From: Burkholderiales bacterium | GTDB lineage: Bacteria > Vulcanimicrobiota > Xenobia > Xenobiales > Xenobiaceae | Direction: 5' to 3' | Assembly (NCBI GenBank): GCA_012799975.1 | Contig: JAAZKF010000210.1 | Span: 1-33,895, forward strand | DNA: 33,895 nucleotides | Notes under the pieces: generated by a model | Databases searched by the model: none | Seen by the model: the letters and a program-made list of their open reading frames with translations, nothing else | Told to the model about the DNA's origin: nothing | Translations under genes and position numbers: made by a program | Shown here: positions 1-33,895 of the stretch, in pieces | Position numbering within the stretch: position 1 is the first letter of the stretch | Layout of the letters: each line of letters opens with the position of its first letter

Positions 1-936
1 CCGGGCGACTACCGGGTCCTGGAAGACTACAAGTATTCGTGCCTCTTGATCGGGGTCTTCCTGCAGTTGGCGGTGATGCTGTTCGGAATCGAGATCAACG
101 GCGCCCGTCTGTGGTTCGAGATCGGTCCGCTGCTCTTCCAGCCGGTCGAAGTCGTCAAGATCCTGCTGGTCGTGTTCCTGGCAGCCTTTCTGCGCCAGTT
201 CCGCCACTGGATCCGGTTGGGCCTGCTCTCCCCCGAAGGGCGGCTTCCGCGCAAGGCGTTGTTGTTGCTGGGGCTGGGCTGGGCCTGTGCGGAAGGCGTG
301 CTGGTCCTGCAGAAGGATCTGGGCATGGCCCTGCTCCTCTTCGGCATCTTCTTGTCCATGTTCTTCCTGTCCACCGGCCGGCGCGACCTGGTGGCACTGT
401 CTGCGGTGCTGGCCGGCCTGGGGTCGTGGGCCTGCTATCACCTCTTCAGCCACGTGCGTGTTCGCGTCGGGGCCTGGTTGAACCCCTTCGCAGACCCTCA
501 TGGTCAGGGCTATCAGATGTCCCAAGCCCTCTATGCGCTGGCTTCAGGAGGGTTGGATGGCTCGGGGTTGGGCATGGGACGCCCGTTCCTGGTCCCTGAG
601 GCCTACACCGACTTCATCTTCGTGGCGGTGGCGGAGGAGTGGGGGATGCTGGGAGCGCTGGGGGTGTTGATCGTCTACATGATGCTGATCACCCGGGCTT
701 TCCGGATATCCCTGTGGGCTGGAGACGAGTTCGGGACCCTGCTGGCGGCCGGGCTGGCCACGCTGCTGGCCTGGCAGACCCTGATCCTGGTGGGGGGGAC
801 CGTGCAGTTGGCGCCCATGACGGGGATCACCCTTCCATTCATGAGCTACGGGGGAAGTTCCATGCTGGCCAACTTCCTGATTCTTGGCATCCTCTGGCGT
901 ATCTCTGCCGTAGGGGAGGTGTCTGGTGGCGATTAA
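1..936 (+). CDS. SEDS-family peptidoglycan glycosyltransferase (FtsW/RodA type), 5' end missing
   Basis: Polytopic membrane enzyme that polymerises lipid II glycan strands and works with a class B PBP. The frame is open from base 1, so the N-terminus lies outside the window and about 311 residues are visible. Family hallmarks are clear: an INGARLWF segment followed by QPVEVVKI, the DGSGLGMGRPFLVPEAYTDF loop with EEWG after it, and the C-terminal TGITLPFMSYGGSS signature. Multiple hydrophobic helices cover the rest. A TTG at 46 is inside the conserved region and is not the true start. The gene overlaps the next one, a monofunctional transpeptidase, by 11 bases, which is the classic SEDS-PBP pairing; it resembles the actinobacterial rodA-pbpA arrangement, but FtsW versus RodA cannot be settled from this fragment. 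Confidence 0.93.
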   Translation, partial: PGDYRVLEDYKYSCLLIGVFLQLAVMLFGIEINGARLWFEIGPLLFQPVEVVKILLVVFLAAFLRQFRHWIRLGLLSPEGRLPRKALLLLGLGWACAEGVLVLQKDLGMALLLFGIFLSMFFLSTGRRDLVALSAVLAGLGSWACYHLFSHVRVRVGAWLNPFADPHGQGYQMSQALYALASGGLDGSGLGMGRPFLVPEAYTDFIFVAVAEEWGMLGALGVLIVYMMLITRAFRISLWAGDEFGTLLAAGLATLLAWQTLILVGGTVQLAPMTGITLPFMSYGGSSMLANFLILGILWRISAVGEVSGGD

Positions 937-2293
937 GGCACGCGTGCGCGTGGTTGCCTTGTTCCTGCTGGTGCTCTTCCTGGCCCCGGTGGTGAACCTG
1001 ACCCGTCTGCAGGTCCTGCGCTCCGAGGAACTCTCGAAACGGCCCGACAACTCCCGGACCATGGAGGATCTCTCGCTGAGAGGGAGCCTGTTGGATCGCA
1101 CCGGCCAACCCCTGGCACACTCCCGGAAAGGCAGTCGCGTCTATCCACTGGGCCCTATCACCGGACCCTTGTTGGGCTACATGACCGGGAGGCTCGGCTC
1201 GGCGGGTCTGGAGGCCAGCCTGGAGGAGCAAACCGCCGGCTACGCCGTCCCCCGGACGCCCATGCAGGCCTGGAACCTGCTGGCTCGCGGGGAACGGCGC
1301 GGAGACGACGTCGTCCTCACCCTGGATCGGGGTCTGCAGAAGTTGGCCTGGGAACTCTTGGAGGGATTCCACGGGGCCGCCCTGCTCCTGGACATCCCTA
1401 CGGGAGAGATCCTGGCGGTGGCCAGTCGCCCCTCTTTCGATCCGGAAACCCTGGAGGACGACTGGGAAAGGCTTCGCGTGGACCCTGCGGCCCCCCTTAT
1501 CGAGCGCGGGACCCAGGGGCTGTACCCACCTGGTTCGACCTTCAAGATCCTGACGATGGCGGGCGCCCTGGCGGATGGTCGGACGACCGCCGACGAGGTC
1601 TTCGCCTGCACGGGGAGCATGGATGCCGGGAACTTCATCCTGCACGATAACGCCGTCCACGGTCCGGTCCGCCTGGAAGAGGCCCTGGTGGTCTCCTGCA
1701 ACGTGACCTTCGCGACCCTGGGTCAGCGCCTGGGGGTCGAGGGGTTGCGCCGTTGGATGGACGAGTTCGGCATCTTGGATGAGCTGCCCCTGGTTCCCAA
1801 CACCTCCGCGGCTCGCCCGGCCCAATCCGAGGCTCCTTCGGCCGCCGCCGAGGCCGGGATCGGTCAGGCCGATCTGTTGCTCTCGCCACTGGCCATGGCC
1901 CGGGTCACCGCCGCCCTGGCGCGCGGGGGAGTCGACCTGGAACCCCGACTGATCCGGGCCCAGACCCGTCGGGGGAAGGAGACCTGGCGCCCCCCTGCAC
2001 CCCGTCCCCATCGGGTCCTCCAGCGGTCCGTGGCCGAAGAGGTTGGCCGAGCCATGACGGCGGTGGTGGCCCGGGGAACCGGGGGAGCGGCAGCCGTGTC
2101 GGGGGTGGCCGTGGCTGGCAAGACGGGCACGGCCGAGAATCCTCACGGGGCCCCACACGCCTGGTTCGTCGGCTACGCGCCGGCAGACAAGCCCGAAGTA
2201 GCGGTGGCGATCCTGCTGGAAAATGCCGGAGGGGGAGGAGCCTACGCCGCGCCCCTGGCCTCGCGCCTTCTTCAAGAAGCCCTTTCGCCCTGA
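926..2293 (+). CDS. Class B penicillin-binding protein, monofunctional transpeptidase
   Basis: Cross-links peptidoglycan as partner of the upstream SEDS polymerase. Start is GTG at 926 with GGGGAGGT at 913-920. A single N-terminal membrane anchor (residues about 7-27) is followed by a short pedestal and a transpeptidase domain with all three motifs: active-site serine in PPGSTFK (S204), SCN (257-259) and KTGTAE (399-401). At 455 residues it is shorter than most PBP2 or PBP3 proteins because the N-terminal dimerisation region is reduced, as in actinobacterial PbpA. The catalytic domain looks intact, so it should bind beta-lactams. Probably co-transcribed and translationally coupled with the upstream gene. 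The specific role (elongation or division) is inferred only from the partner. Confidence 0.93.
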   Translation: MAIKARVRVVALFLLVLFLAPVVNLTRLQVLRSEELSKRPDNSRTMEDLSLRGSLLDRTGQPLAHSRKGSRVYPLGPITGPLLGYMTGRLGSAGLEASLEEQTAGYAVPRTPMQAWNLLARGERRGDDVVLTLDRGLQKLAWELLEGFHGAALLLDIPTGEILAVASRPSFDPETLEDDWERLRVDPAAPLIERGTQGLYPPGSTFKILTMAGALADGRTTADEVFACTGSMDAGNFILHDNAVHGPVRLEEALVVSCNVTFATLGQRLGVEGLRRWMDEFGILDELPLVPNTSAARPAQSEAPSAAAEAGIGQADLLLSPLAMARVTAALARGGVDLEPRLIRAQTRRGKETWRPPAPRPHRVLQRSVAEEVGRAMTAVVARGTGGAAAVSGVAVAGKTGTAENPHGAPHAWFVGYAPADKPEVAVAILLENAGGGGAYAAPLASRLLQEALSP

Positions 2294-2465
2294 GCGGTCG
2301 GTTCTTTTCCAAATCCTCGCCGGTAAAGGGCCCCGGGTGGGGCAGGCTTTCCTTTGGGATCGGAGAACCCAGGCGGCGTGAAGGCGTTGGCCAGCATTGT
2401 GTGAGAGGCTCCCTTGATGGACGAGCCCGCCAAGAGCCAGACGCTCGACAAGGAGGATTCTCGGA

Positions 2466-3569
2466 ATGACAGTCTCGACCTCCCAGCGGATTTTCAACTT
2501 CTCCGCCGGCCCTGCCGTCCTGCCTCTTCCTGCCCTACAGGAAGCCCAGCGTGACCTGGTTTGTTACCCCGATGCGGGCGCCTCGGTCATGGAGATGTCC
2601 CATCGAGGCAAGGTGATCGACGGCATCATCAAACAGACGGAGGCCCGCCTGCGTCGCATCCTGGGGGTTCCCGAGAACTACCACGTCCTGTTCCTGCAGG
2701 GAGGCGCCAGCCTACAGTTCTCGATGGTTCCCATCAACTTCCTGGGATCTGGAGGAGCCGACTACCTGGAACTAGGAGCCTGGTCGAAGAAGGCCATGGC
2801 AGAGGCTCGGAAGGTGGGCCAGGTGCAGGTGCCCTGGTCGGGCAAGGCCGAAGGCTTCAAGCGGATGCCGGGCGACGGCGACTTCAAGGTGAGCCCCGAG
2901 GCCTCCTATCTGCATATAACGTCCAACGAGACCATCGAGGGAATCCAGTTCCACCGCGACCCCGATTCCCAGGGCCTGCCGCTGGTCTGTGACGCCTCCT
3001 CGGACTTCCTGTGCCGTCCCTTGGATATTTCACGCTATGCGATGATCTATGCCGGTGCCCAGAAGAACGTGGGACCTGCGGGCGTCACGCTGGTGGTGAT
3101 GTCGGATGAGTTCTACTCTAAGACCCTGCCGGACGAGAAGCGTCCGACCATGCTGGGCTACAAGGTGCACGTGGAGAATAAGTCCCTGTACAACACGGCT
3201 CCGGTTTTCGCGATCTACATGGTGGGCCTGGTCCTGAAGTGGCTCGAGGAGGAGATGGGGGGGGTCTCCGGGATCTACGCCCACAACCAGAAGAAGGCTG
3301 CCTTGCTCTACCAGGCGATCGACCAGAGCGACGGGTACTATCGCGGCCACGCCGAGGTCGCCAGCCGTTCGCTGATGAACGTGACCTGGCGGCTCTCGTC
3401 CGAGGAACTGGAGAAGAAGTTCATCCAGGAAGCCCAGGCTCGTGGTCTGGACGGCCTGAAGGGACACCGCTCGGTGGGAGGCATCCGGGCTTCCATCTAC
3501 AACGCCTTCCCCTACGAGGGCGTCGAGTCCCTGGTCTCCTTCATGGAGGAGTTCCGGCGCAAGAATTAG
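2466..3569 (+). CDS. serC: Phosphoserine aminotransferase
   Basis: PLP-dependent cytosolic enzyme that converts 3-phosphohydroxypyruvate plus glutamate to phosphoserine in serine synthesis, and can also act in pyridoxal phosphate synthesis. The 367-residue length is standard. The N-terminal NFSAGPAVLP motif, the MEMSHRG segment, the phosphate-binding GGASLQF segment and the PLP lysine in GAQKNVGPAG are all visible, and the C-terminus carries the typical GGIRASIYNA and the final FMEEF helix. The ATG at 2466 has a strong AAGGAGGA site at 2450-2457. It stands as its own transcription unit: 172 bases separate it from the PBP gene and an intrinsic terminator follows. No serA or serB is in the window. 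Confidence 0.97.
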   Translation: MTVSTSQRIFNFSAGPAVLPLPALQEAQRDLVCYPDAGASVMEMSHRGKVIDGIIKQTEARLRRILGVPENYHVLFLQGGASLQFSMVPINFLGSGGADYLELGAWSKKAMAEARKVGQVQVPWSGKAEGFKRMPGDGDFKVSPEASYLHITSNETIEGIQFHRDPDSQGLPLVCDASSDFLCRPLDISRYAMIYAGAQKNVGPAGVTLVVMSDEFYSKTLPDEKRPTMLGYKVHVENKSLYNTAPVFAIYMVGLVLKWLEEEMGGVSGIYAHNQKKAALLYQAIDQSDGYYRGHAEVASRSLMNVTWRLSSEELEKKFIQEAQARGLDGLKGHRSVGGIRASIYNAFPYEGVESLVSFMEEFRRKN

Positions 3570-3618
3570 CCGGATCTGCTGGTCACCCCGGGTGGGTCCG
3601 CTCAAGCGGCCTGCCCGC

Positions 3619-3650
3619 AGGGGTCGTCTCCCTCAGGGGACGGCCCCTTT
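3619..3650 (+). terminator. Intrinsic terminator after serC
   Basis: A 13-pair stem (arms 3619-3631 and 3636-3648, two G-T wobbles, 4-base loop CTCA) is followed by TTTCCTGTTT. It sits between serC and the convergent minus-strand gene ending at 3713 and may serve both. Confidence 0.8.
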
Positions 3651-3712
3651 CCTGTTTGATTCAGGTTCAGCATTCGGAGCAGGTCCTGGTTCAGGGAAAT
3701 CGGCGCCAACCC

Positions 3713-5011
3713 TCAGCCTAGCAGGCGGGCCCGCAGGCCAAGCCGACCCTGCCGGGCCAGCTTTTCCTTCAAGCGGGTCCGGTTCTCGCGCCCGATCCCG
3801 CTGGACAGGGCGCGGTTGAGGGCTTTCCAGTCCTGGTTTCGCGTGATGCCCCGATTCCAGTGCACCAGGGCCCAGCCCAGGGCTTCGCGGCGGACCGGGT
3901 CCTTCTCGCTGTGGAGCTGGTCCACCAGGTCGGCCGGATCGTAGCGGCGCTCCAAAACCCGAAGGATCCGGTCGCGAACCCGGTCGTCGGTCTCTCGGGC
4001 CAGCCACGAAAGCCAGTCCGCCGGGTTTTCGAAGAGGTCGGCCAGGCGCAGTCGGACCTGCGGATTGGGGTGTCGGCTCAGCTCCCAGGCCTCTTCCGGC
4101 GAATCCTGGACTGCTGAGCGGGCCATGGCTACCAGTCCGGGCTGGAGGTTCCAGTCCGGTTGAGCCAGGAGCCAGGCCAGCACGTCCACACCGGGACGAA
4201 GGCGGCCCTGCAGGCCTGCATGTTGGACCTCCTGACGCAGCGATTCGGCGGCGTGTTGGTCCAGGAATAGTTGCAGCGTCTCGACCCGTTCGATGCCCTC
4301 GCAGCGTTCCAAAGCCGCTCCGGCGTCCTGCCACCCGCCTCCGAAGCGGACCAGTTCCTGTCGGTGCTGCGTGGAGAGGAGGTCCCATTGCTGATAGCCG
4401 ACCGGGAAGAGCCTGAGCAGCACTCGCTGGCGGACCACGTCGAGCTGCGCCGGGGTCGGGTTCTCCAGGCGTTGGAATTCGTAGATCTCGTCGACGATAG
4501 TGTCATTCGGCCGCTGGCGCAGGTTCCTCTGCCCTTCCAGGCGACACAGGTGAAGCCATCCATCGCTGCCCAGCATGAGTGTCTCGCGACGGGGGTTGGT
4601 GGGGGTAAGTGGCAGGAAGGACTCGGTGGTCCAACGACGGGCTTCGGCCCGGGCTCCCATGACGTTGTGCGAGCGGCGGATCACGGAGGGCTGGGGCCGG
4701 AAGCCTTCCAGGTTGCGTACCGCCACTTCCAGCCAGCAGGACACCTCCTCACGGTTGCCTTCGGAGGGAGGCAGGATCAGCAAACAGACCAGGTCTTCCA
4801 GGTGTGGTACCACGCCCCGGCCGTTCGTGGACGGTCTGCGGAATCCTATCCGCTTCAGGATGGCCGGGTTTCCGGTTTGGGAAGCAGGGGCGACCCGGAG
4901 CCGGATAGAACTGGCAGAAAGCCAAGGAGCGATCCCCCACTCAGGCGGCGCCCCGACATGCGGGTCCCGACCGAAGACCTGGATCGCAGGGAGATCGAAT
5001 GGATAACTCAC
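3713..5011 (-). CDS. Hypothetical protein with HEAT-like C-terminal repeats
   Basis: I do not recognise the family. The 432-residue soluble protein has a beta-rich N-terminal part (residues about 1-165) and a helical C-terminal half. Residues about 290-390 read like short HEAT or ARM-type helical repeats (for example NPQVRLRLADLFENP and DPVRREALGWALVHW). There is no signal peptide, membrane segment or obvious catalytic motif. The chosen start is GTG at 5011, preceded by a G-rich stretch; it overlaps the divergent pilT start by 13 bases. The N-terminal sequence looks coherent, which favours this start, but a later start (for example the GTG near residue 67) is possible. Being head to head with pilT suggests shared regulation, not a shared function. 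Confidence 0.75.
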   Translation of the reverse strand: MSYPFDLPAIQVFGRDPHVGAPPEWGIAPWLSASSIRLRVAPASQTGNPAILKRIGFRRPSTNGRGVVPHLEDLVCLLILPPSEGNREEVSCWLEVAVRNLEGFRPQPSVIRRSHNVMGARAEARRWTTESFLPLTPTNPRRETLMLGSDGWLHLCRLEGQRNLRQRPNDTIVDEIYEFQRLENPTPAQLDVVRQRVLLRLFPVGYQQWDLLSTQHRQELVRFGGGWQDAGAALERCEGIERVETLQLFLDQHAAESLRQEVQHAGLQGRLRPGVDVLAWLLAQPDWNLQPGLVAMARSAVQDSPEEAWELSRHPNPQVRLRLADLFENPADWLSWLARETDDRVRDRILRVLERRYDPADLVDQLHSEKDPVRREALGWALVHWNRGITRNQDWKALNRALSSGIGRENRTRLKEKLARQGRLGLRARLLG

Positions 5012-6102
5012 CCCCCCGGGAAGTCAGCCTTCTGGAAACCGGCGAACTGACAATCGATGATCTGCTCCACACCATGGTGGAGCGCGGTGCTTCCGACCTG
5101 CACATCAAGGTCGGAAGTGCGCCGATGATTCGGGTTGATGGCGAGTTGACCCCCGCCACCTATGAAATCCTGACCCCGGAGTCGGTGCGGCATATGTGCG
5201 AGAGCATACTGACCGACGAGCAGAAGGCCAAGTTCATCGCCGACAAGGAACTGGACCTGGCCTACAGCATTCCGGGTATCTCCCGTTTCCGGGTCAACAT
5301 CTACCTGCAGCGCGGAACCTGGGGCGCGGCCATCCGGGTCATCCCTTCGCGGCCCCTGACGCTGGACGAGCTCAAGATGCCACCTATCGTCAAGGACCTG
5401 GCCATGCGTCCCCGCGGTCTGGTCCTGGTGACCGGACCGACAGGATCCGGCAAGTCCACCACGCTGGCCGCGATGATCAACCACATCAACGAGAACAGGC
5501 GTTGCCACATAGTGACCTGCGAGGATCCCATCGAGTTCCTCCACAAGGACAAGAACTCGGTGCTGAGCCAGCGCGAGGTCGGTTCGGATACCCACAGTTT
5601 CGCGATGGCCTTGAAGCACGTTTTGCGCCAGGACCCCGACGTGATCCTGATCGGCGAGATGCGCGACTACGAGACGACCTCCATCGCGATCTCGGCCGCT
5701 GAAACCGGTCATATGGTCTTCGCCACCCTGCATACCAATTCGGCTGCCGCCACCGTAGACCGGGTGATCGACATCTTTCCCCCTCACCAGCAGCAGCAGA
5801 TCCGCATGCAGCTCTCCATCTGCCTGGAGGGGATCATGTGTCAGAACCTGATTCCCAAAGCCCGCGGAGGCGGTCGGGTTATGGCCATGGAGATCATGCC
5901 GATGATCCCCGGCATCCGAAACATCATCCGGGAAGGCAAGTCCCACCAGATCCCCAGCGCCATCCAGACCGGAGCGCAATTTGGGATGCAGGCTTTTGAC
6001 ATGTCTTTGCGCAATTTGTATCAGCAGGGCCTGATCACCTATGAGGATGCCCTTTCCAAAGCCCACAGCCCGGACGAATTCAACCGATTGATCGGCAAGT
6101 GA
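4999..6102 (+). CDS. pilT: Type IV pilus retraction ATPase PilT
   Basis: Hexameric cytoplasmic motor that depolymerises pilin and powers twitching motility, adhesion or DNA uptake. All 367 residues match the family: N-terminal PAS-like domain (SDLHIKVGSAP), Walker A GPTGSGKS (146-153), Asp box CEDPIEF, Walker B with catalytic E220 (LIGEMRD), His box HMVFATLHT (238-246), and the retraction-specific GIRNIIREGK motif in place of the usual AIRNLIRE. The start is ATG 4999 with GGGAG just upstream. It is followed 38 bases later by a second PilT-like gene, so the two are probably one operon. The pilB gene lies elsewhere in the window (11393-12982) on the other strand. Confidence 0.96.
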   Translation: MDNSPPREVSLLETGELTIDDLLHTMVERGASDLHIKVGSAPMIRVDGELTPATYEILTPESVRHMCESILTDEQKAKFIADKELDLAYSIPGISRFRVNIYLQRGTWGAAIRVIPSRPLTLDELKMPPIVKDLAMRPRGLVLVTGPTGSGKSTTLAAMINHINENRRCHIVTCEDPIEFLHKDKNSVLSQREVGSDTHSFAMALKHVLRQDPDVILIGEMRDYETTSIAISAAETGHMVFATLHTNSAAATVDRVIDIFPPHQQQQIRMQLSICLEGIMCQNLIPKARGGGRVMAMEIMPMIPGIRNIIREGKSHQIPSAIQTGAQFGMQAFDMSLRNLYQQGLITYEDALSKAHSPDEFNRLIGK

Positions 6103-6140
6103 TTCTCGGTATCTGAACCTCCTGGAGGAATATCGCGCCC

Positions 6141-7208
6141 ATGAACGTCGAAGAACTCTTCACCAGCATGGTAGAGCGGAGGGCCTCTCACCTGCATCTG
6201 GTGCCGGGTAGTCCGATCATGATGCGGATCAACAATCAGCTCCATGGTCTGGACGGGCAACTGCTCTCACCACAGGACACGCGGGCCTTCAGCGACGCGA
6301 TCATGAACGAGCAGCTCCGGGAGGAGTTCGAAGAACGCCTCGAGGTAGACTTCTCCTTCTCGGTACCCGGTCTTTCCCGCTTCCGGGTCAATATCTTCCG
6401 ACAGCGTGGTTCCGTGGCAGTCGTGATCTCCACGAACCCTCCGGCTCCTCCGACTATCGAAGAGCTGGGCATGCCCGAGTTGATCAAGAATCTGGCCCTG
6501 GAGGCCTCCAGCGGTCTGATCATCGTGTGTGGACCAAAGCAGTCGGGGAAGTCCCATACCCTGGCGGCGCTGGTGAACTACATCCTGGAGATGCGCACCT
6601 GCCAGATCATCTCCCTGGAGAATCCCATCGACTTCCTGCACAAGAACAAGCGGGGCATCATCTGCCAGCGTGAGATCGGCACCGACACGATGAGCTACGA
6701 GACGGCCTTTGCCTCGCTTCGCCATCAGAGCGCCGACATCGTCATCGTCACGGGCCTGGAGACCTATGAGGTGGTCAACCAGGCCTTGAACCTGGCGGCC
6801 GGAGGGACCTTGGTCCTGGCCACGGCGACGGCGGTCAGTTGTCAGGTCATGCTGGAGAAAATTATCGATCTCTACCCCCCTCACCTCAACCAGGCCGCCC
6901 GCAGCCTGTTGGCGGTGTCTCTGGAGGCGATTATCGGACAAACGCTGCTGACCAAGGCTTCAGGAGATGGCCTGATGCCGGCCTTCGAACTGCTTATCGG
7001 CACCTCTCATGTCAAGTCGTTGCTGCGCGAGAACAAGCTCTTCCAGATCCAGAACCTGATGAGCACCGTCGGGCGGGACTCCGGGATGCAGACCCAGGAG
7101 ATGGCTCTGCGCTTCCTGGTCAAGAAGAATCTGGTCACCATGGAGGAAGCGGTTCGCAAGGCGGTCCGCCCCGAGGAGTTCAAGAAGATCATGTCCTTGC
7201 CCTACTGA
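6141..7208 (+). CDS. PilT-like protein with degenerate ATPase motifs
   Basis: A paralog of the preceding PilT that aligns with it nearly end to end (355 residues). The P-loop is changed to GPKQSGKS (131-138), keeping the GKS core. The Walker B stretch reads [10 protein letters not shown] where PilT has VILIGEMRDYE, so the catalytic Glu becomes G205 and the following Arg-Asp becomes Glu-Thr. The His box TLHTNSA becomes TATAVSC. The retraction motif is [15 protein letters not shown] may still bind, but hydrolysis is unlikely. PilU, the usual accessory PilT paralog, keeps its ATPase residues, so this is not a simple PilU. Likely role (inference): a regulatory subunit or mixed-ring partner of PilT. 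GGAGGA lies before ATG 6141, and an intrinsic terminator follows. Confidence 0.9.
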
Positions 7209-7229
7209 GCTTCTCAGCCTTCTGTCATC

Positions 7230-7259
7230 CAGAGCCCAGGGGCGTTCCCTTGGGCTCTG
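7230..7259 (+). terminator. Intrinsic terminator after the pilT pair
   Basis: A 13-pair stem (outer arms CAGAGCCCA and TGGGCTCTG, one G-T pair, 4-base loop) is followed by TGCTTGTTT. It closes the pilT operon ahead of serS. Confidence 0.75.
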
Positions 7260-7341
7260 TGCTTGTTTCGGGGCCTTTCGGACAGGTCTCGCAGGTCGGG
7301 CGCCGAACGGGCCCCAGCAAATCCCTGTCCCTGGAGTTGCC

Positions 7342-8622
7342 ATGTTGGATATCAGGCAGATCCGTCGTGAACCAGAAACAGTCAAGACCGCCCTGGCCCG
7401 CCGAGGCGTCCAGGAGGAGGTCGTGGATCGCCTGGTCGCCCTAGATGCCCGCCGCCGGGAGTGGATCACCCGCAGCGACGACCTGAAGAAGAAGCGAAAC
7501 GAGGTCTCGGCCGAGTTGGGGCGTCGCCGTAAGGCGGGGGAGGACATCTCGGAGGCTTCCGCCCACATGCGCGAAGTCGGCGCCGAGATCGCCTCCCTGG
7601 ATGCCCAGCGTGCGGCTGCCGAGGAGGAACAGCAGCAGATTCTGGACGGGATCCCCAACCTGCCCGACGCCAGCGTTCCGGACGGGAGAGATGCCCAGGA
7701 CAACGTGGTGGTCCGAACCTGGGGCGAGCCCAAGGTCCCATCCCATCCCGCTCGGCCCCATTGGGAAGTGGGCGAAGAACTCGGGATCCTGGACTTCAAG
7801 CGTTCGGCCAAGCTCTCGGGTTCCAGGTTCTGGCTTTTGAAGGCAGACGGCGCGCGCCTGGAGCGAGCCCTGATCTCCTTCATGTTGGAACTGCATACCA
7901 GCGAGCACGGTTACACCGAGATCCTGCCTCCCTCCCTGGTCACCCGCGACACGATGTACGCTACCGGGCAGCTCCCCAAGTTCGAGGAGGATCTGTTCCG
8001 CTGCACTCCCAACGACTTGTTCTTGATCCCGACCTCCGAAGTTCCCCTGACCAACCTGCACCGCGAAGAGATCCTGGAAGCCTCCCAGCTTCCACTGTGT
8101 TACACGGGTTTCAGCCCATGCTTCCGCTCCGAGGCCGGTGCCGCTGGTCGGGATACTCGGGGATTGGTGCGTGTGCATCAGTTTCACAAAGTCGAACTGG
8201 TCAAGTTCGCCCACCCCGACCATTCCTTCGAGGAACTTGAGAAAATGGTCGCGAACGCCGAAAGGGTCCTGCAGATCCTGGAGATTCCCTACCGGGTCGT
8301 GCATCTGTGCGCAGGCGATATGGGGTTCTCGGCGGCCTCCACCTATGACTTGGAGTTCTGGTCTCCGGCCCAGGAACGTTGGCTGGAGATTTCGTCTTGC
8401 TCCAACTGCACCGACTTCCAGGCCCGCCGTGCAGGGATCCGCTTCCGCCGTGAGCCGGGAGCACCCACTGAGCTGGCGCACACCTTGAATGGCTCCGGCC
8501 TGGCCGTGGGGCGGACCATGGTGGCGATTTTGGAGAACTTCCAGCAGGAGGACGGTTCGATCCTGATTCCCCAGGTCTTGCGGCCCTACATGGGAGGTCG
8601 CGAGCGGATCGTCCGCTCGTGA
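7342..8622 (+). CDS. serS: Serine--tRNA ligase
   Basis: Class II aminoacyl-tRNA synthetase that charges tRNA-Ser and tRNA-Sec, essential and cytosolic. The 426-residue length is standard. Residues about 1-105 form the N-terminal coiled-coil arm that grips the tRNA long arm ([17 protein letters not shown] start, then charged heptad-rich helices). Motif 2 is visible as [19 protein letters not shown] with the following HQFHKVEL, and motif 3 as [18 protein letters not shown] near the C-terminus, with the serine-binding [14 protein letters not shown] before it. Start ATG 7342 has GGAG about 10 bases upstream. The stop overlaps the GTG start of the next gene (GTGA), suggesting translational coupling with an otherwise unrelated oxidoreductase. 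Confidence 0.98.
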
Positions 8623-9731
8623 ACTCGGCTTGCTGGCCCCTGGAAGGCTCTTTCCCCGAAGGCACGCTGCCTGAAGGAAAATCCCAGGTGCAGGTCCTGG
8701 TCCTGGGAGCAGGTCCTGCGGCCCTGGCAGCCGCAGAAGGCCTGGCCGGGAAGGGGTTGCAGGTGGCCTTGCTGCCTCCTGTACCCTGGAGCCAGGCCCC
8801 GGTCCTGAACCGCGCGGGCCTGGCCTTGCCCCTGCCGGGACCTTCCCATCCGTTTCTGGAACGTCGACTGGGCAGATCGGCAGCACGCCGTTTGTGGGCC
8901 GTGGCGGCGAGGGGTGCAGCGGATCTGCGCACGCGGCTGGCCGGGGTGGATTGCGACCTGGAGCGCGGAGGCGTCATGGTCCTGGCCGGCGGGCAGGCAG
9001 AGTCGGATGAGATGGTAGCCAGCCTGGCGGATCTGCTGGAAGGCGGAGTGGAGGCGCGCATGATGGGCCCGTCGGCCGCTACGGGCTATCTTCCCGCCGA
9101 GACCGAATATCCTGCGATGTACCTGGGCGGGGCGGCCGCTTTCCATCCCTCTCGGGCTCTGGCGGCCCTGGCTGCTCAGGTGGCCCGGGAGGGGGTCACC
9201 TTCCTGCAGTCCGTCTCGGAGCTGCACTGGACCGAGACCCGCCTGGGGGTCGAGGTGGCCGGGCAGGGTTTCCACCTCCACGCCGACCTCCTGATCCTGG
9301 CCGAGGCCTTTGGAACAGAGGTTCCGGGCTTGATCCGAGGTGAAGCCGGCCTCTTGTGGACAGCCCCCCTGCGCCAGGGATTGAGTCGTACTACTATGGC
9401 CGCGCTGGCCGACGGAGGCCGGGAGGTCTACCGCTCGGGTCCCGAGGGAGGGCTGGTGGCCAATATTTCGCCGGAGTCGGGGGATCCCGTGTCCTGTCTT
9501 CACCGGCGTTTTCCCGAGGCCCGAAAGACCGCCATCCGGCAGTTCTGGAGCGCGCCTTGGGCCCAGGGGCAGGATGGACTACCCCTGGTGGGAAACCTGC
9601 CCGGGGCGAGACGGGTGCGCCTCCTGGCGGGGTTCGGCAACCAACCTTGGAGCCTGGCCTGGGGAGCCGGCCAGGACCTGGCCCTCTCGCCGGAAGGGCC
9701 GGACCTGGCCCCACCCGGACGCTTCCGATGA
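8619..9731 (+). CDS. FAD-dependent oxidoreductase, DAO/glycine oxidase-like
   Basis: Predicted flavoenzyme of the D-amino-acid oxidase superfamily. An N-terminal dinucleotide-binding fold begins near residue 24 ([19 protein letters not shown]), where the third glycine of GxGxxG is alanine. The C-terminal part carries the family's second FAD-contact signature, [15 protein letters not shown] followed by [15 protein letters not shown]. It starts at GTG 8619, inside the serS stop (GTGA), and ends in an ATGA overlap with ubiX, so the three genes are probably co-translated. The substrate is unknown: ThiO, DadA-like and other amine oxidases share this fold, and no thi genes are nearby. The first 20 residues precede the Rossmann fold and are not a convincing signal peptide. 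Confidence 0.82.
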
Positions 9732-10291
9732 ACCGCCGTCTGGTGGTGGGGATCAGCGGGGCCAGCGGCATCCTGTATGGGGTGCGCCTTTTGGAGGTCC
9801 TGCGCGATGTGCCCGGCTGGGAGAGCCATCTGGTGATCAGCCGGGCCGCGGTCCGCACCCTGGCCCTGGAGTTGCCGGAGTGGCCCCTGGAGGATGTCCA
9901 GGGCCTGGCCGATTTCGTGCATGACGTCGAGGATCTGTCGGCCCCCCTGGCTTCCGGGACATTCCGGACCCATGGGATGGCGGTGGTTCCCTGCTCGATG
10001 AAGACGCTCTCGGCAGTGGCGCAGGGGTATGGGGGGAACCTGCTGACCCGGGCGGCCGACGTGGCGCTGAAGGAACGGCGGCGGTTGGTCCTGGTCCCCC
10101 GCGAGAGCCCCTTGCATCTGGGCCACCTGAAGAACATGCTCTCCGTCACCGAGATGGGTGCCATCTTGGTGCCGCCGGTAGTCTCGTTCTACCTGCGCCC
10201 ACAGAGCGTCCTGGAGGTGGTGGACCACACGGTCGGCAAGGTCCTCGAACTCTTCGGCCTGGAACATGCCCTCTTCCGGCACTGGGGATGA
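9728..10291 (+). CDS. ubiX: Flavin prenyltransferase UbiX
   Basis: Makes prenylated FMN from FMN and dimethylallyl phosphate, the cofactor of UbiD-type decarboxylases used in quinone synthesis. The 187-residue protein opens with RRLVVGISGASGILYGVRLL, the flavin-binding loop, and carries VVPCSMKTLSAVAQGYGGNL, the RRRLVLVPRESPLH segment and the late MGAILVPPVVSFY stretch, all typical. Start ATG 9728 lies in an ATGA overlap with the oxidoreductase upstream. No ubiD or men gene is in the window. The gene ends only 7 bases from the end of the convergent GAF-HD-GYP gene, with no visible terminator in between. Confidence 0.96.
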   Translation: MNRRLVVGISGASGILYGVRLLEVLRDVPGWESHLVISRAAVRTLALELPEWPLEDVQGLADFVHDVEDLSAPLASGTFRTHGMAVVPCSMKTLSAVAQGYGGNLLTRAADVALKERRRLVLVPRESPLHLGHLKNMLSVTEMGAILVPPVVSFYLRPQSVLEVVDHTVGKVLELFGLEHALFRHWG

Positions 10292-10298
10292 GGTCCGC

Positions 10299-11372
10299 TC
10301 AGGTGGTTGCTTTTATTTCGAATCTGGCATCCTGGGAGATGACCCTGCCGAGAAGTTCCAACAGTTCGGGGTCGTGCCGGCCGCAGGAACGGCTCAGGAA
10401 GTCGAGCAGGAACTCAGGAAGCTCCTGCTCGGGAGGGCGATCCATCCAGGATTCATCATAATCCTCGGCCAGTGCCAGGATTCTCGCCGCTTGCGGTGTC
10501 TGTTCGCCGACCAGGTGGTCGGGAAAGCCCGACCCGTCCCAGCGCTCGTGGTGGTGGCGCACGAGGGGGGCGGTTTTCTCCAGGACCTTGATGCGCTCCA
10601 GCAGATCGCTGCCGATTACCGGGTGGCGCTTGTCGTTGCGGGCCACGACCGAGGTCTCCAGCATCAGCTTGCCGATGTCGTGGAAGTAGGCCGCGTAGTA
10701 GAGGGTCTCGTAGTCCTTGCCCAGGATTCCCAGTTCGCGGGCCAGACGGCTGGTCGTTCGGGAGACCCGGATGACGTGGCCCTGGCTTCCGGGTTCGATG
10801 GATTCCAGGGCGGCGATCAGGATCTCGATGGTGTGGACGAAGAAGTTCTGCAACTGCTCGATAAGACCGACGTTGTATAACACCACCGCGGCATGGTTGG
10901 CCAGGACCGTCAGGACCTCTTGATCGGCCTCGGTGAAACCTCCATCTAGTTTGTTGATAGATTCCAGGACGCCGAAGATCCGCTCACCCCAGATGATCGG
11001 GACGGCCAGGACCGAGCGGGTGGGGATGGCGGTGACCCGGTCCACGCCCTTGAAGTGACGGGGATCCTCGGTGGCTTTGTTGCTGATCGTCGGGCGTCGG
11101 TTGTTGAAGGCGATCCCCGCGATGCTGGCGGTGTCCAGGGGGACCCGGACCTTCTTGATCGTTTCCCCGAGTTCGCCCAGGGTCTCCTTGAAGTAGAGAT
11201 CCCCGTGTTCCTCGTCCAGCAACAGGATGGAGGCGGATTCGGAGTCGGTGATCTCGCGGGCGCAGGCCGTGATCCGACCCAGAAGCTGGTCGGTGTCGGT
11301 GCTGGCTGCGATGTCCTGCTCCATCTCGCACAAGCGCGAGTAGAGGAGGGCGCGCTCGCTCTGGCTCTGCAT
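10299..11372 (-). CDS. GAF domain plus HD-GYP phosphodiesterase-like response protein
   Basis: Predicted c-di-GMP phosphodiesterase with a sensory input. Residues about 20-165 form a GAF domain (SESASILLLDEEHGDLYF, ending VLANHAAVVLYN). Residues about 180-320 form an HD-GYP domain: an H in GHVIRVSR, HDIGK, HHERWDGSGFP and LALAEDYDE. The GYP triplet reads GFP, a conservative change. The metal ligands that can be seen are present, so activity is likely. The protein is cytosolic. The start is ATG 11372, 20 bases after the pilB stop; reading frame further upstream runs into pilB and is not coding. Close linkage to pilB suggests control of pilus extension by c-di-GMP (inference). About 357 residues. 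Confidence 0.93.
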   Translation of the reverse strand: MQSQSERALLYSRLCEMEQDIAASTDTDQLLGRITACAREITDSESASILLLDEEHGDLYFKETLGELGETIKKVRVPLDTASIAGIAFNNRRPTISNKATEDPRHFKGVDRVTAIPTRSVLAVPIIWGERIFGVLESINKLDGGFTEADQEVLTVLANHAAVVLYNVGLIEQLQNFFVHTIEILIAALESIEPGSQGHVIRVSRTTSRLARELGILGKDYETLYYAAYFHDIGKLMLETSVVARNDKRHPVIGSDLLERIKVLEKTAPLVRHHHERWDGSGFPDHLVGEQTPQAARILALAEDYDESWMDRPPEQELPEFLLDFLSRSCGRHDPELLELLGRVISQDARFEIKATT

Positions 11373-11392
11373 CCTGGTGAGGCCCTTTCCTT

Positions 11393-12982
11393 TTAGTGGC
11401 TGGCCGTGACGCGCAGCAGTTCCTCGTAGGAGGTGACGCCGTTGTAGACCTTGCGCAGGCCGTCCTCGTACAGGAACTTCATACCGTTGGCGATGGCGGC
11501 TTCCTTGATCTCGTGTTCTTGAGCCTGGCGGACGATCATCTGGCGGATCGGCTCGGTGGCTTCGAAGAGTTCGTAGATGCCCACCCGACCCTTGTAGCCC
11601 AACTGGTTGCAGGCAGCACAACCGCGACCGCGCATCATCCGGCTGGCATCGGGATCCATTTCATACTTCTCGAAGATCTTCTTCAGGGGGGGCTCCGGAA
11701 CGATGGGTTCGGCGCAGTTGGAACAGACCTTGCGCACCAGGCGCTGGGCCAGGATCCCATTCAGGGTGGAGGAAACCAGGAAGGGCTCGATCCCCATATC
11801 GGTCATGCGTATGATCGAGGCGATGGCCGAGTTGGTGTGCAGCGTGGACAGGACCAGGTGTCCGGTCAGCGCAGCTTCCACCGCGATGGTGCCTGTCTCC
11901 TCGTCGCGGATCTCACCCAGCATGATTATATCGGGGTCCTGTCGAAGGAAGCACTTCAGGGCCCGGGCGAAGGTCAGTCCGGCTTTGTTGTTGGTCTGGA
12001 CCTGTACGATGCCCCGCATGTTGTACTCGACCGGGTCCTCGACGGTCAGCATCTTGCGATCGGGCTGGTTCAGCACGTTCAGGGTGGCGTACAGGGTGGT
12101 GGACTTTCCTGAACCGGTCGGTCCAGTCACTAGGATGATCCCGTGAGGGCGTGAGTAGAGTTTCCTCCACAGGAGCAGATCCTGCTCGAAGAAGCCCAGT
12201 TGGGTCAGCTCGACCTTGGTGTTGCCCCGGTCCAGGATACGCATTACGACGCTCTCGCCCATGACCGAGGGCAGCGTCGAGACGCGCAGGTCCAGGTCTC
12301 GCCCGCCCACCGAGAGTTGGATTCGTCCGTCCTGGGGAACGCGCTTCTCGTCGATGCGCAATTGGGCCATGATCTTGATGCGGGCCACGATGGCGGACAG
12401 CAGGTTGCGAGGGATGTTCATCTCCTCGTGAAGGATGCCGTCGATGCGGTAGCGGACCACGACTTCGTGTTCGAAGGGTTCGATGTGGATGTCCGAGGCC
12501 TTGCGTTCTATCCCCTTGACGATGACCATGTTGGCCAGTTTGATGACGGGCTGATCGATCTTTTCCTCGTCGTTTCCCTCGTCTTCCTCTTCCTGGATGA
12601 CGTCCACGTGGGCGTCGGTAGCCTGGTCGACCAGTTCCTTCCAGCGGTTGTCTCCGCCATAAACCCTTTCGATCGACTGGGCGATGTCCGCGGGCCGCGA
12701 CAGCACGGCCTCGACATCCAGGCCGGTGCGGAACTTGATGTCGTCGATGGCGAAGACGTCAAGAGGGTCGACCATGGCCAGGGTCACCCTCTTCTCCAGT
12801 TTGCCGATGCAGACCAGGTTGTAGCGGCGGGCCATGGCTTCGGGGATGATCTGCCCGACCTCGGGGTCGATCTCCAGTCCGCCCAGGTTGACGAACTTGA
12901 CCCGCATCCGCTTGGCCTTCTCCTGGAGCTGCTCGTCGGTCTCCTGGCCGGCGCCGGTGACCACCAGTTCGGTGGGTTCCAT
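11393..12982 (-). CDS. pilB: Type IV pilus assembly ATPase PilB (GspE family)
   Basis: Cytoplasmic hexameric motor that powers pilin polymerisation. The 529-residue protein has an N-terminal GspE_N/MshEN-like domain (about 15-110: EIDPEVGQIIPEAMARRYN), an acidic linker (about 128-142), and the motor domain with Walker A GPTGSGKS (about 287-294), VEDPVEY, Walker B IIMLGEIRDEET and His box HLVLSTLHTNSA. A four-cysteine zinc site (CSNC and CAAC) and YKGRVGIYELF follow, as in PilB and GspE. Start ATG 12982 has GGGAGA 9 bases upstream; a GTG at 13027 is a weaker alternative. It sits 71 bases after the cNMP-HD-GYP gene and 20 bases before GAF-HD-GYP. MshEN domains in relatives can bind c-di-GMP, which fits the neighbours. 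PilB versus GspE rests on the pilT genes in the window. Confidence 0.94.
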   Translation of the reverse strand: MEPTELVVTGAGQETDEQLQEKAKRMRVKFVNLGGLEIDPEVGQIIPEAMARRYNLVCIGKLEKRVTLAMVDPLDVFAIDDIKFRTGLDVEAVLSRPADIAQSIERVYGGDNRWKELVDQATDAHVDVIQEEEDEGNDEEKIDQPVIKLANMVIVKGIERKASDIHIEPFEHEVVVRYRIDGILHEEMNIPRNLLSAIVARIKIMAQLRIDEKRVPQDGRIQLSVGGRDLDLRVSTLPSVMGESVVMRILDRGNTKVELTQLGFFEQDLLLWRKLYSRPHGIILVTGPTGSGKSTTLYATLNVLNQPDRKMLTVEDPVEYNMRGIVQVQTNNKAGLTFARALKCFLRQDPDIIMLGEIRDEETGTIAVEAALTGHLVLSTLHTNSAIASIIRMTDMGIEPFLVSSTLNGILAQRLVRKVCSNCAEPIVPEPPLKKIFEKYEMDPDASRMMRGRGCAACNQLGYKGRVGIYELFEATEPIRQMIVRQAQEHEIKEAAIANGMKFLYEDGLRKVYNGVTSYEELLRVTASH

Positions 12983-13053
12983 CTGTGCTATTCTCCCATA
13001 TCTTGAACTGGCCCTGAACCTTGGCACAGGGTCGGTCGTTTCCGGGCGACGGC

Positions 13054-14706
13054 CTACACCGAGTTCTCCTCGTCCCAGACGCAGCTCTCGCCGCGCTCGA
13101 TCATGCCGCGCACGATCTCTTGGAAGAAGGGAAAGATCTCCGGGTCGAAATGCCCGTCGGCCATCTCTTCTATTATAGACAAAGCCTTTTCAGGGGTGAA
13201 TGCCTTGCTCTTCCCCGCAGAATCTACGCGGTAGACCCGGGGCGTGGTCAGGGCGCTCCACACATCGGCGATGGCCATGACTCGGGCCAGGTAGGGAATC
13301 TCCTCGCCGATGAGTCCGTCCGGGTAGCCTTGGCCGTTGTATTTCTCGTGGTGGGCCCGGACGATGGCAGTCAGCTCGTCCATGCCCAGGATGTCGGCAA
13401 AGAAGTCCGCCGAGCGGGCGGCGTGGGTCTTCATGACCTCGAATTCTTCGGGAGTGAGCTTACGCGGGGCATTGAGGATCTTCTCGTCGATGAAGATCTT
13501 CCCCACGTCGTGCAGTTCGGCTCCGATCCGCATGTACTCTTGTTCCTTGCGTCCCAGGCCCAGGGCCCGGGACAGGCGCAGGCCCATGTTGCGGACGTCC
13601 ATCGAGTGGCGCCAGGTATAGTTGTCCTTTCGGTCCAGCGCGATCACCATCATGCGCATGACGTTGAGCTGCGCTTCGACCCGCAGGTCCTTGTATTTCC
13701 CGACGTTCTTCTCCAGGGCAGCGATGGCCCGGGGATGGTATAGGCTTCCGGCCCCGGCATGGATCTGGGCCAGGGCCTCCTCCTCGCTGAGGTTGCGGTA
13801 ATTCGGAGAGCGTCGCTCGAGGTAGTCGTCGGCGACCTTCAGGATCTGGGCTTCCAGAGGCATGTCGTGGTAATTCTTGCGGCCCAGGAAACGCAGGAAG
13901 CCGATGCTCTCGTGGAGCGCATTGTTGGGGGCCAGGATGTCCACGGCCATCTCGAAGATGTGCTCGAATTTTTCGCGCTCTTCCGGAGTCAGGGGTAGGC
14001 CTTGACGCTCTTTGAGGATCAGCTCGCGGGGCAACGAGACTTTCCCTATCTCGTGGAGATAACCCGCGAAGAGGATCTCCTCGGAGACCATCGGGCACAG
14101 CATCTTGCTCATCTCGCGAGCCAACTGGCCGACTTCCTTGCAGTGTTCCACCTGCTCGTGACCGCCGGCAGCCTCGTTGAGCTTCATCAGCAGGTCCAGA
14201 TAGGAATAGTCCAGCTCCAGCCGACGCCCGGAGGTGAATTTCTCCTGGTCGCGCCCCTGCCTTTCCTCGGACTCGAGCAGCGAGACCCGCTGCTCGAGGA
14301 GTTTGTTCATCTGCACGGCCAGATCGGGAAGACGGCGGTACAGGACGGAGAAATCGTCCCGCATCAGGACCAGGGTCTCGACCGGATCCAGGGCCTTGAT
14401 GGTAGCCGAACGGGGCTGGTCGATAAGCAGGGCCATCTCGCCGAAGCCCTCACCCAGGCCCAGCTCGGCCAGGACCAGCTCGCGTCCGTCGGAGTATTTC
14501 ACGACGTGCACGTGCCCTTCGCGGATCAGGTAGAAGGAGTCCCCGGGTTCGCCTTCGCGGACGATGACCTCTTCGGGTTCGAAGCGGCGCACCTGGAACT
14601 TCTCGGCGATGGACTGCACCACCGGGCGGGGAAGCGAGTAAAAGAGGGGATTGCCGGCGATGAAGTCGGCAATCTCCTCGTGCGAGAGCCCGGTTGTCCT
14701 GGTCAT
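13054..14706 (-). CDS. Cyclic-nucleotide-binding protein with tandem HD-GYP domains (first degenerate)
   Basis: A 550-residue cytosolic protein that could couple a cyclic nucleotide to c-di-GMP breakdown. Residues about 18-135 are a CRP-like cNMP-binding domain with the phosphate-binding cassette GEGFGEMALLIDQPRSAT (E90, R99). Residues about 185-335 resemble an HD-GYP domain but have HEIGK instead of HDIGK and no HHE or GYP motif, so they are probably structural. Residues about 345-535 are a complete HD-GYP domain: H367, HD at 399-400, HH at 452-453, GYPDGL from 460. Start ATG 14706 overlaps the cyclase stop (ATGA), so it is made together with the cyclase. Partner relation to the cyclase is inferred from fusion logic and coupling. 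Confidence 0.93.
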   Translation of the reverse strand: MTRTTGLSHEEIADFIAGNPLFYSLPRPVVQSIAEKFQVRRFEPEEVIVREGEPGDSFYLIREGHVHVVKYSDGRELVLAELGLGEGFGEMALLIDQPRSATIKALDPVETLVLMRDDFSVLYRRLPDLAVQMNKLLEQRVSLLESEERQGRDQEKFTSGRRLELDYSYLDLLMKLNEAAGGHEQVEHCKEVGQLAREMSKMLCPMVSEEILFAGYLHEIGKVSLPRELILKERQGLPLTPEEREKFEHIFEMAVDILAPNNALHESIGFLRFLGRKNYHDMPLEAQILKVADDYLERRSPNYRNLSEEEALAQIHAGAGSLYHPRAIAALEKNVGKYKDLRVEAQLNVMRMMVIALDRKDNYTWRHSMDVRNMGLRLSRALGLGRKEQEYMRIGAELHDVGKIFIDEKILNAPRKLTPEEFEVMKTHAARSADFFADILGMDELTAIVRAHHEKYNGQGYPDGLIGEEIPYLARVMAIADVWSALTTPRVYRVDSAGKSKAFTPEKALSIIEEMADGHFDPEIFPFFQEIVRGMIERGESCVWDEENSV

Positions 14707-16814
14707 ACCCTACCTCTTGTCAGTTCGGCCATACCCCGGGCATCCACTCCGTAAACCTGCAATGGTTCCTTCTTTCCCTTCACCCGGACTGATTCGAGGT
14801 AGGTAGCCACGATCTCCTCGCCCGCGGCCTCGAATGTGCTCTGGGTGATCAGTATCGGGCTTCCCAGTTCCTTGGATTTACCCTGCATCCTGGCAGCCGT
14901 GTTGGTGGCATCCCCGATGGCAGCATACTGCTTGCGTTGCGCTGAACCCAGGACCCCGATGGCGACGGGCCCAGTACAGATGCCGATTCCCGTCTCAAAG
15001 ACGGGGCGTCCCTGGGCTTTCCAGGTGGCGCCGAGTTCCTCCAGGCGCAGGACCATGCCTGCGGCAGCTCGGCAGGCGGCGGCTGCGTGGTTGGGTTGCG
15101 ATTCCGGCACCAGTCCGAAGACCACCATCTGGGCATCTCCCTGATAGTCGAAGACGATACCGCCGTGGCGTTCGAAGACCTCGCCCATGGCCGAATGGTA
15201 GGTGTTGAGCATTTCGGTGACGGTCACCGGAGAAAGCCCTTCCGAGAGGTCAGTATAACCCCGGATATCCGAGAACAGGATGGTGAGGACTCGTTCTTCT
15301 GAGCCCACTTTGAGGCCATCCCGGCCCAGCAAAGCCTCCAGATCGGGTATCGGGGCCACCTCCTGGAGGATGCGCGCAAAGCGATCTCGCGCCACTTTCT
15401 GGGCTCGCACGTTGTAGAGGGTGACGCTGCCGAAGCTGGCCAGGGCGCCCAACCAGGGGAGGAAGACGGGGAGTTTGGTCCCTCCGGTGGTCCAATAACC
15501 ATCGTACATCAGACGATAGCCCATCCACCAGTAGCCGGCCAGAATCCCCAGGAAGACCAGGCCAGCGACCCGCACGTCCAAGAATACTCCCACCAGGGTG
15601 GCCAGGGCTGCCAGGCCGAAGACCAGTGCCAGACCTTGCGCAAAGGTAGGCTCGTGCAGGAAATTGCCTTGGATCAGGTTCCACATGACGTTGGCGTGGA
15701 TGCCGACCCCCGAGATCGCGCCTACCTCAGAGCCCTTGACATCGTGCCCGCCCAAGATGGTGACTCCGACCATGGCGATCACCTGGTTGGGTGTCTCCTT
15801 CCCGGTTACAGGGTCGACGGTATGCCCGAAGAGCCCCTCGAGCTGGTCTTCAGGCACGTTCAGGATGTCCTGGATGGAATAGACCTGGATGAAGTCCGAG
15901 ATGGAGGGGACGTCGACGCGGGCCACGCGGGCCTGCTGGTCTGGGAGTACCTGGATCTGGCCTTCCTGGTAGTGGGAGTCGGGGGGCTCCATAGTCGAGG
16001 TCGTGGTGGAGACATCCGAGCCGAAGAAGGCGATCCGGCCCGTGCGGGCGGTGAAAAGGTAGGGTGAACCGGGCAGGGACAGGTCCACATTGAAGAGGCG
16101 CTCCCGGCAGCGTTCCATGACCTCGGCGGGAGAGATCCCTTCGAAGTGGGCCAGGGCCACGATGTCCAGGGCATAGTTCGAGGGACCAGGTTGGCTGGGG
16201 ATGGGGAGAACTTCGAGGACGGCGTAGCGGACCCGCAGGTCGGGGTCGGTCAGCTCTTTGGTGAAGCCGAAGCGGGTGGCATAATCGTGCTCGGTCCAAT
16301 CGTCCAGAAGCCCCTCGTATATGCCGCTCCGGACCATCTGGTCGCCGTGAGCGGCCAGGACGTAGGGGACCACCACGCTGGGCCGGGCCAGGGCCTGGCG
16401 CAGCAGTTCGTCCTGCTGGGGGTCGGGGCCCCGGGCCCCAAAGAGGATGTCCAGGGCGATCGTACGGGCTCCGGCTTTCTCCAGGCGCTGGACCAGGTCC
16501 AGGTAGAGCCCGCGGCGGATGGGCCATTCCAATCCGGCAGCTAGCGAGCTGTCATCGAAGACCACCAGGACCAGTTTCTCGGCGAAGACAGGGTCCATGA
16601 AGGCGGCTCCGGAGTGGACGTAGCGCCCGCTGGCCCCGTAGGTCTCGAAGGTCCTGTCCATCCAGGTGCGCTGGATCAGGTTCTCCATGAAGCGGATCCA
16701 GGTCCGTTCCTGGACCAGGTAGGACACCCCGCAGACCAGGAAGGCGACCGCCAGTCCCAGGCCCAATGACAGGATTTTCTGGTGGCGGCTATAGTCGCTG
16801 GTCAGGCGCAGCAA
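14703..16814 (-). CDS. CHASE2-domain class III nucleotide cyclase
   Basis: Membrane-bound cyclase with an extracytoplasmic sensor. One TM helix (about 14-33) leads into a CHASE2 domain (about 40-380, including LVLVVFDDSS, ARTIALDILF and GIHANVMWNLIQ). Two or three TM helices follow (about 390-468), then a catalytic domain (about 505-690). Metal aspartates D516 (FSDIRGYT) and D560 (QGDAQMVVFG) and the transition-state N638 and R642 (GDATNTAAR) are present. The position that holds the purine-selecting Lys in adenylate cyclases is D556, and the second selecting position is A631 or A632, so the product may not be cAMP. Start is TTG 16814 behind AAGGGAG. FecR upstream and a cNMP-binding protein downstream fit a signalling unit. 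Confidence 0.92.
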   Translation of the reverse strand: MLRLTSDYSRHQKILSLGLGLAVAFLVCGVSYLVQERTWIRFMENLIQRTWMDRTFETYGASGRYVHSGAAFMDPVFAEKLVLVVFDDSSLAAGLEWPIRRGLYLDLVQRLEKAGARTIALDILFGARGPDPQQDELLRQALARPSVVVPYVLAAHGDQMVRSGIYEGLLDDWTEHDYATRFGFTKELTDPDLRVRYAVLEVLPIPSQPGPSNYALDIVALAHFEGISPAEVMERCRERLFNVDLSLPGSPYLFTARTGRIAFFGSDVSTTTSTMEPPDSHYQEGQIQVLPDQQARVARVDVPSISDFIQVYSIQDILNVPEDQLEGLFGHTVDPVTGKETPNQVIAMVGVTILGGHDVKGSEVGAISGVGIHANVMWNLIQGNFLHEPTFAQGLALVFGLAALATLVGVFLDVRVAGLVFLGILAGYWWMGYRLMYDGYWTTGGTKLPVFLPWLGALASFGSVTLYNVRAQKVARDRFARILQEVAPIPDLEALLGRDGLKVGSEERVLTILFSDIRGYTDLSEGLSPVTVTEMLNTYHSAMGEVFERHGGIVFDYQGDAQMVVFGLVPESQPNHAAAACRAAAGMVLRLEELGATWKAQGRPVFETGIGICTGPVAIGVLGSAQRKQYAAIGDATNTAARMQGKSKELGSPILITQSTFEAAGEEIVATYLESVRVKGKKEPLQVYGVDARGMAELTRGRV

Positions 16815-16837
16815 CGTCGGAAGCTCCCTTCGACGGC

Positions 16838-16864
16838 GGCGCCCGGTCCCGAGAACCGGGCGCC
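16838..16864 (-). terminator. GC-rich hairpin between fecR and the cyclase gene
   Basis: A perfect 10-pair stem GGCGCCCGGT/ACCGGGCGCC with a 7-base loop (11 pairs with the flanking C-G). There is no T run on the minus strand, so it may be a weak terminator or processing site that lowers expression of the cyclase, whose TTG start lies about 23 bases further on. Confidence 0.5.
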
Positions 16865-16914
16865 GACCCGCGATTCGGTCGGGTTTCCCCTCCTGATCCA
16901 GGCGCGGGAGGCGA

Positions 16915-17865
16915 TCAGGGCGGAGAGGGATAGGAACCGAAGGAAGACTGCACGTCCAGGATCAAGGTTCCGGTGCTGGTCGAACGCGGCCCGAAAAACG
17001 CCGGATCCCCACCGATGGCCCCGTCGTCGCCCTGACCGGTGCTGGTGGACCTGGAGTCCGAGTAGAGGCCCGTGGGTACCGTACCGAAGTTGTTGAACAA
17101 CGTGCCCCGGGTTCCCGAATCGAAGGGGGCGAATTGGGAACCGGGCCCTTCACCGTAGTCGGGAAGGTCCAGGCCAGGGGTGTCCTGGGTGAAGCCCCGA
17201 GCCCGCTCGGACGAGAAGTTTGGAGGGTTGGATTCCGGAAGCCCGTCACCCTGGACCTGGCCGGTGTCCCCAGCATGAAGAGTCCGGGTCACTCCATCGC
17301 GGTTGGTCATCGAGACCGTTCCGTTAAAGACTGCCAATCTGGTGAGGGTTTGCCTTCCTCCCTGAGCCTGGACCCAGCCGTCCTCTGAAGCCATCTCTTC
17401 AGGGTTGATGACGGTGACCAGGAAGTCTGTGCCCTGGGCAGCCAGGACTGCGTTCGGCGTGGTCACCTCAAAGCGGCTCTGGCGACCGCGAAATCTCGAG
17501 ACCTGGGCTCGGAGCGAACCATTGTTTATTTTCAGCGCGGCGTCCCGGCTTCTGGAATCCAGGGTGAATCTCTCCATCTGGACCTGGGTGGAGGGCCCGA
17601 CGGCGACCAGGCTGTTGTCCGCCAGGCGCAGGTGGGCCACGCCGTTGTCCAGGGTTCGGGCCCAGTCCTGGGCCCCCAGGCGCCGGTTGGTCAGGACCCG
17701 CAGCCAGGTCTGGCTTCCGGCCAGGCGGCTTTCGACCTCTCCCTGCTTGCGCATGACCGTGATCCAACTCCCCCCTTGTGCCAGGGTGGGGAGGGTCAGG
17801 AGAATCAGCAGAGCGATGAAGGCCACCGGGGCCCCAAGCCCCTTGAGTCGAGTCCAATAATTCAT
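16915..17865 (-). CDS. FecR-domain secreted protein
   Basis: Predicted exported protein of 316 residues. An N-terminal signal peptide (hydrophobic core APVAFIALLILLTLPTLAQG, cleavage near residue 31) is followed by a FecR domain (residues about 35-195: DWARTLDNGVAHLRLADNSL, then VTTPNAVLAAQGTDFLVTV). The C-terminal 120 residues are Gly/Ser/Pro-rich and probably disordered. Classical FecR is an inner-membrane regulator paired with a FecI ECF sigma factor; no FecI is here and the protein has no N-terminal cytoplasmic tail. FecR domains next to CHASE2 cyclases are known in other bacteria, so it may be the envelope partner of the following cyclase (inference). Start ATG 17865 has GAGGGG upstream. 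Confidence 0.85.
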   Translation of the reverse strand: MNYWTRLKGLGAPVAFIALLILLTLPTLAQGGSWITVMRKQGEVESRLAGSQTWLRVLTNRRLGAQDWARTLDNGVAHLRLADNSLVAVGPSTQVQMERFTLDSRSRDAALKINNGSLRAQVSRFRGRQSRFEVTTPNAVLAAQGTDFLVTVINPEEMASEDGWVQAQGGRQTLTRLAVFNGTVSMTNRDGVTRTLHAGDTGQVQGDGLPESNPPNFSSERARGFTQDTPGLDLPDYGEGPGSQFAPFDSGTRGTLFNNFGTVPTGLYSDSRSTSTGQGDDGAIGGDPAFFGPRSTSTGTLILDVQSSFGSYPSPP

Positions 17866-17907
17866 CAAATCCCCTCGCTTCCCGAGCTCCAAGTCCGCCC
17901 GCCTCCC

Positions 17908-17961
17908 CCCGTTCAGGGGATGACGTTTCAGCCTCATTGGGTTCGATTTCCGCTGAACGGG
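17908..17961. promoter_or_regulatory. Spaced inverted repeat upstream of fecR
   Basis: Arms CCCGTTCAG (17908-17916) and CTGAACGGG (17953-17961) are perfect inverted 9-mers separated by 36 bases, inside the 140-base gap between the LexA-like gene and fecR. They could be paired half-sites for a regulator or a leader hairpin. I see no clear sigma-70 hexamers here. Confidence 0.3.
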
Positions 17962-18005
17962 CGTGGAATCCTGCCTTTTTCCCAGAGGGGCATGGAGGGG
18001 CGGGT

Positions 18006-18599
18006 TCAGGAACCCACCGGCAACTTTCGGATCACGCCCACCACCCGGCCCAACAGGCGCTCGGGGCAGCCGGCCTCCGTTGGCCTGGGAGTGGTCTTGA
18101 AGGTGCTCAGTTGGGCCGGACCGTCCATCCCCGTGCTGGTCAACACCATGTCGCCCTCCCGGGGGCCGTGGTCGGGGTTCACGATCAGCAGGTCGCCCGG
18201 CATGATCGCTTCCTGGAGGTAGTTCTCAGAATCGACGCGGTAGAGGAATGAGCCTGCGGTTCCCACCAGTTCGATGGGCAGCGAGAGGACCTCCGGAAGT
18301 TCTTCTTCCTCGGGCATCCCGGCGCGCACGGGTACGTCCACCAGACGGCTCTGGGGGTGGCGGGGCCAGTCTACGATTTCGATGGATCGCGGTTTGGAGG
18401 GGTTGCGCCGGATATAGCGCTTCTCTTCCAGGGTTCGCAGGTGGCTGTGCACCGTGGAACTGGAGGATAGGCCCACGGCCTCGCCGATCTCGCGGATCGA
18501 GGGGGGAAAACCCCGAGAGCGAACCGAGCGGCAGATGAAGTCCAGGATTTCGGACTGGCGACGCGTCAAGCGCGCTCTGCTCTGGGGGGTTCCTGCCAT
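18006..18599 (-). CDS. LexA-like repressor without the protease dyad
   Basis: A 197-residue LexA homolog. The winged-helix domain is typical (RQSEILDFICRSVRSRGFPP, SSSSTVHSHLRTLEEK). The C-terminal S24-type fold is recognisable by FLYRVDS...IMPGDLLIVN and LLGRVVGVIRKL. A gapless comparison with E. coli LexA puts N127 at the catalytic Ser position (RVDSENY against RVSGMSM) and Q163 at the Lys position. An Ala-Gly pair (93-94) remains near the cleavage region, but that loop is four residues shorter. Self-cleavage in response to RecA is therefore not expected. Start ATG 18599 follows AGGAGG. It has no SOS box and sits 102 bases after the sigma gene, so it may be a constitutive or ligand-controlled repressor (inference). 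Confidence 0.9.
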   Translation of the reverse strand: MAGTPQSRARLTRRQSEILDFICRSVRSRGFPPSIREIGEAVGLSSSSTVHSHLRTLEEKRYIRRNPSKPRSIEIVDWPRHPQSRLVDVPVRAGMPEEEELPEVLSLPIELVGTAGSFLYRVDSENYLQEAIMPGDLLIVNPDHGPREGDMVLTSTGMDGPAQLSTFKTTPRPTEAGCPERLLGRVVGVIRKLPVGS

Positions 18600-18701
18600 G
18601 CCGTTCCGACCTCCTGAAGAAAATGGACTGACGCGAATCGAGTCTGGGACAGGTATCCTGGATTCGGGTTGGCTCGTCCTGCTCCTGCCCGTCCCGGTTC
18701 C

Positions 18702-19481
18702 TCAGGGAGATTGACCCCGACCGGGGTCAATCTCCACCAGGGCCTGTTTCATGCGCTCCAGCGAGCGTTGCTGCAGCCGGGAGACGTGCATCTGGCTTAT
18801 GTCCAGGATCCGGGCTATGTCGCTCTGGGAACGGTTTTCGAAGTAGCGCAGGAACATCAAGTGTTGTTCCCGAGGGGGGAGGGAGGCGAAGGCCCGGCGC
18901 AAGGCCAGCCGGTCTTCGACTCGTTCCAGGTTGAGGTCTTCCTGACCCAGGTAGTCCAGCAGGCTTGCCGACTTGCCCTCGTTCTCTCCGTCTATTTCGG
19001 AATTCAACGAGACCATGTTGTAGGCTCGGCCCAGTTCCTGGGCCTGCAGCACCTCGTCGGCAGCGACCTCCAGGCGTTCAGCGATCTCCTGTACGGTCGG
19101 GGCTCGACCCAACTCCGAGGCCATCTGCTCGGAGGTCCGGTTCACCGACTGGTTGAGCTCTTGCAGGCGGCGGGGGATCTTCATCGCCCATCCCTTGTCC
19201 CGGAAGTGGCGCTTGATCTCCCCTACGATGGTCGGGGTGGCATAGGTGGTGAACTCGTTGCCCCGTTCGGGGTCGTAGCGATCCAGTGCCTTGACCAGCC
19301 CCAGAGAACCGACCTGTACCAGGTCTTCCAGGCTCTCGCCGCGCCCGGCGAACTTGCCTGCCAGGTAGCGGACCAGGTTCAGGTGCAGGGCGGCCAGCTC
19401 GGCCTTGGTCTGGGGATCCCGGGTCCGAGCGTAATCCTTTAGCAACTCCCGGACGCGATCCCGATCTCGCCAGAGGTCCAT
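18702..19481 (-). CDS. SigB/SigF/SigG-family RNA polymerase sigma factor
   Basis: Group 3 sigma factor of about 259 residues. Region 2 is clear (LVRYLAGKF, EDLVQVGSLGLVKALDRYDP, FTTYATPTIVGEIKRHFRDKGW), region 3 follows (PRRLQELNQSVNRTSEQM, GRAPTVQEIAERL), and region 4 ends the protein (LPPREQHLMFLRYFENRSQSDIARIL, QMHVSRLQQRSLERM). Start ATG 19481 overlaps the upstream stop by one base (TGATG), behind GGGGGTG. The gene order STAS, RsbW-like, sigma equals that of B. subtilis spoIIA and sigB operons, so the factor is probably held by the anti-sigma protein and freed by partner switching. The target regulon cannot be seen here; neighbours suggest envelope stress or surface behaviour. Confidence 0.95.
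   Translation of the reverse strand: MDLWRDRDRVRELLKDYARTRDPQTKAELAALHLNLVRYLAGKFAGRGESLEDLVQVGSLGLVKALDRYDPERGNEFTTYATPTIVGEIKRHFRDKGWAMKIPRRLQELNQSVNRTSEQMASELGRAPTVQEIAERLEVAADEVLQAQELGRAYNMVSLNSEIDGENEGKSASLLDYLGQEDLNLERVEDRLALRRAFASLPPREQHLMFLRYFENRSQSDIARILDISQMHVSRLQQRSLERMKQALVEIDPGRGQSP
18706..18735 (-). terminator. 13-pair hairpin inside the 3' end of the sigma gene
   Basis: Arms GGAGATTGACCCC and GGGGTCAATCTCC are perfect inverted repeats with a 4-base loop. The hairpin forms from the last codons of the sigma gene. No T run follows, so it may block exonucleases or attenuate read-through to the LexA-like gene. Confidence 0.5.
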
Positions 19482-19888
19482 CACGGCACCCCCGACAGGT
19501 TCACGGTCAACTGCAGACCGGCAGGTTTCTCGAGCCGTTCCACGGTGTCGACCAGGGCTTCCATGAGAATCAGGCCCAGGGGGGGCGATTCTTCTGAGGA
19601 CACCAAGGGGCCCGGGGTCGGTTGCGGGAGGAGTCGGACACACAGGCGGTCGGGGGCCATCTCGAAGCGGATCGCGATCCGTTCCAGGGCAGGAAGAGTT
19701 TGAATGCAGTAGCTACAGGCCTCGTCCACGGCCATCTTGAGGTCTTCACCCCGGTCCGGCGGTATGTCCAGGCGATGGCACAAGCCTGCCACCGCCAGTC
19801 GGACGACTCCCAGGAATTCCGCCTGGGCCGGGATGGTCAGGCCCAGGCGGAAAGGGCCTGTCTGGAGTGACGGACCGGGTTCAGGCAA
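19481..19888 (-). CDS. RsbW/SpoIIAB-like anti-sigma factor with reduced kinase motifs
   Basis: A 135-residue HATPase_c-type protein between the STAS and sigma genes, hence predicted to bind the sigma factor and to phosphorylate the STAS protein. The N-terminal PFRLGLTIPAQAEFLGVVRLA and the N-box region EDLKMAVDEACSYCIQ are recognisable. The N-box Asn, needed for Mg-ATP, is Y60, and the DxGxG (G1) box is missing: the stretch that should hold it is LPQPTPGPLVSSEESP. Only the GLILMEALVDTVE helix after it is typical. ATP binding is therefore doubtful. Start is TTG 19888, overlapping the STAS stop by 8 bases, and the stop overlaps the sigma start by one base. Confidence 0.85.
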   Translation of the reverse strand: MPEPGPSLQTGPFRLGLTIPAQAEFLGVVRLAVAGLCHRLDIPPDRGEDLKMAVDEACSYCIQTLPALERIAIRFEMAPDRLCVRLLPQPTPGPLVSSEESPPLGLILMEALVDTVERLEKPAGLQLTVNLSGVP

Positions 19889-20225
19889 GGGCTTTGAGGG
19901 CCTCTTCCTCGTCCTTGTAGATTTCGAAGATCTTCACCAGGCCTGTGATGTTGAAGATTTTCTTTATCTGGGGGTTGGTGCAGATCAGCAGGATCCGCCC
20001 CTCGTGCTCACGGACCTTCTTGAGGGCTCCGATGAGGACCCCCAGGCCGGTGCTGTCGATGTAGCGGACGCCCTCCAGGTCGATGATCAGGTTGAAGCGC
20101 CCTTTTTCGATCAGCTCGTTGATCATCTCTTTGACGCGGGGCGAGGTGTATACGTCTATCTCGCCCTGCACCTCGACCACATGAGCTTTGTCCAGGACCG
20201 AGCGGGTGTTCACCTTGATATCCAA
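19881..20225 (-). CDS. STAS-domain anti-anti-sigma factor (RsbV/SpoIIAA type)
   Basis: A 114-residue single-domain STAS protein. It shows the standard opening VVEVQGEIDVYTSP, the VRYIDSTGLGVLIGALKK motif with the phosphorylatable Ser of DST, and the RILLICTNPQIKKIFNITGL ending. In the family, the unphosphorylated form binds the RsbW kinase and releases sigma; phosphorylation at Ser turns it off. The chosen start is TTG 20225, behind GAGGAGG; reading frame upstream is unlike protein. It is the first gene of the sigma operon and overlaps the anti-sigma gene by 8 bases. A phosphatase to reactivate it (RsbU/SpoIIE type) is not in the window. Confidence 0.95.
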   Translation of the reverse strand: MDIKVNTRSVLDKAHVVEVQGEIDVYTSPRVKEMINELIEKGRFNLIIDLEGVRYIDSTGLGVLIGALKKVREHEGRILLICTNPQIKKIFNITGLVKIFEIYKDEEEALKALA

Positions 20226-20311
20226 GATTCTCGACCTCCTCGTGGGGTCTTGTCGGGAGAGATGTAGCCGGGCAGCCTCCCCCCCATTGGTGCGGCCCGG
20301 GCACAAAACCC

Positions 20312-20333
20312 GGCCGCCTGCAGGCAGGCGGCC
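20312..20333 (-). terminator. Hairpin after the ytxH-like gene
   Basis: A 10-pair perfect stem GGCCGCCTGC/GCAGGCGGCC with a 2-base loop, followed on the minus strand by GGGTTTTG. A modest intrinsic terminator that separates the ytxH-like gene from the sigma operon. Confidence 0.6.
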
Positions 20334-20359
20334 AGGCTGGTTCGACCGGTCCGGGGAGT

Positions 20360-20638
20360 TCAGGCCTCGGTGGTCGGCGGGGGCTCTGGGGTGGGAACAG
20401 GGGGGGAGACCCGCTGCTTGTAGTAGTTCCTGCTCTTCTCCAGCAACTCGTGGGCGTCCTCACGCAGTTCCGTGGCGAAATCGGCCGCACGCTCCTTGTA
20501 CTCCAGGGCACGGTCTCGCAGGACCTCACGGGTGCGTTCCCCCGACTGCGGAGCCAGGATGATGGCGACAGAAGCCCCCACCAGCGCTCCCACCATCAGG
20601 CCGAAAACAAAGCTCAGGCCTTCCTTGCGGTTCTCCAT
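20360..20638 (-). CDS. YtxH-family small membrane protein
   Basis: A 92-residue protein with one N-terminal membrane helix rich in glycine (LSFVFGLMVGALVGASVAIILAP is split by family convention; core residues about 8-30), the APQSGERTRE motif that marks YtxH/general stress proteins, a charged amphipathic helix (about 40-75), and a Pro/Thr tail. Members of this family are often controlled by SigB-type sigma factors in Bacillus, which fits its position just upstream of a SigB-like operon. Function is unknown. Start ATG 20638 is preferred over GTG 20656, since AAAGG lies about 10 bases before it. Confidence 0.82.
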   Translation of the reverse strand: MENRKEGLSFVFGLMVGALVGASVAIILAPQSGERTREVLRDRALEYKERAADFATELREDAHELLEKSRNYYKQRVSPPVPTPEPPPTTEA

Positions 20639-20721
20639 CAGTTTGATACCTTTCACGTGGATTTTAGTCTGAACGCTGCTTTCGAGCGGCTGGGAGTGAA
20701 TCCTTCCCTTCGCTTGGGGCG

Positions 20722-21969
20722 TCAGCGGCGGAGGACCTCGGCAGGAGACAGGCGGGAGGCCCGGCGGGCCGGGAGGAAACCCGCGGCCAGACAGGTTCCG
20801 ACCCCGAAAATCACAAAGCCTGAGGTGGTCAGCAGGTCCGGCTGGAAGATCTGCAGTAGCGCTCCCGAGCCCTCTCCGGAGAGGGAGGCGATTCCGCGGC
20901 CCACCCAGGCGCCGGCCAGCAGGCCGAAAGCCAGGCCCGTCACCGACCCGACCAGCCCCAATATTCCGGCCCGGACCAGGAAGAGAGCCAGCAGGTCCCG
21001 CCCCGAAGCTCCCAGGGCGCGGTACAGGCCCAGGGTGGACTCCTCTTCGCGAACCTGAAGCGACAGACCGGCGTACAGACTCATCGCCGCGACCAGCAGC
21101 AAGGCTGCTCCAAAGGCCGCCAGGACGGCTCGAACCCAGAATATCCCGGCGCCGATCTGGCGGGCCAGGTTCATCCCGGGAGCCTCCAGTCCCATCTCCC
21201 GGAGTCGGGCTTCGATCTCGGGGGCCCGTTGGGCCGAATCCAGTTCCAGGGTGGCGGCGTGGCAGCGTAGCGGCGTCGGGCTGAAATCCTGCAGGACGTC
21301 CAGCGGGATCGTGGGACCTCCCAGGCCGACCTGGTCGGAGATGCCCACGATTTCGCAGCGGATCTGCTGGACCGGACCGGCTGCGGCTCCGAAGCTGGAC
21401 TGGCCGATCAGAAGGGTGAAGTGGCGACCGATCAGCATCTCCGGGGCGATCGTGGGCAGGTCGGTGTGGATCGAGACGCCTGCAGACAGCACGTCCATCA
21501 TCACCCGGGGAAGGACGGCCGGTACCGGGCCCTCTTCCCTCCTTTCAAAGGAACGGCCCCTGGCGAGCTGCGGTTCGACCAGGCCCGGGTCGGCACCCTC
21601 CAGGACCACGTCGCTCCAGAAACTCTGCTCCCCATAGGTGGCGCGAAGCTGCACCGGCCTGGAGAGCCGGGCCTGCTCATGGACCGCGTGGACTCCGGGC
21701 AGGGCCCGCAAACGGACGAGCTTCGGTTCGTCCAGTCCATCGACCAGTCGCATCGGACCCAGGTGGAAGGAGGCTGGTTGGACCTTCATCCGGTCGGGAA
21801 GGGTTCCCAGCAGCCTCTCCCGCAGGGCGTCTTCCACGCCGCGGGCCAAGCCGAAGAGCATGACCAGGGTGGCGATGGCCAGGGCCACGCCCAAGGCCAG
21901 GTTGAGGTGCCCCCAGGGAGAGGACCTGGCCGGCCCCAGAGCCAGACGCAGGAGGCGTTCAGGACGCAT
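20722..21969 (-). CDS. ABC transporter permease, FtsX/MacB/LolC family
   Basis: A 415-residue permease with four predicted membrane helices: one N-terminal (about 20-45) and three C-terminal (about 280-310, 325-355, 385-410). A large soluble domain of about 230 residues sits between the first and second helices, as in MacB and LolC/E. The typical C-terminal features EESTLGLYRALGASGRDLLALF and PARRASRLSPAEVLRR are present. It overlaps the ATPase gene by 11 bases and probably forms a homodimeric or single-permease exporter with it. It could extract lipoproteins, export peptides or act mechanically. The substrate is not evident. Start ATG 21969. Confidence 0.92.
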   Translation of the reverse strand: MRPERLLRLALGPARSSPWGHLNLALGVALAIATLVMLFGLARGVEDALRERLLGTLPDRMKVQPASFHLGPMRLVDGLDEPKLVRLRALPGVHAVHEQARLSRPVQLRATYGEQSFWSDVVLEGADPGLVEPQLARGRSFERREEGPVPAVLPRVMMDVLSAGVSIHTDLPTIAPEMLIGRHFTLLIGQSSFGAAAGPVQQIRCEIVGISDQVGLGGPTIPLDVLQDFSPTPLRCHAATLELDSAQRAPEIEARLREMGLEAPGMNLARQIGAGIFWVRAVLAAFGAALLLVAAMSLYAGLSLQVREEESTLGLYRALGASGRDLLALFLVRAGILGLVGSVTGLAFGLLAGAWVGRGIASLSGEGSGALLQIFQPDLLTTSGFVIFGVGTCLAAGFLPARRASRLSPAEVLRR

Positions 21970-22660
21970 GACGCGAGGGAGCCTCGGCGATCCGGTCGGC
22001 CATGAGTCGGCCAGCCGAGAGTTCCAGAACGCGGCCGGCGTGGCCCATCAGGCGGTCGTCATGGGCGGTGGCCACCATGGTCAGGCCCTGCTCGCGGTGG
22101 AGTTCGATCAGCAGTTCCGTGACCGATTCGGCCGTAGCGTCGTCCAGGTGGCCCACCGGTTCGTCTGCCAGCAGCAGTTCAGGCTGGCAGATCAGGGCCC
22201 GGGCCACGGCCACCCGTTGGCGCTGACCTCCGGAGAGGCGCTGGACGGAGCGGTGGCAGAGCTCCCCCAGGCCTACCCGCTGGAGAAGCGCTCGGGCCCG
22301 TTCGCGCCCGCGGGCCAAGGATGCCTGCCCGAAACAGAGTGGGAGGATCACGTTTTCCAGGGCGGACCGCCGGCCATCCAGATGGAAGGACTGGAAGACG
22401 AAGCCGACCCGTTGATTCCGGTAGCGGGCCAGCTCGAGGTCCGAGGCGCCGACCAGGTCCAGGCCGCCGACCCGAAGGGTTCCCCGGCTGGGGCGCTCCA
22501 ACCCTCCCAGCAGGTTCAACAGGCTGGTCTTGCCGGATCCCGAGGGCCCCAGCAGCACCACGCACTCGCCCGGGGCGATGTCGAGGTCGATCCCGGTCAG
22601 GGCCTGGACCCGTTCGGAGCCCGAGGGATAGTCCAGACCGAGATCCCGGACCTGGATCAC
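21959..22660 (-). CDS. ABC transporter ATP-binding protein, LolD/MacB type
   Basis: Cytoplasmic ATPase of 233 residues that energises the adjacent permease. Walker A GPSGSGKT (38-45), Q-loop FVFQSF, signature LSGGQRQRV, Walker B LLLADEP followed by GHLD, and the switch His in TAHDD are all intact. The start chosen is GTG 22660 in a GTGA overlap with the sppA stop, which gives a protein of normal LolD length; a longer reading frame upstream lies inside sppA. The order sppA, ATPase, permease with overlaps suggests one operon for membrane protein or lipoprotein housekeeping. Confidence 0.94.
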   Translation of the reverse strand: MIQVRDLGLDYPSGSERVQALTGIDLDIAPGECVVLLGPSGSGKTSLLNLLGGLERPSRGTLRVGGLDLVGASDLELARYRNQRVGFVFQSFHLDGRRSALENVILPLCFGQASLARGRERARALLQRVGLGELCHRSVQRLSGGQRQRVAVARALICQPELLLADEPVGHLDDATAESVTELLIELHREQGLTMVATAHDDRLMGHAGRVLELSAGRLMADRIAEAPSRHAS

Positions 22661-23697
22661 GAGCCTGACCAGAGATACATCATCCTGGGACCTTGCAGGG
22701 TTGCGCGCTCCAGGACCCGCAGGGGAGTGCTCCACTTCCCGGTTGAGAATCCGGCCCCCCCCAGCAGGTCCAACAGGGTCTCGCGATGCTGCAAGCGCAC
22801 GACCTTGGCCTGGGGAGCATTGCCCAGTTCGCGAGCCCGCCGGAAGGCATCCTCCTGGTAGCCCAAGGCGTCGATCAGCTTCAGGTCCAGGGCTTGCTTA
22901 CCGGTGAAGATGCGCCCGTCCGCCAGGGCGCGTACCTGGGTCGGTTTGAGGTGTCCCTTGCGGCCTTCGGCCACGACCTGGACGAAACGCTCCCACATCT
23001 GGGTGACCAGCCCCTGCAGGATCTTGCGTTCCTCGGGCCTCATCTCGCGAAACGGAGAGCCCATGTCCTTGAAGGAGGGTTGGCCTTTTTCGTCCAGGGA
23101 CTTGATGGTCAGGATCTCCACGCCGATCTTGTCCATCAGGTTCCGGACCTGGGGGATTTGGCTGATCACGCCGATGGACCCGGTGATGGTCGTCGTATGG
23201 GCCAGGATTTCATCCGCGGCCATGGCCACGTAGTATCCTCCCGAGGCTGCCACGTCGCCGAAGAGGGCCACGATGGGAATCTCCGTTTCCTGGCGGAACC
23301 GGGACAGCTCGTGGTAGATCTGGTCGGAGGCGGTGACTCCGCCTCCCGGGCTGTCGATGTCCAGGACGACGGCTTTGACCGACTTGTCCTGGCGGACGGC
23401 GTGGAGCATCGAGCGGATCCGGCTCACCGAGCGCAGGCTCCCGGGGCCGTCGCCCTCCTCCATGATCACACCCTGGATCGGCAGGACTACCACCTTCTCG
23501 CGGGCGTAGTGCTCGCCGTCGAGCAGCGTTTCGTCGAAGCGGGCCCGAATCCCGGGGTCCAGGTTATTCCCCAGCGCCGCCAGTCCCAGCAGTATGTTGA
23601 GCAGCACACTGCCGGTGAGGGCCAGGGCCAGGAAGAGCGCCAGCCAGAAGGACCAGGGACGACGGGGAGCCGGGGAGGAGACGGAGGTGGGTTGCAT
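22657..23697 (-). CDS. sppA: Signal peptide peptidase SppA, 36K type
   Basis: Membrane-anchored serine protease that degrades leftover signal peptides, with an active site outside the cytoplasm. The 346-residue protein has one N-terminal TM helix (about 16-42) and one catalytic domain, as in the Bacillus short form. Visible are DIDSPGGGV, the nucleophile S152 in DVAASGGYYVAMAAD, TGSIGVI, and the general base K210 in FKDMGSPFREM. Start ATG 23697 follows GGGGCGGG. A GTGA overlap leads into the ABC ATPase gene. It lies downstream of proline dehydrogenase but is separated from it by a hairpin. Confidence 0.95.
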   Translation of the reverse strand: MQPTSVSSPAPRRPWSFWLALFLALALTGSVLLNILLGLAALGNNLDPGIRARFDETLLDGEHYAREKVVVLPIQGVIMEEGDGPGSLRSVSRIRSMLHAVRQDKSVKAVVLDIDSPGGGVTASDQIYHELSRFRQETEIPIVALFGDVAASGGYYVAMAADEILAHTTTITGSIGVISQIPQVRNLMDKIGVEILTIKSLDEKGQPSFKDMGSPFREMRPEERKILQGLVTQMWERFVQVVAEGRKGHLKPTQVRALADGRIFTGKQALDLKLIDALGYQEDAFRRARELGNAPQAKVVRLQHRETLLDLLGGAGFSTGKWSTPLRVLERATLQGPRMMYLWSGS

Positions 23698-23712
23698 CCC
23701 GCCCCATTATGC

Positions 23713-23736
23713 GGCGGCAGGGCATATCCTGCCGCC
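23713..23736 (-). terminator. Hairpin between proline dehydrogenase and sppA
   Basis: Perfect 9-pair stem GGCGGCAGG/CCTGCCGCC with a 6-base loop, in the 51-base gap between two same-strand genes. There is no T run on the minus strand, so it is a weak terminator or mRNA processing point. Confidence 0.5.
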
Positions 23737-23748
23737 TTGTCAGACCGC

Positions 23749-24675
23749 TCAGCCCCGGATCAGCGCGGTGAGGAAGAAGAGCAGATTGGCCGGGCGTTCG
23801 GCCAGGCGGCGCATGAAGTAGGGATACCAGTCCGACCCGAAAGGCAGGTATACCCTCATCCGGAAGCCCTCCCGGTGCAGCCGCAACTGACGCTCCTTGC
23901 GGATCCCGCACAGCATCTGGAACTCATAGGCTTCGGGCGGGATGCCGTGGCGCCGGGCGCACTCCAGGGTCGCCTGGATCATGGCCTCGTCATGGGTGGC
24001 CAGGGACGGGTTGTTGCCGGCCAGCATGAGGTCTTCCATCAAGGTGATGTAGTTGGCGTTCACCTCGGACCTCTTCTGGAAGGCCACGGTCGGTGGCTCG
24101 GAGTAGGCTCCCTTGCACAGACGGACGGGGATCTTCTTGCTGTTCATGCGGGCCACATCCTCGCGACTGCGGCGCAGGTAGGCCTGGATCACGATGCCGA
24201 TATTGGAGTGGCGCTGGGCGGCGGCCTCGACCAGACGGCAGGTCAGTTCGGTGTACTGGCTCCCCTCCATATCCACCCGGACGAAGGTATTGCTGCGGGC
24301 CGCCTCGGCGAGGACCCGCTCGAGGTTGGCCAGGCAGATTTCCTCGCCAAGGTCCATGCCGATCTGGGTCAGTTTCAACGAGACGTACCAGTTCTCGCCT
24401 CGTTCATGGAGCTTGTGCAGGACCTGGAGGTAGGCTTCGGTAGCCTGATGGGCCTCTTCCGGGGTGTGGACGTTCTCACCCAGGAAGTCCAGGGCGATGT
24501 CCATCCCTTCGCCCATCAGCCGGTCCATGGCCAGGCTGGCGTCCTCCCAGGTCTCTCCGGCTACGAAGCGCCTGGCCACGCGGCGGGCGAGGAAGTTGCT
24601 CGTCACCAGGCGCTTCATGAAGGCGTTGCGGGATAAGGCGATGAGGAAGTTGCGCAAGAACGACATAATGGACAT
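23749..24675 (-). CDS. Proline dehydrogenase, monofunctional
   Basis: FAD enzyme that oxidises L-proline to pyrroline-5-carboxylate and feeds electrons to quinone. The 308 residues form the TIM barrel typical of Gram-positive and Thermus ProDH. Visible signatures are VSLKLTQIGMD, FVRVDMEGSQYTE, IQAYLRRSREDV, VRLCKGAYSEP, YEFQMLCGIR and RVYLPFGSDWYPYFMRRLAERPAN in adjoining segments. No P5C dehydrogenase is adjacent, so the pathway is completed elsewhere. Start ATG 24675 has a poor ribosome site; ATG 24666 is an alternative that removes three residues. Confidence 0.95.
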   Translation of the reverse strand: MSIMSFLRNFLIALSRNAFMKRLVTSNFLARRVARRFVAGETWEDASLAMDRLMGEGMDIALDFLGENVHTPEEAHQATEAYLQVLHKLHERGENWYVSLKLTQIGMDLGEEICLANLERVLAEAARSNTFVRVDMEGSQYTELTCRLVEAAAQRHSNIGIVIQAYLRRSREDVARMNSKKIPVRLCKGAYSEPPTVAFQKRSEVNANYITLMEDLMLAGNNPSLATHDEAMIQATLECARRHGIPPEAYEFQMLCGIRKERQLRLHREGFRMRVYLPFGSDWYPYFMRRLAERPANLLFFLTALIRG

Positions 24676-24794
24676 GATGGGTCATTCTGGGATGAAAAAT
24701 TCATTCCTTCTACCCGAGACTGCCCCTTTTCAAACTCGGTTTTCGACCCCTTGGAGACCTCGCAGCCTGTGTGGATATCGCGTCGGTCAGACTC

Positions 24795-25988
24795 TCAGTC
24801 GTCCTGCGACCTCCCCAGCAGGAGCACGGTGTGCGCGACCAGGGCAGCCAGTCCCAGGTCTCGCACCAGGCGGATCCAGGCCAACCCTTCCTCGTGACCT
24901 GAGCGCCAGTAGTCCAGGCCGAAGGCCTCGGCGATGTTGGCCAGTTCCAGCAGGCTGGCCACACCTGCGAAAGGATAGCCCGTTCCCAGGGTTGCGAAGG
25001 GGAGGAGCCAGAAGAAGTACTGCGGACTGAAGACGTTCTTGGTGAAGATGAACAACCCGACCAGCAGCAGGCTGGCCCGGGCCAACCAGCGGGGTGAATC
25101 CAAAGGAACTGCGGGTGCTCTTCGCCAGACGAAGGCCACCATCCCCAGGGCCAGCGAGGCCATCGTCAACAGGGCCGGGCCCTTTCCCAGCCAATTGGAC
25201 AGGGTGTAGAGGAATCGTCCCGTCTGCTCTGTCTGGTCGAAGCCCATCTGCCAGTGATAGGGGAACCACCAGGCTTGGGGATTCAACCACAGGAATGGCA
25301 GGTTCAGGGCTGCCAGGGCTCCCAGGAACCAGCAGATCGCTTCCAGTCGGTGCTCGCGGGGAACTCCCAGAAGGTAGAGGGGCATCAGGACCGCCGGGTA
25401 GATCTTGACTCCGGTTCCGATCCCCAACAGCAGGAAGCTCCCCACCACATCGCGACGCAGCAGGGCCAGAAGCGAGGCCGTGCAGCACAGGACCGGCAGG
25501 GCATCGTAATTGAAAAGGTTGAAGAAGACGAAGGAGGGCGTCCACACGAAGGCCCAGAGCAATCGCCCTCGCCGGAGGTGGAAGAACTCTGCGTCCAGAC
25601 GGTGCATGCACCAGGAGATGCCGACTCCTGCCAGCCCCAGCGCTACCGAGTTCACGAGCAGCCAGTCTTCATATCGATAAAGCAGACCGCCGTGGCGATG
25701 GGGTTCGGTCATGGGGAAGAGGTGCTGACATACCACCGACAGGGCCTTGACGAAGGCGAACAAGCCGGCGGGGTACTCCATCTCGAAGAACCCACGGTGC
25801 ACCAGGAACCACGAGTAGTTGATGTGCATGTACCAGATGTCGGAGGGATAGGATCCGCAGAGTCCATGCAGTGGTTGCCAGAAGGCGCGCAGGAGGTAGG
25901 AGACCAGGATGGCGACCAGGGTGGCCGGCAGGAGTTTTCGCCAGAAAGGACCGTCGTCGATCGGCCTGGCGGTTCCTTGGGAAGGCAT
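24795..25988 (-). CDS. Polytopic membrane glycosyltransferase, GT87-like (DUF2029)
   Basis: A protein of about 397 residues with some nine or ten membrane helices. The first extracytoplasmic loop carries an acidic motif (SYPSDIWYMH, then EMEYPAGLFAFV), as expected for GT-C glycosyltransferases that use polyprenyl-phosphate sugars; LLGIGTGVKIYPAVLMPLYL is a hallmark of the GT87/DUF2029 group, known for mannosyltransferases in Actinobacteria. The acceptor is unknown. ATG 25988 lies one base after the kinase stop; GTG 25997 is another possible start. It appears to be the last gene of an operon with the histidine kinase and the propeller gene. Confidence 0.85.
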   Translation of the reverse strand: MPSQGTARPIDDGPFWRKLLPATLVAILVSYLLRAFWQPLHGLCGSYPSDIWYMHINYSWFLVHRGFFEMEYPAGLFAFVKALSVVCQHLFPMTEPHRHGGLLYRYEDWLLVNSVALGLAGVGISWCMHRLDAEFFHLRRGRLLWAFVWTPSFVFFNLFNYDALPVLCCTASLLALLRRDVVGSFLLLGIGTGVKIYPAVLMPLYLLGVPREHRLEAICWFLGALAALNLPFLWLNPQAWWFPYHWQMGFDQTEQTGRFLYTLSNWLGKGPALLTMASLALGMVAFVWRRAPAVPLDSPRWLARASLLLVGLFIFTKNVFSPQYFFWLLPFATLGTGYPFAGVASLLELANIAEAFGLDYWRSGHEEGLAWIRLVRDLGLAALVAHTVLLLGRSQDD

Positions 25989-25989
25989 T

Positions 25990-27714
25990 TCAGGCACTGG
26001 GACGGGGCAGAAAAGGCAGGGGCTCGAGGATGGCGCGTTCCTCTTCGGGGATGCGATGCAAGGGGAGCCGGATCCGGAAGAGGCTCCCCCGGTCTACCTC
26101 GCTGTTCAATTCGATGCAGCCGCCGTGCAGGTCCACCAACTGTCGGGTGATGGTCAGGCCCAGGCCGCTGCCCTCCGCCTTTCGGCTGGAACTGGTCACC
26201 CGCCTGAATAGATCGAAGATCGCCTCCTGGTGTTCGGGCTTGATTCCGACCCCGTTGTCGCGGACCTCGAGGACGGCTTCCTGTTCCTCCTGTCTCCAGC
26301 TCACCTCGACCCGGCCACCCGGACGGTTGTATTTGATCGCGTTGGAGACCAGATTGGAAAGGACCTGCCGAAGCCGGATCGGGTCGGCTTCCAGGAACAG
26401 GGAGGGCTCCTGCTCTGGCCGGGCCAGATGGACCTTTTCTTCACGGGCGAATTCAGCGTGCTGGTCCAGGACCGATAAGGCCAGATTCTTGAGGTCCAGC
26501 CGCGTCGGGTGCAGGCGGATGGCTCGCATGCCCAGGCGGGCCAGGTCGTGCAGATCCGTGATCAGGGTCTTCATTCCGCTGCTGGCGCTGGCCAGGTCGG
26601 CGACCAGTTCAGCCAGCACCGGATCTTCTCCGGCCCGTACGGCCAGGATCCCGATATAGGCCAACACCCCTTGCAGCGCGTTGCGCAGGTCGTGGGTGGC
26701 CACAGCCAGGAACTCGTCCTGGATACGGTTGACCTCGCGCAGCTCCTCGACCAGGCGCTGCTCGCGCTCGACCCGGCGCGCGCTCTGGATGGCCGCCGAG
26801 ATGTGGCCGGCGATGAGCTCCACCAGCTCCAGGTCGGAATCCAGGTAGGCGTGCGGTCGGTGGCACCAGAAGTTCAGCACCCCCAGGCACTCGTCACGGA
26901 AGAGCAGGGGGGCCGAGACCAGTGAGCGCATGCGTCCGGAGAAGCGCTCGGGCGAGTCGTGGAAGCGCGCCTCTTGATCCAGGTCGTCGATCCTCAGGCT
27001 CCGCCGCTGCAGGGTCACCCATCCGCTCAGGGTCCCCTCCAGGGGGAGCTCCTCCAGGGGAGGGTGTCCATCCTCCTGGATCGAGTACAGGGAATGGACA
27101 GTCAGAATCGGCGAGTCCTTGACGGGGAGCAGCAGAAGAGCCGATTGGTCGATGGGCAGGGCGGCCACGGCATGACGCGTGATTTCCTGCAGGATTGTGG
27201 CCAATTCAAGGGAGCGGGAGGATTCCCTGGCCACCCGCAACAGGACGTCGAGCTGATTGCTGGATCTCGAGGAGGATCGTCGAGCCGATCCCCCTGTCCA
27301 GCGCTCGACCAGGAATCCGGCCAGGTCCCCTTCTGAAAGGGTGCCGATCAGCCGCTCGCCCTCGACCACGCAGAGCATCGCGACGCCGGCGGCCCGCATC
27401 CGGTGCAGGGCCTCGACCTCGGTCAGGTCGGCAGGGACGCAGACCGCGTCGGAGAGGAAATCGGCGACGGGAAGGCGGGCCATCGCCTGCAGGTCCACCG
27501 AGTCACCCTCGGTCATCGCCCGGTGTAACAGGTCCGTGCAGCGCACCAGCCCCAGGACACTTCCACCCAGGGTTACCGGCAGGACGTCCACCCGGTGGCG
27601 GTGCATCCGTTGCAGGACCTCCCGGATGGTCTCCGAGGGGCCTGCGGTGAGGGGATCCGAGGTCATCCAGCGGCGCAAGGGCATGATAACGGGCGGAGGT
27701 TCCACGAAGACCAC
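25990..27714 (-). CDS. Soluble histidine kinase with CBS pair and GAF domain
   Basis: A 574-residue sensor kinase without membrane segments. Two CBS domains (about 12-66 and 80-138) are followed by a GAF domain (about 168-312), a coiled helix and the kinase core: H341 in FLAVATHDLRN, N-box VLSNLVSNAIKYN, G1 DNGVGI, F-box IFDLFRR, G2 GSGLGL. CBS pairs usually bind adenine nucleotides, so the kinase may read energy status together with a GAF ligand (inference). No response regulator is encoded next to it, so its partner is elsewhere. Start GTG 27714 has GGAGGA 7 bases upstream. The gene lies 34 bases after the propeller gene. Confidence 0.94.
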   Translation of the reverse strand: MVFVEPPPVIMPLRRWMTSDPLTAGPSETIREVLQRMHRHRVDVLPVTLGGSVLGLVRCTDLLHRAMTEGDSVDLQAMARLPVADFLSDAVCVPADLTEVEALHRMRAAGVAMLCVVEGERLIGTLSEGDLAGFLVERWTGGSARRSSSRSSNQLDVLLRVARESSRSLELATILQEITRHAVAALPIDQSALLLLPVKDSPILTVHSLYSIQEDGHPPLEELPLEGTLSGWVTLQRRSLRIDDLDQEARFHDSPERFSGRMRSLVSAPLLFRDECLGVLNFWCHRPHAYLDSDLELVELIAGHISAAIQSARRVEREQRLVEELREVNRIQDEFLAVATHDLRNALQGVLAYIGILAVRAGEDPVLAELVADLASASSGMKTLITDLHDLARLGMRAIRLHPTRLDLKNLALSVLDQHAEFAREEKVHLARPEQEPSLFLEADPIRLRQVLSNLVSNAIKYNRPGGRVEVSWRQEEQEAVLEVRDNGVGIKPEHQEAIFDLFRRVTSSSRKAEGSGLGLTITRQLVDLHGGCIELNSEVDRGSLFRIRLPLHRIPEEERAILEPLPFLPRPSA

Positions 27715-27748
27715 CTGCAGTCCTCCGGAAGGGTGTCCGTCCGCCCCT

Positions 27749-28720
27749 TCAGGTCTTTGCAGGCAGGCCCAGAAGGGCCCGAATGGGCGGACAGCCCGGG
27801 CGCAGGGGCCACCACGACTCGCCGAAGTCCCGCGTGAAGTAGAGCGTCCCGTTGTCGGTTCCGAAGATGAAGAAGCCTGGCAAGGAGGTCATGGCGGTGA
27901 GGCACTGACCCTTGAGGGAGGGAAGACCGTTGGAGGTAACCTGCCAGGTTCGGCCCCCATCCCGCGAGCGGGCTACCAATGAAGATCCCCCTTCGCGTTG
28001 CTGGCTGATTCCCACCATCAGCTTCTCGGGATCCTCCGGATCCAGAGCCAGGGCCTGAGTGAACAGATAGGGAAGCCCCTGGTGGGCTTCCTGCCAGGTG
28101 GAGGCCAGGTCATCCGAGCGGAAGAACCCGCCTCCGGTGGCGGCGTAGACTCGGGCGGGGCGTGCGGGATGCAGGGCCAGATCATTTACCTCCCGGCTCA
28201 GGCCCTGGTGTCTCTCGGACCAGGTCAGACCTCCGTCCAAGCTGGCTATCATTCCTCCCATGGCCACGGCTACCAGGAGAGCGCGCGGGTGCTGGGGATG
28301 CTGGCGTATGGCCTTTACCTTGGCTCGGTAGGGAGGGATCGGATAGCTCCATTTTCCGGCGCTGGGCACGGAGATGAAGGTGGCCATTCTCTCCCAGTGG
28401 GCGGCTCCATCCTGGCTGCAGAAGAGGCCTGCCGGTTGTGTGCCGGCGAAGACCATCTCGGGTTCGGACGGGTGCAGGCTCAGCGAGTGGATGTTGCTGG
28501 AGGCCAGGCCTTCCGCGAAGGTCTGCCAGTTTTCACCATCCCGGGTCCGGCTGACCAGCCCCTGGTCGGAGGCCGCCAGGAGATCTCCTTCCGGGAATTG
28601 GGCCAGAGCCTGGATCCGACGGGTGCTCAGACCATGGCTGACCAAGGTCCAGGGGAATTCCGGCATTTCCCCAGGCTTGAGGACCATCACACCCTGGTCT
28701 GTCCCCACGGCAACCCTCAT
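27749..28720 (-). CDS. Asp-box (BNR/sortilin-like) beta-propeller protein, apparently cytosolic
   Basis: A 323-residue repeat protein with at least five Asp-box turns of the S-x-D-x-G-x-T/S-W form: TRDGENWQ, SQDGAAHWE, SLDGGLTWS, SRDGGRTWQ and TRDFGESWW. Repeats of roughly 45-60 residues should form a six- or seven-bladed propeller, as in sialidase, sortilin and photosystem II factor Ycf48. No signal peptide is present; the protein opens MRVAVGTDQGVMVLKPG. No sialidase catalytic residues are evident. It may be a scaffold or assembly factor. Start ATG 28720 follows GGAGGGATTCC; an upstream ATG at 28735 would include this ribosome site. It heads an operon with the CBS-GAF kinase. Confidence 0.85.
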   Translation of the reverse strand: MRVAVGTDQGVMVLKPGEMPEFPWTLVSHGLSTRRIQALAQFPEGDLLAASDQGLVSRTRDGENWQTFAEGLASSNIHSLSLHPSEPEMVFAGTQPAGLFCSQDGAAHWERMATFISVPSAGKWSYPIPPYRAKVKAIRQHPQHPRALLVAVAMGGMIASLDGGLTWSERHQGLSREVNDLALHPARPARVYAATGGGFFRSDDLASTWQEAHQGLPYLFTQALALDPEDPEKLMVGISQQREGGSSLVARSRDGGRTWQVTSNGLPSLKGQCLTAMTSLPGFFIFGTDNGTLYFTRDFGESWWPLRPGCPPIRALLGLPAKT

Positions 28721-28831
28721 GGAATCCCTCCGCATCCGGTCATCGCGATATCGATCTGCTGATCTACGGGATCACTCCACCGGCTCCTGCCCCGTCGGCA
28801 GGGAAGGGACCAGGGGAGGGGAATTTCTCGG

Positions 28832-29959
28832 GTGATGGTAAGAAGAACATTCCTGCTATTGATGTTTTTCTGGCTTGCCCTGCCGGCGACAGCCGGAAAC
28901 GAGGCCAGCTTCCAGGCCGGTACCCGGGCCTTCGAACAGGGGGATTATCAGGCCGCGACGCGCCATTTCCAACGGGCCGTCCAGCAGGAACCCGGAGACG
29001 CCCTGAGCCATCTCTGGCTGGGCATGGCCCTGCAGCGTTCCGGCCAGCTGGACCATGCCCGTGCTTCGCTGTCCAAAGCGCTTCGCCTGGGGGGGGACTC
29101 CCAGGTAGCCGAGCATGCCCGCGCAGCCCTTCAGGCCCTGGATAGGCTTCGCCCGGTACGCCAGGAGGCGGCCCTCGGACCCTCCTCATGGCGTCGCGTC
29201 GGCGCGGTCCAGGGCCTGCTGGGTGAGGATTGGTATGTGCGCAGCACGCGATACAGCCGGGTCTGGGCTCGCCACGCGGATCGTGAGTATGTCAAGGAAT
29301 TCGTCGACAACCTGGACCGCGCGTATGAGATCAATGTGGATTTCATGGGGACCCGGGCGGGAACACCCATCAACTTCTACTGTTTCTCGATGGACAGTCC
29401 CGCCCATCGTCAGCCCCGCTTCGCCGGGCTGGGGGTGACCCGCTATCTGGGAATGGCCGTGGATCGGGACACATGCCTCATGAACCTCAGCAACTGGCGA
29501 ACATCTCAACACATCGAGCCCTGGGAGTTGACCAGGGTGGCCTGCCACGAGCTGAACCACATATTTCTGCACAATTTGAACCTGCGCAGCACCTTCGACA
29601 ACCTGACCTGGTTCGCCGAGGCCCTGGCCTACTCGATCGAGGATCGGGTTCTACCGGTCTCCCAGCAAAGAAGCCTGGAGACCATGCGGCTGGCTTTGCG
29701 TGGCTATACCTCTGTTGACGAGGATTGGCGTGCGCTGGTGGCCGAGAGGGATACCGACGAGTACGAGCAGTATCGCACCTACGACGTCCTGCTGGCCTCC
29801 ATCATCAGCTTCCTCCAGGCCTCCTACGGTCCGGACGCCGTGCCCCGGATCCTGCGCGCGGCCCGGAACTCGACCCTGGAGGAGGGCTTCCAGGCTGCCC
29901 TGGGCCGGGATGTACCCACACTGCACCGGGAATGGAAGACCTTCTACAGGATCCGCTGA
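28832..29959 (+). CDS. Secreted gluzincin-type metallopeptidase with N-terminal TPRs
   Basis: Exported protein of 375 residues. A signal peptide (about 1-21, RTFLLLMFFWLALPATAG) is followed by two tetratricopeptide repeats (about 24-90: AFEQGDYQAATRHFQRAVQQ, then GMALQRSGQLDHARASLSKA). The peptidase domain has the zinc motif HELNH (H239, E240, H243) and the downstream Glu of gluzincins in WFAEALAYSIED (E263), as in the Peptidase_MA group. The combination should give an active zinc protease in the envelope or outside. The substrate is unknown. Start GTG 28832 and ATG 28835 are both possible, behind GAGGGGA. It diverges from the propeller gene across a 111-base gap that must hold promoters for both. 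Confidence 0.88.
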   Translation: MMVRRTFLLLMFFWLALPATAGNEASFQAGTRAFEQGDYQAATRHFQRAVQQEPGDALSHLWLGMALQRSGQLDHARASLSKALRLGGDSQVAEHARAALQALDRLRPVRQEAALGPSSWRRVGAVQGLLGEDWYVRSTRYSRVWARHADREYVKEFVDNLDRAYEINVDFMGTRAGTPINFYCFSMDSPAHRQPRFAGLGVTRYLGMAVDRDTCLMNLSNWRTSQHIEPWELTRVACHELNHIFLHNLNLRSTFDNLTWFAEALAYSIEDRVLPVSQQRSLETMRLALRGYTSVDEDWRALVAERDTDEYEQYRTYDVLLASIISFLQASYGPDAVPRILRAARNSTLEEGFQAALGRDVPTLHREWKTFYRIR

Positions 29960-30379
29960 GGGTTTGGCTCGGGAGTTCGAGCGGGGTCGATGGTCGCTTC
30001 GCCTGCGAAGTCACACCTCGGAGACCTTCATACACGGCCATCCTGAACCGTGAGTTCCTTGACCCCAACCGCTCAATACCCGGAAATCTCAGCATCTCAT
30101 GGGCTTGATCCAATGCAGATGCGGGAATTTGCTACACCAGAGCGGGAGATCCTGGCAAAGCGCGACGCAATCACCGTGGACTCCGGATGATTTTGCACCG
30201 TCGGCGAAGAACAGATTGCTTCGGTATCCTCTTGACCGGCGATCCCGCCAGTGATACGATTCAAAATAGGGGAATGAATCACTCCGGTCAGGATGTACAG
30301 GGGAAAAATCCCCACAACCAAGGTTTTCTTTGTTGTCATACAGGAATACCAAATCTACTGGAATCAAGGAGCCATTTAC
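29960..30379 (+). other. 420-base intergenic region with promoter for the GGWLKG protein
   Basis: More AT-rich than the neighbouring genes. No credible ORF. It contains a weak 6-pair hairpin (29997-30010), the promoter listed at 30232-30260, and a leader of about 110 bases with a GGGG-AAAAAT-CCCC hairpin (30300-30313) before the start of the XRE-like gene. Confidence 0.6.
30232..30260 (+). promoter_or_regulatory. Sigma-70-type promoter upstream of the XRE-like gene
   Basis: TTGACC (30232-30237), a 17-base spacer and TACGAT (30255-30260), with a TG one base before the -10 (extended -10). The start of transcription would be near 30267, about 113 bases before the ATG. Confidence 0.6.
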
Positions 30380-31225
30380 ATGCCCACCTCTTCAGGCGCT
30401 TCTCGAGGACATTCCTCGCCCCGACGGCTGTCACCCGATCTGGCCGCTCTCGACCGGCGTATCCAGCAGCGATTCCGGCAGCTTCGGGAAGCGATCTCTG
30501 TTGTCGAACCCACGCGGTTGAAGGTGGCCGAGCTCCGGACCGCCCAACGGACCATTTTGGGAGACGTCCTGGGCTTGACTCCTGGCGAGGTGGCAGCCAT
30601 CGAATCCTCGCGAGACGGAGTCCCCTCCTCGGTCCTGCTGAGCCTGATGCAGCACTATGGGCTGTCGGCGCAGTTTTTCATGGTCGAAGACATGCCTCCC
30701 TCTCCTTCATTCCTGTATGAGCAACAACAACGTGAAATACAGGGGCTGTTGGTGGAACTCCGCGCCGCCGCAGCGGCTATTCCCAAGTCCTCCTCTGCGA
30801 GCCAGGCAGAACCTCGCAAGGGCGGTTGGCTGAAGGGATTGCCCCGAAATCCCAGGACCCCCGAACAACAGGCATTGCGTGACCTCTGGCAGCAGGCTCG
30901 GGACCAGGGGTTCGTCCCCAGTTCCCTCGAAAACCTCCTCGAATGGGGGCGGCAACACGGCTTCGATATCCCCGAGCCTACACCGGTCAAATCGAAGCGG
31001 AGCCGCGCTCGCAAAGGCACGCAGTTGCGAGGCCCTCGTCGCTACTCGCCGGTCCGCAAGGGTGGCTGGCTGAAGGGATTGCCCCGGAATCCCAAGACCC
31101 CTGAGCAGATCCAGACCCGGCGCATCTGGGAGGAGGCCCGCAACCTTGGCCTTCGCTTCTCCAGCATGGAAGACCTGAAAGCCTGGTGGGACCAGAACCA
31201 GCCAGATTCAGAGGACCAGCATTAG
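30380..31225 (+). CDS. XRE-like HTH protein with two GGWLKGLPRNP repeats
   Basis: I do not know this architecture. The 281-residue protein begins with a basic, Ser-rich tail and a charged helix (about 18-55). A helix-turn-helix region of the XRE or Cro type follows (about 52-105: AQRTILGDVLGLTPGEVAAIE, here read as adjoining helices, and LMQHYGLSAQFFMVED). Two copies of a roughly 50-residue module occupy 146-196 and 226-275, each opening RKGGWLKGLPRNP-R/K-TPEQ and continuing with W..AR..G....SS.E.L..W. A basic linker (KSKRSRARKG) lies between them. Likely a DNA- or RNA-binding regulator (inference). Start ATG 30380 has AAGGAG about 9 bases upstream; the gene is monocistronic. Confidence 0.8.
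   Translation: MPTSSGASRGHSSPRRLSPDLAALDRRIQQRFRQLREAISVVEPTRLKVAELRTAQRTILGDVLGLTPGEVAAIESSRDGVPSSVLLSLMQHYGLSAQFFMVEDMPPSPSFLYEQQQREIQGLLVELRAAAAAIPKSSSASQAEPRKGGWLKGLPRNPRTPEQQALRDLWQQARDQGFVPSSLENLLEWGRQHGFDIPEPTPVKSKRSRARKGTQLRGPRRYSPVRKGGWLKGLPRNPKTPEQIQTRRIWEEARNLGLRFSSMEDLKAWWDQNQPDSEDQH
30815..31204 (+). repeat. Two tandem 50-codon modules inside the XRE-like gene
   Basis: Module 1 is 30815-30967 and module 2 is 31055-31204, spaced 240 bases start to start. The first 17 codons of each are almost identical in protein, with mostly third-base differences in DNA, which indicates a duplication kept by selection. Confidence 0.85.
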
Positions 31226-31583
31226 CCGAGATTCCTGTCTCCTGCTACGCCCTCAGGAAGGGCCGGTAACAACCGTTCTCCCAGGCTCAATGCCCCAGAA
31301 TCGACGGAATACGCGAATTCGAGCTTGCCCCCCTGGGAATGAATCCTTCGGAGGCCGCGGGGGAGTCGCCGGGCCCCTGAATCCGGCGCTGGCAGGTTGC
31401 ATCAAGGGGCGCCCCGCCGGTGATGTAGTTGCCTTCACCATCAAGAGGTTCCTGGTAACCACGAGACCGCGTTGGTGGCCTGTCAGGTGGTGCGCGAAGA
31501 GACGGCGAGGTTCGGGTAGGGGATAGAGGAAACGCCAAAGGCCCCGTTCCGTGGAACGGAGCTGCAGGCTCAGTTCTTCCGGC
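31226..31583. other. 358-base intergenic region between convergent genes, possible gene or repeat relic
   Basis: No convincing gene. A minus-strand frame from TTG 31538 to 31287 has a protein-like middle (YQEPLDGEGNYITGGAPLDA) but a poor start and ragged composition, so it may be a decayed gene. CTGAATCCGGCGCTGGC at about 31377-31393 resembles the end of the palindromic element at 32299 and may be a relic of it. Confidence 0.35.
31544..31559 (-). terminator. Possible weak terminator after the 31584-31958 gene
   Basis: A 7-pair stem CCGTTCC/GGAACGG with a 2-base loop, followed on the minus strand by GGGCCTTTGGCGTTTCC. Weak. Confidence 0.35.
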
Positions 31584-31958
31584 TCAGCGGTTGTTGTAAA
31601 CCAGCCGATAGGTCCCCGGTGGTTCGATCTTCACAAACATTCCCGGCCGGAGTGACAGGATGGGAATCCGGTTGCTGTAGCCCAGGTCGGCTATGGAGGT
31701 GCGGGTGTGGGCCCGCTGCTCGATCATAGCGATCTGGCCGTCCAGACTCAGGGTGACCCGGTCGCGGAGCCAAGGGCTCTTGAAGTCGGCACCAAGGAGG
31801 GGGACGCTATCGTGATCGGTCCCGATGCCCTGAACGCCCGTTGGTGCAGCGCTACCTACCTGCTGCTGCGGGTCATACGGGTTGTAGCCAATCTGGACGT
31901 TGTCGCGACCGCGACGGGCCCGGATCTGCTCGATTTTATCCCGATGGTCCTCTGGCAT
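31584..31958 (-). CDS. Small hypothetical protein, unknown function
   Basis: A 124-residue soluble protein of no family I know. It has a charged N-terminus (MPEDHRDKIEQIRARRGRD), a Gln/Pro/Gly-rich middle without predicted structure (NPYDPQQQVGSA), and a C-terminal half that looks beta-rich (RVTLSLDGQIAMIEQRA, SLRPGMFVKIEPPGTYRLVY). No signal peptide or membrane segment. Start ATG 31958 has AAAGGGG 7 bases upstream, which supports real translation. The gene is convergent with the XRE-like gene and stands alone. Confidence 0.65.
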   Translation of the reverse strand: MPEDHRDKIEQIRARRGRDNVQIGYNPYDPQQQVGSAAPTGVQGIGTDHDSVPLLGADFKSPWLRDRVTLSLDGQIAMIEQRAHTRTSIADLGYSNRIPILSLRPGMFVKIEPPGTYRLVYNNR

Positions 31959-32298
31959 CGCGTTCCCCTTTCATCGTGTCGGACGAAGTTCGGACGGTGC
32001 GTAGAGCTTCGTCTGAAGTTCATGCACCCTGTTCATGTTATCACAGGCCATGGATTCAGGTTTCGAACCGCTTGTTACAAGAGTGTTGCCGGGAAGTGAA
32101 CCGCCGTTTCCCGATTCAAGCTACGCATATCAGCGTTAGAGCTCCCCGGCCTGAATCCGGTCGGTTCTGCTCGATGATGCCATGGCCTTCTGAACCAGAC
32201 GATGTAAGTCCTGCAGATGGCGCTTTCCGGCTTGAAATAAAATCAAAGAGTATAAGGATATCATTCAAGATGAAGGAGGGCGAGAAGCGTCCTGGTTT
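31959..32298. other. 340-base AT-richer intergenic region
   Basis: No credible gene. Bases 31982-32013 contain an inverted repeat GACGAAG/CTTCGTC (18-base loop) in the leader of the 31584-31958 gene. An AT-rich patch at 32231-32270 includes TATAAG (32251-32256), a possible -10 directed towards the palindromic element that begins at 32299, but its -35 is poor. Confidence 0.4.
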
Positions 32299-32476
32299 CT
32301 GAATCCGCCGCCTGGCGTGAGAACCGAGGCCATCGAGGCGGGTCTGGATGCCAGGAAGGCGTGTGTTCTGAGGAGCGGAGCGTAGTTGGAAACTACGTGA
32401 GCACCGCAGAGGTGCGCCTGACGACGCAGACGGGCCCGCCTCGACGGCCGAATGCCACGCCAGGCGGCGGATTCAG
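32299..32476 (+). repeat. 178-base palindromic element (MITE- or structured RNA-like), complete copy
   Basis: The ends are perfect 21-base inverted repeats (32299-32319 and 32456-32476; outer part CTGAATCCGCCGCCTGGCG). Inside, 32328-32342 pairs with 32435-32449 (14 of 15), and two hairpins follow each other: CGTAGTT-GGA-AACTACG (32381-32397) and GCACC-GCAGA-GGTGC (32401-32415). It encodes no protein. A second, inverted copy lies at 33771 and beyond. No target duplication is obvious. It could be a non-autonomous mobile element or a gene for a structured RNA; I cannot place it in a named family. Confidence 0.85.
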
Positions 32477-32488
32477 GTGGGTACCCGG

Positions 32489-32514
32489 AAAAAATCAGGG
32501 AGCGCGCTGCCTGA
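32489..32514 (-). terminator. Intrinsic terminator of the lexA operon
   Basis: On the minus strand TCAGG and CCTGA bracket AGCGCGCT with one mismatch per side, and six T follow directly. It lies 50 bases after the second small ORF and ends 13 bases before the palindromic element. Confidence 0.75.
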
Positions 32515-32564
32515 CCTGCCGGGCTTCTGGACAACGACCAGGCTCCTATAGCGGGGCAGGGGGG

Positions 32565-32813
32565 TCAGAGAAGGGAGAGGGCCCAGAAGCCGCTCAGGAT
32601 GGAACCCAACAGGAAGAGGAACCCGATGGACTGACCGGCCATCTGTAGGATTTCGGAAAGAGGACCGGCCAGTTCCTCTCGGAATGACAGGTGCCAGGGA
32701 GTGCGGGGCCGGCCCGGGCAGGCCGGGGGGACCGCGACCAGGCGGGTGGGTCTGGGGGGGAGGGTGCGGCAACCCCAGGGATGCTCTTCGAGGCGCCAGG
32801 CGGGCTGGTTCAT
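32565..32813 (-). CDS. Small membrane protein, second ORF after lexA
   Basis: Predicted 82-residue protein not recognised as a family. The N-terminal 45 residues are polar and Pro/Arg-rich (EEHPWGCRTLPPRPTRL), a short amphipathic stretch follows (SFREELAGPLSEILQM), and the C-terminus is one hydrophobic helix (about 62-82, SIGFLFLLGSILSGFWALSL) ending the chain, as in tail-anchored proteins. Start ATG 32813 is preceded by GGAGGAAATC, a strong site; an ATG at 32825 would overlap it. The position in an SOS-controlled operon with its own terminator suggests a damage-induced protein. SOS operons often carry small division inhibitors (SulA, YneA, SidA), but no sequence likeness is claimed. Confidence 0.6.
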   Translation of the reverse strand: MNQPAWRLEEHPWGCRTLPPRPTRLVAVPPACPGRPRTPWHLSFREELAGPLSEILQMAGQSIGFLFLLGSILSGFWALSLL

Positions 32814-32850
32814 GATTTCCTCCATCTAGGATCCCGATTCCCGGGGTTTG

Positions 32851-33048
32851 TCAGCGTTCGGACCGGGGGGCAGGGTAGTGGGCGACGACCTCGCTGCTGG
32901 GGAATAATTCCAGGGCGGCCCGAACGAATCGGGTGTGGGGGGAACGGCCCTGCCTGGATGAAGGGCGGGGACGTCGGGAGGTCGAGGGGCACCTCAGGGG
33001 GGCGGGTGGGGCCCATCCTGAAGGGTGGGGAGCCGGCAGAGCGCACAT
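32851..33048 (-). CDS. Small ORF directly after lexA, unknown
   Basis: Predicted 65-residue protein. The lexA stop codon runs into a ribosome site (TAAGGAGG, then 8 bases to ATG 33048), and the next ORF starts 37 bases after this one ends. The N-terminal two thirds are Pro/Arg/Ser-rich and low in structure; the last 25 residues (RFVRAALELFPSSEVVAHYP) look like one helix and a strand. Composition is close to that of non-coding high-GC DNA, so coding status rests mostly on the ribosome site and operon position. No function is proposed. Confidence 0.45.
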   Translation of the reverse strand: MCALPAPHPSGWAPPAPLRCPSTSRRPRPSSRQGRSPHTRFVRAALELFPSSEVVAHYPAPRSER

Positions 33049-33061
33049 GTCTTGGGCCTCC

Positions 33062-33682
33062 TTAGCGATACTTACGAACCAGCGCAGACACCCGTCCCAC
33101 GACCCGGAAGTCACGGGACACAATGATATCTTCATAGATGGGGTTGTCTGATCGCAGGACGACCCGATCCGCCTCCGGGTAGAAGCGCTTGACCGTGGCT
33201 TCGTCCTCGATTATGGCGACTACGATCTCGGCGCGGTGCACGCGCACATCCGGCTCTACCAGGACCAGGTCGCCGGCCTGAATCCCTTCAGCCATGCTGT
33301 CTCCCCGGACCCTGAGAAAGAAGGAACTCTCGTCTACAGGCAGCCAGTCCTGGCGAATCGGCAGGTGCTCTTCGATGTCTTCTACAGCCAGGATTGGCCG
33401 TCCGGCCGCGACCTCGCCGAGCAGGGGAACCATCCGGACGTGTTCCGTAGAGTCGGGCTCTTCCAAGAGCCCGCTGGCCAGACGGATGGTGCGAGCCCCC
33501 GATTCCCGCTGGATGCAACCCTTCTTTTCCAGCGCTTCCAGGTGGCGGCTCACGGCCTGGGTGGACCGGAAGCCGCAATGCTCGGCAATCTCGCGGAAGG
33601 TAGGTGGGAAGCCCCTCTCTCGGATGGTCCGGACCAGGAAGTCCAGGATTTCCCTTTGGCGCTTGTTGAGTTCCGGGTGCAT
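33062..33682 (-). CDS. lexA: LexA repressor, SOS regulator
   Basis: Canonical LexA of 206 residues. The winged HTH (RQREILDFLVRTIRERGFPP, STQAVSRHLEALEKKG) is followed by the cleavage site A93-G94 in VPLLGEVAAGRPI, nucleophile S129 in RGDSMAEG and general base K165 in EATVKRF, so RecA-stimulated self-cleavage is expected. It should repress the SOS regulon and itself. Start ATG 33682 follows CGGAGAAAG; an in-frame ATG at 33709 lies inside an operator and is rejected. Two GAAC-N4-GTTC boxes cover its promoter. It heads an operon with two small ORFs. It contrasts with the LexA-like protein at 18006-18599, which lacks the dyad. Confidence 0.97.
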   Translation of the reverse strand: MHPELNKRQREILDFLVRTIRERGFPPTFREIAEHCGFRSTQAVSRHLEALEKKGCIQRESGARTIRLASGLLEEPDSTEHVRMVPLLGEVAAGRPILAVEDIEEHLPIRQDWLPVDESSFFLRVRGDSMAEGIQAGDLVLVEPDVRVHRAEIVVAIIEDEATVKRFYPEADRVVLRSDNPIYEDIIVSRDFRVVGRVSALVRKYR

Positions 33683-33701
33683 GGCTTTCTCCGGGCGATC
33701 T

Positions 33702-33717
33702 GTGAACATATGTTCAC
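33702..33717. promoter_or_regulatory. SOS box 2, lexA leader
   Basis: GTGAACATATGTTCAC is a perfect 16-base palindrome with the GAAC-N4-GTTC core of Gram-positive-type LexA operators. It lies about 20 bases upstream of the lexA ATG, downstream of the promoter. Confidence 0.9.
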
Positions 33718-33727
33718 TTCTATTTGA

Positions 33728-33756
33728 ATTTTAGTGAACGCCCGTTCACATGTCAA
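33728..33756 (-). promoter_or_regulatory. lexA promoter
   Basis: On the minus strand TTGACA (33756-33751), a spacer of exactly 17 bases and TAAAAT (33733-33728). The spacer is filled by SOS box 1, so LexA binding must block RNA polymerase. Confidence 0.9.
33734..33749. promoter_or_regulatory. SOS box 1, in the lexA promoter spacer
   Basis: GTGAACGCCCGTTCAC, near-perfect palindrome with core GAAC-GCCC-GTTC, between the -35 and -10 hexamers. Confidence 0.9.
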
Positions 33757-33770
33757 GTCTTGCTCCCCCC

Positions 33771-33895
33771 CTGAATCCGCCGCCTACCGTGGCATTCGGC
33801 CGTCGATCCGTTGAGACCCCACCCACACCAGGGTGTGGGTGGGAGGGGCCCGTCTGCGTCGTCAGGCGCACCTCTGCGGTGCTCACGTAGTTTCC
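33771..33895 (-). repeat. Second copy of the palindromic element, inverted, cut by the window edge
   Basis: Read on the minus strand, 33895-33846 equals bases 32388-32437 of the first copy over 50 bases without a difference, and the last 36 bases (33806-33771) match with two differences. Between them this copy has 39 bases where the first has 3; they contain a perfect 12-pair hairpin (33818-33829 with 33832-33843). The outer end CTGAATCCGCCGCC starts 15 bases from the lexA -35. The other half lies beyond the window. Confidence 0.85.

Follow-up and report, generated by a model that had tools for sequence, protein, structure and literature searches.

In Xanthomonas campestris, a class III cyclase making cGMP (XC_0250) is encoded next to a cNMP-domain effector that acts on c-di-GMP (XC_0249), and XC_0249 also affects pilus-dependent motility (PMC3770947). 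Bd1971 from Bdellovibrio, a c-di-GMP phosphodiesterase that also carries a cNMP domain in the same polypeptide, is activated by cAMP/cGMP (PMC6717892), and Tlr0485 from Thermosynechococcus, a phototactic host with type IV pili, is a cAMP-activated GAF-HD-GYP c-di-GMP phosphodiesterase (listed in PMC8846402). A CHASE2-linked class III cyclase with an acidic base-specifying residue is known as Cya2 in Synechocystis (2w01; PMC4215837, PMC5995499), and in Campylobacterota a FecR gene adjoins the gene for a CHASE2 adenylate cyclase (PMC9239204). Among pilus motors, the c-di-GMP-binding ATPases MshE and PilB carry two 24-residue motifs (RLGxx...) in the MshEN domain (PMC5013675), while DvhD provides a precedent for a degenerate HD-GYP domain as a non-catalytic c-di-GMP receptor (PMC13090378). 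The locus described here lies in a DNA stretch of 33,895 nucleotides from an uncultured lineage of bacteria (contig JAAZKF010000210.1; referred to as the window), in which genes for a FecR protein, a CHASE2 class III cyclase, a cNMP-HD-GYP protein, a PilB/GspE-type ATPase (referred to as PilB2) and a GAF-HD protein are all found on the minus strand between 10299 and 17865. Like XC_0250 and XC_0249, its cyclase and cNMP-domain protein are encoded by adjoining genes.

Organization and conservation of the gene block

Pfam profile matches and coordinates agreed with a preliminary description of this DNA, which had named five same-strand genes of these domain types and a 4-base overlap between the cyclase and its likely reader: an ATGA is common to the stop codon of the former and the start codon of the latter (Table 1). 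The best starts were 17865 for FecR (signal peptide MNYWTRLKGLGAPVAFIALLILLTLPTLAQG), ATG 12982 for PilB2 and ATG 11372 for GAF-HD, and the intergenic distances were 100 bp (FecR-cyclase), -4 (cyclase/cNMP-HD-GYP), 71 (cNMP-HD-GYP/PilB2) and 20 (PilB2/GAF-HD). The first gene of the block, directly upstream of FecR and part of the conserved set, encodes a LexA-like protein in which the catalytic Ser of autoproteolysis is replaced (RVDSENY in place of GDSM of LexA).

Table 1. Positions of the block genes, their domains and key residues, and the nearby PilT genes in the window.
Feature	Position	Strand	Evidence
LexA-like regulator	18006..18599	-	Pfam LexA_DNA_bind 7e-25; alignment with orthologues and the window's second LexA
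FecR-domain exported protein, signal peptide	16915..17865	-	Pfam FecR 5e-11; N-terminus
CHASE2 class III nucleotidyl cyclase	14703..16814	-	Pfam domains, residue alignment
CHASE2 extracytoplasmic sensor domain, residues 64-399	15618..16625	-	Pfam 7.8e-25
Cyclase catalytic domain; metal Asp 516/560, Asn638/Arg642	14763..15287	-	Pfam Guanylate_cyc 5e-24
Cyclase base-specifying codon 1, Asp556	15147..15149	-	Alignment to 2w01
Cyclase base-specifying codon 2, Ala631	14922..14924	-	Alignment
ATGA overlap, cyclase stop/cNMP-HD-GYP start	14703..14706	-	Sequence
cNMP-binding/degenerate HD/HD-GYP protein	13054..14706	-	cNMP_binding 3e-23, HD_5 6e-45
Phosphate-binding cassette FGEMALLIDQPRSAT, residues 88-102 of cNMP-HD-GYP	14401..14445	-	Sequence
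Canonical HD-GYP domain, residues 356-524; H367, H399, D400, H428, H452, H453, D481	13135..13641	-	
PilB2, PilB/GspE-family assembly ATPase without MshEN_N	11393..12982	-	T2SSE 6e-138
C-terminal remainder of the MshEN/GSPII domain of PilB2 (PF05157)	12650..12904	-	Pfam 2e-19
GAF-HD protein, HHERWDGSGFP	10299..11372	-	GAF_2 6e-17, HD_5 2e-19
PilT retraction ATPase, nearby, opposite strand	4999..6102	+	TIGR01420 484.8 bits, above cut-off
Second, divergent PilT-like ATPase	6141..7208	+	TIGR01420 300.4 bits, below cut-off 319.1

The order LexA-FecR-cyclase-(cNMP-HD-GYP)-PilB2-GAF-HD was kept, whole or mostly, in six families of the phylum, so that the conserved linkage whose lack formed half of what the preliminary description held against its own proposal is present. 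In distant families, the proteins of the block were 31-60% identical and most of the flanking genes were not kept with it. When linkage was counted from orthologue calls (a per-locus count inflated by cross-matches between paralogous domains was set aside), the block genes were preferentially retained compared with 13 flanking genes of the window (Fisher p 0.0003-0.01 per genome). The block order across the phylum is conserved beyond chance. The steadiest neighbor of the motor was GAF-HD, adjoining PilB2 in 13 of 15 genomes. Plain inheritance of an operon, in which the genes stay together for expression (under shared LexA-like control) and their products do not act on one another, is favored by the partial synteny also seen for housekeeping genes (SerRS in G010, G011, G015 and G018; STAS and SigF in family f2); however, since distant genomes retain the block genes over their flanks, and the functions of the neighbors are complementary, we consider it improbable.

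The cNMP-HD-GYP gene was less firmly tied. It was missing between the cyclase and PilB2 in G015 and G026, from two families, and six genomes of family f2 kept it without PilB2, GAF-HD or this cyclase. Since this gene comes and goes, the link from cyclase through reader to motor is not obligatory, and a closed unit of the three was rejected in this sense. Its independent gain and loss is also what would be expected if two modules shared one transcript: PilB2 and GAF-HD as a motor with its regulator, FecR and the cyclase as a general envelope stress sensor, and cNMP-HD-GYP as an inserted global c-di-GMP phosphodiesterase, with no dedicated line between cyclase and motor. PilB2-GAF-HD had no adjoining cyclase in four genomes (G019, G021, G023 and G027), and the FecR-CHASE2 cyclase clusters of Campylobacterota have other partners (PMC9239204). 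On the other hand, FecR-cyclase still stood beside PilB2-GAF-HD across families, with or without the cNMP gene, though the surroundings had changed; we regard the two-module explanation as somewhat unlikely. The same genome contained 16 GGDEF matches, as expected for c-di-GMP signaling through the block, but also two further class III cyclases and seven further cNMP domains, which count against a dedicated line.

Cyclase and cNMP-HD-GYP protein

Both metal-binding Asp residues and the transition-state Asn/Arg pair of class III cyclases were present. At the first base-specifying site, Asp in the window was replaced by Glu in G015 and Thr in G026, and Lys, which is found at such a site in adenylyl cyclases (Lys plus Asp/Thr), occurred in none of the orthologues aligned. 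The guanylyl cyclase pattern has Glu first and a variable second residue (PMC4215837); the window site is acidic, but Asp. The closest solved relative of the catalytic domain was the CHASE2 guanylyl cyclase Cya2 (2w01). Since Asp, Glu or Thr replaces the Lys of adenylate cyclases, as in the GTP-using Cya2, cGMP is the better guess for the product and probably likelier than cAMP, whose assumption is weakened by the site without Lys.

The cNMP-HD-GYP protein contained two HD domains, of which the first was degenerate (HEIGK, with no HHExxDGxGYP) and the second canonical. The cassette of the cNMP domain had the consensus FGEMALL..PR[ST]AT across orthologues; E90 and R99 were conserved in orthologues, whereas the cassette was altered in G020 and lost in a G033 paralogue. 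Among solved structures, both cGMP- and cAMP-binding proteins matched this domain, which favors neither nucleotide as its ligand. Seven of the eight metal ligands of PmGH (H189, H221, D222, H250, H276, H277 and D305) were kept in the window copy and all aligned homologues except the G033 paralogue, whereas the position of E185 was occupied by Tyr, which places the protein in the Y/F (binuclear) rather than the trinuclear subgroup (residue roles in PMC4159591). An alanine mutant of PmGH D308 is inactive (PMC4159591), and this residue was Ser in the window copy and all orthologues; its partner, R192, was likewise changed (Asp/His). The receptor/phosphodiesterase fusion proposed in the preliminary description is supported by the intact cassette and the seven metal ligands, while the replacement of D308 speaks against phosphodiesterase activity.

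The dinucleotide may also differ. In the fold search, the alignment of the tandem-HD part to V-cGAP3, a cGAMP-specific enzyme whose HD domains are arranged in a comparable tandem, extended across 428 columns, as would be expected if the target were 3'3'-cGAMP instead of c-di-GMP. Nevertheless, PmGH and other c-di-GMP-binding HD-GYPs matched the catalytic HD domain equally well, and a cGAMP synthase was not identified, which makes cGAMP an improbable target.

PilB2 and the GAF-HD protein

All marks of the T2SSE/PilB superfamily were present in PilB2: Walker A, the Asp, Walker B and His boxes, and the tetracysteine. Although its N-domain had been described as of a type that binds c-di-GMP elsewhere, the PF05157 match spanned only the C-terminal MshEN part and not the part that binds c-di-GMP, the start lay too near this subdomain to fit a 53-residue MshEN unit, and neither 24-mer was found in any PilB2 with a relaxed or looser motif. 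Direct binding of c-di-GMP through MshEN was therefore rejected.

The PilB2 proteins grouped in a clade separate from, and next to, that of the main PilB proteins, and the genome contained a separate PilB-PilT-PilC set. Against a pilus assembly motor, no PilC adjoined PilB2, and it scored below the cut-offs of both the type IVa PilB model (TIGR02538; 589.3 bits against 675.65) and the GspE model (TIGR02533; 613.5 bits against 630.25). The higher score with the latter is the argument for a motor that drives a pseudopilus, be it type II secretion-like or of another kind. However, the best solved relative was the type IV pilus PilB (5zfr), PilT genes were located 4-6 kb from PilB2 in the window and also at the locus in G002, G001, G015 and G022, and a separate GspE-F-D set was present in the genome; a pseudopilus motor thus appears quite unlikely. 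PilB2 may be a second, specialised pilus assembly ATPase, with a predicted role in building pili.

The GAF-HD protein, previously counted as a second phosphodiesterase, had GFP instead of GYP and kept six of the eight PmGH metal ligands in the window (E185 to G, D305 to E), and D222, H250, H276 or H277 was lost in G015, G016, G021 and G026, although the GAF domain was conserved. Since these catalytic ligands have decayed in several orthologues, a plain second phosphodiesterase is weakened, and the protein is likelier a sensor/adaptor. An NK..F..D pattern was present in the GAF domain; this pattern is common in GAF domains and was not taken as evidence of nucleotide binding. An AlphaFold model of GAF-HD from three sequences reached a pLDDT of only 40, which does not favor the relay considered below.

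Possible control of the motor and comparison with known systems

In several families the genes for FecR, the cyclase, cNMP-HD-GYP and the motor have remained neighbors, an arrangement suggestive of control running from the surface to the pilus. That the block is a surface-to-pilus control operon around PilB2 is a tentative reading with a nearly even chance of being correct. It builds on directly observed gene content, order and conservation, the intact catalytic and ligand-binding residues, the absence of MshEN motifs and the active-site decay of GAF-HD in several orthologues. In such an operon, FecR and the CHASE2 domain would sense the state of the envelope and set the class III cyclase, whose cyclic mononucleotide (cGMP being likelier than cAMP) would bind the cNMP domain encoded by the overlapping gene. 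The bound domain may then change, in either direction, the HD-GYP activity on c-di-GMP (or 3'3'-cGAMP), and PilB2 would feel the change through GAF-HD as a docked sensor/adaptor rather than through MshEN_N. The full relay, namely a surface-sensing guanylate cyclase, cGMP gating c-di-GMP breakdown, and a motor without its own c-di-GMP domain that reads through a docked GAF-HD protein on the way from enzyme to sensor, seems rather unlikely as a whole. If true, one heritable unit would combine signaling by a mononucleotide and by a dinucleotide with a motor for pili, and a traffic ATPase would have given up the c-di-GMP domain within its own chain in exchange for a sensor encoded separately. The wiring proposed in the preliminary description, in which one second messenger could erase another at the pilus, survives in its conserved linkage and in the mostly intact residues of the cyclase and cNMP-HD-GYP, but not in c-di-GMP binding by the motor or in GAF-HD as a conserved phosphodiesterase, and cNMP-HD-GYP is tied only loosely to the motor.

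Several features separate this locus from the described systems. The FecR-CHASE2 clusters of Campylobacterota contain a cAMP phosphodiesterase and a TPR protein, and a pilus motor is not among their named members (PMC9239204). Cya2 has Glu-Gly at the base-specifying sites in place of Asp-Ala. PilB2 shares the ATPase superfamily and the C-terminal MshEN subdomain with the c-di-GMP-binding ATPases, but not their two 24-residue motifs, and DvhD is a membrane PAS-HD-GYP protein controlling a protease, not a motor partner. XC_0250 is without the usual Asn/Arg pair, XC_0249 makes c-di-GMP with a GGDEF output whereas the HD-GYP of the window would break it, and neither FecR nor a motor gene belongs to the reported pair. 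The output of Bd1971 is EAL instead of tandem HD/HD-GYP, and we found no report that places Bd1971 next to the gene for a cyclase or a motor; Tlr0485 senses by GAF and not by a cNMP domain, whereas GAF-HD of the block is catalytically degenerate in several orthologues. Individual steps of the relay nevertheless have published precedents in XC_0250/XC_0249, Bd1971 and Tlr0485.

Organization and conservation of the block

Genes of the block and their positions
Gene	Position	Strand	Order of transcription
LexA-like	18006-18599	minus	1
FecR	16915-17865	minus	2
CHASE2-cyclase	14703-16814	minus	3
cNMP-HD-HD-GYP	13054-14706	minus	4
PilB/GspE ATPase (PilB2)	11393-12982	minus	5
GAF-HD	10299-11372	minus	6

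The five-gene, same-strand domain list of the preliminary description agreed with the domains found, and the 4-base overlap between the cyclase and cNMP-HD-GYP genes was present (ATGA). The source assembly (G000; the window is contig C448) consists of 452 contigs, with estimated completeness of 96% and contamination of 5%, and the closest relatives with a name are MAGs that carry the label bacterium UBP9.

Neighborhoods of relatives, mostly draft assemblies with part of the neighbors hidden by contig ends, were retrieved around orthologues, and each gene was assigned via its best hit among the window proteins. G002, of the same genus, had the complete LexA-FecR-cyclase-cNMP-HD-GYP-PilB2-GAF-HD order; so did G018, which belongs to a different family of the phylum, with additional genes in between. 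The order without GAF-HD occurred in G033; G009 (same order), on a short contig, had cyclase-cNMP-HD-GYP-PilB2-GAF-HD; G015 (class) and G026 (phylum) had LexA-FecR-cyclase-PilB2-GAF-HD, the cNMP gene being missing. PilB2-GAF-HD was found in G019, G021, G022, G023, and G027, and PilB2 only in G006. Beyond the genus, FecR genes were taken as orthologues by their position and domain, identity being 31-41% in G015, G018, G026, and G033. Retention was higher for block genes than for 13 genes flanking them in the window, as compared in the four distant genomes whose contigs were longer: Fisher p = 0.0005 (G026), 0.003 (G033), 0.0003 (G018), and 0.01 (G015). These values are descriptive, with genes treated as independent and some flanking genes hidden by contig ends. 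Since the order is kept in distant genomes and the block is preferentially retained, its two halves are old neighbors.

The cNMP gene is an optional member, because it was missing from the block in G015 and G026 and kept without PilB2 in family f2 (G008, G010-G014), in which PilB2, GAF-HD, and the block cyclase were not found at comparable scores and cNMP-HD-GYP adjoined LexA in G010, G011, and G012. Across families, the order was kept in whole or large part. GAF-HD was beside PilB2 in 13 of 15 genomes and is thus its steadiest partner; outside this neighborhood count, eight family-f15 genomes had motors 51-54% identical, and three of them lacked GAF-HD at the threshold used. A xylose-isomerase-like TIM barrel gene was located within the G018 block (L052:7004-7906) and immediately after the cyclase in G022 (L145:2604-3398).

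Cyclase and HD-GYP proteins

The cyclase keeps both metal aspartates and the Asn/Arg pair, and its nearest solved chains were 2w01, which is Synechocystis Cya2, and 6fht, a fusion derived from Cya2 (PMC5995499). Cya2 is a guanylyl cyclase regulated by CHASE2 with a Glu-Gly pair, and a single Glu-to-Lys change turns it into an adenylyl cyclase (PMC4215837, PMC5995499). The window cyclase has Asp556 and Ala631 as base-specifying residues. Because the first site in orthologues was Asp, Glu, or Thr (Lys in none), and the closest solved relative is Cya2, cGMP is the better prediction for the product, with the reservation that the side chain of Asp is shorter than that of Glu.

The phosphate-binding cassette of cNMP-HD-GYP, FGEMALLIDQPRSAT, was conserved in orthologues and contains the Glu and Arg residues by which proteins of the cNMP-domain family bind the cyclic phosphate and ribose. 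The first HD was degenerate, while the second retained seven of eight ligands of PmGH, a c-di-GMP-binding HD-GYP protein, plus D183 and K225. Tyr in place of E185 (PmGH numbering) places it in the Y/F subgroup, presumed binuclear (PMC4159591); D308 was Ser in every copy, which calls for caution about activity. The predicted model (pLDDT 74) matched PKG/CRP cyclic-nucleotide domains, V-cGAP3 (across both HDs), PmGH, and DvhD in a fold search, with low global TM-scores because of uncertain domain placement. Genus members (L042, L057, and L058) carried a second copy (~77% identical) outside the block, not found in the window genome.

GAF-HD aligned with PmGH nearly end to end, and its GAF part was conserved across orthologues. 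The window protein retained six of eight ligands (E185 to G, D305 to E) and might be active as an enzyme. PilB2-adjacent orthologues in G015, G016, G021, and G026 lacked some PmGH ligands, alanine mutants of which are inactive in PmGH (PMC4159591); this loss weakens the original reading of GAF-HD as a second phosphodiesterase. The economical reading is that GAF-HD acts as a sensor or adaptor; DvhD is a proven HD-GYP serving as a c-di-GMP receptor (PMC13090378).

Motor and neighboring regulators

The Walker A, Asp, Walker B, His, and tetracysteine elements of PilB2 were all intact. PilB2 fell with its orthologues in a clade of its own (SH-aLRT 89), the main PilB forming another (95). In the genome, the main PilB gene was next to PilT and PilC, and a GspE-F-D set was located elsewhere. 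The N-domain had been described as of a type that binds c-di-GMP elsewhere; in PilB2, ~22 residues precede the C-terminal MshEN subdomain, so that the 53-residue c-di-GMP-binding unit (PMC5013675) cannot fit. The group's main PilB has a longer N-terminus similar to this unit but, like PilB2, did not match the published relaxed MshEN motif (PMC5013675). Tandem PilT-type ATPases were found at 4999-7208, with homologues of both at the same locus in G002, G001, G010, and G011, and of one in G015 and G022.

Among the block LexA-like orthologues compared (L039, L040, L043, L048, L049, L053, and L191), the autoproteolysis Ser (GDSM) was lost in the genus and order of the window, and in G026 and G033, and retained in G018 and G015. 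Synechocystis LexA, which controls pilin genes, also lacks this Ser (PMC4759255). A second LexA (33062-33709), with GDSM intact and a strong Peptidase_S24 match, is probably the SOS LexA. Immediately upstream of the block, on its strand, a Sigma-70 family factor, a HATPase_c_2 anti-sigma-like kinase, and a STAS protein (18702-20306) resemble a partner-switching sigma module, and in G010-G012 the genes for the sigma factor and the STAS protein remain next to LexA.

Comparison with known systems

A limited full-text literature search turned up no description of the complete chain next to a pilus motor that lacks its c-di-GMP domain. The novelty is the gene assembly and its conservation; the mechanism of the block is one that we infer from sequence. 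Cyclic mononucleotide control of c-di-GMP metabolism is known for XC_0250/XC_0249, Bd1971, Lcd1, and Tlr0485 (PMC3770947, PMC6717892, PMC8846402), and FecR adjoins a CHASE2 cyclase in Campylobacterota (PMC9239204).
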